In this document: in pieces, positions 1-64,000 of the stretch
Layout: each line of letters starts with the position of its first letter
How positions within the stretch are numbered: the first letter of the stretch is position 1
Assembly: GCF_030758935.1 (NCBI RefSeq)
Contig: NZ_CP132333.1
Coordinates: 2,418,992-2,482,991 of the forward strand
DNA from: Geothrix sp. PMB-07
Lineage (GTDB): Bacteria > Acidobacteriota > Holophagae > Holophagales > Holophagaceae
Length of the DNA: 64,000 nt
Direction: 5' to 3'
The notes under the pieces: generated by a model
Databases searched by the model: none
What the model saw: only the letters and a program-made list of their open reading frames with translations
Told to the model about the DNA's origin: nothing
Translations under genes and position numbers: made by a program

Positions 1-1328
1 ACGGCGCGTTCGGCGCGCCAGAATCGGCTTCCCTTCACCAGGATACGGGCTCCGGGCGGAATTGCGGAGAGCCCAGCTGCATCGTCGCGCAGGGACTCGA
101 AATCCGGAAAGGCCTGGGCCCGCTGGCCGAAGCCCTCCGCCAGCTCTTCAGCGAATTCTCCATAGACCCAGAGCCTCGATAAGCCGAGGACCTTGAGGGC
201 CGCACCTGTCTCCCGGTGGAGGCGCGCGGCTTCGCTCCCCAGTTCCCGCATGGAGCCCAGCACGGCCACCGCCTCGCCGCCGGGCAGCTGCAGCAGGGCC
301 CGGGCGCAGGCCAGAATCGAATCCACGCTGGCGTTGTAGGTTTCATCCAGGAGGCAGCCGCCCTTGGAAAGGTTGTGGAGGCGGCCTCGGCCCGGCTCTG
401 GCGTCACGGTGCCCAGGCCCCGTGCCACCCGCTCTGCGTCAAAGCCCAACGCGATGGCCAGGGCAGCAGCCAGGGCCGCGTTGCGAATCTGATGTTCCCC
501 GGGGAGCTGGAGGCGGATGGGCAGCGGGCCCGAAGGGGTTCGCAGGTGGAAGGCCCCGCCTGCCGCTCCCAGGGATTCGACCGCCTCCCAGCCAAAGGCC
601 TGGCCCTCTCCCACGGGAAGGGCTCGCGCATGCTGGGCCCAGGGCTGTTCGGCGATCCAGCGGCACCAGGCATCCGTGGCCAGGTGGGCCCAGAGGCCAC
701 CCCGATTCAGGCCCGCCACCAGCTCACCCTTGGCCGCGGCGACACCCTCCTGCCCGTTGGCGAAGTTCTCGATGTGCGCCGTGCCCACCAAGGTGATCAA
801 GCCCGCATCCAGCGGCGCGATTTCCGTGAGCCGTCGAATCTCCCCTGGCGTGCTCATGCCCATTTCCAGCACCGCGGCGCCAAGGCCCTCGGGCAGGGTG
901 GCCAGGGCCTCGGGCAGGCCCAGCGTGTTGTTGCGGTTGCCCGGTGTTTGCCAGCCGCCCACGGCCGCGGCCAGCAACTCCTTGGTGCTGGTCTTCCCGA
1001 CACTCCCCGTGACGCCGAACACCACCTTGGGCCGCACCGCCTCCAGGCGCGCCTGGCCCCAATGCTGCAGCGCGACCAGCGTGTCCGGCACCACCAGCTG
1101 CGGACATTCCAACGGCAGGGGATGGTCCACCAGCAGCGCGGCGGCGCCCTTCTCCACGGCCTGGGCGGCGAACTCATGGCCATCCCGCTCGGCCCGGAGG
1201 GCCACGAAACAGGCACCGGGAACGAGGGTCCGCGTGTCCAGCGAGAGCGCGCTGGGCATCACGGAACCCTCACCCAGGATCTCCCCCCCCAGATGGGAGG
1301 CGATCTGGAACAGAGACCACTGGCTCAT
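1..1328 (-). CDS. murF: UDP-N-acetylmuramoyl-tripeptide--D-alanyl-D-alanine ligase MurF (3' end cut by window edge)
   Basis: Reading the minus strand from the ATG at 1328 gives an uninterrupted protein of about 442 codons that runs off the left edge. The Mur-ligase P-loop GVTGSVGKTSTKE is visible near residue 108, followed by NRNNTLGLPEAL and, near the C-terminus, DETYNASVDS, which are typical of MurF. The enzyme adds D-Ala-D-Ala to UDP-MurNAc-tripeptide in the cytoplasm, the last soluble step of peptidoglycan precursor synthesis. The start overlaps the stop of the Sua5-type gene by 4 bases (ATGA), so the two are probably translationally coupled in the dcw operon. Only the last few residues are missing. 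Confidence 0.93.
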   Translation of the reverse strand, partial: MSQWSLFQIASHLGGEILGEGSVMPSALSLDTRTLVPGACFVALRAERDGHEFAAQAVEKGAAALLVDHPLPLECPQLVVPDTLVALQHWGQARLEAVRPKVVFGVTGSVGKTSTKELLAAAVGGWQTPGNRNNTLGLPEALATLPEGLGAAVLEMGMSTPGEIRRLTEIAPLDAGLITLVGTAHIENFANGQEGVAAAKGELVAGLNRGGLWAHLATDAWCRWIAEQPWAQHARALPVGEGQAFGWEAVESLGAAGGAFHLRTPSGPLPIRLQLPGEHQIRNAALAAALAIALGFDAERVARGLGTVTPEPGRGRLHNLSKGGCLLDETYNASVDSILACARALLQLPGGEAVAVLGSMRELGSEAARLHRETGAALKVLGLSRLWVYGEFAEELAEGFGQRAQAFPDFESLRDDAAGLSAIPPGARILVKGSRFWRAERA

Positions 1329-2311
1329 GCCGACCCCTTTGCAGATGCCCGCCGCAACCGATCCCGGACCGCCATCCAGGCTTCGCCATCCGGGGGCTGC
1401 TCCACCAAGATACGGTCGAAGCCTTCGTCGTCCAGGTCGTGCAGCAACGCATACAGGCGTGTCCCCACCGCTTCGGCATCTAGGGGCAGGCTGATCCCCC
1501 GCACCCCTTCAGGCAGCAGGGGCAGCGCGCCGAAAGCCACGTAGGCTCTGCGACCTTCGGATACGAGGCAGCCCGTTCCTGGTTCCACCAGCTCCAGCCG
1601 CGCGCGGGGTGCGTAGTGGCGTTCCGCCATGCCCGGCGCCGCCTGCGCTTCCCCGGCCCTCACGGCGCCTTCCCAGATCTCCACCGGGCCGATGATGGCC
1701 TCGATGTCCGCTGGGGCGATGGGCCCCGGCCGCAGGATACGCGGGCGTTCTCTGCTCAGATCGAGGATGGTCGATTCCAGCCCCGCTTCGGTGGGGCCGC
1801 CGTCGAGGATCAGATCCACCACCTCGCCCAGGCTTGAAGCGACGTGTTCGGGGCGGGTGGGCGACAGGTGCTGGCTGCGGTTGGCGCTGGGCGCGGCCAG
1901 GGGACGGCCCACGGCGCGGATGAGGGCCAGGGCCAGGCGGTGGGATGGGCAGCGCAGCGCCACGCTGGGGCCCTGCGCCCGCACGATGGCCGGCACTAGC
2001 GCCGAGGCAGGCAGCACCAGGGTGAGCGGCCCGGGCCAGAAGCGCTCGGCCAACCGCTGGGCGACCTCGGGCCAGTGCGAAACGAGCACCTTCGCCGAGG
2101 CGATGCCCTCCACATGGAGGATCACCGGATTGGTGGCTGGGCGCCCCTTGGCCGCGTAGATCTTGGCCACAGCGTCGGCGTTCAGCCCGTCGGCCCCAAG
2201 CCCGTACACGGTCTCGGTGGGAAAGGCCACCAGCCCACCCGATGAGAGGATGGCTGCGGCTTCCCGCAGCACCGGCGAATCGGCCCCGGAGGCCCGGAGG
2301 ATGCGGGTCAC
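1325..2311 (-). CDS. tsaC: Sua5/YciO/YrdC-type L-threonylcarbamoyladenylate synthase
   Basis: 328 aa with a GTG start overlapping the murE stop (GTGA). The N-terminal YrdC domain shows FPTETVYGLGAD, KGRPATNPVILHV and PLAAPSANRS, which bind ATP, bicarbonate and threonine in this family. About 100 further residues follow as a C-terminal Sua5 domain, so it is the long Sua5 form rather than short TsaC. It makes threonylcarbamoyl-AMP for t6A37 modification of ANN-decoding tRNAs. Its place between murE and murF, with 4-base overlaps on both sides, is unusual: a tRNA-modification gene co-transcribed with cell-wall genes. Identity is secure; the symbol could equally be written sua5 or ywlC. Confidence 0.92.
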   Translation of the reverse strand: MTRILRASGADSPVLREAAAILSSGGLVAFPTETVYGLGADGLNADAVAKIYAAKGRPATNPVILHVEGIASAKVLVSHWPEVAQRLAERFWPGPLTLVLPASALVPAIVRAQGPSVALRCPSHRLALALIRAVGRPLAAPSANRSQHLSPTRPEHVASSLGEVVDLILDGGPTEAGLESTILDLSRERPRILRPGPIAPADIEAIIGPVEIWEGAVRAGEAQAAPGMAERHYAPRARLELVEPGTGCLVSEGRRAYVAFGALPLLPEGVRGISLPLDAEAVGTRLYALLHDLDDEGFDRILVEQPPDGEAWMAVRDRLRRASAKGSA

Positions 2312-3765
2312 TGCGAGCTTCCCAGGGCGGCTTCCACCGCGGCGCGATCGCTGTAGGGATGCTTCACGCCGTGGATTTCCTGGTAGGGTTCATGCCCCTT
2401 CCCCGCCAGCAGCAGCAGGTCGCCGGGGCGGCAGTCCGCCAGGGCCTGGGCCACGGTGGCCCGCCGATCGGCGTGGCGGTGGTAGCGGGAAGCGTCGTTG
2501 CGGAGGGCCTCGGGAATGCCCGGCGCGGCGTCATCCAGGATGCGTTCAGGGTCTTCGCTGCGGGGATTGTCGCTGGTGTGCCAAAGCACGTCCGCCCCCG
2601 CGGCGACCGCGGCCGCCATGAGGGGGCGCTTGGCGCGGTCCCGGTCGCCACCGCAGCCGAAGAGCACGTGCAGACGCGCGCCCGGGGGCAGCAGTCGCCG
2701 CCCCTCGGCCAGCAGCTTTTCCAGGGCATCCGGCGTGTGGGCGTAATCCACCATGACTCCGAAAGGCTGGCCACAATCCACGCGCTCGAGGCGGCCTGGG
2801 GCGCCCGTCAGGTGGGCAACTGCAGGCAACAACTGGTTCAGGTCGAAACCCGCCTCCGCGCAGGCCGCGAGGGCAGCCAGCAGGTTGTAGGCATTGAAGC
2901 GGCCCAGCAGCGGGCTCTCCACCCGGAAATCGCCCTGCAGCCCCTGCAGGCGGAAGCAGGTGCCCGTGGGGCCCAGTTCCAATTCCGTGGCACGGTAATC
3001 CGCCTCGTGATCGATGGCGTAGCTCCAGCAGCGTCCGCCTTCCAGCAGACGGCGGCCATAGGCGTCATCGGCGTTCACCAGAAAGCGGCCGCATTGGTTC
3101 CTCAAGCTCGCCTTGGCCTGGAAATAGGCCTCCAGAGTGCCGTGGTAGTCCAGATGATCCTGGGTGAGGTTGGTGAACACCCCCACTTTGAACAGGGCGC
3201 CGTGGACTCGACCAAGACACAGCGCATGGCTGCTCACCTCCACCGCCGAGGCCGCATCGCCTGCTTCCACGCTGCGCCGCAGCCAGCGGTAGAAGGCCGG
3301 GCTTTCCGGCGTGGTGCGGACGGCCTCCTCTTCCTGATCGCCCGCGGCGTTGAGCACCGTGCCCACCAGCCCGCAGCCGATGCCTGCGCCCCGCAGGAGC
3401 TGGCGGATGAGGGTAGTGGTGGTGGTCTTGCCATTGGTGCCCGTCACGCCGATGAGCGCCAAATGCTCATCGGGCGTGCCGTGCAGCCGACGGGCCATCT
3501 CTGCCATGCGCAATCGGGGGTCGGCCAGGAAGGTGCAGGCGGCCACGGTATCGGGCACCTCCACAGGAGCTTCGCTCAGCACCGCGCTGGCGCCCAAGGC
3601 CAGCGCCTGGGGCACGAAGGCCGCACCATCCGCCTTTTCGCCCTTGAGGGCCAGGAAGGCCCAGCCCTGCCGGATGTCGCGGCTGTCGCTGCTGAGATCC
3701 ACCACCTCCACATCCGGCCCGGACTGCCGCGTGGCGATGCCATCGATGAGGGTGTCGAGGTTCAT
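2308..3765 (-). CDS. murE: UDP-N-acetylmuramoyl-L-alanyl-D-glutamate--2,6-diaminopimelate ligase MurE
   Basis: 485 aa. The ATP-binding loop GVTGTNGKTTTTTLIRQLL lies near residue 110. The amino-acid specificity motif DNPR lies near residue 398; in the family DNPR marks meso-diaminopimelate-adding enzymes, while lysine-adding ones differ there. The cell wall is therefore predicted to be of the meso-DAP type. The cytoplasmic enzyme adds the third residue of the stem peptide. It overlaps ftsI upstream (ATGA) and tsaC downstream (GTGA), as expected in a tightly packed dcw operon. Length and motifs are normal. Confidence 0.96.
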   Translation of the reverse strand: MNLDTLIDGIATRQSGPDVEVVDLSSDSRDIRQGWAFLALKGEKADGAAFVPQALALGASAVLSEAPVEVPDTVAACTFLADPRLRMAEMARRLHGTPDEHLALIGVTGTNGKTTTTTLIRQLLRGAGIGCGLVGTVLNAAGDQEEEAVRTTPESPAFYRWLRRSVEAGDAASAVEVSSHALCLGRVHGALFKVGVFTNLTQDHLDYHGTLEAYFQAKASLRNQCGRFLVNADDAYGRRLLEGGRCWSYAIDHEADYRATELELGPTGTCFRLQGLQGDFRVESPLLGRFNAYNLLAALAACAEAGFDLNQLLPAVAHLTGAPGRLERVDCGQPFGVMVDYAHTPDALEKLLAEGRRLLPPGARLHVLFGCGGDRDRAKRPLMAAAVAAGADVLWHTSDNPRSEDPERILDDAAPGIPEALRNDASRYHRHADRRATVAQALADCRPGDLLLLAGKGHEPYQEIHGVKHPYSDRAAVEAALGSSQ

Positions 3766-5903
3766 GGGTTGCCCGCCTTGATCTTCACCACGGTGCCCGG
3801 CTCCAGCGGAGCGCCCGGATCGGGGCTCTGACTGAGAACGCGGGTGGCCGTGCTGCCCGGAGCCGCTTCGATCCGCGGTGTGCCGCCCACCAGCACCACG
3901 CGGTGGATGGCCGCCTTGAGGCTGAGACCCTTGAGATCAGGCACCCGGCCGCGTTCCACGTGCACGGTGGCCTCATCGGTTTCACTCACGGGCCAGTCCC
4001 GCAGGGAGAGCTTCAGATCGGCCTCGCGATCAGGATCCGGCGAGGTCTCGCGGAAGCGCAGGATGTTGTCGCCGATGCGCTTGAAGAGAGGGGCCGCCAC
4101 ATCACCACCCGTGGTGTCACCGGCAGGATCGTCCAGCATGACCATCACGCCGTACTGGGGCTTGTCCGCGGGAAAGAACCCCATGAAGGACGCGAAGTGA
4201 CGCCGGGGATCGTACTTGCCATCGATGAGCTTGCGGCTGGTGCCGGTTTTGCCGAAGGCCACCACGCCGTTATCCAACTGAGCCCGCTTGCCCGTGCCGC
4301 GGGTGAGGACGCCTTTCAGGGCCTCCTTCATGAGGTTCGCGGTCTCCTCACTCAGCACCTGGCCCCGCACCGTGGGTTTGAATTCCTTCAGCAGCAGACC
4401 CTTGTCGTTGTAGATGCGCTGCACCAGGATGGGCTGCATGAGCTTGCCGCCGTTGGCCAGGGCGCAGCCCGCCATGAGGATCTGCAAAGGGGTGGTGTTC
4501 AGTCCGTAGCCGTAGGAGAAGGTGTACTGGGTGGGCACGCTCCAGCGGTCCGGCGCGATCATGCGGCCGGCGCTTTCCCCAGGGAAGTTCAGGCCGGTCG
4601 CATCGCCGAAGCCGAACTTGCGCAAGTACGAGTAGTGGACGGCCGGATCAAGACGGATGCCCATCTTGGCCGCGCCCACGTTGGAGCTCTGCCAGAGCAC
4701 CTCTTCAAAGGACAGGACGCCATGGTGGTGCGTGTCCGTGATGGGCGGCGCCTTCGTGCTGTACTGCCAGCGTCCGCCCATGCAGTCGATGCCTTCGCCC
4801 AGGTGCACCTTGCGCTCTTCCAGCGCGATGGCCGCGGTGAAGATCTTCATGGTGGAGCCGGGTTCGTACACATCCTCGATGGGATGCACCTTGCGGGCGG
4901 CCTTCTGCCGTTCCAACTCGCGGCGCAGTTCGTCCCGCTCGGCGGCGCTCAGTTCGGATTCGCCGCGGTTGCGGAATTTCTTCGGCAGGATGTGGTTGGG
5001 ATCGAAGGTGGGCGTACCTGCGATGGCCAGGATCTCCCCGGTCTGGGGATCCACCACCACCGCGTAGGCCGTGGCGGGCCGCGACACCCGCACGCCCTCT
5101 TCCAGCGCGTTCTCCACGATGTGCTGGATGGAAGCATCCAGGCTCAATTGCAGCGAGGCGCCATTCACGGGGATCTGGCTGTAGTTCTCCTGAAGAATGA
5201 GCAGCTTCCCGTGGGCATCACGGGGCGCGATGAGCTCGCCCTTCACGCCGGAGAGCTGCTTGTCGTAGGTCTGCTCGATGCCCAGCTGGCCGATGCCGTC
5301 GATGTTGGTGAAGCCCAGGATCTGCGCCGCCAGGCTGCCACGCGGGTAGAAGCGCTGGCTCTCGGGCTGGAACTCGATGCCATCCAGATCAAGGGCGCGG
5401 ATGGCGGCTACTTTCACCGGCGGCAAGTGCCGCTCCAGGTAGACGAACGTTTTCTTGCGCAGGAGCTTCTCCAGCACCTGGGCCTTGGTTTGCTCCAGGA
5501 TGGGCGCCAGCTTGGTGGCCATCTCAGAAGCGGCCTTTCGATCCGGATTGCCCCAGTGGCGCTCCTCGCCCTTGCCCGCCTTGAAATCCGGGTAGAACAC
5601 GCGGGGATCGACGAAGAGGCTTTCCACCTTGATGGAGATGGCCAAGGGCTCACCGCGCCGGTCCCGCAGCTCCCCGCGGATGGGCGGCACGGGCACGATG
5701 GTGGTGTGCTGCTGGTCCGCCTTGGCCTGGTAGCGCTTGTGCTCCACACCCTGCAGCCAGATGAGCCTCAGCAGAATGAGCAGGGCCCAGAGCGCCATGC
5801 CGCCCATGATCCACGGCATCCGCCGGGGCAGCAGGTCCTGGGGGTCCTGCCGCCCCAGCAGGCGCCGGGAGGCATGGGATTCAGTGGCGAAGCGGAGGGA
5901 CAC
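3762..5903 (-). CDS. ftsI: Division-specific class B penicillin-binding protein FtsI/PBP3 with C-terminal PASTA domain
   Basis: 713 aa with a GTG start. A short cytoplasmic N-terminus is followed by one membrane segment (about residues 30-48), a dimerisation domain, and a transpeptidase domain. The catalytic SxxK is GSTMK near residue 350, SxN is SSN, and KTG is FGKTGTS near 552. About 65 C-terminal residues look like a PASTA domain (VPDLKGLSLKAA... SQSPDPGAPLEPGTVV), as in SpoVD/PBP2x-type proteins. It cross-links septal peptidoglycan on the periplasmic face of the inner membrane. No clear Shine-Dalgarno precedes the GTG, so a slightly later start is possible. It lies between ftsL and murE in the dcw cluster. 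Confidence 0.95.
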   Translation of the reverse strand: MSLRFATESHASRRLLGRQDPQDLLPRRMPWIMGGMALWALLILLRLIWLQGVEHKRYQAKADQQHTTIVPVPPIRGELRDRRGEPLAISIKVESLFVDPRVFYPDFKAGKGEERHWGNPDRKAASEMATKLAPILEQTKAQVLEKLLRKKTFVYLERHLPPVKVAAIRALDLDGIEFQPESQRFYPRGSLAAQILGFTNIDGIGQLGIEQTYDKQLSGVKGELIAPRDAHGKLLILQENYSQIPVNGASLQLSLDASIQHIVENALEEGVRVSRPATAYAVVVDPQTGEILAIAGTPTFDPNHILPKKFRNRGESELSAAERDELRRELERQKAARKVHPIEDVYEPGSTMKIFTAAIALEERKVHLGEGIDCMGGRWQYSTKAPPITDTHHHGVLSFEEVLWQSSNVGAAKMGIRLDPAVHYSYLRKFGFGDATGLNFPGESAGRMIAPDRWSVPTQYTFSYGYGLNTTPLQILMAGCALANGGKLMQPILVQRIYNDKGLLLKEFKPTVRGQVLSEETANLMKEALKGVLTRGTGKRAQLDNGVVAFGKTGTSRKLIDGKYDPRRHFASFMGFFPADKPQYGVMVMLDDPAGDTTGGDVAAPLFKRIGDNILRFRETSPDPDREADLKLSLRDWPVSETDEATVHVERGRVPDLKGLSLKAAIHRVVLVGGTPRIEAAPGSTATRVLSQSPDPGAPLEPGTVVKIKAGNP

Positions 5904-5957
5904 AGGCGGGAACCAGAGAAACGTGGGAACGTGGGGCCATCAGGGCCCGTCACTAGC

Positions 5958-6326
5958 CTACAGCCCCTCAGAAGAGACCGGGCGGAGCTTGGCCAGGCGC
6001 TGATCCTCGGGCGTGAAGGCCCGCTGGATCATGTGCCCCTGCTTGCGGGGCTGCAGTCCCGCCTGCTGGGCGTAAACCTGCACCTCTTCGTCGCGCTGGT
6101 AGCGGCTCCGCTCGAGCATCAACTTGCGCTGCAGCTCCTCTTCCTTGTGGATGCGCTCCTTGATCTCTCCCATGGCGTAGCTGAGGCGGGTGCTCTGGAT
6201 CTTCAGGTAGGCCAAGGTGCCCAGGGGCATGGCCAGGGCCAGCACCAGCAGGAGCGTGCGCAGGATGCCCTCGCTCTCCACCGTGCGGGTGGGTGCGGCA
6301 GAGCTGGACAGGTTGCCGACGTTCAT
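5958..6326 (-). CDS. ftsL: FtsL-like cell division protein
   Basis: 122 aa from the ATG at 6326, which has GAGG five bases upstream. A TTG at 6341 overlapping the rsmH stop would add five residues but has no such site. There is a single hydrophobic segment (GILRTLLLVLALAMPLGTLAYL) followed by a charged, heptad-like helix (MGEIKERIHKEEELQRKLMLERSRY), the architecture of FtsL/DivIC coiled-coil divisome proteins. FtsL sequences diverge strongly, so the call rests on topology, size and position between rsmH and ftsI. It is probably a bitopic inner-membrane protein with a periplasmic coiled coil. Confidence 0.8.
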   Translation of the reverse strand: MNVGNLSSSAAPTRTVESEGILRTLLLVLALAMPLGTLAYLKIQSTRLSYAMGEIKERIHKEEELQRKLMLERSRYQRDEEVQVYAQQAGLQPRKQGHMIQRAFTPEDQRLAKLRPVSSEGL

Positions 6327-6337
6327 GGGGACCTCGT

Positions 6338-7297
6338 TCAAGCGATCCGCTCCGCCACGCGCAGGCGGGCGGACCGGGAGGGGGGATTCGCGGCGGCTTC
6401 GGCCTCGCTGGGCGCGATGCCACCGGCATGGATGAGTTTCAGAACCTTGGGAAGTTCGATGGGAGCGGTGCGTCCCGGGCCGTCATAGATGCCCGCCAGG
6501 CGGCGGAGGGTCTGCTTGACGATGCGGTCCTCCAGGCTGTGGAAGCTGATGACCGCCAGGCGCCCCCCCACCCGCAGGTGGGAAACCGCCGCCTCAAGAG
6601 ATGCGGCCAGACGATCCAGCTCGCCGTTCACGGCGATGCGGATGCCCTGGAAGGTGCGGGTGGCCGGATCACTGTGGCCTTTGCGCTTGGCGGGCTCGCG
6701 GGGGATGACGGTGTAGACGGCCTTGGCCAGATCGTGGGTGGTTTCCAGGCGCCCCTCATGCAGCGCCCGCAGGATGGCGCGGGCGATGGGACGGCTGGCC
6801 CGCTCCTCGCCGTACTGGTAGATGGCATCCGCCAGGCTTTCGTCCGTCTGCTCGGCGATCCAGGCCCGGGCGGAAAGACCATGCTCCTGGTCCATGCGCA
6901 TGTCCAAGGGCCCCTCATCCCGGAAACTGAAGCCCCGTTCGGGGCTTCGGAGCTGAAGGGTGGACACGCCCAAGTCGGCCAGGATGGCGTCGAAGCCATC
7001 GGGGGCTTGCGCGGCCTTCCAGGCCTGGAAGTGGCTGTCTTCCCAGAGATCTTCGTAGGCACTGGCCAGCAGGCTGAGCCGACCATCGGAACCCAGCCGC
7101 TTGGTGGCCAGGGCACGGGCCTCGGGGTCGCGGTCCACTCCCAGGTAGCGGGAGGCTGCATCGGCCTTGGCCAACAGCGCCTCGGCGTGGCCGCCCAATC
7201 CCAGGGTGAGGTCGAGGATCCGCGCAGCAGGGGGCAGCACCAGGTGGTCGAGCACCTCCTGAAGCAGCACAGGGACATGAATGGGGGTCGTCATCAT
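6338..7297 (-). CDS. rsmH: 16S rRNA (cytosine(1402)-N(4))-methyltransferase RsmH (MraW)
   Basis: 319 aa beginning MMTTPIHVPVLLQEVLDHL, the usual family start; the A of its ATG is the last base of the mraZ stop (TGATG). The SAM-binding motif DLTLGLGGHAEALL is at about residues 33-46, with DRDPEARALA and DGFDAILADLGVST further on. FQGIRIAVNGEL and VISFHSLEDRIVK are family signatures. A longer reading frame back to 7384 overlaps mraZ and has no family match. The enzyme N4-methylates C1402 in the ribosomal P site. Length is normal (about 310 aa in the family). Confidence 0.96.
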   Translation of the reverse strand: MMTTPIHVPVLLQEVLDHLVLPPAARILDLTLGLGGHAEALLAKADAASRYLGVDRDPEARALATKRLGSDGRLSLLASAYEDLWEDSHFQAWKAAQAPDGFDAILADLGVSTLQLRSPERGFSFRDEGPLDMRMDQEHGLSARAWIAEQTDESLADAIYQYGEERASRPIARAILRALHEGRLETTHDLAKAVYTVIPREPAKRKGHSDPATRTFQGIRIAVNGELDRLAASLEAAVSHLRVGGRLAVISFHSLEDRIVKQTLRRLAGIYDGPGRTAPIELPKVLKLIHAGGIAPSEAEAAANPPSRSARLRVAERIA

Positions 7298-7782
7298 CAG
7301 ATCCCCAGGTCCGCGAGCTGCGCCAGATCCTCGGCGTTGAGGGGCTCGGCCGCCAGGCGGCGCTCGAAGCCGGCCTTGTTCCACAGGGCCAGATGATCCA
7401 TCTGCCCCAGCACCGCGACTTCGCCCATGAGCTGGGCGGCCTCGCGAAGGATGGGCGGAATGACGAAGCGGCCCTGGGCGTCGGGCTCTACCTCGCTGCC
7501 GAAGTAGGCGGTGGTCTCCAGGAACTTGCGCTTGGCGGGGCTGGTGGAAGGCAGGGCGGCGAGGCGGGCTTCGATGGCCTCCCAGACCGGCAGGGGATAG
7601 AGGCGGGCCGAACGGCCATCCAGCGAGGTCAGGTAGTGCCGCAGGGACCCGGCGCCTTCGCGCAAAGCTCCGCTCCCTTCGCCCTGGGCGAAGGCCTCCA
7701 ACTCGGCCTTGAAAGAAGAGGGCAACTTGAGGCGGCCCTTCTCATCCACTGTGGCCGGTGAGTTTCCGCGAAGTCGCAGCAC
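7297..7782 (-). CDS. mraZ: Transcriptional regulator MraZ
   Basis: 161 aa with a GTG start preceded by GAAAGG. Both SpoVT/AbrB-like halves are visible: the N-terminal GNSPATVDEKGRLKLPSSF and the repeat VEPDAQGRFVIPPILRE, corresponding to the DxKGR signature of MraZ. MraZ is the first gene of most dcw operons and represses its own promoter through short direct repeats. Such repeats are present just upstream (7831-7880). It is about 10 residues longer than the E. coli protein. Confidence 0.94.
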   Translation of the reverse strand: MLRLRGNSPATVDEKGRLKLPSSFKAELEAFAQGEGSGALREGAGSLRHYLTSLDGRSARLYPLPVWEAIEARLAALPSTSPAKRKFLETTAYFGSEVEPDAQGRFVIPPILREAAQLMGEVAVLGQMDHLALWNKAGFERRLAAEPLNAEDLAQLADLGI

Positions 7783-7830
7783 CGGTAACGCCTTTCAACC
7801 ATCTGCCCAATCGAGAGCTTTGAACCGGAG

Positions 7831-7880
7831 TGAGACCACTTTGATCCACTTCAGACCATTTTTCTCCACTGAGAACCACT
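7831..7880 (-). promoter_or_regulatory. Probable MraZ operator: five direct repeats of AGTGG at 10-bp period
   Basis: On the minus strand, AGTGG, AGTGG, AATGG, AGTGG and AGTGG begin every ten bases across 7880-7831, 49-98 bases upstream of the mraZ GTG. Known MraZ operators are short G-rich direct repeats with one helical turn between them (TGGGN repeats in E. coli, AAAGTG repeats in Mycoplasma). TTGACT and TATAGA occur just upstream, at about 7907-7902 and 7890-7885. Their 11-bp spacing is too short for a standard sigma-70 promoter, so I do not place the -35/-10. Confidence 0.75.
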
Positions 7881-7919
7881 TCAAAGTCTATAAACACCAA
7901 GAAAGTCAACAAGTGGAAA

Positions 7920-7971
7920 TAAAAACGAAAGAGCCCTTGCACCCCCTCTGGTCAAAAGGGGATGCAAGGGC
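7920..7971 (-). terminator. Rho-independent terminator upstream of mraZ
   Basis: The arms at 7933-7945 and 7958-7971 (GCCCTTGCA plus CCCC against GGGG plus TGCAAGGGC, with one bulged base) form a strong hairpin. On the minus strand it is followed by TCTTTCGTTTTTA. It would end transcripts of the dehydratase gene that stops at 8191 and isolate the mraZ promoter region. The 219 bases between it and the dehydratase stop hold nothing I recognise. Confidence 0.8.
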
Positions 7972-8190
7972 CCGTTAATGCTGGCTCTATCAGGAATACG
8001 GGGCGGAATCAGGGCGAAAATAGGGCGAGTGCGGCCCGATTTCGCCCAACCAGAGGCGCGGCTTGCGGTTCTAGGTGGAGGCCTTGGAACCCGCCCGGAC
8101 CTGCGGCCGATGACCGCAGCGGTCACCCTGGTTTCCCGCCGCTTGCAGCGGATCTATCCCAACACCGGAAGGCGAAGCCTCAGGCTTTGC

Positions 8191-10302
8191 TCAAGCGTCG
8201 TGCTCGTCAGGGGTCGCCCATGGCTCCAGCGAATAGATGGAGCGGCTGGCCGTATCGTCCTTGATCTGGATCCTGGCCTTGTTGGCCACCAGCCAGGGCG
8301 CGGTGGCGTCCTTGCTGGGCGGGTTCTTCCGGCGGCATTCCTCAGGGGGAACAGAACTGTTCACCTTCCGGCGGTTCCATGCATGGCCGCCATAGCGCCC
8401 CACGCCGAGCAGGGAGGGCGTGTAGGTGGGCACCATCCACTTGAGCAGACGGACGATCTCGGGCTGACGCTGCCGGAAGGGCAGTGTGATGGCCTTCCGG
8501 AAAGCCTCCATGCCTTCCTGCAGCTTGTCGGGTGGAATGCCGTGCGGGTTGGTCTCGAAAACCTTGGCGTGCAGGGTCGTGCTGGACCGCTCCGAATCCA
8601 GAAAGAGCTCCTCGTGAAGCTTCTCTCCGGGCCGGAGCCCTGTGTAGCGAATCTCGATGTCCCGGCCGGGCGTGAGGCCAGATAGCTTGACCATGTCCGC
8701 GGCCAGATCCGCGATCTTCACGGGTTCACCCATGTCGAGGACATAGACCTTGCCCGTGCCGCCCAGCAGACCCGCCTGGAGGACCAGCTGGCTGGCTTCG
8801 GGGATGGTCATGAAATAGCGGGTCATCTCCGGGTGGGTGACGGTGATGGGGCCGCCGCGCTCGATCTGCTCCACGAAGATGGGCACCACGCTGCCCCGGC
8901 TGCCCAGCACGTTGCCGAAGCGCACGCTGACAAAGCTCTTGCCGGGCTGGGCCTTCTTGGAGGCCTCCAACACAATGCATTCCGCGATGCGCTTGGAGGC
9001 GCCCAGCACATTGGTGGGGTTCACAGCCTTGTCCGTGGAGATGCTGACCAGGCTCCGCACACCGGATTCCAGGGCCGCCTCCACCACGTTCTTGGTGCCA
9101 AAAATGTTGTTGAGCACCGCCTCGGCCGGATGGGTTTCGAGGAAAGGCACATGTTTGTGGGCGGCGGCGTGGAGCACGATGTCCGGCCGGTAGATCTGGA
9201 AGAGCTCCCGCAGGCCCGAGCGCTTCCGGATGTCCATGAGTTCGAGGGAATAGGGCTGGGTCGGGAAGAGCCGCTGGATTTCCTGCTGGATCATCCACAG
9301 GCTGTTTTCGCCCCGGCCCAGCAGGACCAGGTGCTTGGGTTTGAAGTTGCAAATCTGCCGGGCCAGTTCGCTGCCAATGGAGCCGCCTGCCCCGGTGATG
9401 AGCACCACCGAGCCTTCCACCGCCTGAAGCATGGCCGAGTGGTTGAGGCGCACCGGGTCGCGGCGGAGCACATCCTCGATGGAGACATCGCGGATGACCG
9501 GCTTCCAGACTTGGGTTCCCAGCAGGTTGTAGAGGCCCGGCACCGTCTTGATCTGGACCCGCAGGCCCTGGAGCGCCGCGTTCAACTTGCGAACCACCAG
9601 GCCCGAGGCGCTGGGAATGGCCAGCACCGCATGGGTCACGTTGTGCTTACGCACGATGGCTTCCAGGCGGTCACTTCCCCCCAGAACCCGGACACCATGG
9701 GCCCGGTCGCCATGGATGGTCGCATCGTCATCCACGAACCCGATGACGTCGTAGCCCAACTCGGGATGGCGCTCCAGTTCCTGCAGCACCAGCGCACCGG
9801 CCTTCCCTGCGCCCACGATGAGGGTCCGGTTCCTGCGCTGCTCCGCGGGTGCCGGGATGGCGGCCGGTTGGGCATGGGTCTCCCGCCACCAACGGCAGCC
9901 GATGCGGAGGGCGCCCCAGAAAACCCCCGTCAGGATGGCCGCCCCGAAGGCGATGTTCGGCATCAGCGGATAGAGGCTGAGGGGCCCGGCCATCACCTTC
10001 ATCACCAGGGAGACGGCGGCAAGAGCCAGGGTCGCCGCCGCCAGGCGCAGCGCGTCGCGCATGTCGGTCAGTCTGTAGACATGGCGGGTCAACTGGAACA
10101 GTCCGCCCACGGCCAGGGCCGTCAGGGCCCACAGGATCATCCGCTTGAGGGACCAGTTGGAACCGGCCACCAGGGATTCCATGATCACCCAGGCCATGGC
10201 AGCCAAGAATCCATCCATTACCTGCTTTCCAGCCTGGCGCAGGATGGGACTCACAAACATGGGGGCGACCTGATTCACTGCGGGTTTTGACGGGACTTCC
10301 AT
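8191..10302 (-). CDS. Membrane-bound nucleotide-sugar 4,6-dehydratase (CapD/WbpM/PglF family)
   Basis: 703 aa from the ATG at 10302, preceded by AGGAAACAGG; an upstream extension has no conserved sequence. Four hydrophobic segments occupy roughly the first 150 residues. Next comes a nucleotide-binding domain (LIVGAGKAGALVLQELE) and a C-terminal extended SDR domain with VLITGAGGSIGSELARQI. Near the active site, STDKAVNPTNVLGASKR has leucine where most SDRs have the catalytic tyrosine and WbpM/PglF have methionine. Family members convert UDP-GlcNAc to a 4-keto-6-deoxy sugar for polysaccharide or glycan synthesis at the inner membrane. No glycosyltransferases are nearby, so the pathway is unknown. 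Confidence 0.88.
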   Translation of the reverse strand: MEVPSKPAVNQVAPMFVSPILRQAGKQVMDGFLAAMAWVIMESLVAGSNWSLKRMILWALTALAVGGLFQLTRHVYRLTDMRDALRLAAATLALAAVSLVMKVMAGPLSLYPLMPNIAFGAAILTGVFWGALRIGCRWWRETHAQPAAIPAPAEQRRNRTLIVGAGKAGALVLQELERHPELGYDVIGFVDDDATIHGDRAHGVRVLGGSDRLEAIVRKHNVTHAVLAIPSASGLVVRKLNAALQGLRVQIKTVPGLYNLLGTQVWKPVIRDVSIEDVLRRDPVRLNHSAMLQAVEGSVVLITGAGGSIGSELARQICNFKPKHLVLLGRGENSLWMIQQEIQRLFPTQPYSLELMDIRKRSGLRELFQIYRPDIVLHAAAHKHVPFLETHPAEAVLNNIFGTKNVVEAALESGVRSLVSISTDKAVNPTNVLGASKRIAECIVLEASKKAQPGKSFVSVRFGNVLGSRGSVVPIFVEQIERGGPITVTHPEMTRYFMTIPEASQLVLQAGLLGGTGKVYVLDMGEPVKIADLAADMVKLSGLTPGRDIEIRYTGLRPGEKLHEELFLDSERSSTTLHAKVFETNPHGIPPDKLQEGMEAFRKAITLPFRQRQPEIVRLLKWMVPTYTPSLLGVGRYGGHAWNRRKVNSSVPPEECRRKNPPSKDATAPWLVANKARIQIKDDTASRSIYSLEPWATPDEHDA

Positions 10303-10654
10303 TGCCTGTTTCCTAAGGATAGAGGCCCTGACCATCACGAGCCGGAATCTATGCGTTGGCTGCCCATGAAGTGGAAAAAGCCATGCCGAGCAGCAGCCGC
10401 TATCACTCTGACACAAGTCGCGAAGTTCTGGCCCCGAAAGCACCTGGAACCAGGAGAAAAGACGCAGATCCCCACCCATGAAGCGGTCCCTCCCCAGAGA
10501 GAGATGAGGGGGCCTGATATGAAGGCAGAGTCCGGCCAGGACTGGCTTTATTAATTAATTACAAGCTGATCCTTAAACTTCAGCCCCCCGGCCAACTTGG
10601 CGATGAGGGTGGTAATGGCTCGGGGAGCCCGAGCTTTGAAAAGGAGTTGGCGCA
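10303..10654. other. Divergent intergenic region, no gene seen
   Basis: This is about 350 bases between the divergently transcribed dehydratase and bacteriohemerythrin genes. It contains an AT-rich patch TTTATTAATTAATTAC near 10546-10561 that could be part of a promoter. I cannot place a convincing -35/-10 pair and see no hairpin with a T tract. Confidence 0.4.
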
Positions 10655-11065
10655 ATGGCCTACATGCATTGGCGGGCGGAACTGGAAGTCGGCCACGGAC
10701 AGATTGATCGCGAGCACCAATCCCTGGTGGAAGTGCTCAACCGCCTGCATGCCGCCATGAAGCAAGGCAAGGGCAGAGAAGAGATTGAGAAGGTGCTGGT
10801 GTTCCTCAAGGACTACACCGTGGGCCACTTCAGAGCCGAGGAGGCCCTGATGATGACCCACGCCTACCCCGAGGCGGCGGCACACATCGCCATTCATGCC
10901 GACCTGATCAGACAGGTGAAGGACCTCATCGCCGATCACCAATCCGGGAAGGCCCTGCTCACCGCCTCCGTGCTGGAATTCCTGGAGGATTGGCTGGTCA
11001 AACACATCATGGGCGAAGATAAGGCCTTCGGCGCCTTCTTGAAGAGCAAGGGCATCACGGCCTGA
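10655..11065 (+). CDS. Bacteriohemerythrin
   Basis: 136 aa with AAGGAG upstream of the ATG. The hemerythrin iron ligands are recognisable in order: H in DREHQSL, HFRAEE (His and bridging Glu), HAYPEAAAHIAIH and KHIMGED. This is a four-helix-bundle protein that binds O2 reversibly at a di-iron centre. In bacteria, single-domain forms are linked to oxygen storage or sensing, often in microaerophiles and motile anaerobes. It is an isolated gene, convergent with the HIT gene. Length is normal and no fused signalling domain is present. Confidence 0.93.
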   Translation: MAYMHWRAELEVGHGQIDREHQSLVEVLNRLHAAMKQGKGREEIEKVLVFLKDYTVGHFRAEEALMMTHAYPEAAAHIAIHADLIRQVKDLIADHQSGKALLTASVLEFLEDWLVKHIMGEDKAFGAFLKSKGITA

Positions 11066-11089
11066 CCGCAGCCGTGCACACCAGCCGGT

Positions 11090-11449
11090 CTACTGGCAGA
11101 GCCGCCCGCCCAGGGCTTTGCCCCCCAGCAGGTGGAAATGCAAGTGGAAGACCGTCTGGCCTGAGTCGGGGCCGCAATTGTTGAGCAGGCGCCAGCCTCC
11201 GGTCATGACGCCGAGATCCCTGGCCAGCTGAGCCGCCACCTGGGGAATGCGCGCCGCCGCGGCGGCCGTTTCGGTCGTCAGATCCCCCAACCCCTCGCAA
11301 TGGGCCTTGGGAATGATCAGCACATGGACCGGCGCCTGCGGGAAGATGTCCTTGAAGGCGAGCAGGGTATCGTCTTCATACACCAGGGCCGCGGGAATCT
11401 CCTTCCGCGCGATCTTGCAGAACAGGCACTCGCTCGCAGGGGCATTCAT
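11090..11449 (-). CDS. HIT-family nucleotide hydrolase (HinT-like)
   Basis: 119 aa. CLFCKIARKEIPA at the N-terminus and the histidine triad VFHLHFHLLGG near residue 101 define a HinT/PKCI-type protein. These cytoplasmic homodimers hydrolyse purine nucleoside phosphoramidates; the physiological substrate is generally unclear. The two cysteines in CLFC resemble the zinc-binding residues of many HIT proteins. It is divergent from trmL with only 11 bases between the start codons, so the two must share promoter DNA lying inside each other's coding sequence or be weakly expressed. Confidence 0.93.
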   Translation of the reverse strand: MNAPASECLFCKIARKEIPAALVYEDDTLLAFKDIFPQAPVHVLIIPKAHCEGLGDLTTETAAAAARIPQVAAQLARDLGVMTGGWRLLNNCGPDSGQTVFHLHFHLLGGKALGGRLCQ

Positions 11450-11460
11450 CAGGACCTCCG

Positions 11461-11916
11461 ATGTTCCACATCATCTTGCACCAGCCTGAGATTCCGCAAA
11501 ACACCGGCAGCATCGGCCGCCTCTGTGTGAACAACGGCGCCAAGCTGCACCTGGTCCACCCCCTGGGTTTCGAGACCACGGACTACTACCTGCGGCGTGC
11601 GGGCCTCGACTACTGGGAGAAGCTCGACCCCACCCACTACACCGACTGGAACGATTTCCTCGCCCGCAATCCCGCCCAGCGGCTGTGGTTCTTCACCACC
11701 AAGGGCGCCCGGCGCCACACGCAGGTGCCCTGGGCCTACGGCGATGGCCTGGTCTTCGGCAAGGAGACCATGGGCCTGCCTGAAGACATCCTGGCCGCCC
11801 ACGCAGACAACCTGGTGCGCATCCCCATGCTGGGCGATCACCACCGCAGCCTCAATCAAGCCCAGGCCGCAGCCATTGGCCTTTATGAGGCCCTGAGGCA
11901 GACTGAGAACTGGTAA
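11461..11916 (+). CDS. trmL: tRNA (cytidine(34)-2'-O)-methyltransferase TrmL
   Basis: 151 aa, a single SPOUT domain of the normal TrmL size. Signatures include [16 protein letters not shown] near the N-terminus, [12 protein letters not shown], and the knot-forming [28 protein letters not shown] region (first 20 residues typical). The family normally has RSLNLSNA; here RSLNQAQA, a small departure. It 2'-O-methylates the wobble base of tRNA-Leu isoacceptors. It begins a run of plus-strand genes (B12-binding protein, radA) separated by 13 and -1 bases. Confidence 0.92.
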
Positions 11917-11929
11917 CCCGGAGTTTCCC

Positions 11930-12328
11930 ATGAGCCCAGCGCCCATCCGCGTCGTCATCGCCAAGCCCGGCCTGGACGGCCACGACCGCGGCGCCAAGGT
12001 GGTGGCCCGGGCCCTGCGGGACGCCGGCATGGAAGTGATCTACACCGGCCTGCGTCAGACGCCCGCCCAGATCGTGGCGGCGGTGGTGCAGGAGGATGCC
12101 CGGGTGCTCGGCCTCAGCATCCTCAGCGGCGCCCACAACCAGATCTTCCCGGAAGTGCTGCGCCTCCTCAAGGCGCAGGGCGCGGACGATGTGCTGGTCT
12201 TCGCCGGTGGCATCATCCCCAATGACGACGTGCCCGGCCTCAAGGCCCAGGGCATCCGTGAGATCTTCCAGCCCGGCACCAACACCGATGACATCGTGGC
12301 CTTCATCCGCAAGGAAGTCGAAGCCTGA
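11930..12328 (+). CDS. Stand-alone cobalamin-binding domain protein (methylmalonyl-CoA mutase small-subunit type)
   Basis: 132 aa. [20 protein letters not shown] holds the DxHxxG motif whose histidine coordinates cobalt in base-off B12 enzymes. [18 protein letters not shown] and [10 protein letters not shown] match the C-terminal domain of methylmalonyl-CoA mutase. No catalytic large subunit occurs in the window, so it is either the B12 subunit of a split mutase encoded elsewhere or an accessory protein. Its stop shares one base with the radA start (TGATG). Confidence 0.88.
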
Positions 12329-13692
12329 TGGCCAAGCTTAGCCCCCATTTTGAATGCACCGCCTGCGGCGCCCGCCATCCCAAGGCCATGGGCAAGTGCA
12401 CCGCCTGCGGCGCGTGGGAGACCGTGCAGGAAGTCCGCGGCGCCCTGAAGCGGGATCTGCAACGGGCCGGTTCCGCCTACGCGCAGAGCCACTACGCAGG
12501 ACCTGTGGCCCTGCCCGATGTGGATGTGCGCGATACGGAACGCACCGCCACCGGCCTGCTGGAACTGGATCGTGTGCTGGGCGGCGGCGTGGTGCCCGGC
12601 ATGGTGGCCCTGCTGGGCGGCGAGCCGGGCATCGGCAAGTCCACCCTGCTGCTGCAGTGGGCCGCCACCACTTCAGGCACCGTGCTCTACGCCAGCGGCG
12701 AGGAGAGTGAGCGGCAGATCAAGCTGCGCGCCCAGCGCCTGGGCGCCGAGAACCCGGGCATCCACCTCCTGGCGGAGACGGATGTTCGCCGCATCCTCGA
12801 AGAGGCCGAGCGCATGAAGCCCAGCCTGCTGCTGGTGGACAGCATCCAGACCCTCTTCGATCCCGAATTCGAAAGCAGCGCCGGCAGTGTGAGCCAGGTG
12901 CGTGGCTGCGCGGCCCTGCTCACCCGCTGGGCCAAGGCCACAGGCACCCCCCTGGTGCTGGTGGGCCACGTCACCAAGGACGGCAGCCTCGCCGGTCCCA
13001 AGGTGCTGGAACACCTGGTGGACACGGTGCTCGCCTTCGAGGGCGACCGGCACCACCACCACCGCCTGCTGCGGGCCCTGAAGAACCGCTTCGGCGCTGC
13101 GTTTGAATTGGGCGTGTTCGCCATGACCGAAAAGGGCCTGGTGCCCGCCGAGGGCAATCCCTTCTTCCTGGATGCCGAGCCAAGGCCCGGCTGCGCAGCC
13201 ACCGTGGTGCTCAGCGGCACCCGACCCATGGTGGTGGAGATCCAGGCCCTGGTGGCGGCCGCTGGCCTCGGCATCCCCCGCCGTACGGCCCTGGGCATTG
13301 ATGGACAACGGCTGTCCATGCTCTGTGCCGTGGCCGAGCGCCGTGGCGGTGTGCAGCTCCATGACCGCGACGTCTACGTGAACGTAGCTGGTGGACTCGA
13401 AATCGAAGATCCCGCCGCCGATCTGGCCGTCATCGCCGCGCTCTGCAGCAGCGCCGGGGGCCGTCTGCTGGCGGACAAATGCCTCTTCATGGGCGAAGTC
13501 GGTCTGACCGGTGAAGTGCGCCCCGTGGCCCAGCTGCCCCTGCGCCTGCAGGAGGGTGCGCGCCTGGGCTTCGCCGCCGCCGCCGTGCCCCGCCTGGGCC
13601 TGGAGGGCAAGAGCCCCCTCGAACTTTATGCCGAAACCAGCGTCGAGCGGCTGCGGAGCAAGGCCTGGCTCAAGGGTGTGGTGGAAGAGTAG
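12328..13692 (+). CDS. radA: DNA repair protein RadA
   Basis: 454 aa, normal length. It has an N-terminal four-cysteine zinc finger (FECTACGARHP... CTACGAWETV), a RecA-like core with Walker A GGEPGIGKSTLL, the RadA-specific LKNRFGAAFELGVF, and a C-terminal Lon-like domain (VAGGLEIEDPAADLAVIAAL... FMGEVGLTGEVRPV). RadA promotes branch migration of recombination intermediates in the cytoplasm. It is translationally coupled to the upstream B12-binding gene. Confidence 0.96.
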   Translation: MAKLSPHFECTACGARHPKAMGKCTACGAWETVQEVRGALKRDLQRAGSAYAQSHYAGPVALPDVDVRDTERTATGLLELDRVLGGGVVPGMVALLGGEPGIGKSTLLLQWAATTSGTVLYASGEESERQIKLRAQRLGAENPGIHLLAETDVRRILEEAERMKPSLLLVDSIQTLFDPEFESSAGSVSQVRGCAALLTRWAKATGTPLVLVGHVTKDGSLAGPKVLEHLVDTVLAFEGDRHHHHRLLRALKNRFGAAFELGVFAMTEKGLVPAEGNPFFLDAEPRPGCAATVVLSGTRPMVVEIQALVAAAGLGIPRRTALGIDGQRLSMLCAVAERRGGVQLHDRDVYVNVAGGLEIEDPAADLAVIAALCSSAGGRLLADKCLFMGEVGLTGEVRPVAQLPLRLQEGARLGFAAAAVPRLGLEGKSPLELYAETSVERLRSKAWLKGVVEE

Positions 13693-13742
13693 GTCGAGGA
13701 TTCCCGGATGCGCCGGAACCCAATCAGCCCTACCCTCGACAG

Positions 13743-14795
13743 ATGACCTGGAAGCCCAGCCCCCGGGCGGAGGCGGATCACCTCCACCTGCCCCTCGATC
13801 CCATGCAGGGCTACCTCCTGTCCCGGCTCGACGGTACGCTGGATGTGCCAATGCTCGCCGCGCTCATGAACCTGGAGGAACGGCACGTGGCGGGCATGCT
13901 GGATCAACTGGTGCACCTCGGCGCCGTGGTCCCGGAAAACGCCCCGGCCATGGAAACCGAGCGGGTGGCACCAGGGGTCACCCCTGCTCCGCGTGAGGGG
14001 CCGCCAGCTCCGCGTGAAATGCTGCCAGCGCCCGTCTGCGATGGATCCATTGAAGGCGATGACCGCCTTGAAAGCGATGATTCCATCGAGGAAGACACTC
14101 CCCAGACTCCCGCCAAGGTGGCCTCGTACCGCCAGCTCTTCGAGCAGCACCTGCACCCGCGCCCCCTAGACCAGCGGGTGGCCCAGGCCCAGGTGGCTGT
14201 GGAGCCCGATCTCAGCGCCTGGTGCTTTGATCCCACCGCGGAAGTCATCCGCGCCCTCCTGGAAAACCCAAGGACAGCCTGCCTCCATGCCCGTCTGGTG
14301 GCCAGCCATCACCGCACCACCGCCGGGCTCGAAGCCGTCTGCGGTCGGACGGCCTTCACCAACGATGCGGGGGTGCGCCGCGCCCTTCTGCAGAACCCCC
14401 TGCTTCCAGCGGGCATCTTCCGTCGCCTCTGGTCCAACAAGCGGCTCCTGGAACAGTTCCTGGTGGCCACCTCCCATGATTTCCCTGATCAGACCCGCGC
14501 CATGGCCCGCGACCTGCTGCGCGCCACCTTCAACCAGCGGGCGGGCGAAGAGCGGGCCGAGCTGATCCTCAGCACCGAAGGGCGCTGCCTGGCGAGCCTG
14601 GTGGGCTGCACCATCGACAGCCACGCCACGGCGATCCTCTGCCGCCGCACCTACACGTCGACCTTGCTCATCCAGAACATCGCCCGCTGGAGCGCCGCGC
14701 CGCCGCAGCTCATCGCCCACCTGCGCCGCCAGGATCTGGTGAAGCGGAATCCCTCCCTGCGTCAGATGCTGGAGCGGCATCCCAACGCGACGTAA
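13743..14795 (+). CDS. Protein of unknown function with N-terminal wHTH-like and C-terminal helical-repeat region
   Basis: 350 aa, not recognised. Residues about 15-60 (DPMQGYLLSRLDGTLDVPML... HLGAVV) resemble the small helical or winged module often seen in DUF4388-type proteins. A low-complexity Pro/Glu linker (about 65-125) follows. The C-terminal 200 residues contain repeated phrases such as LLENPRTA, LLQNPLLP and VKRNPSLRQ, like leucine-rich-variant or HEAT-type helical repeats. There is no signal peptide or membrane segment, so a cytoplasmic scaffold or regulator is possible. It follows radA after 50 bases with no obvious Shine-Dalgarno. Confidence 0.7.
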   Translation: MTWKPSPRAEADHLHLPLDPMQGYLLSRLDGTLDVPMLAALMNLEERHVAGMLDQLVHLGAVVPENAPAMETERVAPGVTPAPREGPPAPREMLPAPVCDGSIEGDDRLESDDSIEEDTPQTPAKVASYRQLFEQHLHPRPLDQRVAQAQVAVEPDLSAWCFDPTAEVIRALLENPRTACLHARLVASHHRTTAGLEAVCGRTAFTNDAGVRRALLQNPLLPAGIFRRLWSNKRLLEQFLVATSHDFPDQTRAMARDLLRATFNQRAGEERAELILSTEGRCLASLVGCTIDSHATAILCRRTYTSTLLIQNIARWSAAPPQLIAHLRRQDLVKRNPSLRQMLERHPNAT

Positions 14796-14866
14796 CCAAT
14801 TGAAAATCCTGGGTCCACAGATTTCACAGATTTAAAACCCAGGTGGGCAGCTGGAGTCCTGAGCCC

Positions 14867-16594
14867 TTAGGCGTAGACGCGCTGCAGGCCTGGGTCCTGG
14901 GTCAATTCCTCGATGAGGTCGCGGACGCTCACCAGCTCGCGCAGCTTGGCGCCGTTGCTGCCGGTGAAGAAGAGGCCGTTTTCCTGGTCGCCCTGCATGG
15001 CGTCGGCCAGGCGGTCGGCGATGCAGTAGCCCACGGCCATGGCACCCTTGCCGTGGCCACAGGGCGAGAGGCAGTTGCTCACGCAGCGGATCTGGGGCGC
15101 GGTGCCGGCCTCGATGCGGCGCTGCAGCGAGGTGCGCACGCCGCGGGCGGGCAGGCCCACGGGGGATTTCATCAGGCCGATGTCCTCGGCCTTGGCGCGG
15201 AGGATGACTTCCTTGAAGAGGGGCGAGGCGTCGCACTCGAAGGTGCCGATGAAGCGCGTACCCATCTGCACACCGTTGGCGCCCAGGGCCAGGAAGCGCT
15301 GGATGTCCGCGTGATCCCAGACGCCACCGGCCACCAGCACAGGGAAGTCGCCCCATTTGTCCCGCTCGGCGATGACTTCGGGAAGGATGTTCTCGAGGGT
15401 GTGGGCCGGATCGTCACAGCCTTCGTGGCTGAAGCCCTGGTGGCCGCCGCTCTCGGGGCCTTCCAGCACCACTGCATCGGGCAGACGATTGTACTTCCGC
15501 TGCCACTGTTTGCAGATGACCTGGAGGGCCCGGCCCGAGGACACGATGGGCACCAGGGCCACATCGGCATCGCCCACATAGCCCGGCAGCGCCAGGGGCA
15601 GGCCCGCGCCGGAGACGATCATCTGCGCGCCGCCCGCCACCGAGGCGCGCACAGCGGATTCGTAGCCTTCGATGGCACAGAGGATGTTGACACCCACGGC
15701 GCCGCGTCCCGCGGACCTCTCCCGGGCCGCACGGACGATCCATTCCAGGGCCTTGGGCGGATTCAGCCCGTCGGTGCCATCGGGGCGGCCCAGGCGCATC
15801 TTGGGATTGGCAGAGCCGTGGTAGCCCGTGCCGATGGCCGACACCAGGCCCACGCAGCCCTCGTGGGCCACGGCGCCCGCGAGGCCCTCCCAGGAAATGC
15901 CCACGCCCATGCCGCCCTGCTGGATGGGATAGGCCAGATCGAGGTTGCGGATGCGCATCCGAGGCAGGCTGCAGGCGCCCTTGCGCACCAGGGACTGGGC
16001 CATAGAGTCCAGGCCGGCCATGAGCCGCGAACGGAAGGCCGCCAAAGGGGACGAATCCAACAGCGAAGGCGTGCGCGGCTGCAGGCCGAAGGCGCCGTCA
16101 GCCATGGCCTGCTTGGCCTCGGCTTCGGTATCGGCCACGGCCATCACCGGCAGCCCCAGGGATCGGAGCGCGGACACCAGACCGGCCCGGGCCAGCAGGG
16201 CGGAAGCGCCACCGGCCTTGGCCTGGGCAGCTTCCTCGGGATTCTGCACCGCCACAATGCGGGGCATGTTCACGTGGCGAAGCATGGCCAGAGAGGGCGG
16301 CAATTCGGCGGTGTGCAGCAGGAAGGCCACACCCGCTTCGCGAGCCGCAGCCATGACCGCATCCGCGCTGTCTCTCAGGCCTCGTAGATCAAGGCCGATC
16401 TTGGCGCCATCCCGCATGGAGGCCTTGAGTTCCTCCAGCCGCGCCCGCAGCTTGTTGGCATCAGGGAACGCATCGGTGCGGGGCAGCGCCCAGCCCCCCG
16501 CACGCAGGAAGGCGGCCTGGAAATCGAGCGAACCCGGCGCCTGCCAACCCTGCATGGTTGGCGAGGTGGCAGTGTTAAGGAAGGGCTCGGCCAT
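14867..16594 (-). CDS. Nitronate monooxygenase / FMN-dependent enoyl-reductase-like flavoprotein with extra N-terminal domain
   Basis: 575 aa from the ATG at 16594 (GGAG six bases upstream); an earlier ATG at 16639 lacks a ribosome site. The C-terminal 370 residues are a NPD/FabK-type FMN barrel: PIQQGGMGVGIS, SGAGLPLALPGYV, VLEGPESGGHQG and FPVLVAGGVWDHADIQRFLALGANGVQMGTRF (first part). The first 200 residues are not usual for the family but contain barrel-like phrases (LPVMAVADTEAEAKQAMADGA), as if half a second barrel were fused. Substrate is unknown. It lies downstream of ilvC on the same strand, separated by a probable terminator. Confidence 0.82.
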   Translation of the reverse strand: MAEPFLNTATSPTMQGWQAPGSLDFQAAFLRAGGWALPRTDAFPDANKLRARLEELKASMRDGAKIGLDLRGLRDSADAVMAAAREAGVAFLLHTAELPPSLAMLRHVNMPRIVAVQNPEEAAQAKAGGASALLARAGLVSALRSLGLPVMAVADTEAEAKQAMADGAFGLQPRTPSLLDSSPLAAFRSRLMAGLDSMAQSLVRKGACSLPRMRIRNLDLAYPIQQGGMGVGISWEGLAGAVAHEGCVGLVSAIGTGYHGSANPKMRLGRPDGTDGLNPPKALEWIVRAARERSAGRGAVGVNILCAIEGYESAVRASVAGGAQMIVSGAGLPLALPGYVGDADVALVPIVSSGRALQVICKQWQRKYNRLPDAVVLEGPESGGHQGFSHEGCDDPAHTLENILPEVIAERDKWGDFPVLVAGGVWDHADIQRFLALGANGVQMGTRFIGTFECDASPLFKEVILRAKAEDIGLMKSPVGLPARGVRTSLQRRIEAGTAPQIRCVSNCLSPCGHGKGAMAVGYCIADRLADAMQGDQENGLFFTGSNGAKLRELVSVRDLIEELTQDPGLQRVYA

Positions 16595-16650
16595 TCGGGG
16601 CTCCGGAGTGTGGAGAGTTCGCGCCACACAGGACATCATTGTGGGGCCAA

Positions 16651-16708
16651 AAGGGCGTGACGGGGTTTAAGCATTTGACCCAGGGTCAAGACGCTCTCGC
16701 CCCGTCAC
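16651..16708 (-). terminator. Nested hairpin, probable terminator after ilvC
   Basis: Outer arms GTGACGGGG (16657-16665) and CCCCGTCAC (16700-16708) pair perfectly and enclose an inner palindrome TTGACCC-A-GGGTCAA (16675-16689). On the minus strand GCCCTTTTGG follows the outer stem. It lies 10 bases after the ilvC stop. The short T run makes it a moderate terminator, and the inner palindrome could instead be a protein-binding site. Confidence 0.6.
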
Positions 16709-16717
16709 GGATATTCC

Positions 16718-17734
16718 TCAGGCCTTGACGGCAGGGGCAGGCGATTCCACGGGATCAAGGAAGGGCATCATGCGGCGAAGTTTGCGGCCTACCACTTCCA
16801 GGGGATGGTCATAGTCTGCCGCCCGCTGGGCCTCGAACCACTGGCGGCCGGTCTTGTTCTCTTCGATCCACGCCGTGGCGTAGCGGCCGTCCTGGATCTC
16901 CTTGAGGATCTCCTTCATCTCGGCCTTGGTCTGGTCAGTCACCAGGCGGGGCCCGCCGGTGTAGTCGCCGTATTCGGCCGTGTCGCTGATGCTGTAGCGC
17001 ATGTAGCTGAGGCCGCCCCGCTGCATGAGGTCCACGATGAGCTTCAGCTCGTGGAGGCACTCAAAGTAGGCGATTTCCGGCTGGTAGCCCGCTTCCACCA
17101 AGGTTTCGAAGCCGGCCTTCACCAGGGCGCTGGCGCCCCCGCAGAGAACAGCCTTCTCACCGAAGAGGTCGGTTTCGGTTTCCTCTGTAAAGGTTGTCTC
17201 CAGAACGCCTGCCCGAGTGAGGCCTAGGGCGGCTGCATAGGAGAGCGCCACGGCCAGGGCCTGGCCGCTGGCGTCCTGGTGGATGGCCACCAGGGCGGGC
17301 GTGCCGCCGCCTTCCACGAAGACCTCGCGAACGCGGTGGCCGGGGCTCTTGGGGGCCACAAGGCTCACATCCACGCCCGCCGGGGGCTCGATGCAGCCGT
17401 AGCGGATGTTGAAGCCATGGGCGAACATCAGCGTCTTGCCGGGGGTGAGGTTCGGGGCGATGGACTCGGCGTAGAGGGCACCCTGCCCCGTGTCGGGCGT
17501 GAGCACCATGATGACGTCCGCCCAGGCCGCGGCCTCGGCGGGGCTGGTGACCGTGAGACCCTGGGCCTCGGCCTTGGCCCGGGAGGCCGAACCGGCGTGC
17601 AGGCCCACACGGACGTGGACGCCGCTGTCCTTGAGGTTGAGGGCGTGGGCGTGGCCCTGGGACCCGTAGCCGATGATGGCGACCTTCTTGGCGCGGATCA
17701 GGCCGAGGTCGGCTTCGTAGTGGATGGTGGCCAT
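16718..17734 (-). CDS. ilvC: Ketol-acid reductoisomerase (NADP+) IlvC
   Basis: 338 aa from the ATG at 17734, which has a strong AAGGAG site; the frame is open further upstream but without homology. It is a class I (short) KARI. The Rossmann loop is [18 protein letters not shown], and [16 protein letters not shown] and [13 protein letters not shown] carry the Mg-binding acidic residues. The enzyme converts acetolactate and acetohydroxybutyrate to dihydroxy acids, step two of valine/isoleucine synthesis. It is last in the ilvD-ilvB-ilvN-ilvC series and is separated from ilvN by a 171-base spacer with a large inverted repeat. Confidence 0.96.
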
Positions 17735-17784
17735 GGTGGCTCCTTGTTGAGGGGTTTCGGTGGTTGAGAGATTTGAAAAACGGA

Positions 17785-17866
17785 TCACCACCAAGACACG
17801 AAGACACCAAGAAAAGCCAAAACGGCTTCTTTCGCCGTTCTTGGTGACTTGGTGACTTGGTGGTGA
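17785..17866. repeat. Large imperfect palindrome built from CACCAAG repeats
   Basis: Two 29-base arms, 17785-17813 and 17838-17866, are complementary at 26 of 29 positions. Each arm consists of near-repeats of ACCAAG(T/A)C. The 24-base centre can form its own smaller hairpin (AACGGC against GCCGTT). The element fills the ilvN-ilvC spacer. On the minus strand a 31-codon frame (17785-17880) runs through it, but it simply mirrors the repeat. Similar CACCAAG palindromes are, from memory, scattered in many bacterial genomes; I could not check that here. Confidence 0.75.
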
Positions 17867-17905
17867 ATGTTCTTGTTCATGGAGGTGCCGCCTCTCGGTT
17901 TGGAC

Positions 17906-18466
17906 TTAGACAGACATGGCTTCGTGGCTGGTGCCTGTGCGCAGAGGTAGGGCCGGGCGGACGGGGGCCGCAGGGCGCGCGCCACGGGCCATGGCCACGG
18001 CGCCGGTGCGGCCCATCTCGAGGATCCCGTAGGGCCGCATGGCGTCCACCAGGGCGTCGATCTTGGCGAGGCTGCCGGTGCACTCGATGACCAGGCTGTC
18101 CTCGGCGATGTCGACCACCGCGGCCCGGAAGACCTGGGCCAGCTGCAGCACCTCGGAGCGGACCTCCAGGGCCGTCGACACGCGCAGCAGCACCAGGTCG
18201 CGCACCACCACGGGACCGTCCGCCAGGGGCTCCACCGCCAGCACGTTCACGAGCTTGCGGAGGTGTTCCACGGCCTGGCGGACCCGCGCGGCATCCGAGT
18301 CCACCACGATGGTCATGCGCGAAAGACCGGGGCGCTCCGTGGGGCCCACGGTGAGGGAGTGGATGTTGAAGCCGCGCCGCCGGATCAGCGAGGCCACCCG
18401 GGTGAGGACGCCAGGTTCGTCATCGGTGTAGACCACCAGGACTTGATGGGGATGGATCTGGGACAT
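17906..18466 (-). CDS. ilvN: Acetolactate synthase small (regulatory) subunit IlvN
   Basis: 186 aa from the ATG at 18466 with a near-perfect AAAGGAGG site. The N-terminal ACT domain shows LVVYTDDEPGVLTRVASLIRRRGFNIHSLTVGPTE (first half conserved), and a second ACT-like domain follows. The family binds valine and confers feedback inhibition on the catalytic subunit. The last 25 residues are an Ala/Pro/Arg-rich tail. The start lies 11 bases after ilvB. A longer frame continuing into ilvB is an overlap artefact. Confidence 0.95.
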   Translation of the reverse strand: MSQIHPHQVLVVYTDDEPGVLTRVASLIRRRGFNIHSLTVGPTERPGLSRMTIVVDSDAARVRQAVEHLRKLVNVLAVEPLADGPVVVRDLVLLRVSTALEVRSEVLQLAQVFRAAVVDIAEDSLVIECTGSLAKIDALVDAMRPYGILEMGRTGAVAMARGARPAAPVRPALPLRTGTSHEAMSV

Positions 18467-18477
18467 GCGGCCTCCTT

Positions 18478-20202
18478 TCAGTGGGGATCCGAGCCGGTTT
18501 CGGCCAGAGCGCTGGGCCGCCGGATCATCTCGTGGAGTGCCGCACCCGCCGGCACCATGGGATAGACGCTGTCCTCCTGCTCGACCTTGAACTCGATCAG
18601 GGCGGTGCCATCGACCGCGCGGGCCTGCGCGACGGCCGCGGCCAGCTCGCCCCGAGAGGCGACCCGCTGACCGTGGACGCCGAAGGCCTCCGCCAGCTTC
18701 ACGAAGTCCGGCGACAGGATGGGCGTGGCGGCGTAGCGGCCCTCGTAGAACATGGCCTGCCACTGGCGCACCATGCCCAGGTACCCATTGTTGATGATGG
18801 CGATGTTCACCTTCACGTGCTCCTGCACGGCGGTCATCAGCTCGGCGAAGGTCATCTGGAAACCGCCGTCGCCCGCTACGACCCAGACTTCGGCCTCGGG
18901 CCGGGCCACCTTGGCGCCGATGGCCGCGGGCAATGCAAAGCCCATGGTGCCCGCCCCGCCGCTGGTGACGAGGCTGCGCTCGCCGTCGTGCTTGTAGTAC
19001 TGGGCCTCCCACATCTGGTGCTGGCCCACGTCCGTCACCACGATGGCCTCGCCCTTGGTGAGGCGCCAGAGGTCGTGCATGACATGCGCTGCATAGAGGT
19101 GGCCGTCATCCGGCAGGTTCTTGATGTCCCGCACGGCGGAATCGCCGCGCCACTCGCGGATGGTGTCCAGCCAGCCCGACCGATCCGCCACGGGCAGCTG
19201 GGGTAGCAGGGCCCGCAGGACGTCACCCAAGTCGGCGGCGATGGCCACGTCCACTGGCACGTTCTTGTTCAGCTCGCTGGCGTCGATGTCGATGTGGATC
19301 TTTTTCGCATGGGGCGCGTATTCCTTGAGCTTGCCCGTCACCCGATCATCGAAGCGCATGCCGAAGGCCAGCAACAGGTCCGCCTCCTGGATGGCGCGGT
19401 TCACCCAGGCCTCGCCGTGCATGCCCATCATGCCGAGGCTGAGGGGGTGCGTGGCGGGCACGGCGCCCAGGCCCAGCAGGGTAAGCGCGAAGGGGATGTC
19501 GGCCCGCTCAGCCAGGGCGAGCACTTCGGCCCGGGCGCCCGAGAGCTGGATGCCATGGCCCGCGAGGATGATGGGCCGCTTCGCATTTCGGATGAGTTCG
19601 AGGGCCTCGGCCAGGGCCTCCTGATCCAGGGGCGCGGGCAGGTGCCTTAGGTGGCGCTGGGGCACCGCGCCCTCCCAGTCCAGCGCGGCTCGGGACTGCT
19701 GGGCATCCTTGGTGATGTCCACCAGCACGGGGCCGGGGCGGCCGCTGCGGGCCACGGCGAAGGCCTCGCGGATGGCGGGGACGATGTCCTCGGCGCGGGT
19801 CACCAAGTAGTTGTGCTTGGTGACGGGGATGGTGATGCCGGTGATGTCAACTTCCTGGAAGGCGTCGGTGCCGAGGAGCGCGGAACCCACCTGCCCCGTG
19901 ATGGCCACGAGCGGTGTGGAGTCCAGCATGGCGGTGGCGAGGCCCGTCACCAGGTTCGTGGCGCCGGGGCCGGAGGTCGCCACCACCACGCCCACCCGGC
20001 CGCTGGCGCGGGCGTAGCCATCGGCCATGTGGCAGGCACTCTGCTCGTGGCGCACGAGCACGTGACGGATGGGGTAGCTCACCATGGCGTCGTAGGCGGG
20101 CAGGATGGCGCCGCCGGGATAGCCGAAGACCGTGTCCACGCCTTCGCGCAGCAGGCTCTCCCAGATGAGCTGGGCGCCGGTGAATGTCGTTGCATCTGAC
20201 AT
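18478..20202 (-). CDS. ilvB: Acetolactate synthase large (catalytic) subunit IlvB
   Basis: 574 aa from the ATG at 20202 with GGGAGG upstream. ThDP-enzyme landmarks are [15 protein letters not shown], the catalytic glutamate in [35 protein letters not shown], and the C-terminal ThDP motif [15 protein letters not shown]...NNGYLGMV. It condenses pyruvate with pyruvate or 2-ketobutyrate, the committed step to valine, leucine and isoleucine. It lies between ilvD (11 bases upstream) and ilvN. Confidence 0.97.
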
Positions 20203-20213
20203 GGCGACCTCCC

Positions 20214-21926
20214 TCAGCCCGCGACCGTGATGGCGCCTTCGGAGGCGCTGGCCACGGTGGCGGCGTACTTGGCGAACACGCCCCGGCGGTAGCGCGGCGT
20301 CGGTGCCTTCCATTCGGCGCGGCGCTGGGCCAGCTCCTCGTCGGAGACCTTCAGATCGAGACGGCGGGTGGGGATGTCAAAGATGACGGTATCCCCCTCG
20401 CGCACCAGCGCGATGGGACCACCCACAGCGGCTTCCGGGGCCACATGGCCCGCCATCAACCCGCGCGTGGCACCGGAGAAGCGACCATCCGTGAGCAGGG
20501 CCACGGTCTCGCCCAGCCCGGCGCCCATGAGCGCCGCCGTGACGCCCAGCATCTCGCGCATGCCCGGGCCCCCGCGGGGCCCCTCGTAGCGGATCACCAG
20601 CACGTCGCCATGATCGATGCGACCTTCCTGCACGGCGGCGAAGGCCTCATCCTCGGTCTCAAAGACGCGCGCGGGGCCCGTGTGATGCAGGCGTTCGTGC
20701 CCCGCCACCTTGATGACGCAGCCCTCAGGTGCGAGGCTGCCCTTCAGGATCACGAGACCGCCGCTGGGCTTGATGGGGCTGGCGAAGGGGCGCACCACCT
20801 GCTGGCCCGGCGTCTCCTGGGCCGAGGCCAGCTCTTCGGCCACGGTGCGCCCCGTGACGGTGCGGGCGCTGCCATGAAGTTTGCCGCCCTCCAGCAGGCG
20901 CTGGGCCACCAGCCGGATGCCGCCCGCGGCATGCAGGTCCGGCGCCGTGAAGCGGCCCCCGGGCTTGAGGTCCGCCAGCAGGGGCGTGCGGGCGCTGACC
21001 TGATCGAAGTCGTCGATGGTCAGGGGCACATCCGCCTCGCGGGCCAGGGCCAGGTAGTGCAGCACGGCGTTGGTGGAGCCGCCCGAGGCGGCCACGGAGG
21101 CGATGGCGTTCTCGAAGGCCGCGCGGGTGAGGATGGCGCTGGGGCGGAGGTCGTTCCGGACCAGGTCCATGACCAGGCGACCGCAGGTCTCCGCCGCCTC
21201 ACCCTTGAGCGGATCCTCGGCCGGAATGCCGTTGAGGCCCATGGGGCTGAGGCCTAGGAGCTCGAGGCTGGCGGCCATGGTGTTGGCGGTGAACTGGCCG
21301 CCGCAGGCCCCCGCGCCGGGACAGGCGGCATCCTCGACCTTCTTCAGGCCCGCGTCATCCAGCTTGCCGGAGCTGTGGGCGCCGACGGCCTCGAAGACAT
21401 CCTGCACGGTGAGATCCTTGCCGTCGCATGCGCCGGGAGCTGTGGAGCCGCCGTAGAGGATGAGACCGGGGATGTCGAGACGGGCCAGGGCCATGGCCAC
21501 GCCGGGATTGGTCTTGTCGCAGCCCGACAGGCACACGAGGCCATCAAAGGCGTTGCCCCGGGCCACCAGCTCGATGGAATCGGCGATGACTTCGCGGCTC
21601 ACCAGGGAGGCCTTCATGCCCTCGGTACCCATGGTGATGCCGTCGCTGATCGAGACGGTGTTGAACTCCATGGGCGTGCCGCCCGCGGCGCGGACACCCG
21701 CCTTCACCCGCTCCGCCAGCTCGCGCAGGTGGTAGTTGCAAGGGCCGATTTCGATCCAGGTGTTCGCGATGCCGATGATGGGCTTGGCGAGATCCTCGTC
21801 CGTGAAGCCGATGGCCTTCAGCATGGCGCGGGCGGGGGCGCGATGGGCGCCCTGGGTGATCACGCGGCTGCGCCAGTTGAGCGGCCGGCTGAGGGGCTGA
21901 TCGTGGGGTTGTCCTGCGTCCGTCAT
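20214..21926 (-). CDS. ilvD: Dihydroxy-acid dehydratase IlvD
   Basis: 570 aa from the ATG at 21926 with AAGGAAG upstream. Fe-S cluster cysteines sit in [18 protein letters not shown] and [33 protein letters not shown] is the C-terminal signature. It dehydrates dihydroxy acids to 2-keto acids, the third step of the pathway. As first gene of the ilv operon it lies directly behind the attenuator at 21979-22009, so its expression, and that of the genes after it, is predicted to depend on leader-peptide translation. Confidence 0.96.
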
Positions 21927-21978
21927 GGTCTTCCTTATTGGGGAAGGCCGCCGACCTCGTGATGGCAGGACCGAATCG

Positions 21979-22009
21979 AAAAGGCCCCGCATCGAGGAGG
22001 TGCGGGGCC
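21979..22009 (-). terminator. ilv attenuator (terminator with alternative antiterminator)
   Basis: On the minus strand, GGCCCCGCA (22009-22001), a 9-base loop and TGCGGGGCC (21991-21983) form a perfect 9-bp stem followed by TTTTCGATT. The left arm and loop (22009-21997) can instead pair with GAGGTGGGGGCC (22048-22037) inside the leader peptide gene: 12 pairs with a single bulged G. This gives the mutually exclusive terminator/antiterminator pair of classical amino-acid attenuators. It lies 52 bases upstream of the ilvD start. Confidence 0.88.
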
Positions 22010-22030
22010 GGTTTCGGTGTCAGTTCCGAA

Positions 22031-22156
22031 CTAGGGGGCCCCCACCTCGCCGCTAATAATCAGCACGGCGGGAATGGTCACCAGGCTTACCACCAGGCGT
22101 ACAGACACGGGCGAAATCGCCGCGGCTGCCAGGTGGTTGGGGTGATGGGGGTTCAT
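22031..22156 (-). CDS. ilv operon leader peptide (attenuation peptide)
   Basis: A 41-codon frame, ATG at 22156 to TAG at 22033. In residues 14-38, 14 of 25 are Val, Leu or Ile (for example VRLVVSLVTIPAVLII), exactly the products of the downstream genes. Codons 37-40 form one strand of the antiterminator, so a ribosome stalled earlier in the Val/Leu/Ile stretch would leave that strand free. No Shine-Dalgarno is visible. The start lies only 8 bases beyond the predicted -10, so it may be translated from a leaderless mRNA. It matches no E. coli IlvL sequence and is identified by composition and position. Confidence 0.88.
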   Translation of the reverse strand: MNPHHPNHLAAAAISPVSVRLVVSLVTIPAVLIISGEVGAP

Positions 22157-22164
22157 AGCGCTCG

Positions 22165-22193
22165 AGTGTCCGTGGTTGCATGGGGGCTGTCAA
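22165..22193 (-). promoter_or_regulatory. Promoter of the ilv leader and operon
   Basis: A perfect -35 box TTGACA (22193-22188) is followed after exactly 17 bases by GACACT (22170-22165), which keeps the conserved A2 and T6 of the -10 consensus. Transcription would begin at about 22157-22159, at or next to the leader peptide ATG. It lies 38 bases after the leuB stop, so ilv has its own promoter. Confidence 0.75.
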
Positions 22194-22231
22194 GGCAGGA
22201 GTCGGATCGTCATTCCGAATCGCGTCCCAAC

Positions 22232-23311
22232 TCATGGTTGGGACACGGCAGCGCCGAGGCGCTGAAGGATGCAGGCACCCAGGCCGCGGGTTCCCTGGGG
22301 GTGGCGGGCGCCCTTGAGATCACCCGTGCCATGGCCCTCCTGAAGGGTCTGGTGGACGGCGGTTTCAATCTCCTGGGCCTCGCTGGAAAGGTTCAGCGCA
22401 TGGCGCAACAGCATGGCGGCCGAGAGGATGGTACCGATGGGATTGGCGCGATCCTGGCCCGCGATGTCGGGAGCGGAGCCGTGGATGGGTTCATAGACGC
22501 CCACGCTCCCTCCCAGACTCGCCGAAGGCAGCAGCCCCAGGGAGCCCGCCAGCACGGCGGCTTCGTCGCTCAGGATGTCGCCGAAGAGGTTCTCCGTGAG
22601 CACCACGTCGAATTCCCGGGGCTTCGTGATGAGCGCCATGGCGAAGCTGTCCACGTAGGCGTGCTGGACCTTCACCTCGGGATAGAGCGGCGCCATGTCA
22701 TCGACCACCTGCCGCCAGAGACGCGAGGTCTCCAGCACGTTGGCTTTGTCCACGGAGACCAGGTGGTTTCGGCGGCCCAGGGCCAGCTCGAAAGCCACCT
22801 TGGCCACCCGCTCGATCTCGGGGCGCGTGTAGGGCAGCGTGTTCACCGCAGTCTGGTCAGAGTAGGAACGCGGTTCGCCGAAGTAGAGTCCACCGGAGAG
22901 TTCACGCACGAACATCACGTCCGTGCCGCGCACCACCTCAGGCTTCAGGGGCGAAGCATCCTCCAGGGCCGGATGCACGGTCACCGGACGCAGGTTCGCG
23001 TAGAGCCCCAGGGCTTTGCGCAGCCTCAAAAGGCCCGATTCCGGGCGCTGGTGGCGGGGATGTTTGTCCCAGGCGGGACCACCCACGGCGCCCAACAACA
23101 CGGCATCGCTGGCGCGGCACAGCTCCAGGGTGGCCTCGGGCAGCGGATCACCCGTGGCATCCACCGCGGCGCCACCGATGAGAGCTTCCTGGAAGTGGAA
23201 GCGGTGACCAAAGCGCTCGGCCACGGCCTTCAAGCAGGCCACGGCTTCGGCCGTAACCTCAGGGCCCACGCCGTCGCCCGGCAGAACGCAGATGCGCGCT
23301 TCCACGATCAC
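22232..23311 (-). CDS. leuB: 3-isopropylmalate dehydrogenase LeuB
   Basis: 359 aa, GTG start. Family landmarks: [17 protein letters not shown] at the N-terminus, [13 protein letters not shown], the substrate-binding [13 protein letters not shown], and [29 protein letters not shown] (split across the active site). It oxidatively decarboxylates 3-isopropylmalate in leucine synthesis. The GTG overlaps the stop of a 37-codon frame (GTGTGA), implying translational coupling to it. Downstream lies the ilv leader. Length is normal. Confidence 0.96.
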
Positions 23312-23421
23312 ACCCCCCAGCCGTACTGATCCGGGTTCGCATCGGTTCCCTCGACGGGGAGGATGGCGGGTTTCGGCGCAGCCTTGGCGGGTTCCGCCGT
23401 CTCGATTTTAGGTTCGGGCAT
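23308..23421 (-). CDS. 37-aa Ala/Pro-rich ORF between leuA and leuB
   Basis: ATG at 23421 with an excellent GGAGG site six bases upstream; TGA at 23310-23308 overlaps the leuB GTG. The peptide is acidic/Pro/Ala-rich in its first half and ends [11 protein letters not shown]. It is not rich in leucine, so it is not an attenuation leader of the usual kind. It may be a small protein or a coupling ORF that delivers ribosomes to leuB, which has no good site of its own. No homologue is known to me. Confidence 0.6.
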
Positions 23422-23433
23422 TCTGTCCTCCAT

Positions 23434-24984
23434 TTACGACCTCGCCTCAGCAGGCACGGGAGTGGCGAGGGCCCGGCGAGAGAAAAGCACCTTGTTGGTG
23501 GCGTTGAGGTAGGCGCGCACGCTGGCCTCCACGATGTCCGTGCTGGCGCCTTTGCCACCGTGGGCCACGCCATCGAATTCCACCTGGATGAACACCTCGC
23601 CCACGGCATCGGCGCCGCCAGTGATGGCGTGGATGCGGAAATCGAGCAGGCGGCCCTTCAGGCCCGTGAGCTTGTCCACCGCGGCGAACACGGCGTTCAC
23701 GGGGCCATCCCCCATGGCGGTTTCCGTGTGCTCGCCTTCCTCGCTGGCCAGGGTGACCAGGGCCGTGGCCCACATGGAGGTGCCGGCGGTGGCTTGAAGG
23801 GCTCGCAGCTTAAACGTCTCGGGGATGTGCGTGAGGCCATCGCGGACGATGGCCAACAGATCCTCGTCGAAGATCTCCTTCTTCTGGTCGCTGAGCTTGG
23901 TGAAGAGCTTGTACGCCTTGTCCAGCTCGGCCCGCTCCAGCGGGTAGCCCAGTTCCTCGAACCGCTTGGCCAGGGCGTGGCGGCCCGAATGCTTGCCCAG
24001 CACCAGGTGCGTCTGTCGGACGCCCACGGATTCCGGCGTCATGATCTCGTAGGTGGAGCGATGGCTCAGCATGCCGTGCTGGTGGATGCCACTTTCATGG
24101 GCGAAAGCGTTGCGCCCCACGATGGCCTTGTTGGGCTGAACTTCAATGCCCGTGATGTTGGCCAGGGTCTGACTGGTGCGGTAGATGGCTTCCTGGTTCA
24201 CGCCGGTGGTGTAGGGCATGGCGTCGCGGCGCACGGAGAGCGCCATCACCACCTCTTCGAGCGCAGCATTGCCCGCACGCTCGCCAATGCCGTTCATGGT
24301 GCATTCCACCTGCCGCGCCCCGGCGGACACCGCCGCCAGGGAATTGGCCACTGCCAATCCCAGGTCGTTGTGGCAGTGCACGCTGATGGTGACGTCCTCG
24401 ATGCCCGGCACCCGCTCCCGCAGGTAGGTGATGAGCTTCGAGTACTCGTCGGGAACGGTGTAGCCCACGGTGTCCGGCACGTTCAACACGGTGGCGCCAG
24501 CCTCGATGGCGACGGTGAACACCTGCACCAGGTAGTCCCAATCGCTGCGGGTGGCATCCTCCGCAGAGAACTCCACCTCCTGGCAGTGCGACTTGGCCCG
24601 GCTGACGCCCTCACGGACCATCTGGAGGGCCTCTTCCCGGGTCTTCTGAAGCTTGTAGGCGAGATGGATGTCGGAGGTCGCCAGGAAGGTGTGGATGCGG
24701 GGCCGGGCCGCCTCGCGGAGGGCCTCCCAGGCGCGGTCGATGTCCTTGGGGATGGTCCGGCACAGGGCCGCAATGATGGGCTTGCGGCACTCCCGGGCGA
24801 TGGCCTGCACCGCCGCGAAGTCATCGTCCGAGGCCACGGGGAAGCCAGCTTCGATCACATCGACACCCAGAGCTTCCAGCTGCAGGGCCATCTGCAGCTT
24901 CTCGTCCAGGTTCATGCTGCAGCCGGGTGACTGCTCGCCGTCGCGAAGCGTGGTGTCGAAGATGGTGATCCGCTGGTTGCCCAT
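23434..24984 (-). CDS. leuA: 2-isopropylmalate synthase LeuA
   Basis: 516 aa from the ATG at 24984, after which the conserved [16 protein letters not shown] begins at once. [18 protein letters not shown] carries the metal-binding histidines, and [16 protein letters not shown] follows. The C-terminal 130 residues are the LeuA allosteric domain that normally binds leucine ([20 protein letters not shown]). It condenses acetyl-CoA with 2-ketoisovalerate, the first committed leucine step. It is divergent from the LysR gene, the usual arrangement for a target of that regulator. AAGGAG lies about 11 bases upstream. Confidence 0.96.
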
Positions 24985-25040
24985 GGTTCGGGGTACTCCT
25001 TCGTCCGGGCTGGCCGGAGGGATCACCTGAAGATGGCGCC

Positions 25041-25090
25041 AATCGAGTCATAAATACATTTAATTTTTTTTATCATTCCATAAGATATGC
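25041..25090. promoter_or_regulatory. AT-rich divergent control region between leuA and lysR
   Basis: This 50-base stretch is far more AT-rich than its surroundings, including a run of eight or more T. It contains TTAT-N6-ATAA (25070-25083), a small dyad of the size bound by LysR-type regulators. It separates leuA (minus) from the LysR gene (plus) and is the natural place for both promoters and the regulator's binding site. No leucine-rich leader ORF or terminator is present, so leuA is not attenuated the way ilvD appears to be. Confidence 0.55.
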
Positions 25091-25121
25091 TTCTAACCCT
25101 ACACTTCACCACGGAGCAGCC

Positions 25122-26042
25122 ATGGACCTGGGACAGCTGGAGACTTTCCTGGTGGTGGCGCGGGAGAAGAGCTTCTCGCGCGCCGCGGAACGCCTGTACC
25201 GCACCCAGCCAGCCATCAGCCTGGCCATCAAGCGCCTGGAGGACGAGCTGGGCGAGACGCTGCTGGATCGCACCACCAAGGGCGGCACGCTGACCGACGC
25301 AGGCGCCACGCTGCTGCCCATGGCCCAGCGCATGCTCGACCTGCGCAAGCAGGTGCTCGATACCTTCGGTTCGCTGAAGGGCCTGCAGCAGGGCCGCCTC
25401 AACATCGGGGCCAACGAAAGCGTGTCGGAATTCCTGCTGCCCAGCGTCCTGCTGGCCTACCAGCAGGCCCACTCATCCATTCGCATTCAGGCCTACCGCC
25501 AAAGCTCCGAGCGCATCCCCACCGAGGTACTGGAGCGCCGTCTCGACATCGGCTTCGTCTCCTACGACCCCCTGCATCCTGAACTCCAAAGCGAAGTCAT
25601 CCTGCGCGACCACATGGTGCTGGTGGTGCCGCCGGACCACCGCTTGGCCCGCAAGAAGGAAGTGAGCCTGGAGGTTCTGGGCAAGGAAACCTTCGTGGCG
25701 CACAACGCCATCACGCCCACCCGCAACGCCATCATCGATCTCTTCGCCAAGTGCGACACGCCCCTGCGCATCACCATGGAACTGGGCTCTCTGGCCACCA
25801 TTCAGGACTTCGTGGCCCTGGGCGCCGGCCTCGCCATCCTGCCCCGCATGACCGTGCAAGGGGGCGTCCGCCAAGGCAAGTTGGTGGAGGTGGCCGTGAA
25901 GGAACTGCAGGTGGAAAAGCTCATCCGCATCGTCACCCGAAGGGAGGAGGCCATGTCCCACGCGGCCAAGGCCTTTCTCCAGCTCATCCGAACCACTGAT
26001 TTCACCCGCAGCGCCGCTCCCCCCAGGAGGAAGAAACCATGA
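25122..26042 (+). CDS. LysR-family transcriptional regulator, probable regulator of leu genes
   Basis: 306 aa. The N-terminal winged helix is typical ([13 protein letters not shown]-like start, [20 protein letters not shown]), followed by a periplasmic-binding-protein-like effector domain (about 90-295). It is divergent from leuA and overlaps leuC by 4 bases (ATGA), forming a lysR-leuC-leuD operon. By context it should control leucine genes in response to a pathway intermediate. The effector is not readable from sequence. Confidence 0.92.
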
Positions 26043-27448
26043 GTCCCCGCACCCTCTACGACAAGATCTGGGATGAACACCTCGTCGCCACGCGCACCGA
26101 TGGCACCAGCCTGCTCTACATCGACCGGCACCTGGTCCATGAGGTCACCAGCCCCCAGGCCTTCGAGGGCTTGCGGGAAGCGAAGCGTTCACTCCGCCGA
26201 CCCACGGCCATTCTCTCCGTGGCGGATCACAACGTGCCGACTCTCGACCGCGAGAAGGGCATCGCCGACGAGACCTGCCGCCTGCAGGTGGAGGCGCTGG
26301 AGAGCAACGTGAAGGCCTACGGCGTGCCCTACCTGCCCCTGCTGGATGAACGCCAAGGCATCGTCCACGTGGTGGGGCCCGAACAGGGCTTCACCCTGCC
26401 CGGCACAACCATCGTCTGCGGCGACAGCCACACCAGCACCCACGGCGCCTTCGGAGCCCTGGCCTTCGGCATCGGCACCAGCGAGGTGGAGCACGTCATG
26501 GCCACCCAGACCCTGCCCCAGCGCAAGTCGAAGAACCTGCGCGTGCGCTTCGAGGGAACCCTGCCTCCGGGCCTCGGCGCCAAGGATCTCGCCTTGGCCC
26601 TCATTGGCCGCATCGGAACCGCGGGCGGCACGGGCAGCGTCATCGAATTCACTGGCGATGCCGTACGCTCCCTCTCCATGGAGGGCCGCATGACCCTCTG
26701 CAACATGAGCATCGAAGCGGGCGCCCGGTCGGGCCTCATCGCCCCCGACGACACCACCTTCGCCTACCTGAAGGGTCGCCCACTCGCGCCCCAGGGTGAG
26801 CTGTGGGCGCAGGCCCTGGCCCACTGGCACACGCTGGTGTCGGATGCAGGCGCCCACTTCGATTCAGAAGTGACCATCGATGTCTCGAGCCTGGCCCCCC
26901 AAGTCACCTGGGGCACCAGTCCCCAATGGGTGACCGACATCAGTGGCCGCGTGCCCGACCCCGAAACCGCAGCGACAACCGAAGATCGGCAGGCCATCCA
27001 GCGGGCGCTGGAATACATGGATCTGAAACCCGGCACCCGGATCGCAGACATCCCCTTACAGGCCGTGTTCATCGGCTCCTGCACCAATGGGCGCATCGAG
27101 GATCTCCGCGAGGCCGCCGCCGTGGCCAGGGGCCGCAAGGTGGCCTCCGGCATCCGCGCACTGGTGGTGCCTGGCTCAGGCTTGGTCAAGCGGCAGGCCG
27201 AGGCCGAGGGGCTGGACCGCATCTTCCTCGAGGCGGGCTTCGAGTGGCGCCAGCCCGGCTGCAGCATGTGCCTGGGCATGAACGATGACCGGCTGGCCGA
27301 GGGCGTGCGCTGCGCCAGCACCAGCAACCGCAATTTCGAGGGCCGCCAGGGACGGGGTAGTCGCACCCACCTCGTGAGCCCCGGCATGGCCGCCGCCGCC
27401 GCGGTGACCGGCCACTTCACCGATGTCCGCAGCCTGATGGGAGTTTGA
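26039..27448 (+). CDS. leuC: 3-isopropylmalate dehydratase large subunit LeuC
   Basis: 469 aa, normal length. [4Fe-4S] ligands are the cysteine of [13 protein letters not shown] and the pair in GCSMCLGMN. Other aconitase-fold signatures are [23 protein letters not shown] (first part) and [16 protein letters not shown]. With LeuD it isomerises 2- to 3-isopropylmalate. Its start overlaps the lysR stop by 4 bases and leuD begins one base after its stop. Confidence 0.97.
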
Positions 27449-27449
27449 G

Positions 27450-28052
27450 ATGGAGCCCTTCACCACCCTCACCGGCACCGCCGCACCCCTGCTCCGCGCC
27501 AACATCGACACCGACCTCATCATCCCCAAGCAGTTCCTGAAGACGCTGGTGCGTTCAGGCCTGGGCCGGAACCTCTTCCACGAAATCCGATACGACAATG
27601 CGGGTGTAGAGCGTCCGGACTTCGTGCTCAACCAAGCGCCCTACCGTGGCGCTTCCATCCTGCTTGCTGGTCCCAATTTCGGGTGCGGCTCCAGCCGTGA
27701 GCACGCGCCCTGGGCCCTGAAGGATTTCGGCATCCGCGCCATCCTGGCCCCCAGCTTCGCCGACATCTTCTTCAACAACTGCTTCGCCAATGGTCTGCTC
27801 CCCCTCATCCTCCCCATGGAAGCCATCGAGGCCCTCGCCGAAATCAAAGGCCCGCTCACCGTGGATCTACCAGCCCAGCAGGTGCGCGGGGGCGACCTCT
27901 GTTTCGCCTTTGCCATCGAGCCCGCCCGCAAGGCCGTGTTGCTGGAGGGCCTCGATGAGATCAAGCGCACCGAGGCCAACCTGGAGGACATCGCTGCCTA
28001 TGAGTCCCGTCGCCGTCTAGAGGCGCCCTGGTTGGAGATCCAGGCCCACTAG
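27450..28052 (+). CDS. leuD: 3-isopropylmalate dehydratase small subunit LeuD
   Basis: 200 aa. Signatures: NIDTDLIIPKQFLKT near the N-terminus, the substrate-binding loop PNFGCGSSREHAPWALKDFG, and SFADIFFNNCFANGLLP. It is the swivelling small domain that completes the LeuCD active site. It is coupled to leuC (1-base gap) and ends this operon. Confidence 0.97.
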   Translation: MEPFTTLTGTAAPLLRANIDTDLIIPKQFLKTLVRSGLGRNLFHEIRYDNAGVERPDFVLNQAPYRGASILLAGPNFGCGSSREHAPWALKDFGIRAILAPSFADIFFNNCFANGLLPLILPMEAIEALAEIKGPLTVDLPAQQVRGGDLCFAFAIEPARKAVLLEGLDEIKRTEANLEDIAAYESRRRLEAPWLEIQAH

Positions 28053-28115
28053 GCTAAAGGGCGTGACCGCGGTCGAAGCCGAACGCCGCGCTATTCTGGG
28101 AGAACTGTTCCCTGG

Positions 28116-29000
28116 ATGGTGCTGATGAAATCCATGACCGCTTTCGCCGAGATCGTCCGCCCCCTGGAGGCCGGACAGCTGCGGCTCACCCTTCGCAGTG
28201 TGAATTCGAAGACGCTGGACCTGAGCCTGCGGCTGCCGCCTGCCCTGTTCCCGTTGGAGGCGGGCCTTCGCGCGCGGGTTCGCGAGGCGGCCCAGCGCGG
28301 CAAGCTGGATCTGGGCATCGAGGTGCAGGACGAACCCTCGCTGGAACCGCGCATGAACCGGGCCCTGCTGCGGGCCGTGGCCAAGAGCTGGCAGGAGGAT
28401 GCGGAATGGCTGCACCTGCCGCCGCTGACCGCCGAGGCTTTCTTCCGCCTACCTGGGGCCTTCCAGGCACCTGCCTCGGATCTGGCGGAACGGCTTGAAG
28501 GCCCTGTCCATGAGGCTCTGAGCACCTTGCTGGGGACCTGGAACGAAGGCCGCAACCGGGAGGCGGAGCGCCTCCGTCCCTTCTTCGCCGACGGACTGGC
28601 CCGGCTCCAGGCGCTGCGCGAAAAATTGAAGGCCGAGGCCGAAGCCCAATCCGCAGAGCTGCCCGGCCTCTATCGCCAGCGCATTGAACAGATTCTCGAG
28701 GAAGCCCGCCTCGCGGGGGCCCTTCCCGCGGAGCGGCTGCTGGCCGAAGCCGGAGTGTTGGCCGAGCGACAGGATGTGCGTGAGGAATTGATTCGTCTTG
28801 CCGCCCACCTCGAGGATTTCGCCGAGCGCCTCGCCAAGGGCCGCTTGGAAGGCAAGGCCGTGGACGTGTGGTGCCAGGAGGTGCTCCGCGAACTCAACAC
28901 CACGGGCAGCAAGTGCAAGCGCATCGACATGACTCGCGCGGTCATGGAGGCGAAGGGTGTGCTGGACCAGATCCGCGAGCAGTCTGCCAATCTGGAATGA
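28116..29000 (+). CDS. YicC/YloC-family endoribonuclease
   Basis: 294 aa. The N-terminal KSMTAFAEI, RSVNSKTLDLSLRLP and the C-terminal WCQEVLRELNTTGSKCKRIDMTRAVM (ends conserved) match the YicC family, whose E. coli member is an RNase acting on small RNAs. The start could be the ATG at 28116 or the fourth codon (28125), which gives the usual MKSMT beginning. In many genomes yicC precedes gmk; here it precedes a PhzF gene instead. Confidence 0.88.
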   Translation: MVLMKSMTAFAEIVRPLEAGQLRLTLRSVNSKTLDLSLRLPPALFPLEAGLRARVREAAQRGKLDLGIEVQDEPSLEPRMNRALLRAVAKSWQEDAEWLHLPPLTAEAFFRLPGAFQAPASDLAERLEGPVHEALSTLLGTWNEGRNREAERLRPFFADGLARLQALREKLKAEAEAQSAELPGLYRQRIEQILEEARLAGALPAERLLAEAGVLAERQDVREELIRLAAHLEDFAERLAKGRLEGKAVDVWCQEVLRELNTTGSKCKRIDMTRAVMEAKGVLDQIREQSANLE

Positions 29001-29038
29001 GGATTCGGGAGATCATCCCGGACAGCCTCGGAGGAACC

Positions 29039-29821
29039 ATGCGCCTGCCGCTGCACCAGATCGACGCCTTCGCCTCGCGTCCCTTCGAGGGCAACCCCGC
29101 AGCCGTCATGCCCCTCGACGCGTGGCTGCCCGATGCGCTCCTGCAAAGCATCGCCGCGGAGAACAACCTGTCCGAGACCGCCTTCCTGGTGAAGGAATCC
29201 TCAGGCTGGCGGATTCGCTGGTTCACGCCCGCCAACGAGGTGGATCTGTGCGGCCACGCCACCCTGGCCAGCGCCTGGCTCGTCCTGAATGAATTGGAGC
29301 CGGGTTCAGCCCGGGTGACCTTCCAAAGCCAAAGCGGGGTTCTCACTGTGGATCGTCAGGGCGAAGCCCTTGTCCTGGACTTCCCTTCCAGGCCCGGGCG
29401 CCCCGCCCCGGAACGGGTAGACCAAGTCGCCGCAATCCTCGGCTGCCGTCCCTTGGAAGTCCGGCAGGCCCGAGACGTGCTGGCCGTGCTGGAGGATGAG
29501 ACTGCCGTTCGCGCCGTGGCGCCCGACTACGAGGCCATGAAGGCCATCCCTGGCATGGGCCTCCTCATCACCGCCCCGGGCCGTGAACACGACTTCGTGT
29601 CCCGGTGCTTCTTCCCAGCCGATGGAATTCCCGAAGATCCGGTCACGGGCAGCGCTCACTGCACGCTGATTCCCTACTGGGCCGAGCGCCTTGGCAAGAA
29701 CCGCCTGCGCGCATTCCAGGCCTCTCCACGGGGCGGTGAACTGACCTGCGAGTTGACCGGGGAGCGGGTTCGCATCGGAGGCCAAGCGGTCAAGGTGCTC
29801 GAAGGGCACTTCCTTCTCTGA
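29039..29821 (+). CDS. PhzF-family isomerase/epimerase-like protein
   Basis: 260 aa from the ATG at 29039 with CGGAGG upstream; the frame is open earlier only where it overlaps yicC. Conserved points: QIDAFASRPFEGNPAAV, the catalytic glutamate in NNLSETAFLV, DLCGHATLASAW, and EDPVTGSAHCTLIPYW. The fold is a double diaminopimelate-epimerase-like barrel. There are no phenazine genes nearby, so the substrate is unknown and a housekeeping or salvage role is more likely than phenazine synthesis. Confidence 0.9.
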   Translation: MRLPLHQIDAFASRPFEGNPAAVMPLDAWLPDALLQSIAAENNLSETAFLVKESSGWRIRWFTPANEVDLCGHATLASAWLVLNELEPGSARVTFQSQSGVLTVDRQGEALVLDFPSRPGRPAPERVDQVAAILGCRPLEVRQARDVLAVLEDETAVRAVAPDYEAMKAIPGMGLLITAPGREHDFVSRCFFPADGIPEDPVTGSAHCTLIPYWAERLGKNRLRAFQASPRGGELTCELTGERVRIGGQAVKVLEGHFLL

Positions 29822-30071
29822 TGACGTTTCGCGTTCAATCGGGAGGGATGCACCGCGGAGGGTGGACGCAGATGGAATGGTGTGAATCCGCGGCTTCCAT
29901 CGCTTTTCATGACGATCCTGCCCCATGAAATGGGGGCCATGGGTGCCAAGCCTGGACACAAGGGAAAGACGCTCAGACCCACCCATGCCATCTCCGCGGT
30001 CTCGGCAGCCGTGATGGATCTCTATCGCCGAAGGTGAATGGGGACGGAAATCCTCAAAGCTCCAGCGGCCC
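29822..30071. other. Intergenic region with a weak 42-codon ORF
   Basis: These 250 bases separate PhzF from a convergent gene. A plus-strand frame 29909-30037 (ATG to TGA) could encode 42 basic residues including GAKPGHKGKTLRP, but no ribosome site precedes it. I see no terminator hairpin. It may be the remnant of a degraded gene. Confidence 0.3.
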
Positions 30072-30941
30072 TCAAAGACCCAGGGGATCGTAAGGCAGGT
30101 CCATGGCCCCCTTCCACACACCGAAGAGTCGGGTGCGGGTCCAGTCGTCTGTTTGGGGCCTTAAGCGCCGCAGGCGACGGGACAGGAACCAGACGCTGCC
30201 GTCCTTCAGGCGCAATTCGTCATAACCGGCCAATCGCACCTTGGCCATGTCCTCGGGCGCGATGTGGCCCGGGAAGACCGCCCAGGCCCAGCGGCCCGAA
30301 GTCAGGCCCTGGGCCCACGCGTGGCTTTCCAGGAGGGCCGGATCAGAGACAACGGACAGCCCCGCGATGCCGCTCCGCCCGGCTGTGAACCCCTCGAAGC
30401 GCGTGAGGGTGTGATCCCGCCGGAGGAAGGGCCCGCTTCCGGGAATGCGCCACCGCGCGAGAAGCTGTGGCACGTCCTCGCGGCGCTGTTTGAAGCGGAG
30501 CTCAAGCGTGGCGGAATCGATGACCCGCAGGTCCGCACCCACACCAGCAGCTTCGCGGGCCAGGACCTCGCCCACGCGAGAAGCCTGGAGCTGGCTGCCA
30601 TCCTGCAGGCGCCAGGGGGATCGCAGGGTCATGCGCCAGCGGCGACCGTGCCGCGAGGTCTGCAACGCCGTGAGCAACTGGCCGACCCAAGCCTCTGCCG
30701 CATCCTTCTCCAGCAGCGTGAGGTCGGACTGGTTGGCGAGAAAGGCTTCCAGGGCCGGACTCGCGGGAAGCAGTGCCTCCAACTGGGCGCTATCCTCGCC
30801 GAACTCGGGATTGGCCGGAACGAACAGCCCCTGCCCTGTTGCAAGAGGCACAGGCACGAGGGTGTCTTGATAGAGCACGAAGCCGCCCACCCCCAGCAGG
30901 ACAGCCAGCAGGACGGCGGCGACGGCCAGGCGTGCTTTCAT
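30072..30941 (-). CDS. Putative secreted protein of unknown function, solute-binding-protein-like
   Basis: 289 aa. An N-terminal hydrophobic segment (RLAVAAVLLAVLLGVGGFVLY) serves as signal or anchor. The middle region (LRSPWRLQDGSQLQASRVGEVL... LELRFKQRREDVP) loosely resembles the domain of family-5 oligopeptide-binding proteins, where ligand-binding proteins read DG-x-x-x-A-x-D. At under 300 residues it is about half the normal size, so it may be a shortened relative. It lies 2 bases downstream of the threonine aldolase gene, in the same operon. Confidence 0.65.
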   Translation of the reverse strand: MKARLAVAAVLLAVLLGVGGFVLYQDTLVPVPLATGQGLFVPANPEFGEDSAQLEALLPASPALEAFLANQSDLTLLEKDAAEAWVGQLLTALQTSRHGRRWRMTLRSPWRLQDGSQLQASRVGEVLAREAAGVGADLRVIDSATLELRFKQRREDVPQLLARWRIPGSGPFLRRDHTLTRFEGFTAGRSGIAGLSVVSDPALLESHAWAQGLTSGRWAWAVFPGHIAPEDMAKVRLAGYDELRLKDGSVWFLSRRLRRLRPQTDDWTRTRLFGVWKGAMDLPYDPLGL

Positions 30942-30943
30942 GG

Positions 30944-31972
30944 TCAGGCGCTCCGCAGAAGGTGGGCCACGGGTTCCATGCGGCGAAGGGCCTCTTCGAT
31001 GTCAGTCAGTGCCAGATCGCGGTGGGGGATGAAGCGGATGGCCGAGCCCACGGGCAGCGTGCGCACACCCACGGATTCGAGCGCCGCGAGGGCCGCAGCG
31101 GCATCGGGCACCGGTACCAGCAGGATGTTGGTCTCAGGATGAGGGGCCTGAACGCCCAGATTCCGCAAGCCCTCGGCCAGGCGCTGGGTCTTGGCGTGGT
31201 CTTCGGAAAGGCGCGGCAGGTACTCCAGGGCCACGAGCCCTGCAGCGCCCATGACGCCGCCCTGGCGCACGCCGCCGCCCAGCATCTTACGCAGGCGCCG
31301 GGCCTCAAGGATCGCGGGCTTCGAGCCACCCAGCAGCGACCCCATCGGGGCGCCCAACCCCTTGCTCAGGCACACCTGTACGGTGTCCACGCCTTCCGTG
31401 AGCGCTGCGGGCGGCAGGCCCTGGGCCGTGGCCGCGTGCCAGAGCCGGGCCCCATCCAAATGCACCGCCAGCTTCGCCGCCTTGGCCGCTCCCACCAGGG
31501 CCCGGTGTTCGCTCCGTGGTGTCACGGTGCCGCCAGCGAAATTGTGGGTGTTTTCCAGACAGAGCAGCGTGGTGCGAAGGGTGTAGTACGGGCCCTGGGA
31601 ACCGGCGGCCTTCGTCACCTGGGCTGCGGTGGGCCGACCCGGGCCGCCCTCCCAGGCCAAGGCTTCGGGCATGCCCCCCGCCAGCCAGGCGCCGGTGCCC
31701 AGCTCCGAACCCAGCACATGGGCCTGGGCGGGCGCCAGGAAACGGTCGCCTCGCTTCAGGTGCAGCATCAGGGCGATGAGGTTGCCCATGCAGCCCGAAG
31801 GCACCCAGAGGGCGGCCTCCATGCCCAGCAGATCGGCCACCCGCGCTTCCAGGCGGGCCAGGGTCGGATCCTGCTCCAGCACATCATCGCCCACTTCCGC
31901 AGCGGCCATGGCGGCACGCATCTCCGGGGAGGGCTGGGTCACGGTATCGGAGCGGAGATCGATGGATCGCAT
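30944..31972 (-). CDS. ltaE: Low-specificity L-threonine aldolase
   Basis: 342 aa from the ATG at 31972. [18 protein letters not shown] is the classic start of the family. [22 protein letters not shown] and the PLP-binding lysine in [15 protein letters not shown] follow, then [15 protein letters not shown]. It cleaves threonine/allo-threonine to glycine and acetaldehyde using PLP. The Shine-Dalgarno is weak. It is divergent from uppP with 48 bases between the starts. Confidence 0.93.
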
Positions 31973-32020
31973 GGGGAGATTCAACCATGCATGGCACACT
32001 CTTGGCACAAGGAGCCTTGA

Positions 32021-32902
32021 ATGAATCTGCTGCACGCCATCCTCCTGGGACTCATCCAGGGCCTGACGGAATTCCTGCCGGTGTCTTCGACGGCGCACCT
32101 CACTCTGGCGGAACACCTGATGTTCGGTGGCCGCCCCATGCCCCTGGCCTTTGATGTGCTGCTGCACGTGGGCACGCTCGTGGCCCTCATGATCTATTTC
32201 CGGCGCGAGCTCATCCAGGTGGCCATGGGCTGCTTCGGCCGTGATAAGGAGGGCCGCCGCCTGGCCATCTGGCTCTTCGTGGCCATGATCCCCACGGGCA
32301 TCTTCGGCATGGCCACCCGTGGCATCAAGGAAGCTGCCAAGGAGCACCTGTGGGTCTACGGCATCGGCCTGCTCTGCACGGCCGTGCTGCTCTTCATCGC
32401 CAACCACCTCAGCCGCGCGCGGGCCAACCTCAACCAGGAGGATCTCGCCGGTCGTGACATCCAGGATCTGCGGGCGATGGATGCCCTTGCCGTGGGCACC
32501 ATCCAGGGCATCGGCGGCGGGTTCGGCCTTTCGCGATCAGGCTCCACCATTTCCGTGGGCGTGTTCCGCGGCCTCAAGCTGCCGGCCTCGGCCCGCTTCA
32601 GCTTCCTGCTGGGCATGCCCACCATCGCCGCCGCGGCGGTGGTGGAACTGCGCGGTCTGCTGAAGCCCCTGCTCAAGCACCAGCCCCTGCCCGCGGACAT
32701 GGCTTTCCCGGCGGGATCCGCCGCGCCGGTGCTGCTGTGCGTGGTGGGGGTCGTGGCTGCGGCCATCTCTGGCTACCTGGCCATTGGCCTGCTGGACCGC
32801 TTCACCCGCAAGCCCCGCCTGAACGGTTTCGCAGTCTACTGCCTCGGCGCGGGCCTGGTGATGCTGGCCCTGGGCCTGACCGGAGCCCTGAACCACCCTT
32901 AG
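32021..32902 (+). CDS. uppP: Undecaprenyl-diphosphatase UppP (BacA)
   Basis: 293 aa multi-pass membrane protein. Both family motifs are intact: [17 protein letters not shown] near residue 13 and [18 protein letters not shown] near 165. It dephosphorylates undecaprenyl pyrophosphate to recycle the lipid carrier of peptidoglycan and polysaccharide synthesis, with the active site facing the periplasm. About seven further hydrophobic segments are visible. No terminator is apparent in the 220 bases that follow. Confidence 0.96.
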
Positions 32903-33123
32903 AACGGACGCCTGCAGAACAAGATCATCCTGAGCTGTTGTCTCCGCTTTTCGCTGATTGATTCTTTCTTTTCGACGAGTTTGAACGGCGTGCTTGGTAC
33001 GGGAGCCAACCTCTCGATCCCCGCCTGTTCCCGTTCGCCGGTGCCTCCCCTCCATTCGCCGATGGACGGGGCGATTCTCCTGAACCCATCCGTAAACTGT
33101 TGCCTTCTCCCCCGGAGGTCCTG

Positions 33124-33885
33124 GTGATCCAGCTCAACGAGGTCCACAAATCCTTCAGCGTGAAGGATCGCAAGACCCGCACGAACAAGCGCATCGACGC
33201 CGTGCGCGGCATCTCCCTGACGGTGAAGCCCGGGGAGATCTACGGCCTGCTCGGCCCCAACGGCGCCGGCAAATCCACCACGCTGCGGATGATTGCCAGC
33301 CTCATGGATCCTGATAGCGGCAGCATCCAGGTCTGCGGCCTGGACACCCGGCAGCAACCCGAGGCCGTGCGCGGCTGCCTGGGCTACCTCAGCACAGACA
33401 TGGGCGTCTACAACCGCTTCACGCCCCGGGAACTGCTGCGCCTCTTCGGCGAGTTCCAGAGCGTGGATCCCCTCGTGGCCGAGCGGCGCGGCCTGCACCT
33501 GTTGGAGAAGCTCCAGCTGGCGGATTTCGCCGACGTCAAGATGGATGGCTTCTCCTCCGGTCAGAAGCAGAAGGTGAGCATCGCCCGAGCCCTGCTGCAC
33601 GATCCCAAGGTCGTGATCTTCGACGAGCCCACCACGGGGCTGGACGTACTGACTGCCAAGACCGTGCTGGACCTGCTCCGCATCATGAAGGAGGAAGGCC
33701 GCACTGTGATCGTGTCCACCCACGTCATGCCCATGGTGGAAGACATCTGCGACCGAGTGGGCATCATCTTCGACGGCAAGCTGCACGGTGACGCCCCCCC
33801 GCACCAGATCCTCGAATCCCGACGCGCCAAAACCCTGGACGAAGTCTTCTTCCAACTTGCTGCTGAATCCGAAGGAGGCCACTGA
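33124..33885 (+). CDS. ABC transporter ATP-binding protein (NatA-like)
   Basis: 253 aa from the GTG at 33124, which has GGAGG five bases upstream; a TTG at 33100 is less likely. Walker A GLLGPNGAGKSTT, signature SSGQKQKVSIARAL, Walker B VVIFDEPTTGLD and the H-loop STHVMPM are all present. With the overlapping permease it forms an ABC-2 exporter resembling NatAB (sodium efflux in Bacillus). The real substrate cannot be read from sequence. Confidence 0.92.
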   Translation: MIQLNEVHKSFSVKDRKTRTNKRIDAVRGISLTVKPGEIYGLLGPNGAGKSTTLRMIASLMDPDSGSIQVCGLDTRQQPEAVRGCLGYLSTDMGVYNRFTPRELLRLFGEFQSVDPLVAERRGLHLLEKLQLADFADVKMDGFSSGQKQKVSIARALLHDPKVVIFDEPTTGLDVLTAKTVLDLLRIMKEEGRTVIVSTHVMPMVEDICDRVGIIFDGKLHGDAPPHQILESRRAKTLDEVFFQLAAESEGGH

Positions 33886-35081
33886 TGCGCGGCGCCCTGC
33901 TCATCGCCAAGAAGGAGTTCCTGGAGCTCTCCAAGGACCGGAAGACCCTGTTCATGGTCTTCGTGCTGCCCTTCTTCATCTATCCCGCCATCTTCACGAT
34001 GATGTCCAAATTGGGCAAGCGAGACGAAGCCCAGAACCGCAACAAGGCCAGCCGGGTTTATCTCGTCGACCCTTCCAGCGCCCTGGCGCCCATGTTGAAG
34101 GCCGAGCCCAAGCTGTTCGAGCTGGTGGCCAAGCCGGAAGGCGATCTCAAGCAGGCCATCCGCGATCAGAGGCTGGAGATGGCCCTGGAGGTGGCGCCGG
34201 AAGCGGCCACCGCCCTGCAGAAGCACGAGACCTTCAGCGTCGCGGCCACCATGGATGAGAGCGAGCGCGCCTCGGAACTGGCCCTCAAGCGTCTCAAAGA
34301 AAAACTTGAACCCCAGAAGAAGGCCTGGGTGCTGAGTCGACTTCAAAGCCTGGGCGCTTCCACTCAGCTGGCCGAACCGCTGAAACTGGATGTGAAGAAT
34401 GCGGCGGATGACGCCTTGGAGATGGGCAAGGTCATCGGCATGATACTGCCCTACATGCTGATGATCATGATGTACACGGGCGCCATGCAGCACGGCATCT
34501 ACGCCACTGCCGGCGAGAAAGAGCGCAACACACTGCTCAGCCTCATGGCCACAAGGCTGCCCCGGATCCAGATCATCCTTGGCAAGCTGCTCTACATCTT
34601 CTGCATGGGCGTCATTTCCGCCCTGCTGAACCTCACGAGCATGGGCCTCTCGCTTTCCCTGATGGGCAGCGGCAGTGGCAGTGGCGGCCTCATGCAAGCC
34701 ATGGGGACCATCGCCAACCCCATGACCCTGGGCCTCACCTTCTTGATCATGGTGCCCCTGGGCCTCTTCTTCGCGAACTTCATCCTGTTGATGGGTGTCC
34801 AGGCCAAGAACACCATCGAGGCGGGCACCTCCATAACCCCGGGCATCTTCCTGGTGATCATCCTGGGCATGTTCAGCTCGGCCCCCGGTGTGGACAAGAT
34901 GGCCTTCCTGGCCTACGTGCCGGTGCTGAACGTTTGCATGACCCTCCGCAAGCTGTTCAGTCCACAGTTCAGCTGGCTGGAATACCTGGTGTCTTTCGGG
35001 ATGACGGTGGGCCTGGCTGGCGTCATGACCCTGGTCTCCACCCGCATCCTCAACAAGGAAAAGGCCCTGTTCAAGATGTGA
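33885..35081 (+). CDS. ABC-2 type permease (NatB-like)
   Basis: 398 aa. One N-terminal membrane segment (FMVFVLPFFIYPAIFTMM) is followed by a long extracytoplasmic domain (about 45-180) and then five hydrophobic segments from IGMILPYMLMIMMYTGAM onward, the NatB/YhaP topology. GEKERNTLLSLMATRLPRIQ is the conserved cytoplasmic coupling region of ABC-2 permeases. Its ATG shares one base with the ATPase stop. Confidence 0.9.
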   Translation: MRGALLIAKKEFLELSKDRKTLFMVFVLPFFIYPAIFTMMSKLGKRDEAQNRNKASRVYLVDPSSALAPMLKAEPKLFELVAKPEGDLKQAIRDQRLEMALEVAPEAATALQKHETFSVAATMDESERASELALKRLKEKLEPQKKAWVLSRLQSLGASTQLAEPLKLDVKNAADDALEMGKVIGMILPYMLMIMMYTGAMQHGIYATAGEKERNTLLSLMATRLPRIQIILGKLLYIFCMGVISALLNLTSMGLSLSLMGSGSGSGGLMQAMGTIANPMTLGLTFLIMVPLGLFFANFILLMGVQAKNTIEAGTSITPGIFLVIILGMFSSAPGVDKMAFLAYVPVLNVCMTLRKLFSPQFSWLEYLVSFGMTVGLAGVMTLVSTRILNKEKALFKM

Positions 35082-35168
35082 TAAACGTCCCCGTCGCCAT
35101 GCGGACCCGGATTTGCGGGAGAAACCCTGTCACTCTATAGTTTCTCAAAAGCATCCAGAGGATCCCGC

Positions 35169-35702
35169 ATGGCGACGAAGGCCAAGACCGATACCGCACC
35201 CAAATCCGCCCCGGCGCCCGCCCAGTCCGCGCCGTCCCCGCTGGCCCTGGCTTTCAGCAAGGCTGTGAAGCTGGTGGATTCCGGCAAGCACGCCGAGGCC
35301 GCCACCGCCCTGGAAGCCCTGGCGAAGGATGCCGAGGCCGCCAGCGACTGGACCATGAAGCGCCGGGCGCAGGTCTACCTCTCCTTCACCGATGGCAAGC
35401 TGCATCCGGCCAAGGCGGCTGCCGCTGATCCCGTGACGGAAATCCAGGCCTGCCTCAACCGCAACGAGACCGAGGAAGCCCTCAAGCTCAGTGAGAAGGC
35501 CATCAAGAGCCACCCCACCATGGGTTCACTGCACTACCTCCGTGCCGTCGCCTTCGCCCAAGTCGAGAACGTCGAGGGCGCCGCCGAAAGCCTGAAGAAG
35601 GCCGTGGAACTCGATGGCGATTTCGTCTACCAGTGGCACATGGAGCCCGATTTCAACGCCATCCGCAAATCGCCCCTCTTCGCCTTCACCGAAGGCCGCT
35701 GA
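35169..35702 (+). CDS. TPR-like repeat protein
   Basis: 177 aa with an Ala/Pro/Lys-rich first 25 residues. Helical repeats follow: ALAFSKAVKLVDSGKHAEAATALEAL, then NRNETEEALKLSEKAIKSHP and GSLHYLRAVAFAQVENVEGAAESLKKAVELD (each quoted in part). There is no signal peptide. A cytoplasmic protein-protein interaction role is likely, but no specific function can be assigned. It precedes yvcK by 15 bases. Confidence 0.75.
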   Translation: MATKAKTDTAPKSAPAPAQSAPSPLALAFSKAVKLVDSGKHAEAATALEALAKDAEAASDWTMKRRAQVYLSFTDGKLHPAKAAAADPVTEIQACLNRNETEEALKLSEKAIKSHPTMGSLHYLRAVAFAQVENVEGAAESLKKAVELDGDFVYQWHMEPDFNAIRKSPLFAFTEGR

Positions 35703-35717
35703 GCCAGGAACCCACCC

Positions 35718-36731
35718 GTGGCTGCGCAGGAAGGCCCCCAGGCTGGCCTCATCGGTGGCCTGAGCGCGGACCAGCCGCTTCGGGTGGCCGCCCTCGGGGG
35801 CGGCACCGGGCTGGCCGCCCTCCTGCGTGCCCTCAAGCGGGAAGCCGGGCGGGGCCGTGATCCCTGGAAGCTCACGGGCATCGTCACCGTGTCCGACAAC
35901 GGCGGCTCTTCGGGCCGCCTGCGGGAGGAACTGGGTGGCCTTCCCCCCGGTGACCTGCGGAACTGCCTCTCGGCGCTGACGCTGGAGGATTCGGCCCTAT
36001 CCGACCTGCTGAACTATCGGTTCCAAGGCGAAGGCAGCCTCGCAGGCCACTCCCTGGGCAACCTCATGCTATGGGCCCTGGCCGATCTCACCGGCGACTG
36101 GGTGCGGGCCATCCGCCAGCTCTCGGGCATTCTGGTGACCCAGGGACGCTTGTTCCCCTCGACAGTGGTGCCCGTCACCCTCTGCGCCGAGGATATGGAA
36201 GGCAAACGCTACGTGGGTGAGACATCCGTGGGCTCCTGCAAACCGCCCCTGGCCAAGCTCTGGCTGGAGCCCCAGGATGCCGATCCTCTGCCCGAAGCCG
36301 TGCTGGCCATCCTGCGCTCAGACCTCATCCTGCTGGCGCCGGGGAGCCTTTACACCTCCACCATCTCCAACCTGCTGCTGCAGGACCTTCAGGAAGCCAT
36401 CGAATCCTCCGGTTCCCCCGTGGTCTACGTGGCCAACCTCATGACTGAGCCAGGCGAGACCTCCGGTCTGGATCTGGAAACCCATGTGGCCGCCATCTCC
36501 GCCTTTGGCCGAACCCGCATTTCCGCCATCATCGCCAACGCGGCCACCCTGCAGCCCGATATCCTGGCCAGGTACCGGGCCGAGGGCGGCGAGCCGCTGC
36601 TCACGGCAGCCCACCACATGCTGGGCATCCCGGTCTACCAGTTCCCCTTGCTGGATCCGGAAGAGCCCAAGGCCCGGCACCACCCCGACTTGCTGAACCA
36701 CGCGATTCGGGAAGTGCTGCCCAACCTCTGA
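35718..36731 (+). CDS. yvcK: YvcK/CofD-like gluconeogenesis and cell-shape factor
   Basis: 337 aa with a GTG start. RVAALGGGTGLAALLRALKR and TVSDNGGSSGRLREELGGLPPGDLRNCL (first half) are the nucleotide-binding signatures of the YvcK/CofD superfamily; LAPGSLYTSTISNLL and YVANLMTEPGETSGL follow. YvcK-type proteins bind UDP-sugars and link carbon status to cell-wall synthesis; they are not F420 synthases. No whiA or rapZ neighbour is present, unlike in Firmicutes. Confidence 0.88.
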   Translation: MAAQEGPQAGLIGGLSADQPLRVAALGGGTGLAALLRALKREAGRGRDPWKLTGIVTVSDNGGSSGRLREELGGLPPGDLRNCLSALTLEDSALSDLLNYRFQGEGSLAGHSLGNLMLWALADLTGDWVRAIRQLSGILVTQGRLFPSTVVPVTLCAEDMEGKRYVGETSVGSCKPPLAKLWLEPQDADPLPEAVLAILRSDLILLAPGSLYTSTISNLLLQDLQEAIESSGSPVVYVANLMTEPGETSGLDLETHVAAISAFGRTRISAIIANAATLQPDILARYRAEGGEPLLTAAHHMLGIPVYQFPLLDPEEPKARHHPDLLNHAIREVLPNL

Positions 36732-36780
36732 GGCCAAACCCACCCAGTCCATGCTCCTTTTCTTTGTTGGAAGGAAGGTT

Positions 36781-36810
36781 CCGGAATGGGCTACAGGAGC
36801 CCCGTTCCGG
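36781..36810 (+). terminator. Hairpin downstream of yvcK, possible terminator
   Basis: CCGGAATGGGCT and AGCCCCGTTCCGG pair almost fully around a 5-base loop. There is no T tract after it, so it is either a weak or Rho-dependent terminator or an RNA-stabilising hairpin. The rest of the yvcK to DUF4388 gap shows nothing else. Confidence 0.4.
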
Positions 36811-36912
36811 TGCCGATAAAACTCCCAGGGTGGTCCGGGCGATTGTATTTTTCTGAGTATCTGGCATTCAGGACAAGGATCGGGTTAGGCTTGATCTGAT
36901 GGGAGGCGGCAC

Positions 36913-38037
36913 TTGGCGCTGAGCGGCGATCTAGGCACCATGGGGTTGGAAGACATCTTCCAATGGCTTGCCGTGGGCAAAAAGACCGGCGTGCTGGAAC
37001 TCAAGGGCCCCCTGCACACCAAGCGCGTGGCCTTCCACGAAGGACGCATCACCAGCATCTGGTCGTCCGATCCCCGCGAGTATTTGGGCCAGTATCTCCT
37101 CGCCTTCAACCGGATCACCGAGGAGCAGCTGCGCGATGCCCTGGCCACCCAGGAAGATGAGCAGCAGCTGCTCGGCCGCATTCTCATCAACCGGCAACTT
37201 GTGACGGAGGCCGAAATCCGCCGCATCGTTCAGCTGAAGGTCGAAGAGAGCATCTTCGACACCTTCCTCTGGAATGTGGGCAGCTTTGAATTCCACGATG
37301 GCGCGGCCTCGCACCAGAAATCCATGCTGCTGAGCCTCGATGTCACCGGCATCGTCCTTGAGGGCGCGCGGCGCCTGGACGACTGGAAGCGCATCCGCCG
37401 GGTCATCAAGGGCGGGGATGCGGTGCTTTCCGCCATATCGGAAGCCATTGCCGAACGCCTGCCCCTGGCCCCTGAGGACGCGGACATCCTCGCGCGGCTG
37501 GACGGCGCCAAACGCGTGGACCAGCTGGTCATCGACATGCGCTTGCCCGAGTATAAGATCAACAAGCTGCTCTTCGATCTCCACGAGAAGGGCCTCGTGC
37601 GCATCGTGAACGCGGGCGGCAACCTGGGCGAGAACCCCAGCCTCCAGCTCCAGCGGGCACGAGCCCTGGTGGAGAAGCAGAAGCTGCAGGAGGCCCAGGA
37701 GGAACTGCGCCGCATCCTCAAGGACCAGCCCCGCCACCTTGATGCCAACAAGATGATGGCGGTGGTTCAGGACATGCTCGAGGAGAAGAAGCTCGACCAG
37801 GACCTGGTGCCCGATCTGGCCGTGAGCCTCGATGAACTCATGACCACCAACCTGGGCCCCAACGAGGCTTTCCTCGCCAGCCGTGTGAACGGCCTCTGGA
37901 CCATTCGCGACATCCTGTCCATCGCACCCTTCGAGCCCACCGAGTGCCTCGCCATCTTCTCCCGCCTGCTGAAGCGTGGGATTCTCAAGGCCTCGAAACC
38001 CGCCCAGGGAGGCGATCAGCCCATGGCTCCGCGCTGA
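36913..38037 (+). CDS. DUF4388 (PATAN-like) domain protein
   Basis: 374 aa from a TTG start with GGGAGG upstream. The N-terminal GDLGTMGLEDIFQWLAVGKKTGVLEL is the hallmark of DUF4388, a domain common in Myxococcota, Deinococcota and Acidobacteriota and linked to signalling. Two further regions (LAFNRITEEQLRDAL; ILARLDGAKRVDQLVIDMRL) look like small winged-helix modules, followed by a TPR-like stretch and a final wHTH-like segment. It is probably a cytoplasmic scaffold; the partner is unknown. Confidence 0.82.
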   Translation: MALSGDLGTMGLEDIFQWLAVGKKTGVLELKGPLHTKRVAFHEGRITSIWSSDPREYLGQYLLAFNRITEEQLRDALATQEDEQQLLGRILINRQLVTEAEIRRIVQLKVEESIFDTFLWNVGSFEFHDGAASHQKSMLLSLDVTGIVLEGARRLDDWKRIRRVIKGGDAVLSAISEAIAERLPLAPEDADILARLDGAKRVDQLVIDMRLPEYKINKLLFDLHEKGLVRIVNAGGNLGENPSLQLQRARALVEKQKLQEAQEELRRILKDQPRHLDANKMMAVVQDMLEEKKLDQDLVPDLAVSLDELMTTNLGPNEAFLASRVNGLWTIRDILSIAPFEPTECLAIFSRLLKRGILKASKPAQGGDQPMAPR

Positions 38038-38060
38038 ACCCTCCCTTTTCCGGAGGTCTC

Positions 38061-38789
38061 ATGCGCCTTGCCCCATCCATGCCTCTCGTGGCCCTGCTTC
38101 TGGTGGCCCTGCCCCTCGCTGCCGCGGCCCCGAAAAAGCCCACCGCCGCCCAGCTTCAGGCGCAGGTCAAACGGCTTACGGAGGAGCGGGACGAACTCAA
38201 GCTGCGGCTGGCCTCCACCGAGGAACTCCAGCAGGAAGTCGCCAGCGCCAAGAAAGCCAGGGAACTGGCCCAGTCGGAATGCGAAGCGGCCCGGAAGGAA
38301 AACGATCAGCTCCGTGCCGCCCTGAAGGAAAACCAGGGCGGCAGCGACACCATCCTCAGGGATCTGCAGGAATCCAAGCAGGCCGCCGAAACCGCCAAGG
38401 CCGAGGCGACCCGCCTGCGCTCAGAGAATGAGGCCCTCCAGCAGAAAGCGAACGCCGTTCCTGCGGAAGGCGACCTGGTGCAGTTGAGCGAGGACATCCT
38501 CCCGGCCCGGGCCATCAACCTCAACCGTGCCACCCCGAGGATCAAGTCCGGCAGCTTCCTGGGTGGGCGACCCAAGGGCGTGGTGGTGGTCCACGTCCTC
38601 GTTAGCGAAAAGGGCGACGTCCTCGCCGCCCGCCTCATCCAAGGCCTGCCCGGCGATTCCGCCGAGGCCAAGGAAGCCGGAGAGGCCTGCGTCGAAGCCG
38701 CCAAGCGCCTTGTCTTCGACCCCGCCACCTCCAAGGACGGCAAGACCAAGTTCAAGGTGTGGCAGGGGGTGGGGTTCTACCTGGACTAA
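38061..38789 (+). CDS. Secreted coiled-coil protein with TonB-like C-terminal domain
   Basis: 242 aa from the ATG at 38061 with CGGAGG upstream. A signal peptide (PLVALLLVALPLAAAA) is followed by a long coiled coil (about 25-140) of heptad-like E/Q/A/K residues. The C-terminal 90 residues (GVVVVHVLVSEKGDVLAARLIQGLP... AAKRLVFDPA) resemble the TonB C-terminal/energy-transducer fold. It lacks the usual N-terminal membrane anchor of TonB, so it is more likely a periplasmic structural protein than a true energy transducer. Confidence 0.72.
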   Translation: MRLAPSMPLVALLLVALPLAAAAPKKPTAAQLQAQVKRLTEERDELKLRLASTEELQQEVASAKKARELAQSECEAARKENDQLRAALKENQGGSDTILRDLQESKQAAETAKAEATRLRSENEALQQKANAVPAEGDLVQLSEDILPARAINLNRATPRIKSGSFLGGRPKGVVVVHVLVSEKGDVLAARLIQGLPGDSAEAKEAGEACVEAAKRLVFDPATSKDGKTKFKVWQGVGFYLD

Positions 38790-38917
38790 ACCAGGGGAGC
38801 GGTCGGCAAACCACACCCAACGACCGGCCCCACACCTGCCGACAAACCCAATCCCCGCTCACCACTGGCCACAACAAGCGCCAGGGACGAGCGGGGATGA
38901 TCACATCACTTCAGCAC

Positions 38918-38943
38918 CGGCCCAGGGCTGAAGCCCTGGGCCG
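38918..38943. terminator. Hairpin between convergent genes
   Basis: CGGCCCAGGGC (38918-38928) and GCCCTGGGCCG (38933-38943) form a perfect 11-bp stem with a four-base TGAA loop. Neither strand has a T run after it. Its position 12 bases from the stop of the lipoprotein gene and after the TonB-like gene fits a bidirectional terminator or transcript-end stabiliser. Confidence 0.5.
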
Positions 38944-38955
38944 ATGAGGCATCCA

Positions 38956-41700
38956 TCAAGGCAACTGCAGAACCACGCGGAAGCCGGCGTTGTTATTTAA
39001 AGCATCATTATGGTTGTAAGGCCCACGGAACTTGGACTGGGCCTGCCAAGGTGCGCCGGCCCAGGATCCACCCCGGTAGACACGACCCGCGGCACGGGGG
39101 GAATCCACCCAGGCCGAACCATTGACGGGAAGTGCAGGAATTCCAGGTCCAGATGCCGCGTAGTCGGCATGCCAGTCGTCCTGGCAAAGCTGCCAGATCA
39201 GGCCAGACATATCGTAGAGACCCCAGGCGTTGGGCAGCAGAGCACCAACAGGATGAATCGCCCCAGCACTGTTGCTGTTCGACCATACAAAGGTGTCCAC
39301 CACCGACTGATCCGCGGGAACCCCCGTGTCATAGCTTCCGAAATAGAAGTTCGTGGTGGTTCCGGCTCGAGTGGCGTATTCAAACTCGGCATCCGTGGGC
39401 AGACGGAAGGTGCTTCCCGTCGGCTTGGCAGAAGCGGCCGCGTTCAGACTGTCCAAAAAGCCGGTGGTCGGCGCCGTGATGTCATCGAAAGACACGTTTG
39501 TCACGGGGAAGGTCGGGCCAACGAAATCCGACGGATTATTCCCACTCATCAGCGCACTCCATTGGGCCTGAGTCACGGGAACCTTGGCCACATAAAAAGC
39601 CTTGGCCAGGGTTACGGAATGCGGTGGCAACGCCACTGCCTCAGAACCGATAGTGGTCTCCGATTCACCCATCGTATACGTGCCGCCGGGCACCAAAACC
39701 ATATCGATGGAGGTACTGCCCGCAGCCACTGTCAGGGTCGCAGCTGGATAGTTCGCCACAAGGGTGGCGGTGGCCGGATCACTGCCGGCGGCGCTCAGGG
39801 CCTGAGTCTGCACACGAACCAAGGGGTAGCGCTGCAGGTGGGCGGAACCCAGCGCGCCACCGAGACCGGGCTGGCTGAGATCGGTCACCGTCGCAGCGGT
39901 GATGGTGTAGGTGCCATCCTCCAGCCCATTGAAGGTCTGATTGGCGGTCAGGTGCTGATTGAAGCCATTGGGCCCCGTGACGGTCACATCGCCAGCCAAG
40001 GCGCCAAGCCCCGTGATGTTCACGGTGAGGTCGTTGCCCACGGTCACGGTGGCAGTAGGATGAGAGACTGCAGCATCTCCGGCCGCATTCGTCACCGTTA
40101 AGGTGAAGACAGTCGTGGTCGAAAGTGCGTTGGTGGAAAGAGGGGTGCCGTCTCCGACGATGGCGCCGAGGCCACTGACGGAACCGGTTCCACCCGTGAA
40201 ATTGGCAATCAAGGTCGTGCTACCGGAAGGAACAACACGCGAGGCAGTGGCGCTGAAACTTGTGATGCTCGGGAGAGGCACCACAGCACTGGTGTGCGTT
40301 CCAGCGGTGGCGGCATCGCCGGCGGCGTTCGTCACCGTGCAGGACAGCACGACGGAACCGCTTGCAGGGGCAGTCCAGGTAATCGAGTTGGTGGTCGCAC
40401 CGGCGGTGATCGTCGCTCCCCCGGTCTGACTCCAGGCATAGGTGCAACCCGACTGAGTAGGCACGGAAGCCGTCAGGCCTGTCTTGGAGGCCGTCACATT
40501 GGCAGGAGCCGTTACCGTAGGCTGGGTGGCAGCCGCCACCACAGCACTGGTGTGCGTTCCAGCGGTGGCAGCATCACCTGCAGAGTTCGTCACTGTGCAG
40601 GAGAGCACCACGGAACCACTTGCTGGGGCAGTCCAGGTGATCGAGTTAGTGGTCGCACCGGCCGTGATCGTCGCGCCGCCGGTCTGGGTCCAAGCGTAGG
40701 TGCAGCCTGTCTGGGCAGGCACGGATGCCGTCAAGCCCGTCTTGGAGGCCGTGACACTAGCCGGAGCAGTCACAACCGGCTGGGTGGCGGCCGCAACCAC
40801 CGGAATGGTGGCGGTACCAGGCGTCGCGGAAACACCAGCCGAGTTGGTCACGGTGCAGGAGAGCGTCACGGAACCGCTCGCAGGCGCAGTCCAGGTAATT
40901 GAATTGGTCGTCGCGCCTGCAGTGATCGTTGCACCACCGGTCTGGGTCCAGGCGTAGGTGCAGCCAGCTTGCGTCGGCACAGAGGCCGTAAGCCCCGTCT
41001 TCCCGGCTGTTGCTTTGGCGGGAGCGGTCACCACCGGCGTGGTGGGCACAGCCACCGCCGCCAACACGGTGACCGTGGTTGTGGCCGTCTTGGTGGGATC
41101 ATCCACGGAGGTGGCTGTGATGGTGACCGTTCCGGGCGTGGCGGGTGCCGTCCAGACATTGCCGGCGAAGCTGCCCGCGCTGGCAGACCAGGTTACGGTG
41201 TTGAGGGCGCCACCGGTCACAGTGCTGCTGAAAGTCTTCGTGGTGGAAACCGTCACGGAGGGCGCCGCTGGGGTGATGGCCCCCACGCTCACCACCTGAG
41301 GAGTCACCACGGCGGTGGTCGTGGCGGTGACATTGGCCGAGTTCGTCACGGTCAGGGTGAAGGTCTTCGCGCCTGCCCAGTTGGCCGTGATCGCTGCAGA
41401 GGGCACACCCGTGGCTGGGCAGGTCACGCCGTTGTCGATGGCCCCCGTTCCCGCGGTGTAGACAGGGGTAAGGGTGAAGGTGCTGCCGAAGGCCGGAGCC
41501 GCGGCACTGGCGGTCAGGCTGGTCGCCACAGGTGGGGGCACCACGGGAGTGGTGCTGCCACCACCGCCACCGCCTCCACCGCCGCAGGCCAGGGCCAGAA
41601 TCAGGGCCGAAACCCCGAGGAATGCCTGTGCGAAACGCGAACGAAGGGTGGCTGGACCACTCCTGATGGACAAAGGTGGGGCGAGTACTGCCAGACTCAT
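38956..41700 (-). CDS. Large surface lipoprotein with Ig-like repeats and C-terminal SUMF1/FGE-like domain
   Basis: 914 aa with AAGGAG upstream of the ATG at 41700. A signal peptide ends ILALAC followed by nine glycines, so it is a probable lipoprotein with a slightly atypical lipobox. Next come several beta-rich Ig/PKD-like domains, three of them nearly identical (86 aa each, each with a GCTYAW...LSCTVTN cysteine pair). A carboxypeptidase-like region (about 560-650) leads to a SUMF1 domain (VLVPGGTYTMGESE, VTQAQWSALM, FRLPTDAEFEYATRAG, YRGGSWAG, NNAGFRV). The two catalytic cysteines of true formylglycine-generating enzymes are absent, so a binding or structural role is likely. Confidence 0.85.
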   Translation of the reverse strand: MSLAVLAPPLSIRSGPATLRSRFAQAFLGVSALILALACGGGGGGGGGSTTPVVPPPVATSLTASAAAPAFGSTFTLTPVYTAGTGAIDNGVTCPATGVPSAAITANWAGAKTFTLTVTNSANVTATTTAVVTPQVVSVGAITPAAPSVTVSTTKTFSSTVTGGALNTVTWSASAGSFAGNVWTAPATPGTVTITATSVDDPTKTATTTVTVLAAVAVPTTPVVTAPAKATAGKTGLTASVPTQAGCTYAWTQTGGATITAGATTNSITWTAPASGSVTLSCTVTNSAGVSATPGTATIPVVAAATQPVVTAPASVTASKTGLTASVPAQTGCTYAWTQTGGATITAGATTNSITWTAPASGSVVLSCTVTNSAGDAATAGTHTSAVVAAATQPTVTAPANVTASKTGLTASVPTQSGCTYAWSQTGGATITAGATTNSITWTAPASGSVVLSCTVTNAAGDAATAGTHTSAVVPLPSITSFSATASRVVPSGSTTLIANFTGGTGSVSGLGAIVGDGTPLSTNALSTTTVFTLTVTNAAGDAAVSHPTATVTVGNDLTVNITGLGALAGDVTVTGPNGFNQHLTANQTFNGLEDGTYTITAATVTDLSQPGLGGALGSAHLQRYPLVRVQTQALSAAGSDPATATLVANYPAATLTVAAGSTSIDMVLVPGGTYTMGESETTIGSEAVALPPHSVTLAKAFYVAKVPVTQAQWSALMSGNNPSDFVGPTFPVTNVSFDDITAPTTGFLDSLNAAASAKPTGSTFRLPTDAEFEYATRAGTTTNFYFGSYDTGVPADQSVVDTFVWSNSNSAGAIHPVGALLPNAWGLYDMSGLIWQLCQDDWHADYAASGPGIPALPVNGSAWVDSPRAAGRVYRGGSWAGAPWQAQSKFRGPYNHNDALNNNAGFRVVLQLP
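40270..41043 (-). repeat. Three tandem 258-bp repeats inside the lipoprotein gene
   Basis: Units at about 40786-41043, 40528-40785 and 40270-40527 are very similar in DNA and protein (86 codons). Each runs from a TP or TQP-V/T-VTAP start through GLTASVP, GGATITAGATTNSITW and ASGSV to VV. Their similarity suggests recent duplication or ongoing recombination; unit number may vary between strains. Confidence 0.9.
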
Positions 41701-42066
41701 AAGTGTCTCCTTGACCTTGTGGATAACAGTGATGAAACCCTCGAGTTCGTGTCAAGAAGTGTTAATAAAATTAATAAATTATAGATGGCATGAAATTTCC
41801 TTGCATACCAATAAATCATTTGGAAGTATTTTGTAATTCATCGACCTAAAATGCTCTACGGCCGGATTTTAAGCCTCCGCCACCCGGCCAAGAATGCCGC
41901 CTCAAAAGAGGTTTCAGACGGCCAAGTCCCCATATCCCGACCCTGCCTCGAAACATGAATTCGCCCCTCATCCGGGGTCTGCCTCTCAGAATCTGCAATC
42001 CCCCCGCATTGACATGGACCGAGGTTCCTGAGGATTCTGACGCCAGACTCGAGGGAGGGCGGTTTT
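41701..42066. other. Intergenic region with an AT-rich core
   Basis: These 366 bases lie between the divergent lipoprotein and CapK-like genes. Bases about 41755-41860 are strongly AT-rich, unlike the rest of the window. TTGACA occurs on the minus strand at 41747-41742, pointing towards the lipoprotein gene, but no good -10 lies 16-18 bases away. It is probably the promoter region of both genes; no RNA gene seen. Confidence 0.4.
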
Positions 42067-43392
42067 ATGCTTGGGGCAAGATTGCGCAATTGGGGTTTCT
42101 GGGCTCAGGACAGGTTCCACGGCTCTCCCATTCGGCGGCACTGCCAGGACATCGAAACCCGCCTGAGGTCAGGCCAGCCTTCGACAGACCTCCTGGAAGG
42201 CATTCTCGGCTTCGCCGTCAAACACACACCGTTCTATGCACCCTGCAAGGGGTTCAGCTCACTGCAGGACTTTCCTGTCATCAACAAAAACACCATCAAA
42301 GGGCACTATGCAGACTTCAAGTCTGACGCTTTCCCCGGGGTCCACCTGCACAGCATGCACACCAGTGGGTCAACCGGAACCCCTTTCGAGGTGCTGCAGG
42401 ATCCTGAGAAGCGGCGCCGTGTGCAGGCGGAGGTCATTGTTTTCGGGCAGAGGGCTGGCTACGAATTGGGAGATCGGTTCGTCTACACGCGCGTTTGGAC
42501 GGACCTCAACCGCAAGTCCTGGAGTTCGGCCCTGCGGGACAACATGATCCCCTTCGACATTTCCTCCATGGAGGATTCGCGCCTGGAAACTCTGCGGACC
42601 CTTCTGAAGAAGAACAAGAACATCAAAAGCATGCTTGGCTATCCATCCACCTACGGGCCACTGGCCTGGTACCTCGAACGCATGGGGGATTCGCCAGACG
42701 CATTCCATTTGGAAACCATCATCGCCATTTCCGAAAAGCTCCCCACGCCGGTCCGGGAGTCCCTGCGGGCACGCTTCGGCTGCAAAGTGGTGGCCCGGTA
42801 TTCCAACCAGGAAAACGGCATTCTCGCGCAGCAGTGCCTGGACCACGACGAGTACCACCTCAACACTGCGAGCTATGCCTTCGAGTTCCTGCAGCTGGAT
42901 TCAGATCTTCCCGCGATGGTAGGTGAGCCTGCGCGCATGGTGGTCACCGACCTATTCAACCGAGCCATGCCGATGATTCGCTACGACACGGGAGACGTGG
43001 TGATCCGCCAAGCCTCATCCACCTGCGGGTGGGCGACTGAAACCCTGAGCGACATCGAGGGCCGCCGGGAGGATTTCATCTACGACACCCAGGATCGCCT
43101 TCTCTCTCCATCGGTACCGGGTCTGTACTTCTGGCGCTTCACTCAGCTGAAGCAGATCCAGTTCATTCAGGAAGGCAAGGGGCAATACCGGATCATGCTG
43201 AATGGGGCCAGCGAACATTACCGCGACCAGGAGTTCATCGACCTCGCCAAGGGGTTTCTGGGCCAGGATGCGGTTGTGTTCGTGACGCATGTCGATGAGA
43301 TCCCCATGCTCGCCTCAGGGAAATTCAAGGCGATCATGAGCCGGTATACGCCCACCGCGGAGCCATCCACCCTGGCAACCTCGTCTAAGTAA
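42067..43392 (+). CDS. CapK/phenylacetate-CoA-ligase-like adenylate-forming enzyme
   Basis: 441 aa with GGGAGG upstream. HTSGSTGTPFEVLQDPEKRR is the AMP-binding P-loop of the phenylacetate-CoA ligase/CapK group. The C-terminal half has MIRYDTGDVVI and ASGKFKAI, corresponding to the core acidic and lysine motifs. Such enzymes activate carboxylic acids and are often found in polysaccharide or natural-product clusters; here it stands alone between the lipoprotein gene and truA. Base composition is less GC-rich than the flanks, compatible with acquisition by transfer. Confidence 0.85.
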   Translation: MLGARLRNWGFWAQDRFHGSPIRRHCQDIETRLRSGQPSTDLLEGILGFAVKHTPFYAPCKGFSSLQDFPVINKNTIKGHYADFKSDAFPGVHLHSMHTSGSTGTPFEVLQDPEKRRRVQAEVIVFGQRAGYELGDRFVYTRVWTDLNRKSWSSALRDNMIPFDISSMEDSRLETLRTLLKKNKNIKSMLGYPSTYGPLAWYLERMGDSPDAFHLETIIAISEKLPTPVRESLRARFGCKVVARYSNQENGILAQQCLDHDEYHLNTASYAFEFLQLDSDLPAMVGEPARMVVTDLFNRAMPMIRYDTGDVVIRQASSTCGWATETLSDIEGRREDFIYDTQDRLLSPSVPGLYFWRFTQLKQIQFIQEGKGQYRIMLNGASEHYRDQEFIDLAKGFLGQDAVVFVTHVDEIPMLASGKFKAIMSRYTPTAEPSTLATSSK

Positions 43393-43403
43393 TCAAAGAA
43401 GGA

Positions 43404-44195
43404 TCAGGTTCGCGCGCCAAATGGGGAGATTTCTCCCAAACCCCATTTTGCCTCATACCAGACCTTTTCCAGGCAGAGCCCGTGCGGCGGCGCGGTCGGC
43501 CCGGCCAGCCGCCTGTCTTTGGCCTGCAACAACCCGGCCAGCGAATCCGGTGACCGTCGACCTCGGCCCACATCCACCAACGTGCCGGCCATGATGCGCA
43601 CCTGATGCATGAGGAAGCTGCTGCCTTCGAACACCAGATCAATACCACCTTCCACGTCCACCAGCCCAATGCCGTGGAGGCTGCGGATGGGTGTTTTCGC
43701 GACGCACTCGACACACCGGAAGCTGGAGAAATCATGTGTCCCGAGGAGAGGCTTGATCGCCAAGGCCATGGCATTCAAATTCAGAGGCATCGCCTGGTAG
43801 ATGTGCCAGCGGAAGGCCGCTTGCAGCGGATCCGCTGCCGGTCCGAACCCGAGCCGATAGACATAGCGTTTGGCCACCGCATGCTGGCGGGGGAAAAAAC
43901 CCGGTGCTGCGGGCCGTGCCTCCATGACCCGGATGTCATGGGGAAGATGGGCATTCAGGGCGGCCAGCAAACGGTAGGGCTCCCATACCCTGGTGACATG
44001 TATCAGAACACCCTGGGCCCTCGCGTGTACCCCGGCATCCGTCCGGCCGGTGCCTTGGGGCAGGGGCGCCTCTGGGTCCAGTCGGCGCAACGCCTCCCAT
44101 AGCACCCCCTGTCCGCTGCGCAACGTGGACTGGACCTGCCAACCATGAAACCCCGCCCCGGCATAGGCGACGGTGAGGAAGAAGGGGATCGACAT
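43404..44195 (-). CDS. truA: tRNA pseudouridine(38-40) synthase TruA
   Basis: 263 aa. TVAYAGAGFHGWQVQ at the N-terminus and the catalytic aspartate in GTGRTDAGVHARAQGV are diagnostic; HDFSSFRC and FLMHQVRIMAGTLVDVGRG complete the fold. It isomerises uridines 38-40 in the anticodon arm. It is convergent with the CapK-like gene, their stops only 11 bases apart. Length is normal. Confidence 0.95.
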   Translation of the reverse strand: MSIPFFLTVAYAGAGFHGWQVQSTLRSGQGVLWEALRRLDPEAPLPQGTGRTDAGVHARAQGVLIHVTRVWEPYRLLAALNAHLPHDIRVMEARPAAPGFFPRQHAVAKRYVYRLGFGPAADPLQAAFRWHIYQAMPLNLNAMALAIKPLLGTHDFSSFRCVECVAKTPIRSLHGIGLVDVEGGIDLVFEGSSFLMHQVRIMAGTLVDVGRGRRSPDSLAGLLQAKDRRLAGPTAPPHGLCLEKVWYEAKWGLGEISPFGART

Positions 44196-44383
44196 GCTCC
44201 CATCTTAGGATGACAAGGCCCTGTCTGGCCTTGGCCCCAGCGAACCGCCTTACACTCAAGTTCTACAAGGATCTGAGCCATCCATGGGACTTACAAACGA
44301 GATTTGACAGTGGTTTCCATGTTCCATGGTTCCTCAAACCCCCTACCTGTGGGAATCCGCCTTTTTTTATGAAAGAAAAACCC

Positions 44384-44412
44384 TTGACCACACTGGATCT
44401 GCGGCGTAGTTT
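44384..44412 (+). promoter_or_regulatory. Probable sigma-70 promoter of the HU gene
   Basis: TTGACC (44384-44389), a 17-base spacer and TAGTTT (44407-44412) form a reasonable sigma-70 promoter, giving a 5' leader of about 135 bases before the HU ATG. The remainder of the truA-HU gap (44196-44555) shows no other gene. A run of seven T with preceding G/C (44360-44369) may be a remnant of another signal. Confidence 0.5.
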
Positions 44413-44555
44413 CTTGGCAGTTTAGAAAGCACCAGGATTCATGGGCTTCTACCGGCCCCTTTGTCAGTAGGACCCTTTGGCGATCAGTGTTCGCACTCAG
44501 GGAATCCTTTATTTACCATCCACGGGGAACCAATCCCCCTTTTTTGGAGGTTTTC

Positions 44556-44852
44556 ATGAACAAGGCTGAACTGGTCAGCTCCGTTGCCGATAAAGCCGGA
44601 ATCACCAAGGCTCAGGCTGCTGCCGCACTGGATCAGGTGCTGGGCGGTATTGCTAACGCTCTGCGCACTGGCGACAAGGTCACTCTCGTGGGTTTCGGAA
44701 CGTTCTCCGTGGCCAGCCGCGGCGCCCGTACGGGGCGCAACCCCCGCGATAACAAGCCCATCAAAATTGCCGCCAAAAAGGTGGCCAAGTTCAAACCCGG
44801 CAAGAAGCTCGCCGATGAAGTCAACGGCAAGGGCGGCAAAAAACGGAAGTAG
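44556..44852 (+). CDS. hup: HU-family DNA-binding protein
   Basis: 98 aa from the ATG at 44556 with TTGGAGG eight bases upstream; an in-frame extension to 44487 is not conserved. MNKAELVSSVADKAGITKAQA is the usual N-terminus (first 20 residues), and GFGTFSVASRGARTGRNPRD is the DNA-binding arm signature. The tail is Lys/Gly-rich. It is an abundant nucleoid protein that bends DNA. A terminator follows at once, so it is monocistronic. Confidence 0.95.
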   Translation: MNKAELVSSVADKAGITKAQAAAALDQVLGGIANALRTGDKVTLVGFGTFSVASRGARTGRNPRDNKPIKIAAKKVAKFKPGKKLADEVNGKGGKKRK

Positions 44853-44888
44853 CATTTAATTCATGATTTGATCGACAATTCATAGAAG

Positions 44889-44922
44889 AGAAGGGGCCCA
44901 TTCCCGTGGGCTCCTTCTTTTG
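44889..44922 (+). terminator. Rho-independent terminator of the HU gene
   Basis: AGAAGGGGCCCA and TGGGCTCCTTCT (44889-44900 and 44907-44918) pair with one mismatch around TTCCCG and are followed by TTTTGG. It lies 37 bases after the HU stop. Confidence 0.8.
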
Positions 44923-45115
44923 GTAAATGTCCCCATTTTTACTTTATGAGATAGGCCCAAGCCAACCCATCCAAGGATCATTTGGAGCGACTCTCCGCCC
45001 ATTCACCCACGGTAAACCCCATGTTTCCTGGGCAGCGCGATCACAACCCGGGTGCAGTCCCCGATTCAGGGTCTTCTGCTAGCCTTCCGATGAAGGAGCA
45101 TCCAACGAGGTTGCC

Positions 45116-45760
45116 ATGTCCGACGAAGCCGGTCCGAAGAAGAGCCCCATGAAGCTGATCATCATCATCGTTGCAGCCCTGGTAGTCCTCGGCGGCGGCG
45201 GTGCCGGAGCGATGATGTTGATGAAGAAAAAGGCCGCCGCCAAGACCGCCGAGGAGGAGAAAACCAAGGTGGCCGAGGCGAAACCCCATGAGGAAGCCGC
45301 TTCGGAAACGCCTGCCCATGGGGGGGAGGATTCCGAGGACTGCGAAGACACCGGCGAGAAGCACGAAAGCGGCGGCCACGGGGGCCCGGAAGCCGCCCCC
45401 GTCATGGTGCTGACCCGCACCGTGAACCTCACCGGCCCGCGCCGCAACGCCTTCCTCCGCTGCGAACTGAACATCCTCTTCTGCGACAACGAACTGGGCA
45501 AGCTCGTCTCCGGCGACAAACCTTCCCCGGAGAAGAGCCTCATTCAGTCCATCGTGCTGGGAACGCTGTCCGGCAAGAGCGTGGAAGAAGCCACCGATGC
45601 CGAATCCCGCGAGGCCCTGCGCAAGGAGATGCGGGACAAACTGAACGAGCAGTTCAAGCCCCATCCGCCCAAGGCGGGGGAAAAGGAAGATCCCAAGCAC
45701 AAAAAACCCAAGAAACCCATCAAGAGCGTGCTCATCGTGGATTGGGCCATCCAGCAGTAG
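45116..45760 (+). CDS. fliL: Flagellar basal-body-associated protein FliL
   Basis: 214 aa. A short cytoplasmic N-terminus leads into one membrane helix (LIIIIVAALVVLGGGGAGAM). A long acidic, His/Glu-rich linker (about 40-95) follows, then a FliL-type stomatin-like domain (VLTRTVNLTGPRRNAFLRCEL... LIQSIVLGTLSGKSVEE). FliL sits in the inner membrane around the stator units and supports torque. A fliN-like gene follows after 84 bases, which supports the call. Confidence 0.82.
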   Translation: MSDEAGPKKSPMKLIIIIVAALVVLGGGGAGAMMLMKKKAAAKTAEEEKTKVAEAKPHEEAASETPAHGGEDSEDCEDTGEKHESGGHGGPEAAPVMVLTRTVNLTGPRRNAFLRCELNILFCDNELGKLVSGDKPSPEKSLIQSIVLGTLSGKSVEEATDAESREALRKEMRDKLNEQFKPHPPKAGEKEDPKHKKPKKPIKSVLIVDWAIQQ

Positions 45761-45844
45761 GCGCCTCGGGTTCGGGGCCACTGGCATGGCCGTTGCGATG
45801 CCAATGGCCTGAGTCCATGCTTTGACAGGACCGGCGGGAGGAAC

Positions 45845-46153
45845 ATGGCCATCAAGCGGGGGGATCGCATCGAGAGTGACCGCGTGCTCAGTTTCGAGCA
45901 GGTGGTGGCCGAGGTCATGCCCTTCATTGACACGCCCCTGAAGCTGGAGATCCAGCTGGGCCAAGCCCGCATGACCATTCGCGACCTACTGGAGCTGGAG
46001 CCTGGCTCCCTGGTGGAGCTCAAGAAGAGCGCAGGAGAGCCCATGGATGTCCTCTGCAAGGAACGGGTCATCATCCGCGGAGAAGTGACTGTTCTGGAGG
46101 ACAGCCTGGGCCTCCGCGTCACGGAGATCGTGGATTCCGATCGGAGGGTCTAG
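45845..46153 (+). CDS. fliN: Flagellar motor switch protein FliN
   Basis: 102 aa, essentially one SpoA (FliN/FliM C-terminal) domain: VMPFIDTPLKLEIQLGQARMTIRDLLELEPGSLVEL (first part) and KERVIIRGEVTVLEDSLGLRVTEI. FliN forms the lower part of the C-ring and binds export components. Only fliL and fliN are in this window; the other flagellar genes must lie elsewhere. A type III secretion homologue is possible but less likely next to fliL. Confidence 0.88.
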   Translation: MAIKRGDRIESDRVLSFEQVVAEVMPFIDTPLKLEIQLGQARMTIRDLLELEPGSLVELKKSAGEPMDVLCKERVIIRGEVTVLEDSLGLRVTEIVDSDRRV

Positions 46154-46183
46154 GCCGCAACCTATGGCATTCTGGGAGTTCCC

Positions 46184-47029
46184 ATGAGTGCCCCCCGCCC
46201 CGACGTTCCGCCGCTCACGCCTCCGCTTGGTCTTTGCCTGGGCGGCATGGATCCGTCAGCCGGAGCGGGCCTGCTCCGCGATGTCCAGGCGCTGGCTGAA
46301 TTGGGCTGCCAGCCCATGGCCGTGAGCTTGGCCGAAACCCTCCAAAATGGCCTGGGCTGCACCCGCATCGACCCTCCGGCCATGGATCCCATCACCCGGG
46401 TGGAGACTCTGGCACCGCATCTGGTCGGCCGCTGGGGCCTCAAGCTAAGCCTCTGCGCCATGGAGGCCGCCGCCTTCCGGCGCCTGTGTGCCACCCTCCG
46501 CCACTTGGCGCCGCCACGATGCATATGGGATCCCATCCTGGCGCCCAGCGCCGGGGTGGGCCTCCATGACGGGAGCGATCTCCGACGCATGGCCGCAGAC
46601 CTCCTCCCCACCGGCCGCTGGGTGGTGAGTCCCAACCGGGGCGAAGCGGCGGCTTTCGCTGGATTGCCCCCGGAGGCCATACGGCATGCCTCGGTGGAAG
46701 CCCTCACCAACCCCTGGCTGGAGGTCGGCGCCGAAGCCGTCTGGCTCAAGGGTGGCCACGCCAGCGGAGACCAGGTGCAGGACGTCTGGGTCACCCAGCA
46801 AGGTGTCACGCTTCTTCCGCCATCCCCCAGGCTTTCTGGTGAGCGCCGAGGCACCGGCTGCCTCCTGTCCGCCACCTGGCTGGGACTGCGGCTGCTGGGG
46901 CGGGATGACCTTCAGGCCGCCGCCGAATCCGCTCATCGATTGAGGGAGCGGTGGGACCGGGCCTTCAGTCCGGGAGGCATCGGGCGGCCCATGTTCTCGC
47001 CAGCGCCTGTCCTCGTGGAGCCATCGTGA
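46184..47029 (+). CDS. thiD: Hydroxymethylpyrimidine/phosphomethylpyrimidine kinase ThiD-like
   Basis: 281 aa. Ribokinase-fold signatures: LGGMDPSAGAGLLRDVQAL near the N-terminus, WDPILAPSAG, VSPNRGEAAAFAGLP, WLKGGHASGDQVQDVW, and GTGC at the anion hole. In ThiD the start reads GSDPSGGAGIQAD; here glycine is replaced by alanine and Asp-Met varies, so activity on HMP is likely but not certain. It overlaps the next gene by 4 bases (GTGA). No TPP riboswitch is visible in the 30-base gap before it. Confidence 0.8.
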   Translation: MSAPRPDVPPLTPPLGLCLGGMDPSAGAGLLRDVQALAELGCQPMAVSLAETLQNGLGCTRIDPPAMDPITRVETLAPHLVGRWGLKLSLCAMEAAAFRRLCATLRHLAPPRCIWDPILAPSAGVGLHDGSDLRRMAADLLPTGRWVVSPNRGEAAAFAGLPPEAIRHASVEALTNPWLEVGAEAVWLKGGHASGDQVQDVWVTQQGVTLLPPSPRLSGERRGTGCLLSATWLGLRLLGRDDLQAAAESAHRLRERWDRAFSPGGIGRPMFSPAPVLVEPS

Positions 47030-48213
47030 CCGCACAGGAGGGACGGGGCTTTGTGCTGCGGGCCACCCAGGACTGTCCTTGGGCAGGCTGGGCCGGGTCC
47101 CGTTTCCTGGAGGAGGGCCTCGCCTCGGTCCACGCCGCCCCGGGCCGGGCCCTGGCCCGGCTCATGAACCTGGCCGCCCTGCTTCCTGGTGGCTTCGGGC
47201 TCATCTGGGACCATCCTCCAGCCTGGATGCAATCCCTGCCCCCGGAATCCCGCCAGGGCTGGTGGGAGGCCATCACGGCCATCCCGCACCTCACCCTGCA
47301 TCTCGGCCCTGAAGCGGCCCAGGCCCTGCCCGGGGGCGCGTTCCGCGGCTGGGTGCACGCGCCAGACATGCCCGATGGCAACCTCGGTGAACACTGGCGT
47401 CAGGGCGTGCTGGGTTGGGTGCCCGCCACCGGAAAGACTTGGCAGCTTCCCGATCTGGGTGTGACGGCCGCGGGCGACGAGGTTCCCCCAGGTTGGCTCT
47501 GGGGCGAGGTATCGCTCGCCCTGGGTGCCCTGTCAACCTTGGGTTCGGGCGAGGCCCTGGTCGCGGCCATGTCCGAAGCCCAGGGCCTCGCCGAACGTGG
47601 CCTTGCCCAGCGCCTGTCCTCGGGCGCCTGGGTGGACCTGCCCTTCTCCCGTCGTGCCGTGGGCTGGCGGCTATCGCTGGTGGGAGGCGCTGAATTCCTG
47701 CGGGCCGGTGGCACCTGGCCCCAGGCCCTGGGCCAACTGCGGGCCCTCAAGGCTCTGCTCCAGGAACGCCTGCGCACACCGATCCATCTCGGCGCCTGCA
47801 GCTCCTTCCAGGTGGCAGCCCAGTTGGGACGCCAGGCCCTGCGCGAAGGCCTGCCCTGGCGGGCCAGCCTGCCCCTTCCGCCTGCACCTGGCGCCTTTAC
47901 CCCTGGACTGGCGGCGGATCCCCGCGACCCTGTGCCCCTGGAAGCCCGGACCATGCAGCCGGCAGCTTGGTCGGCGACCCTGGATCACCCGCCGGTGGCT
48001 CTGCTGCGGGTGCCGGCGGTGCCCTCTGAAGCGGGCGCCCAGGCGCTGCTGGGCCAGATTCAGCCAGCTCCGGCCTGGCGTTGGTTGCCTCCAGACCTGC
48101 CCCCTCCCGGCCCCTTCGATCCCGATCGGCCCTGGACCTCCGCCGCTGCTTTCCCCTTCCCCGCCGATCCCGGCAACGGTGTCCAGCGCGGCCTCTTCGA
48201 GGACTTCGGCTGA
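47026..48213 (+). CDS. Protein of unknown function coupled to thiD
   Basis: 395 aa with a GTG start overlapping the thiD stop. It is rich in Trp, Pro, Gly, Leu and Ala (many WxxG and GxxW phrases), has no signal peptide, no clear membrane helix and no motif I recognise. Codon use matches the neighbours, so it is a genuine gene. It ends GVQRGLFEDFG. The 4-base overlap suggests joint expression with thiD, but no thiamine role can be inferred from its own sequence. Confidence 0.7.
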   Translation: MTAQEGRGFVLRATQDCPWAGWAGSRFLEEGLASVHAAPGRALARLMNLAALLPGGFGLIWDHPPAWMQSLPPESRQGWWEAITAIPHLTLHLGPEAAQALPGGAFRGWVHAPDMPDGNLGEHWRQGVLGWVPATGKTWQLPDLGVTAAGDEVPPGWLWGEVSLALGALSTLGSGEALVAAMSEAQGLAERGLAQRLSSGAWVDLPFSRRAVGWRLSLVGGAEFLRAGGTWPQALGQLRALKALLQERLRTPIHLGACSSFQVAAQLGRQALREGLPWRASLPLPPAPGAFTPGLAADPRDPVPLEARTMQPAAWSATLDHPPVALLRVPAVPSEAGAQALLGQIQPAPAWRWLPPDLPPPGPFDPDRPWTSAAAFPFPADPGNGVQRGLFEDFG

Positions 48214-48236
48214 TAACCTCTAGGTGAGGAACTGCC

Positions 48237-49229
48237 ATGTCTGCCGCCGAGCACCTTCAACAAAAAGCCAGAATCCGCCTGGCCCTGCTATCCATCGCAG
48301 CCGGAGCCGGGCTCCTGGGCCTCAAATACCTGTCCTTCGTCCTGTCAGGCTCTGTGGCTTTGAAATCCGATGCCATTGAAAGCATCGTCAACGTGGTGGC
48401 GGCGGTCTTCGCCCTGGGCGCCGTGATCTTCGCTGGTCGCCCCGCCGACAAGGAACACCCCTACGGCCACGGCAAAATCGAGCATTTCAGCGCTGCCTTC
48501 GAAGGTGGCCTCATCTCGCTCGCGGCGGTGTTCATTATCCTGGAGGGCGCCCGAGGCCTCATCTATGGCGTGGAACTGAAAGACCTGGGCAAGGGCCTTG
48601 CCGTGAACTTGTTCGCGGGCAGCCTCAACGGGCTGCTGGGCTGGTACATGCTCAAGCAGGGGCGGAAGACCCGGTCCCGGGCCCTGGAGGCGGACGGCCA
48701 CCACATCCTGTCGGATTTCTGGACCACCATGGGCATCGCCCTGGGCCTCCTTGCCGTCAAGCTCACGGGCATCCACTGGCTGGACCCGCTCATGGCCCTG
48801 GCCGTCGGCCTGCTGCTGGCCCGCACCGGCTTCCGCCTCGTGAAGGAATCCTCTCAGGCCCTGCTCGACATGGAAGATCCAGACGTACTCCACAAGGTGC
48901 TCACCGCCATGAACGGAGTCCGCACCTGGGACATCCTCGCCGTCCACGAGATGCGCACCTTCCGCAGTGGCCGCTACACCCACGTGGACGTGCACATCGT
49001 CGTGCCGGAGTTCTACCCGGTGCGCCAGGCCCACGATCTCTGCGAAGGCTTCGGCGAAAAGGCCCTGGAGGCCGCGGCCATCGAAGGGGAAGTCCACACC
49101 CATGTGGATCCCTGCGGGCGCCTCTACTGCTCACGGTGCCCTGCAGAGCCCTGTTCCATCCGCGTGGCGCCTCGGTCCACGGATGCGACCTTCACCCTGG
49201 AAGAGGCCACGGCCGCAGGGCCTGCCTGA
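48237..49229 (+). CDS. Cation diffusion facilitator family transporter
   Basis: 330 aa. Six membrane helices are visible with metal-site residues in SVALKSDAIESIVN and EADGHHILSDFWTT; HPYGHGKIEHFSA marks the family. The C-terminal cytoplasmic domain (about 215-300) is followed by a cysteine-rich tail CGRLYCSRCPAEPC, which could bind metal and is not usual in FieF. It exports Zn2+, Fe2+, Mn2+ or Co2+ by proton exchange; the metal is not certain. Confidence 0.9.
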   Translation: MSAAEHLQQKARIRLALLSIAAGAGLLGLKYLSFVLSGSVALKSDAIESIVNVVAAVFALGAVIFAGRPADKEHPYGHGKIEHFSAAFEGGLISLAAVFIILEGARGLIYGVELKDLGKGLAVNLFAGSLNGLLGWYMLKQGRKTRSRALEADGHHILSDFWTTMGIALGLLAVKLTGIHWLDPLMALAVGLLLARTGFRLVKESSQALLDMEDPDVLHKVLTAMNGVRTWDILAVHEMRTFRSGRYTHVDVHIVVPEFYPVRQAHDLCEGFGEKALEAAAIEGEVHTHVDPCGRLYCSRCPAEPCSIRVAPRSTDATFTLEEATAAGPA

Positions 49230-49245
49230 CCTGCACCGACCCTAG

Positions 49246-49513
49246 GGTCTGTTTTCAAAGTGGGGTGTGGCCGCGCAAGGGGCGCCACCCAAGCGAGGCC
49301 AGGAAAGCGACGAAGGCGATAGAGGTGCTATCGACGAGGAGCTTGACGCAGCATCGCGCCGGGCGCCGCCCCTTGCCCTCCGGGACGTCGCCCAGCCGCA
49401 CCCCTGGCTGCGTTGGCGGCCTCGAACGATGTCCCGCATCGCCCTTCGGCCCCCGCCTTGCCAGGCGCGCGGCTGGACGGCGTCGCGGCTCGCATCCACT
49501 TTGAAAACAGACC
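49246..49513. mobile_element. MITE-like non-autonomous element with CTAG target duplication
   Basis: A 268-bp element begins GGTCTGTTTTCAAAGTGG and ends with its exact reverse complement (18 bp), and is flanked on each side by CTAG (49242-49245 and 49514-49517). The identical stretch including flanks is 23 bp. A CTAG duplication is of the YTAR type made by the IS5 group. No transposase is encoded. The interior contains a small hairpin CGATAG-AGGTG-CTATCG and other palindromic parts. The right copy of CTAG provides the TAG stop of dusB. Confidence 0.85.
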
Positions 49514-50497
49514 CTAGGCCGCCCCGGGATGCCTCAGGGCATCGATGGCTGTCATCAGGGCCTGGGCATCGCTGGCAGCGTGCAGGTTCTGGCGGAAGCC
49601 ACTGCCGCCAGGCACCCCCTTGGTGAACCAGGCGCCGATCTTCTTGATTTTGTGCAGGGCTTCCCGGGGCTCCAGCAGATCCAGCAGGATCTGGAAGAGC
49701 CGCAGGGTGGCGTCGATGCGCATTTCCGTGGTCACGGCGAACTCGGGGTCCACGATCTGCCGGAAGAGGAAGGGATTGTAGAGGGCGCCCCGCCCGATCA
49801 TCACGGCGGCACAGCCGGTCTGCTCCACCATGCGGAAGGCATCAGCAGATGTGTTCACATCGCCATTGCCGATGATGGGGTACGAGGTTCCCGCATCGAC
49901 GGCGCGGGCGATGATACTCCAGTCGGCGTTGCCTTCGTACTGCTGGGCGCGAGTGCGGGGATGGATGGCCAGCGCCTGCACGCCCACGGCCTCGAACATG
50001 CGAAGGAAGTCGAGGAATTCGCCGCGTTCCTTCTGCGAGGCATCCCAACCGGCGCGCATCTTGACCGTCACCGGCACCTTCACGGCCTTCACCATGCCTG
50101 ACACGCAGCGCTCAGCCAGGCGGATGTCGCGCAGCAGCGCCGATCCGGCGCCGCCCTTGGTGACGTTGCTGGCGGGACACCCCATGTTGAGATCCACCAA
50201 ATCCGCACCCGCGGCCTCGCACAGCACCGCCCCCTCGGCCAGGGCCTCTGGGCGTCCGCCAGATATCTGCATGGAGAGCGGCCGCTCGCCCGTGGCGGCC
50301 ATCATCCGTTCGGCCTTCACCGCGTGGCGGATCAGGGCCTCGCTGCTGATCATTTCCGACACCACCAGCCCCACCCCGCCCACCTCGCGGATGAATTTGC
50401 GGAAGGGCTGGTCGGTGATCTCGTGCAACGGGGCCATGACGAGGCGGTTGGGCACCTCGACGTCGCGGATTTGAAATGGCGTGTGGGGAAAGGTCAT
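49514..50497 (-). CDS. dusB: tRNA-dihydrouridine synthase DusB
   Basis: 327 aa. MAPLHEITDQPFR, VDLNMGCPASNVTKGGAGSALL (catalytic cysteine in MGCP), TVKMRAGWD, HPRTRAQQYEGNADW and IGNGDVNTSADAFRM are Dus signatures, with the NVTKGGAGS loop favouring DusB. The FMN enzyme reduces uridines in tRNA. Its last codons are GGG GCG GCC TAG, with the stop inside the CTAG flank of the MITE, so the insertion sits exactly at the gene end without changing the protein by more than a few residues. Confidence 0.95.
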   Translation of the reverse strand: MTFPHTPFQIRDVEVPNRLVMAPLHEITDQPFRKFIREVGGVGLVVSEMISSEALIRHAVKAERMMAATGERPLSMQISGGRPEALAEGAVLCEAAGADLVDLNMGCPASNVTKGGAGSALLRDIRLAERCVSGMVKAVKVPVTVKMRAGWDASQKERGEFLDFLRMFEAVGVQALAIHPRTRAQQYEGNADWSIIARAVDAGTSYPIIGNGDVNTSADAFRMVEQTGCAAVMIGRGALYNPFLFRQIVDPEFAVTTEMRIDATLRLFQILLDLLEPREALHKIKKIGAWFTKGVPGGSGFRQNLHAASDAQALMTAIDALRHPGAA

Positions 50498-50567
50498 GGT
50501 TTGGTCCGACCTTCCAGTTTAACCGCTGGCCCGGATTCAGCCTGCTGCGAAATTCAAAGGGCCGGGT

Positions 50568-53500
50568 TCAGCGGTCCCGTCGCGCCAAACGGGATTCGTA
50601 GAGGCGAGCCAGGAATTCCATGAGCACCCACTCGGTTTCCCGGTGATCCCTTCGCAGCAGTCGGTTGAGGTGCATGTGGGCGAGGCTTCCCGCCAGGCTG
50701 GGCAGATCCACCTTCAGCTTCCCCTGATCAAAGGCCTCCCGGATTCGGCCTAGACCGGCGCGGTTTGGAGCCTCTGAGCTGGGGATCAGCGATTCCAATT
50801 CCTTTCGCCGTGGCCGGAAAGCGGCGCCGATCCGCACGGCCCCCTCGCCCGCATCACCGAATTCCTTCCGGAACGCTTCTCGGGAAGCCTGAGCCAGATC
50901 TCTGCGCGCCTTAAGGTCCAGGCCCAGTGAGCCCCAGATGGCGTCCACCTCCGCCAGGCCCGCCTTCCAGCGCGCCTCCAGAGAAACGCCCGCCACCAGG
51001 CGGTCCAGCACACGCCCGCTGTCCTCGTGGAACCACGCCTCCGCCAAAGAGAATCCCACCTCGCCACCGTAACGCTCCAGCTCCGGCATGAAGGTGTCCA
51101 CTTGCCATTTCCAGAGCAGCCCCTGGCCGAGGCCTTCATCCAGGTGCCGGGCCAGACGGGGCAGCAGCTCCGTGGTGAGGCACAGCGGTCGGCCATGGAA
51201 GCGCAGGCGAACGTGATGATCCGGATCGCGGTAGCGGACGAAGTGCCAGCGATCCCAAATCGCCTCTTTGCCCGTTTCATGAAGGAAGGTCTCCAACTCG
51301 ACCAGGAGCCGATCCGCGCTGGTTGGGCCGCAGTAGATTTTGAGGTAGAGCCATTCGGAGCCGGGGGCATGCACGCGAAGCGAGGTTGGCGCACCCAGCA
51401 GCGCCAGTGGAGCAGCCTGTGGCAGAGCTGGCTCCGTGGCCTCAAAAGGAATCACCAGCTCGTGGGCAAAGCCCCCTTCGGGTGCCGTGACCAGGGCCTG
51501 GTCCGGATCCGGAAAACACTCCGTGAGCGTGAAGGCCGACCGCCCCGAAACGAGATGATGCAAAGCCTCCACCCAGACCGCCTGATCCAGATCCACCAGC
51601 AGGCTGTTGTCCGCATCGGCCAGCACCACGAACCGGGGCAGGCCCCGCTGTTCTCTCAATCGCTGGAAAGCAACCCAGGCATTCTGCCCCGAGGCTGCCA
51701 AGGCCTGCGCCAATTCAGCCTTTTCAATCCGCCAGCGGGCCTTGCACATCACATGGCGACCACGGGTCACCCGCGGCAGGAAGGACAGCTCGTCCAGCGC
51801 ACCCCAGGACCACCCGCCCGAACGCCCGTCCTGGTCCTGCAGATGAGCCAGGAATCGGTACACCGCTGGCCCATGGGCAAAGTTGTGGGCGGAAGACAGT
51901 CGCGGCACCACTTCACGCCGCAGGCTCGCGGAGGCCAGATGGATGCGATCACCTCTCACAGCCACCTGCAAGTCGGCGGGCCAAATGGTCTTGCCTGGCG
52001 CCACCCCCGGCGCCGCGAGAAATGGAATCTCATACTCGCGAAGCGAGGGCCGGGCCAGCACATTGCCCATGCGACCTTCGGGCACGTGGACCACTTCCGC
52101 AAACACCACCTCGGGGCGCAGGGCTTCTTCCTTCAGCAGGTGCTGGCAAAGCGAAGCCTTCAGATCCGCATCGCCGGAGGCGAAGCGCCCCAGCCACCGC
52201 GCGGCGGTGGGGCCCGAGTGGTGCTCCATCCAGAAGTGGAAATCGCCCTGGTCCAGGGCGGTCACGCTGTCAGCGCCCAGTACCGCCAGGGCTGCAAAGG
52301 AATGAGGGAACGGCTGAGGCCGGGGATTGGCCAACGCCTCGAGGTCCGCATCATCCAGCTCCCAGGCCTGAGAGCCCTGCCATTTGGGGAGACGTGCCAA
52401 CAGGGCGCGATCCCGCTCCGTCAGTTGGCGCGGGCCCGCGAACCCCGGGAAGGCCAAGCCTTCGAGCAGGGGCGATTCCATCGGCGTTCCACCGTCAAAC
52501 CCGATGCCGCTCTCCTCGTCCAGCACCTCCAGAAGCGGCATCCATCGGGCCTCATAGCGTTCCAGGAAGGCGGCGCGGAAGCGGTCCAAGGGCCCTTCCA
52601 GCGGGGCAGGTGTGAGTCGACGGAGCGTCTCTGCACCCTCCTCCAGAGCACGACGAACACCTGCCGAGAGCGCCAGCCCAGGGCCCGGACGGAAGAGGTC
52701 CACCTGAAGGACATCCCGCATGCCGGGTGGGAGTCCTGCGGCGACCAGCGGAGGGATCAGATCCAGGTAGCCCTCGGGATGGGCTCCGAGCGGTGCGACC
52801 TGAATGGCCTCCAGCGTGTGGTTGAGGGCCACCAAGGGTGTGGCCTGGATGGCGGTCTCTGGACGGGATTGAAGGATGGCGATCAGCCCAGCCAGAGGAT
52901 CAGGGTGAGTCAACGCAGGCGCCAGATCTCCACACAGCAACTGGGAAGCGATCACCTGCTCCAGGAAGTCCCGGGCCTCGGCCTGATCGGCCCCAACCTG
53001 CCTGACGAGACCAGTACACAGATCGTCAAGGTGCGCACCTTCCTTTGCCTGGTGCAGCACTGAATCGAGGTGGGCCGTGGCCTCCACCGCTTCCAAATGG
53101 TACGTCCGGGCCTGGGCTCCGGCCTGCTGGCGGCGCTCCATGTACCGGTACCAGCCGCCGCGGGCATAAGCGCTCGTATTCGGTCGATAGGTCCGCGCAC
53201 TGCGTACCTCAGGTTCCTGTTCGAGGCGAGCCACCAACTCTTCCAACACACCCCAATCCAGGCGCACCGATTTGCGAGATGCCCGCCAGGACCCCACGGC
53301 AAGGGAACTCACAGAACCCCAACGCCCCGTGGAAACACCCGCAAAAAGGCCAAAGGGCGTCGAGCGGCTGCTCAGCCGACTGAGGTACTTCAGCAGGGCG
53401 CGTTCCATATTCTGGGCCGCGGTGCGATCCAGGGAACCGTCCAGCCATGCATCAATCCTTGTCGCCAGATCCGGCGACGCCAGGGCCAGGGCTTCCCGCA

Positions 53501-53681
53501 CCAGTGCATCCTGCGCCAGATCACGCAAGCGCTGACGGGTTGCCCCGCGGTCTCCTGCCGCCTCAGCCTCCGAAGGCGACGTATTTTTCTGGGTATAACG
53601 TTGAAGGAGCACGGCCTGCGGCAAGCCGGGGCTGCGGAGCACAAAAAAATCAGCAGTCTGGCAAGCGGGCCGGCGGGACAT
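50568..53681 (-). CDS. Full-length class I lanthipeptide-type dehydratase (LanB family)
   Basis: 1037 aa, the length of complete LanB enzymes. It starts near ADFFVLRSPGLP, then has SSRSTPFGLFAG (about residue 107) in the tRNA-dependent glutamylation domain. The elimination (SpaB C-terminal-like) domain has RYRDPDHHVRLRF (about 813), LERYGGEVGFSLAEAWFHED (about 870) and AHMHLNRLL (about 1000), where the key Arg and His residues of NisB lie. Such enzymes dehydrate Ser/Thr of a precursor peptide using glutamyl-tRNA. No LanC cyclase, transporter or protease is adjacent. A divergent Ser/Thr-rich peptide gene and a two-component system follow upstream. Confidence 0.9.
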   Translation of the reverse strand: MSRRPACQTADFFVLRSPGLPQAVLLQRYTQKNTSPSEAEAAGDRGATRQRLRDLAQDALVREALALASPDLATRIDAWLDGSLDRTAAQNMERALLKYLSRLSSRSTPFGLFAGVSTGRWGSVSSLAVGSWRASRKSVRLDWGVLEELVARLEQEPEVRSARTYRPNTSAYARGGWYRYMERRQQAGAQARTYHLEAVEATAHLDSVLHQAKEGAHLDDLCTGLVRQVGADQAEARDFLEQVIASQLLCGDLAPALTHPDPLAGLIAILQSRPETAIQATPLVALNHTLEAIQVAPLGAHPEGYLDLIPPLVAAGLPPGMRDVLQVDLFRPGPGLALSAGVRRALEEGAETLRRLTPAPLEGPLDRFRAAFLERYEARWMPLLEVLDEESGIGFDGGTPMESPLLEGLAFPGFAGPRQLTERDRALLARLPKWQGSQAWELDDADLEALANPRPQPFPHSFAALAVLGADSVTALDQGDFHFWMEHHSGPTAARWLGRFASGDADLKASLCQHLLKEEALRPEVVFAEVVHVPEGRMGNVLARPSLREYEIPFLAAPGVAPGKTIWPADLQVAVRGDRIHLASASLRREVVPRLSSAHNFAHGPAVYRFLAHLQDQDGRSGGWSWGALDELSFLPRVTRGRHVMCKARWRIEKAELAQALAASGQNAWVAFQRLREQRGLPRFVVLADADNSLLVDLDQAVWVEALHHLVSGRSAFTLTECFPDPDQALVTAPEGGFAHELVIPFEATEPALPQAAPLALLGAPTSLRVHAPGSEWLYLKIYCGPTSADRLLVELETFLHETGKEAIWDRWHFVRYRDPDHHVRLRFHGRPLCLTTELLPRLARHLDEGLGQGLLWKWQVDTFMPELERYGGEVGFSLAEAWFHEDSGRVLDRLVAGVSLEARWKAGLAEVDAIWGSLGLDLKARRDLAQASREAFRKEFGDAGEGAVRIGAAFRPRRKELESLIPSSEAPNRAGLGRIREAFDQGKLKVDLPSLAGSLAHMHLNRLLRRDHRETEWVLMEFLARLYESRLARRDR

Positions 53682-53707
53682 ACAGGGGCTTCATCCTTGG
53701 ATGCTGA

Positions 53708-53736
53708 AGCATAGCAAACCAAACATTCCTCATGTC
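53708..53736 (-). promoter_or_regulatory. Probable promoter of the dehydratase gene
   Basis: On the minus strand an extended -10 element TGCTATGCT (TATGCT at 53713-53708) lies about 27 bases upstream of the dehydratase ATG; AAGGA at 53698-53694 could be its ribosome site. The -35 is poor (AAGACA, 19 bases away), as expected for an activator-dependent promoter. The putative LytTR sites lie just upstream. Confidence 0.5.
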
Positions 53737-53757
53737 TTGCGCGGCCAGGAAACCCTC

Positions 53758-53812
53758 GAACGGTATCAGAAATGGGGTTTAACGGTTGAAGGTGTGTTTA
53801 GATACCGTTCAT
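53758..53812. promoter_or_regulatory. Candidate LytTR-type binding-site array
   Basis: Three related motifs start at 22-base intervals: AACGGTATC (53759), AACGGTTGA (53781) and TACCGTTCA (53803). ACCGTTCAT (53804-53812) fits the LytTR half-site pattern [TA][AC][CA]GTTN[AG][TG] fully, and ACGGTTGAA lies exactly 13 bases before it, the usual spacing. GAACGGTATC (53758) and GATACCGTTC (53801) are also a perfect inverted pair, so sites face both ways. The array lies between the dehydratase and the peptide gene, upstream of both. Confidence 0.6.
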
Positions 53813-53886
53813 GGAAAGAGCTTGGTTTTCAGCTTGGCAGGCCTCAAAACCAGTGTCGCGCCGCGTGGCGCTACCTGGGAGCCCCC

Positions 53887-54042
53887 GTGAACAGCAGCCT
53901 CTCCTTCCGCAAAGAATCCATTCAGCGCTCCAGCAGCGCCAGCGAGACCATGAACCGCGCCCTGCAGGCCCAGAATTCCGGGGCCACCCGTGAGCAGCGG
54001 CCCATCTCCATCACGGTTATTTCGACGCTCACCATCAAGTAG
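53887..54042 (+). CDS. Candidate Ser/Thr-rich precursor peptide of the dehydratase locus
   Basis: 51 aa from a GTG at 53887 with GGGAG five bases upstream. The first part (SSLSFRKESIQRSSSAS) resembles the LxLxK[EK][ST]I leader pattern of some class I lanthipeptide precursors; the C-terminus (PISITVISTLTIK) holds five Ser/Thr in 13 residues. There is no cysteine, so thioether rings cannot form within the peptide, and the product would be a linear dehydrated peptide unless modified otherwise. The frame is open upstream to 53701, but that part overlaps the dehydratase promoter and lacks a ribosome site. The assignment is inference from position and composition. Confidence 0.5.
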   Translation: MNSSLSFRKESIQRSSSASETMNRALQAQNSGATREQRPISITVISTLTIK

Positions 54043-54094
54043 GCATGACCAATCAAGAATCGCTGCATTCGACATTGAACATGCCCCCACATCG

Positions 54095-55135
54095 GTGACG
54101 CCCTGGCTATCGTGGTTTCCGCTCGTCAAGAACTGGCGATCCATCGGGGTTTGTTACGCCCTTTGGGTGCTTTCGTTCCTATATGAGCATTTGACATCAC
54201 ATCACCTTGGACTGGCGTGGGTCTGGGCCTACTCACTTCTTTCTCCACTCGCACACATTGGTGCATTTGCCTTTCTTGCCCCACTTGCCTGGATTCTTCC
54301 ACGTCGAATTTCTTCCCCTTGGAATTTCATCCTCGGGTTTGTTCTTTCGGTGATTGCTTGTGAACTGGTCTCAGCGCTTCTTCCGTACATCGATGCCTGG
54401 ATGCTTTCCCATGGGGACCTTGAATTCAACCTCAGTAAGTTGGTGGGTCTCTACATCTCCTTCGTGGGTCCAACCATGATTCTGGTCGGTGGATTGGTCG
54501 CTTCCCGGGCTCATTCTGATGAGCTCCGGGAGGCATCCGAAGTGGAAGCCCAGATCGCCAAGAACCGATTGCTCCAAAGCCAGATCCATCCCCATGTGCT
54601 GTTCAATGCGCTCAATGGCCTGGCTGAACTCGTCTACAAGAACCCCAAGGCGGCTGAACGGGCCATCCGTCACCTATCCGACCTGCTCCGGCGCATCATG
54701 CGGGCCTCTGAGCACATGCGCCTGCCCCTGGGGGAAGAACGGAAAATCATCTCAGACTTCCTGGCATTGGAAGCCATTCGCCTGGAGGGCCGACTCCGGG
54801 TGGTTTGGGACTGGGACGAAGGGCTGGATGCCATCGAAGTGCCTCCTCTTCTTCTGCAGCCCTTGGTGGAGAACGCCATCAAACACGGCATTTCACCCAG
54901 CATTCCCGGTGGGGATCTGGTGCTTCGCGCCAGAGCTGAAGACGGCGTGATCCTGCTGGAAGTCTGGAATTCCGGCGAACCGTATCATGAGCACCAGTCG
55001 CCAAGTGGCATTGGTGTGAAGAACCTGTGTCTGCGGCTGGCTCTGCATTTCGGCAGCGGAGCTACCTTCTCGGTAGGCCCTTCGGATCACGGCACGCTCG
55101 CCTCCATCCGGCTTGAGGCGATGCAAGTAGAATGA
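54095..55135 (+). CDS. LytS-type sensor histidine kinase
   Basis: 346 aa from a GTG at 54095; the frame is open to 53990 but those residues look non-coding and overlap the peptide gene, so the start is uncertain. Four or five membrane helices (about 15-140) are followed by a His_kinase domain with QIHPHVLFNALNGL (phospho-His about 165) and a HATPase domain with LLLQPLVENAIKHGI and GIGVKNL. This is the LytS/AgrC-like class that pairs with LytTR regulators. The first 400 bases are noticeably less GC-rich than the window. Its signal could be the locus peptide, but that is inference. Confidence 0.87.
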   Translation: MTPWLSWFPLVKNWRSIGVCYALWVLSFLYEHLTSHHLGLAWVWAYSLLSPLAHIGAFAFLAPLAWILPRRISSPWNFILGFVLSVIACELVSALLPYIDAWMLSHGDLEFNLSKLVGLYISFVGPTMILVGGLVASRAHSDELREASEVEAQIAKNRLLQSQIHPHVLFNALNGLAELVYKNPKAAERAIRHLSDLLRRIMRASEHMRLPLGEERKIISDFLALEAIRLEGRLRVVWDWDEGLDAIEVPPLLLQPLVENAIKHGISPSIPGGDLVLRARAEDGVILLEVWNSGEPYHEHQSPSGIGVKNLCLRLALHFGSGATFSVGPSDHGTLASIRLEAMQVE

Positions 55136-55139
55136 GGCC

Positions 55140-55886
55140 ATGAAAGCCCTCAAAGCCCTGGTGGTCGATGACGAGCCCCTCGCCCGGGAGCGGCTGTCGC
55201 GGCTGCTGCAGGAGGCTGGCTGCGACGTGATCGGCGAACTTGGAGATGGTTTGTCCCTTCTGCGCTGGCTGAAGGAGCCCCGCGCAGTCGATGTCATCTT
55301 CCTGGATATTCAGATGCCAGGGCCCAACGGCATGGAAGTCCTGGCAGAAGTGTCGGACTGCCCCCCGGTGGTGTTCGTCACGGCCCACGCCACCTATGCC
55401 GTCCGGGCCTTTGAACTCGCTGCGGTGGACTACCTGCTCAAGCCGGTTTTCGACGACCGCCTCGCCAAGTGTTTGCAGCGCCTTCAACAGCAGCTGGTCC
55501 GCCGTCTCAGCCCACTGGAGCTGAAAACCCTCCTCCCGCCCCCGACGAGGTTTCCGATCCGTGCCGGAGATGGAGAGGTTTTCATGGAGCTGGAGCTCAT
55601 CACGCACTTCGAACTGGAGAATGAACGCGTCTGGGCCTGCCGGGGCCTGAACCGATACGTCACCCGCTGGAACACCCTGGCCGAAGTGGAACAGGCCTTC
55701 CCCGAGGACGGCATGATCCGGATCCAGCGCCACCTCCTGCTTCGCCCCCAGATGGTCAAAGGGATCCGCCCCACCAGCGTGGGACGCATCAAGGTCATGA
55801 TCGCCCCCAAGGTGGAATTGACTGTGAGCCGCGCCATGACGCCACGGACCAGGGACTGCCTCCGTGCCCAGAACATCCCCATTTGA
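55140..55886 (+). CDS. LytTR-family response regulator
   Basis: 248 aa, ATG 4 bases after the kinase stop. The receiver domain (1-120) has VVDDEPLARERL, the phospho-acceptor Asp in VIFLDIQMPG (about residue 55) and VDYLLKPV. The C-terminal half is a LytTR DNA-binding domain (GDGEVFMELELITHFELEN, IRIQRHLLLRPQMVKGIRP). It is the partner of the LytS-type kinase. Matching LytTR-like sites occur at 53758-53812, suggesting direct control of the dehydratase and peptide genes. Confidence 0.92.
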   Translation: MKALKALVVDDEPLARERLSRLLQEAGCDVIGELGDGLSLLRWLKEPRAVDVIFLDIQMPGPNGMEVLAEVSDCPPVVFVTAHATYAVRAFELAAVDYLLKPVFDDRLAKCLQRLQQQLVRRLSPLELKTLLPPPTRFPIRAGDGEVFMELELITHFELENERVWACRGLNRYVTRWNTLAEVEQAFPEDGMIRIQRHLLLRPQMVKGIRPTSVGRIKVMIAPKVELTVSRAMTPRTRDCLRAQNIPI

Positions 55887-55924
55887 AAACAAAAGGCCGA
55901 AGGCCTAACCGTTCGGAGGTGAAA

Positions 55925-55975
55925 ATGACACCGTTCGGCGGAATCAGGAACCAGAACTCCGCGCCACGCCTATGA
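55925..55975 (+). CDS. Possible 16-aa peptide ORF after the response regulator
   Basis: ATG at 55925 with a perfect GGAGG site five bases upstream, then 15 codons (MTPFGGIRNQNSAPRL) and TGA. It lies 38 bases after the response regulator. Too short to judge by composition, and conservation is unknown. It could be a regulatory or signalling micro-ORF, or chance. Confidence 0.25.
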   Translation: MTPFGGIRNQNSAPRL

Positions 55976-56152
55976 TTCCTGGATCTAGACCCTTGCCTCT
56001 CCTGCAGGCCGCGTCGAGATCCAGGAGCCATTGATGGGAACCCCCGTATTGAACACCTGTCCGGGCATCGGGGTTTCGCACACGCCAATAGTCAGAGGTG
56101 TCTCGCGTGGTTCGCAAAGCCAGCCGGATCCTTGTGCATGGAGGCCCAAGCC

Positions 56153-57313
56153 ATGGGACCTCGCGGCATGAGCGGCAACAGCATCGACCGGCTGTCTCAG
56201 GCTGTTCTGCCGGAACGCGCACTCATGGCCGCCTTGGACCAGGCCTTTGAGGCCATCGCCCTGCTTGATGCGAAGGACGGAACCATTGTCCACTCCAATG
56301 CTGCCTTTGCCAGAACCTTCGGTGATTCCAGCCAGAAGGCCCCTCGTCAGCGCCTGCTGGATCTGTTCCAGCTGGACGAGGCGGGCCAGGTATTAACCAC
56401 AGCCCTCCAACAGGCGCGCTCTGGCCAGACATGGATGGGTTGCACCCCACTGAAGACCCTCACGGGCAAGGCCATCCACTTCGAGGTGGCCCTGTCTCCC
56501 GTTCGCGGCGACGATGATGCCGTCCGGTCCTTGGTGGTGAGGCTCAGGGACCTCACCTTGGATGTGGAAACGAATCGTCACCTCCGCCTGGCCCAAAAAA
56601 TGAACAGCCTCGGTGTCCTGGCCGGGGGCGTTGCCCACGACTTCAACAATTTGATCGGAGCCATTCTCAACACAGCCGAACAGATCGAGATGCAGGTCGA
56701 ACCGGACAGTCCCGTGAGGCGGAAGCTCGAGACCATCCAACGGATCGGCGACCGGGCCAAGGGACTAACCTCGCAGATCCTGAACTTCAGCGGACACTCT
56801 GAGGGCAAATGGTCCCTCATCGACCTCTCCGACCTGATCATCGAAGTCACCAATGTGCTCAAGACCACTTTCCCTGAAAACGTGAAGGTGCGGACCGATC
56901 TGACCAAGGGGACCAAGATCTATGGCGATCCCTCCCAGTTGCACCAGGTCGTCTTGAACCTGGGCATCAATGCGAGCCAAGCCATGCAGCCCGCGGGCGG
57001 CATCCTTTCCATCCACCTCCAGCCAGCGGTCGAGAACCACGGCACCTCCCAGGGATCAACGGAACCCTGCGTGCTGTTGACCGTGGAGGATTCCGGCTGC
57101 GGCATGGATTCCCGCACCTTGGAACGAATCTTCGAACCCTTCTTCACCACCAAGGAAGCAGGCCATGGAACAGGCCTGGGCTTATCGGTGGTGTACGACA
57201 TCGTCCATGCGCATGGCGGCAGCCTGCAAGTCTCTAGCAAACCCGGACAAGGGAGTTCCTTCCAGATCCTGCTTCCCCTCAATCATGGGAAGGTCAAGGT
57301 TTGGGCTAGTTGA
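56153..57313 (+). CDS. PAS-domain sensor histidine kinase (NtrB-like)
   Basis: 386 aa from the ATG at 56153 with GGAGG eight bases upstream. A PAS domain (about 25-140; AFEAIALLDAKDGTIVHSNAAFARTFG in part) is followed by a HisKA region with GGVAHDFNNLIGAIL (phospho-His about 162). A HATPase domain has VVLNLGINASQAM, DSGCGMD, FEPFFTTK and GTGLGLSVVYDIV. No membrane segment is present, so it is cytoplasmic. No response regulator is fused or directly downstream; the LytTR regulator upstream is paired with its own kinase. This is an orphan kinase. Confidence 0.92.
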   Translation: MGPRGMSGNSIDRLSQAVLPERALMAALDQAFEAIALLDAKDGTIVHSNAAFARTFGDSSQKAPRQRLLDLFQLDEAGQVLTTALQQARSGQTWMGCTPLKTLTGKAIHFEVALSPVRGDDDAVRSLVVRLRDLTLDVETNRHLRLAQKMNSLGVLAGGVAHDFNNLIGAILNTAEQIEMQVEPDSPVRRKLETIQRIGDRAKGLTSQILNFSGHSEGKWSLIDLSDLIIEVTNVLKTTFPENVKVRTDLTKGTKIYGDPSQLHQVVLNLGINASQAMQPAGGILSIHLQPAVENHGTSQGSTEPCVLLTVEDSGCGMDSRTLERIFEPFFTTKEAGHGTGLGLSVVYDIVHAHGGSLQVSSKPGQGSSFQILLPLNHGKVKVWAS

Positions 57314-57349
57314 GGCGGGCAATCGATCGAAATTGATCTGGCGCCTAAG

Positions 57350-57780
57350 GCACACACCCTGCGCGCCAAGCCACTCCTGCCAGATCGCCACCCCATCCTC
57401 GCTCCCCGCTGACACCGCCTTTGCAGCGACAGATTGGGCTCGGCGCGGCGCTTAACGCTCGCGGCATGCACCGCTACCCACTCATGCCTGATAGCCGCTC
57501 CATCCTCGCTCCCCGCTGACACCGCCTTTGCAGCGACAGATTGGGCTCGGCGCGGCGCTTAGCGCTCGCGGCCTGCGCCGCTACCCACTCATGCCTGATA
57601 GCCACCCCATCCTCGCTCCCAGCTGACACCGCCTTTGCAGCGACAGATTGGGCTCGGCTCGGCGCTTAACGCTCGCGGCCTGCACCGCTACCCACTCATG
57701 CCTGATAGCCGCCCCATCCTCGCTCCCATTTGACGCTGCCTTAGCAGCGTCAAATGGGGCTCGGCGCGGCTAACGCCGCG
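57350..57780. repeat. 107-bp imperfect tandem repeats between a histidine kinase gene and rho
   Basis: Units at 57394-57500, 57501-57607 and 57608-57714 begin CATCCTCGCTCCC and share CACCGCCTTTGCAGCGACAG and CCCACTCATGCCTGATAGCC. A degenerate partial unit precedes (about 57350-57393) and a diverged partial follows (57715-57780). In that last one the centre is a perfect 12-bp hairpin, ATTTGACGCTGC/GCAGCGTCAAAT. The final unit overlaps the last codons and stop of rho. No ORF explains the repeats; the hairpin in the last unit may serve as the rho transcript end. Confidence 0.85.
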
Positions 57781-59062
57781 GGGGCGGCTCCTGTAGGTTG
57801 GCGAGGAACTCGTCGTTGGTTTTGGCTTTGCCGAGGCGATCCACAAGCAGCTCCATGCTTTCGCTGGGGCCGCTGGCGGTGAGGATCTTCCGCAGCACCC
57901 AAATCTTCGCGAGCTTGGCGGGTTCGATGAGCAGGTCCTCCTTGCGGGTGCCGGACTTCTGGATGTCCATGGCGGGGAAGATGCGCTTGTCGCTGAGCTT
58001 GCGGTCCAGCACGATCTCACTGTTGCCGGTGCCCTTGAACTCCTCGAAGATCACATCATCCATGCGGCTGCCGGTCTCGATGAGGGCCGTGGCGATGATG
58101 GTGAGGCTGCCGCCCGCCTCGATGTTGCGCGCTGCGCCGAAGAAGCGCTTCGGTCTTTGCAGAGCATTGCTGTCGACACCACCGGAAAGCACCTTGCCGC
58201 TGGGCGGCACCACGGTGTTGTAGGCGCGTCCCAACCGGGTGATCGAATCCAGCAGGATCACCACGTCCTTCTTGTGCTCGACCAGACGCTTGGCCTTCTC
58301 GATGACCATCTCGGCCACCTGCACGTGCCGGGTGGCGGGCTCGTCGAAGGTGCTCGATACCACTTCGCCCTTCACGCTGCGTTCCATGTCGGTGACTTCT
58401 TCCGGGCGCTCGTCGATGAGCAGCACGATGAGGAATACTTCCGGGTGGTTGGCGGTGATGGAATTGGCGATGTTCTGCAGGAGCACGGTCTTGCCCGTGC
58501 GCGGCGGCGCCACGATGAGGGCGCGCTGGCCCTTGCCCAGCGGCGTCATCAAATCCATGACGCGGGTGCTCAGCTCCTGCGCATCCCGCTCCATGCGGAG
58601 GTGATGCTTGGGATACAGCGGCACCAGGTCATCGAAATGGGCGCGCTCCTTGGCCGTGGCGGGCGGATCGAAATTCACCGCGTCCACGCGCAGCATGGCA
58701 AAGAACTTCTCGCCCTCTTTCGGCGCGCGGATCATGCCCGAGAGGGTGTCGCCCGTGCGCAGGTTGAACTTGCGGATCTGGCTGGGCGAGACGTAGATGT
58801 CCTCGGGCCCCGCGAGGTAGTTCTGATCAGGGCTTCGGAGGAAACCGAAGCCTTCCGGCAGCACCTCCAGCACGCCCTCGGAGAAGAACTGGCCTTCGCG
58901 TTCCGCCTGGGCCTGCAGCACCCTGAACACCAGTTCCTGCTTCCGCATGCCGAGCGGATTCTCGATCTGGAGTTCCTTCGCCAGCTCGGCAAGCCTGCCG
59001 ATAGAAAATTCCTTGAGCTCTTGCAAACTCAAAACGGTCGGAGGCTGAGAAGGGGTGGCCAT
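57770..59062 (-). CDS. rho: Transcription termination factor Rho
   Basis: 430 aa. The N-terminal Rho domain ([21 protein letters not shown]), the RNA-binding cold-shock-like domain ([37 protein letters not shown]), Walker [18 protein letters not shown] and Walker [17 protein letters not shown] are all present, as is the Q/R-loop region [13 protein letters not shown]. It is an RNA-dependent ATPase helicase that ends transcripts. Its 3' end (PPRR-stop) runs into the 107-bp repeat array, so the C-terminus may have been trimmed or extended by repeat spread. Confidence 0.97.
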
Positions 59063-59128
59063 AGGTCACCTCAGGGGCTGGCGAGTCAGGAGTGGCTCGG
59101 GGATTCTGAAAGGATAGGTCAGTTTCGC

Positions 59129-59962
59129 TTATCGGCCAAATCCCGGAGCGGCTTCAGATATGAATTCGCGCACCCGGGCGACGAAGCGCTTGGGCGCTTC
59201 CACGGGGAAAGCGTGGCCGATGCCCTGGATCACTTCGAAGCGGCTGTGAGAAATCCGCCGTGCCGTTTCGAGGCACTTCCAGGGAGGGGTGAGCAGGTCC
59301 TCAGCGCCGCATAGAAGCAACAGGGGGGCTTCGATGCGGCCCAGGCGGTCGCGGATGTCCCATCCCTTCGTGCCCCTGATCTGGTGGAGATTCCCGTGCT
59401 GGGGCCGATCCGCCCCCGTCACCACCTGGTGGTAGGCCCTCAGAACGCCATGCCGCGCCTCCAGGAAGCTGTCGCCCCAGAGGAACGGCGCGACCGCATC
59501 GAATTGCATGAGAGGCCCTCCCACCTCCAGGCAGTGGGCCCAGTGTTCGGCCTTGAGATTCAGGGCGAAATCAAAGCAGGGCATGGCACTGGTGAGCACG
59601 GCGCCCGCGAAGGCATCCGGACGTCCGCTCAGCAGCTCCAGGCTCATGGCGCTGCCGTTGGAAAGGCCCACGAGCCATGGCCTCACCACGCCCAGGACTT
59701 GGAACAGCTCCCAAGCCTCCTCGGCCAGGAGCGCTGTGGCATAGGGCCCTTCCAGGGGCGCATCCGAGCGGCCCTGGCCCCGGCTGTCGAAGGTGAGCAC
59801 GCGGAAGTGATCCGTGAGGCCCGGCAGAACGCCCGCCCACATGGTGGTATCGGAAAGCAGGCCGTTGAGCAGCACCATCCAGGGGCCTTCGGGGTTGCCC
59901 TGAACGCGGTAGTGCAGTTTGACGCCGGAGGCCAGCGTGGCGAAGGTGGGCTGGGCACGCAT
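59129..59962 (-). CDS. Alpha/beta hydrolase
   Basis: 277 aa. The oxyanion region is VLLNGLLSDTTMW, the nucleophile elbow GLSNGSAMSLELL, the acid in LLLCGAEDLLTPP, and the catalytic histidine in IQGIGHAFPVEAPKRF. Closest in type to 3-oxoadipate enol-lactonase or general esterase members; the substrate is not deducible. The start lies one base after the sixA stop, so the two are one operon. Confidence 0.88.
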   Translation of the reverse strand: MRAQPTFATLASGVKLHYRVQGNPEGPWMVLLNGLLSDTTMWAGVLPGLTDHFRVLTFDSRGQGRSDAPLEGPYATALLAEEAWELFQVLGVVRPWLVGLSNGSAMSLELLSGRPDAFAGAVLTSAMPCFDFALNLKAEHWAHCLEVGGPLMQFDAVAPFLWGDSFLEARHGVLRAYHQVVTGADRPQHGNLHQIRGTKGWDIRDRLGRIEAPLLLLCGAEDLLTPPWKCLETARRISHSRFEVIQGIGHAFPVEAPKRFVARVREFISEAAPGFGR

Positions 59963-59963
59963 G

Positions 59964-60440
59964 TCAGGCCCTCAGTTCCGAGGGCTGATACTGCCGCTCG
60001 AAGCGCCAGGCATTCCCCGCCCATTGGATCACCGTGCAGCTGGCCTTCTTCACGTCCATGTCGCGGCCGGTGAGGTGAAAGATCAGATCACTGAGAAAGG
60101 GCTGATGGCTGATGAGGGCCAAAACGTCAGCAGCTCCCGCCTCAGCCACGAGTCCCCGCAGCCAGAGATCCGCCTGGGGAGGATGGCCTCCCGGCACCAG
60201 TTCCAGGCTGGTTTCCATGGGGAAGGCCCCCGCCGCCTCTTGTAGGCAGGTCATGGTCTCCGCAGCACGCCGGTACGGGCTGTTGAAGCCCCGCGTCGGC
60301 ACCTGCCCCAGCGCCACCAGCCCCTTCATGGCCGCACGGGTTCGGAGCCAGCCCTCCTCGGTGAGGGCCCGGTCCATGTCCCTCTGCCCGGGCCTGGGGT
60401 CCTCGGCGATGCCGTGGCGGATGAGAAGCAGCGTCGTCAT
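59964..60440 (-). CDS. sixA: Phosphohistidine phosphatase SixA
   Basis: 158 aa histidine phosphatase. LLLIRHGIAEDP carries the RHG motif and ALISHQPFLSDLIFHL the second catalytic histidine; RDMDRALTEEGWLRTRAAM is typical of SixA. It removes phosphate from phosphohistidine proteins such as Hpt domains or PTS components. It is divergent from the RNA helicase gene with about 180 bases between. Confidence 0.9.
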   Translation of the reverse strand: MTTLLLIRHGIAEDPRPGQRDMDRALTEEGWLRTRAAMKGLVALGQVPTRGFNSPYRRAAETMTCLQEAAGAFPMETSLELVPGGHPPQADLWLRGLVAEAGAADVLALISHQPFLSDLIFHLTGRDMDVKKASCTVIQWAGNAWRFERQYQPSELRA

Positions 60441-60618
60441 GCCTTGATGTTACCGCTGGCGGAATCAAACCGCCGCCCCATCGACGCAGCAATTTCCCTT
60501 GTGTTTCAAGGGCTTCCGCGCGATACTTTCCGTTTGGGCCCCTCCCGGCTGGCGCTGTTCGCCATGAAGAGACTGCCACTTCGGCACACTCACGCAGGGA
60601 TAGCCCCGGGAGATACCA

Positions 60619-62274
60619 GTGAGTGATACGACCTTTGCAGCCCTAGGCTGCAGCGAAGCCCTGTTGGCCGCCCTGGCCAAGCGCGGCTTTGAAGCCCCCA
60701 TGCCCGTCCAAGAACAGACCTTCAAGCCGGGTCTCGAGGGACGCGACCTGCTGGTGCAGAGCCGCACGGGCTCGGGCAAGACGCTGGCCTTCGGCCTGCC
60801 CCTGCTGCACCGGCTGACAGAAGCGCGCCATCCCCAGGCCCTGATCCTGGCCCCCACGCGCGAACTGGCACAGCAGGTGGGCGCCGAGCTGCACAGCCTC
60901 GTTCCCAAACTGCCCATCGCCTCCCTGGTGGGCGGCGTGGCCTATCCACCCCAGATCCGCTCGCTTCAACTGGGCGCCCAGGTCGTCGTCGGCACCCCCG
61001 GTCGCATCATGGATCACCTGGAGCGCGGCACGCTGGACCTTGGCAAGGTGAGCATGATCGTCCTCGACGAGTGCGATGAGATGCTCAACATGGGCTTCCT
61101 CGAGGATGTGGAGAAGATCCTCTCCAAGGTGCCCGCGGGACCCCAGACCTACCTGTTCTCCGCCACCCTGCCCGCCCCCATCGCCAAGCTGGCCAAGCGC
61201 TTCCTCAAGAACCCCGTCCAGATCTCACTGGCCGAGGCGGGTGAGCATGCCGTGCATGCGGACATCGCCCACACGCCCGTCCTGGTGCCCGACCATCAGC
61301 AGGTGCGCGCCCTGGTGAACATCCTCCTGAAGGATCAGCCCAGCGCCGCCCTCATCTTCACCAAGACCAAGGCCCAGACCGAGGAAGTGGCGGAAGAGCT
61401 CACCGTGTCGGGCCTGCCTGCGGCGTTCCTGCACGGCGACCTCGCCCAGGCCACCCGCACCCGCATCCTCGGCCAGTTCAAGGAAGGCAAGTTACGCTAC
61501 CTGGTGGCCACGGATGTCGCCGCCCGCGGCCTCGACATCGGCGGTCTGCCCCTCGTCGTCCACATGGGCATCCCCACCCAGCTGGAGAGCTACATCCACC
61601 GCAGCGGCCGCACCGGCCGTGCCGGCGCCAAGGGCAGCAGCATGGCCCTGGTGGGTTGGAAGGAAAGCCGCATCCTCCTGGCCTGGAGCCGCCGCGGCGG
61701 CCTCACCCTCGATTGGCGTGCCGTGCCGACTCCAGCCGAAATCCGTGAAGCCCAGGCCGCCAAACTGCTGGATGGCATCCAGGGCTCCGCCAGTGCCGCC
61801 CTGCTCCACCAGGCCACCCAGATGCTGAAGGATGCCGATCCCGTGCGCCTCGTGGCGGGCCTCCTGGGCCTTGTCCAGGCCGATCAGGCCTCGGGATTCG
61901 ACCTGCCCAATGAGCCGGAGAAAAAGCCCAAGTCCCGCTTTGATTCACCCCGAGAGCGCAAGGAAGGTGGCCCCCGCCCCCAGCGCACGTACGCCGAGCG
62001 CGCTGCCGCACGGGGAACGGATCGCCCGGATTCCGCCTTCTCCAAGACACGACCCGATGGCAGCTTCAAGCCCCGCAGCGAATTCGAGGACCGGCCCCGG
62101 CCCTACGCCAAGCCGACCAAGCCCCGCCCCGACAGCGCGGAACGGCCCCGGAAAACCTGGGAGGATCGCGCCGCCAAGCCTGAGGTGAAGGACACGCCGC
62201 GCCCCTGGAAGCCCAACAAACCCGCCGCCAAGCACGCGGAGGACAGGCCCGCAAAGACCTGGAAGAAGAAGTAG
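60619..62274 (+). CDS. DEAD-box-type ATP-dependent RNA helicase (DECD variant)
   Basis: 551 aa with a GTG start (GGGAG upstream). Helicase motifs in order: Q-motif PMPVQEQT, I SRTGSGKT (about residue 50), Ia PTRELAQQ, II DECD (about 149, instead of DEAD), III FSATLP, V ATDVAARGLDI, VI HRSGRTGRAG. The last 130 residues are Lys/Arg/Pro/Asp-rich and disordered, likely for RNA binding. It probably acts in ribosome assembly or mRNA turnover. A strong terminator follows. Confidence 0.93.
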   Translation: MSDTTFAALGCSEALLAALAKRGFEAPMPVQEQTFKPGLEGRDLLVQSRTGSGKTLAFGLPLLHRLTEARHPQALILAPTRELAQQVGAELHSLVPKLPIASLVGGVAYPPQIRSLQLGAQVVVGTPGRIMDHLERGTLDLGKVSMIVLDECDEMLNMGFLEDVEKILSKVPAGPQTYLFSATLPAPIAKLAKRFLKNPVQISLAEAGEHAVHADIAHTPVLVPDHQQVRALVNILLKDQPSAALIFTKTKAQTEEVAEELTVSGLPAAFLHGDLAQATRTRILGQFKEGKLRYLVATDVAARGLDIGGLPLVVHMGIPTQLESYIHRSGRTGRAGAKGSSMALVGWKESRILLAWSRRGGLTLDWRAVPTPAEIREAQAAKLLDGIQGSASAALLHQATQMLKDADPVRLVAGLLGLVQADQASGFDLPNEPEKKPKSRFDSPRERKEGGPRPQRTYAERAAARGTDRPDSAFSKTRPDGSFKPRSEFEDRPRPYAKPTKPRPDSAERPRKTWEDRAAKPEVKDTPRPWKPNKPAAKHAEDRPAKTWKKK

Positions 62275-62290
62275 TCCAGACGTGCCTACT

Positions 62291-62330
62291 TCCAAAACGA
62301 AGGGCGCCTTTTGGCGCCCTTCGTTTTGGA
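62291..62330. terminator. Bidirectional rho-independent terminator
   Basis: Arms 62291-62308 and 62313-62330 are perfectly complementary over 18 bp with a TTTT loop. The stem begins with an A tract and ends with a T tract (CCAAAACGAAGGGCGCC and its complement), so it works from either side. It separates the convergent helicase and penicillin-binding protein genes. Confidence 0.9.
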
Positions 62331-62363
62331 GCAATCGACCCTCTCGATCCGTGCTAAACCGGC

Positions 62364-64000
62364 TCAGGCGTTGGGATCCGTGGCGTTCAGGTCCACGGGT
62401 TTGGGCTCTTCCACCTGCTTGGGTCGACCCCACACCTTGTTCTCCATGGGCTGGCTGGCAGCCTTGTCGCGGGCCTCCTTCACCTTTTGGATGGCCTCGG
62501 CATCGCTGCCGGATTTGGGTACCGTGCCGGGCTTGAAGGCCAGGTGCAGCACCCGGTCCGCCGTGGCGGAGGTCGCCAGCAGGCCCGTGTAGCGGTCGAC
62601 GTCCGCCCACTCCATGCCCTCCGGCGCCTTGAATTCCTCCTTCTCGCCCGTGGTGGGAAGGGCCGCCTTCATGAAGTCGATCCAGATGGGCAGAGCCACC
62701 TTGGCCCCATCGGCGCCGCGGAAGATGGTCTTCTTCTCATCCAGGCCCACCCACACGCCGCAGACTACCTTCGTGGAGAAGCCGATGAACCAGCCGTCGG
62801 TGTGATCGTCCGTGGTGCCGGTCTTGCCCGCGATGGGCCACTGCAGTTCCGCGCCCGCCCGGGCCCCGGTGCCCGCATAGGCAACCCCCTGAAGGCACTG
62901 GATGAGCTGGAAGTTGCTCATGGGATCCAGCACCTGTTCGGTGGCGGCGCCGCCATGGGTTTCCAGCACACGGCCATTGCGATCCGCCACCTTCTTGATG
63001 AAGAAGGGAACCGGCGCCTGCAGGCCGCCATTGGCGATGGTGGCGTAACCCCGGACCATCTCCCTCAGGGTGAAATCGCCGGAGCCCAGGGCCATGCTGG
63101 GATAGGGCGGAATGCTGCCGGTGAGGCCGCATTTCCGCGCGAAATCGATGACATTCAGCACGCCGGTTTCCTCGAGCGTGCGCACCGCGGGCACATTGCG
63201 CGAATCCCGCAGGGCTTCCCAGATGGGAATGGGGCCCCAGAAATCGCGCTCATAGTTCTTGGGCTCATAAGGTTTCACGCCGGGCCGCAAGGGCTTGAAA
63301 TCCGTGGTGCCATCGGGGTGCGTGACGGTCAGGTAATCCACGGTATCAAGGAAGCGGGTGGGCACATCCTCCACCATGGTCGCGGGCGTCTTTCCGGCGG
63401 TGAAGGCCGCACCGTAGACAAAGGCCTTCATGGTGGAACCAACTTGGCGCAGGGCCTGGGTGGCGCGGTTGAATTTCGAGCGGTTGAAATCGTAGCCGCC
63501 CACCATGGCGCGGATCTCACCCGACCTCGGATCCACGGCCATCAAGGCGCCTTCCACGGATGGATCCTGGTCGAGCTCCAGGGTTTTCGGAGTGCCATCG
63601 TCAGAGGTCTTCACCGTGAACAAGGGCGCTGCGCCCCTGGGCAGCAATTTCTGGATATCCTTCCCCGCCCAGGCGAAGGCGCTCTCAGGCACATCCAACT
63701 GGGTCTTGCCGATGCGCACCTGGGCTGCGCCGGCCTTCCAGCCAAGGATCACGCCGCGCACGCTATCGCCCACTTCAAAGTAGCGCTTCCAACCGTTGAG
63801 CTGAGTCGTCTCCGGGTCGCTGACGAACTGCACCGCCTCTTTGCGGAAACCCCGGCGGCGGTCCACGGCCTTCAGACCTTTGCGCACAGCCTCGTTGGCG
63901 GCCTCCTGCCAGTAGCTGTCCACGGTGGTGGTCACCTCGAGGCCGCCGTTCAGCACCTGTTCACGGCCGTATTTCTCGTAGAGGTACTTCCGAACTTCCT
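62364..64000 (-). CDS. Class A penicillin-binding protein (PBP1A type), N-terminus cut by window edge
   Basis: The frame remains open to the right edge (545 codons present), so the glycosyltransferase domain and membrane anchor are missing. The region visible begins ...YLYEKYGREQVLNGGLEVTTT, followed by an OB-like insert (VGDSVRGVILGWKAGAAQVRIG) and the transpeptidase domain with GSTMKAF, SRNVPAV and the KTG box in AGKTGTTDDHTDGWF. The C-terminus is charged. It is a periplasmic bifunctional peptidoglycan synthase. It is not part of the dcw operon at the other end of the window. Confidence 0.92.
   Translation of the reverse strand, partial: EVRKYLYEKYGREQVLNGGLEVTTTVDSYWQEAANEAVRKGLKAVDRRRGFRKEAVQFVSDPETTQLNGWKRYFEVGDSVRGVILGWKAGAAQVRIGKTQLDVPESAFAWAGKDIQKLLPRGAAPLFTVKTSDDGTPKTLELDQDPSVEGALMAVDPRSGEIRAMVGGYDFNRSKFNRATQALRQVGSTMKAFVYGAAFTAGKTPATMVEDVPTRFLDTVDYLTVTHPDGTTDFKPLRPGVKPYEPKNYERDFWGPIPIWEALRDSRNVPAVRTLEETGVLNVIDFARKCGLTGSIPPYPSMALGSGDFTLREMVRGYATIANGGLQAPVPFFIKKVADRNGRVLETHGGAATEQVLDPMSNFQLIQCLQGVAYAGTGARAGAELQWPIAGKTGTTDDHTDGWFIGFSTKVVCGVWVGLDEKKTIFRGADGAKVALPIWIDFMKAALPTTGEKEEFKAPEGMEWADVDRYTGLLATSATADRVLHLAFKPGTVPKSGSDAEAIQKVKEARDKAASQPMENKVWGRPKQVEEPKPVDLNATDPNA

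Follow-up and report, generated by a model that had tools for sequence, protein, structure and literature searches.

The ilvDBNC operon of Geothrix sp. PMB-07 appears to be controlled by a classical ribosome-mediated transcription attenuator with a leaderless start, a reading to which a probability of about 0.88 is assigned. The element lies at positions 21979-22193 of the 64,000-nucleotide stretch of DNA analysed here (the window), on the minus strand of a 4.24-Mb single-contig genome, between leuB and the ilv genes in the order leuA-leuB-[leader]-ilvD-ilvB-ilvN-ilvC. These genes were identified by passing NCBIfam cut-offs and are all encoded on the minus strand: leuB (22232-23311; TIGR00169.1), the upstream neighbour; ilvD (20214-21926; NF002068.0 and TIGR00110.1), the first gene of the operon; ilvB (18478-20211; TIGR00118.1); the gene for the acetolactate synthase small subunit, ilvN/ilvH (17906-18439; NF008864.0); and ilvC (16718-17734; NF004017.0). 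An 8-bp inverted repeat without a T tract (GTCCCAAC..GTTGGGAC, 22224-22244) surrounds the leuB stop codon, and a long palindrome of CACCAAG repeats occupies positions 17786-17865 between ilvN and ilvC. Two other genera have similar palindromes close to the far end of ilvD (loci L023 and L026), which perhaps belong to a dispersed repeat. No attenuator was seen in the stretch 24850-25200 at leuA.

The promoter postulated in the original prediction, TTGACA-17-GACACT, is present: the -35 hexamer TTGACA (22193-22188) begins 37 bases upstream of the leader ATG, and the -10 hexamer GACACT (22170-22165), separated from it by a 17-base spacer, ends 8 bases before the ATG. GACACT shares 3 of its 6 bases with TATAAT, which makes it a weak -10, and a generic promoter scan of positions 16500-26200 listed no promoter. 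The leader peptide ORF (22031-22156, minus strand) runs from the ATG at 22156-22154 to the TAG at 22033-22031 and comprises 41 codons plus the stop, encoding MNPHHPNHLAAAAISPVSVRLVVSLVTIPAVLIISGEVGAP. A recount confirmed that 14 of its residues 14-38 are Val, Leu, or Ile; at the local background of 0.223, the binomial chance of 14 out of 25 is 2.6e-4, which alone is not decisive.

Both helices proposed earlier, a 12-bp antiterminator and a 9-bp terminator with a T tract before ilvD, fold at this place. The antiterminator arms GAGGTGGGGGCC (segment 2; 22037-22048) and GGCCCCGCACCTC (segment 3; 21997-22009), identified from the fold, the folds of relatives, and a swap test, form 12 pairs with one bulged G (-29.8 kcal/mol, z-score of -3.66, with none of 200 shuffled sequences equally stable) and enclose an inner hairpin, TTCGG...CCGAA (22013-22030). 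The intrinsic terminator (3:4) is a hairpin with the arms GGCCCCGCA/TGCGGGGCC (21983-22009; -20.4 kcal/mol, z-score of -4.30, 0/200 shuffles equally stable), followed by the T tract TTTT (21979-21982), which at only 4 T is short and a weak point. The antiterminator overlaps the 5' arm of the terminator, so the two helices are mutually exclusive. A predicted protector (1:2) hairpin (22041-22072), in which 22072-22061 pairs with 22052-22041, would mask part of the antiterminator 5' arm; it is predicted in many copies, with a z-score of -0.78 for the window copy and a mean of -1.66 over 19 copies.

Read by the trp/ilv attenuation paradigm, from which the dynamic steps are taken, the observed anatomy suggests the following course of events. 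RNA polymerase would start at or within about 2 bases of the leader ATG, and a ribosome would load onto the 5' end of the mRNA without a Shine-Dalgarno (SD) sequence. With charged Val, Leu, and Ile tRNAs plentiful, the ribosome would reach the stop codon and cover segment 2, and the 3:4 terminator would stop transcription. Under shortage of a branched-chain amino acid, the ribosome would stall among codons 14-34, keeping the protector 1:2 helix open, so that segment 2 could pair with segment 3 and the polymerase could read into ilvD. In an untranslated leader, 1:2 would form, resulting in termination by default.

The distribution of this element was followed in 77 genomes of the family Holophagaceae through ilvD and ilvB matches, and some 300-450 bases before ilvD or ilvB were read in 52 of them, the remaining 25 having no match or only distant ones; 51 of these stretches were informative, one (G062) being cut by a contig end. 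Of the 51 informative genomes, 40, representing 6 genera, have an attenuator immediately upstream of ilvD or ilvB, and this conservation across genera makes it more than a chance arrangement. In the other 11 (G031, G038, G042, G044, G045, and six of genus g9), no attenuator was seen by eye in the stretch read; one may lie further upstream in their operons. In G065, for example, another coding frame runs up to ilvB. In six genomes of the next family, no attenuator was seen before ilvB, and a frame that by eye resembles the end of ilvC runs up to that gene. The g9 loci L024, L153, L154, and L155, with no attenuator in the stretch, carry CCAATAG(A/G)TCTATT-like palindromes upstream of ilvD or ilvB that might serve as an operator for a protein.

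The 47 attenuator cassettes fall into three types. Leaders without leuB coupling (type A) are the only kind in 11 genomes of the genera g1 (the genus of the window), g3, g5, g6, and g10, and leaders that follow leuB (type B) are the only kind in 14. Seven genomes (L014-L019 and L159) carry tandem attenuators, a leuB-linked type-B copy and then, 285-302 bases later, a type-A copy with its own promoter. In one g4 genome (L013), the leader follows leuB and has no recognised promoter; it was counted with type A in the helix, promoter, protector, and SD counts, giving 19 cassettes set as A, 21 as B, and 7 as C. Type C (L020, L139, L141, L142, L143, L145, and L146; 7 genomes) has no separate leader: the leuB frame runs to the antiterminator, which its stop codon abuts, and Val, Leu, and Ile make up 28 of the last 70 leuB codons of the seven genomes taken together. 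The end of leuB may itself act as the sensor in these genomes, the least certain part of the scheme. The antiterminator 5' arm starts at the stop codon in types B and C and within the last codons in most type-A copies. Loss of the leader ORF with the terminator kept, the outcome that was to speak against the original prediction, was not seen with a cassette finder restricted to terminators accompanied by an ORF with 5 or more Val/Leu/Ile in 25 codons, the stretches otherwise being read by eye; the 7 genomes without a leader have the leuB frame instead. In L117, L118, L122, L139, and L141, ilvD is, by eye, apparently missing between the attenuator and ilvB, and a short ORF resembling the start of ilvD remains before ilvB.

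The terminator folds in all 47 cassettes, which were picked by a terminator pattern. The antiterminator of the expected regions is part of the minimum-energy fold in most cassettes, not all (it is absent in L007, for example); there is one mismatch in the helix in L122, and the antiterminator z-scores are unremarkable in most type-B copies. A MAFFT alignment of type-A leaders across genera was set aside because of a misaligned terminator flank. In place of pair counts, cognate arms were compared with arms permuted between genomes, using representatives that partly share a genus and are thus not fully independent. This comparison bears out the expectation that the helices be kept in related genomes: for the antiterminator, the cognate mean was -22.2 kcal/mol vs -19.8 kcal/mol for permuted arms in 9 representatives (P=0.0027), with P=0.0003 in 14 representatives of all types, and for the terminator the respective values were P=0.0003 and 0.0001. 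The cognate arm outperformed every other partner in only 3 of the 9 and 3 of the 14 antiterminator rows, respectively.

In 8 representatives, Val, Leu, and Ile account for 90 of 200 leader codons vs the background of 0.223 (P of 1e-12, inflated by the choice of stops with high Val/Leu/Ile content). ATT, and in other genera also GTA, are slow codons enriched in the ilv leaders. In the same 8 representatives, ATT makes up 15 of 21 Ile codons vs 62 of 594 in the background, and GTA 14 of 48 Val codons vs 31 of 974, the background being 35 large ORFs of the window and thus a single genome. By type, the fractions are 28/29 for ATT and 5/61 for GTA (a slight enrichment, P of 0.055) in type A of g1; 14/21 and 16/52 in the other type-A genera plus g4; 16/55 and 6/78 (P of 0.05 for GTA) in type B; and 5/11 and 0/25 in type C, with no enrichment of GTA in the latter. 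In the longest frames of six loci from other genera, GTA stands at 0/53, 3/45, 3/48, 0/40, 1/44, and 1/9, and ATT at 0/32, 7/26, 1/19, 1/17, 0/17, and 2/6. Substitution counts by codon position were flat, indicating no conservation of the leader peptide as such; selection may act on decoding speed or on RNA structure.

The leader mRNA is likely to be leaderless or nearly so. Transcription usually starts some 35 bases downstream of the first base of TTGACA, and, because TTGACA is spaced 37 bases from the ATG, the mRNA would have 0-2 untranslated bases. TTGAC lies exactly 37 bases before the ATG in all 10 type-A copies of g1 and at 34-35 bases in 4 of the 8 copies from other genera (35 in L025, L026, and L148; 34 in L023), the chance of finding it at 33-38 bases being 0.5% per sequence; it is absent at the expected place in L149, L150, L151, L152, and L013. 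The spacing of the promoter is thereby consistent with such a start in g1 and in two further genera. Among the 19 leaders set as type A, the gap between the best -10 and the ATG is 6-9 bases in 16 and 6-8 bases in 14 (11% in the shuffled control), the promoter score exceeds the shuffled 95th percentile in 15, and an SD-like motif (AGGA, GGAG, or GAGG) is found upstream in 1. Together with a spacing of 36-37 bases in all 30 trp leaders (see below), the TTGAC position and the rarity of SD-like motifs support the earlier description of the leader as probably leaderless. According to the accessible part of a survey (Zheng 2011, PMC3160421), leaderless genes average 13.3% in three acidobacterial genomes.

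The best-placed alternative, although unlikely, retains the attenuator and differs in the origin of its mRNA: transcription would also, or mainly, come from upstream, by read-through from leuA-leuB or from another promoter, for instance with reinitiation after leuB. Such an arrangement would fit the end of leuB only 75 bases before the leader ATG, the 14 relatives with only a leuB-linked leader, and the 7 with both kinds. In the 21 leuB-linked leaders, TTGAC never occurs 33-38 bases ahead of the ATG, and an SD-like motif occurs in only 6, so presumably transcripts and ribosomes reach them from leuB. Against an upstream origin stand the TTGAC positions in g1 and in half of the copies from other genera, and the inverted repeat at the leuB stop, which might end upstream transcripts. 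A definition of type B as an SD-led class was dropped because only 6 of 21 members have the motif; the SD duplex energies of types A and B overlap, with no separation.

It is very improbable that the element is a constitutive terminator or insulator preceded by a chance hydrophobic ORF. Long open frames are common in GC-rich DNA and the chance of the observed Val/Leu/Ile content is just 2.6e-4, but 6 genera keep the arrangement upstream of their ilv genes, together with the codon bias and the alternative helices, and similarly built Trp and Phe leaders precede the trpE-like and pheA genes of the same genome. Slightly less probable still is nascent-chain arrest, in which a peptide ending in IISGEVGAP would itself stall the ribosome: I(I/M)SGEVG is common to type-A leaders of g1 and g6, but synonymous positions there, judged by eye, hardly vary either, which is what RNA pairing would demand, and g3, g4, g5, and g10 keep the terminator and antiterminator and not the peptide. 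RNAs that sense metabolites or tRNAs precede ilv genes in other bacteria. The accessible text of PMC10272879 mentions a ppGpp riboswitch, but a riboswitch, T-box, ppGpp element, or protein-bound leader is the least probable reading here, since no Rfam family reached its gathering threshold in the window (with 0 matches for the ilv, leu, thr, and trp leader families), the leader alone gave only subthreshold matches (Thr_leader at 18.5 bits vs 55, and unrelated families), and 18 loci of relatives yielded two tRNAs only.

Thus, the preferred reading is ribosome-mediated attenuation, as originally predicted: all its elements were found, and the helices and leader are kept in relatives. A caution comes from Streptomyces coelicolor, in whose ilvB leader, as far as the available excerpt of the report goes (PMC1262725), mutation of candidate codons had no effect and control was not attenuator-like, a result that counts against inferring attenuation from anatomy. 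This precedent, the inclusion of the leaderless start, which by itself is held to be likely but somewhat less so, and the lack of a clean SD-led contrast in type B lowered the probability from 0.92 to 0.88.

Leaders of the same design precede two other biosynthetic genes of the same genome. The leader MLLSFPVPCQGLSSEAWWWRMGSDGSLCEA, with three consecutive Trp codons, precedes a trpE-like gene (G000:C1, upstream of 2369315; L162 and L172) and is accompanied by the antiterminator GGGCTCGGA/TCCGAGCCC and a terminator with a T tail. It was found in all 30 loci compared, the distance from TTGACA to the ATG being 37 bases in 27 of them and 36 bases in 3, and is probably leaderless, judging from this spacing. 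The best model for the downstream gene is TIGR00564 (394 bits, below the cut-off of 518), and its assignment to trpE rather than pabB is inferred in part from the leader itself. The leader MLTSRFYFAFSFRTSGARVGGV precedes pheA (NF008865, above cut-off; G000:C1, upstream of 430007; L171 and L202) in 29 of 30 loci, the exception being L211; a -35-like element lies about 41-42 bases before the ATG in the copies measured, which would perhaps leave a 5' UTR of about 5 bases. The trp and phe loci are the best 30 of the 70 and of the 62 genomes with matches, respectively, all of the window's genus. At hisG, another coding frame lies closely upstream, and no leader was seen in the approximately 500 bases read.

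Outside Holophagaceae, 12 of 42 acidobacterial ilvD loci, selected from 80 listed matches, match a single pattern for a different hairpin (GGCCATCATCC...GGATGATGGCC), which is also present in L059, where the pattern missed it; leaders such as MFQDQFRYLVVVVRSVGVIITPAASG end at the antiterminator of this hairpin. A second kind of ilvD attenuator-like element, different from that of Holophagaceae and with the leader stop in or beside a GG(A/G)TGATG motif, was observed in other Acidobacteriota (L046, L049, L052, L059, L069, L075, L098, L101, L102, and L104); in L052, L098, and L101, the likely -10 is, by eye, 14-26 bases upstream of the ATG. Further candidates, in which a Val/Leu/Ile-rich ORF and then a terminator lie ahead of ilvD, were seen in Verrucomicrobia (L054, L061, L062, L084, L088, L094, and L106) and Chloroflexi (L047 and L078).

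A broader and more tentative reading, held at somewhat below even odds, is that Holophagaceae use attenuation as a general control of ilv, trp, and phe genes on leaderless or near-leaderless sensor mRNAs with an exchangeable sensor ORF, which for ilv could be a dedicated leaderless leader, a leuB-fed one, a tandem of both, or the C-terminal codons of leuB. Leaderless and leuB-linked leaders, duplicated ones, and genomes in which the end of leuB stands in the leader's place form a natural series that allows a direct comparison of what translation of the sensor needs. If the proposed starts are true, ATG-initial mRNAs serve the coupling of ribosome and polymerase beyond Actinobacteria and Alphaproteobacteria.

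The enterobacterial ilvGMEDA, ilvBN, and trp attenuators resemble the Geothrix element in having three alternative helices, regulatory codons near segment 1, and a terminator before the first gene; however, their leaders have an SD sequence and a 5' UTR, whereas the Geothrix leader appears leaderless. The rph-pyrE attenuator of Escherichia coli takes its leader ORF from the end of an upstream structural gene, a role that leuB may have in type C, but that system senses UTP by polymerase pausing rather than an amino acid. In Sinorhizobium meliloti, a member of Alphaproteobacteria, the trpL leader RNA, which senses Trp, has the ATG of its ORF at the very 5' end (PMC7298713, available excerpt). 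Attenuation has been proposed for the ilv-associated uORFs of the ilvB-OMG, ilvB-II, and ilvB RNA motifs (PMC10272879, accessible text); the Geothrix-type element itself matches no Rfam family. The literature searched yielded no description of ilv, trp, or phe attenuation in Acidobacteriota, in agreement with the initial statement that none was known from such organisms; an earlier prediction in Lopatovskaya 2010 or Vitreschak 2004 is possible. What may be new here is the phylum (within that literature), the joint presence of leaderless ilv and trp sensors, and the exchange of leader ORFs. Leaderless ilv attenuation as such is already established in Corynebacterium glutamicum, where, according to the accessible portion of PMC11857589, the ilvBNC transcript begins a single base away from the ATG of the leader MTIIRLVVVTARRLP, and changes of the valine codons or the start codon alter expression. 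That attenuator differs in phylum, in having ilvB as the first gene, and in its leader of 15 codons vs 41, and the two leader sequences, judged unaligned, look unrelated. With a branched-chain leader peptide before ilv genes and a terminator/antiterminator pair in both, the leaderless ilvBNC attenuator of C. glutamicum would nevertheless be the known system closest in behaviour to that of Geothrix.
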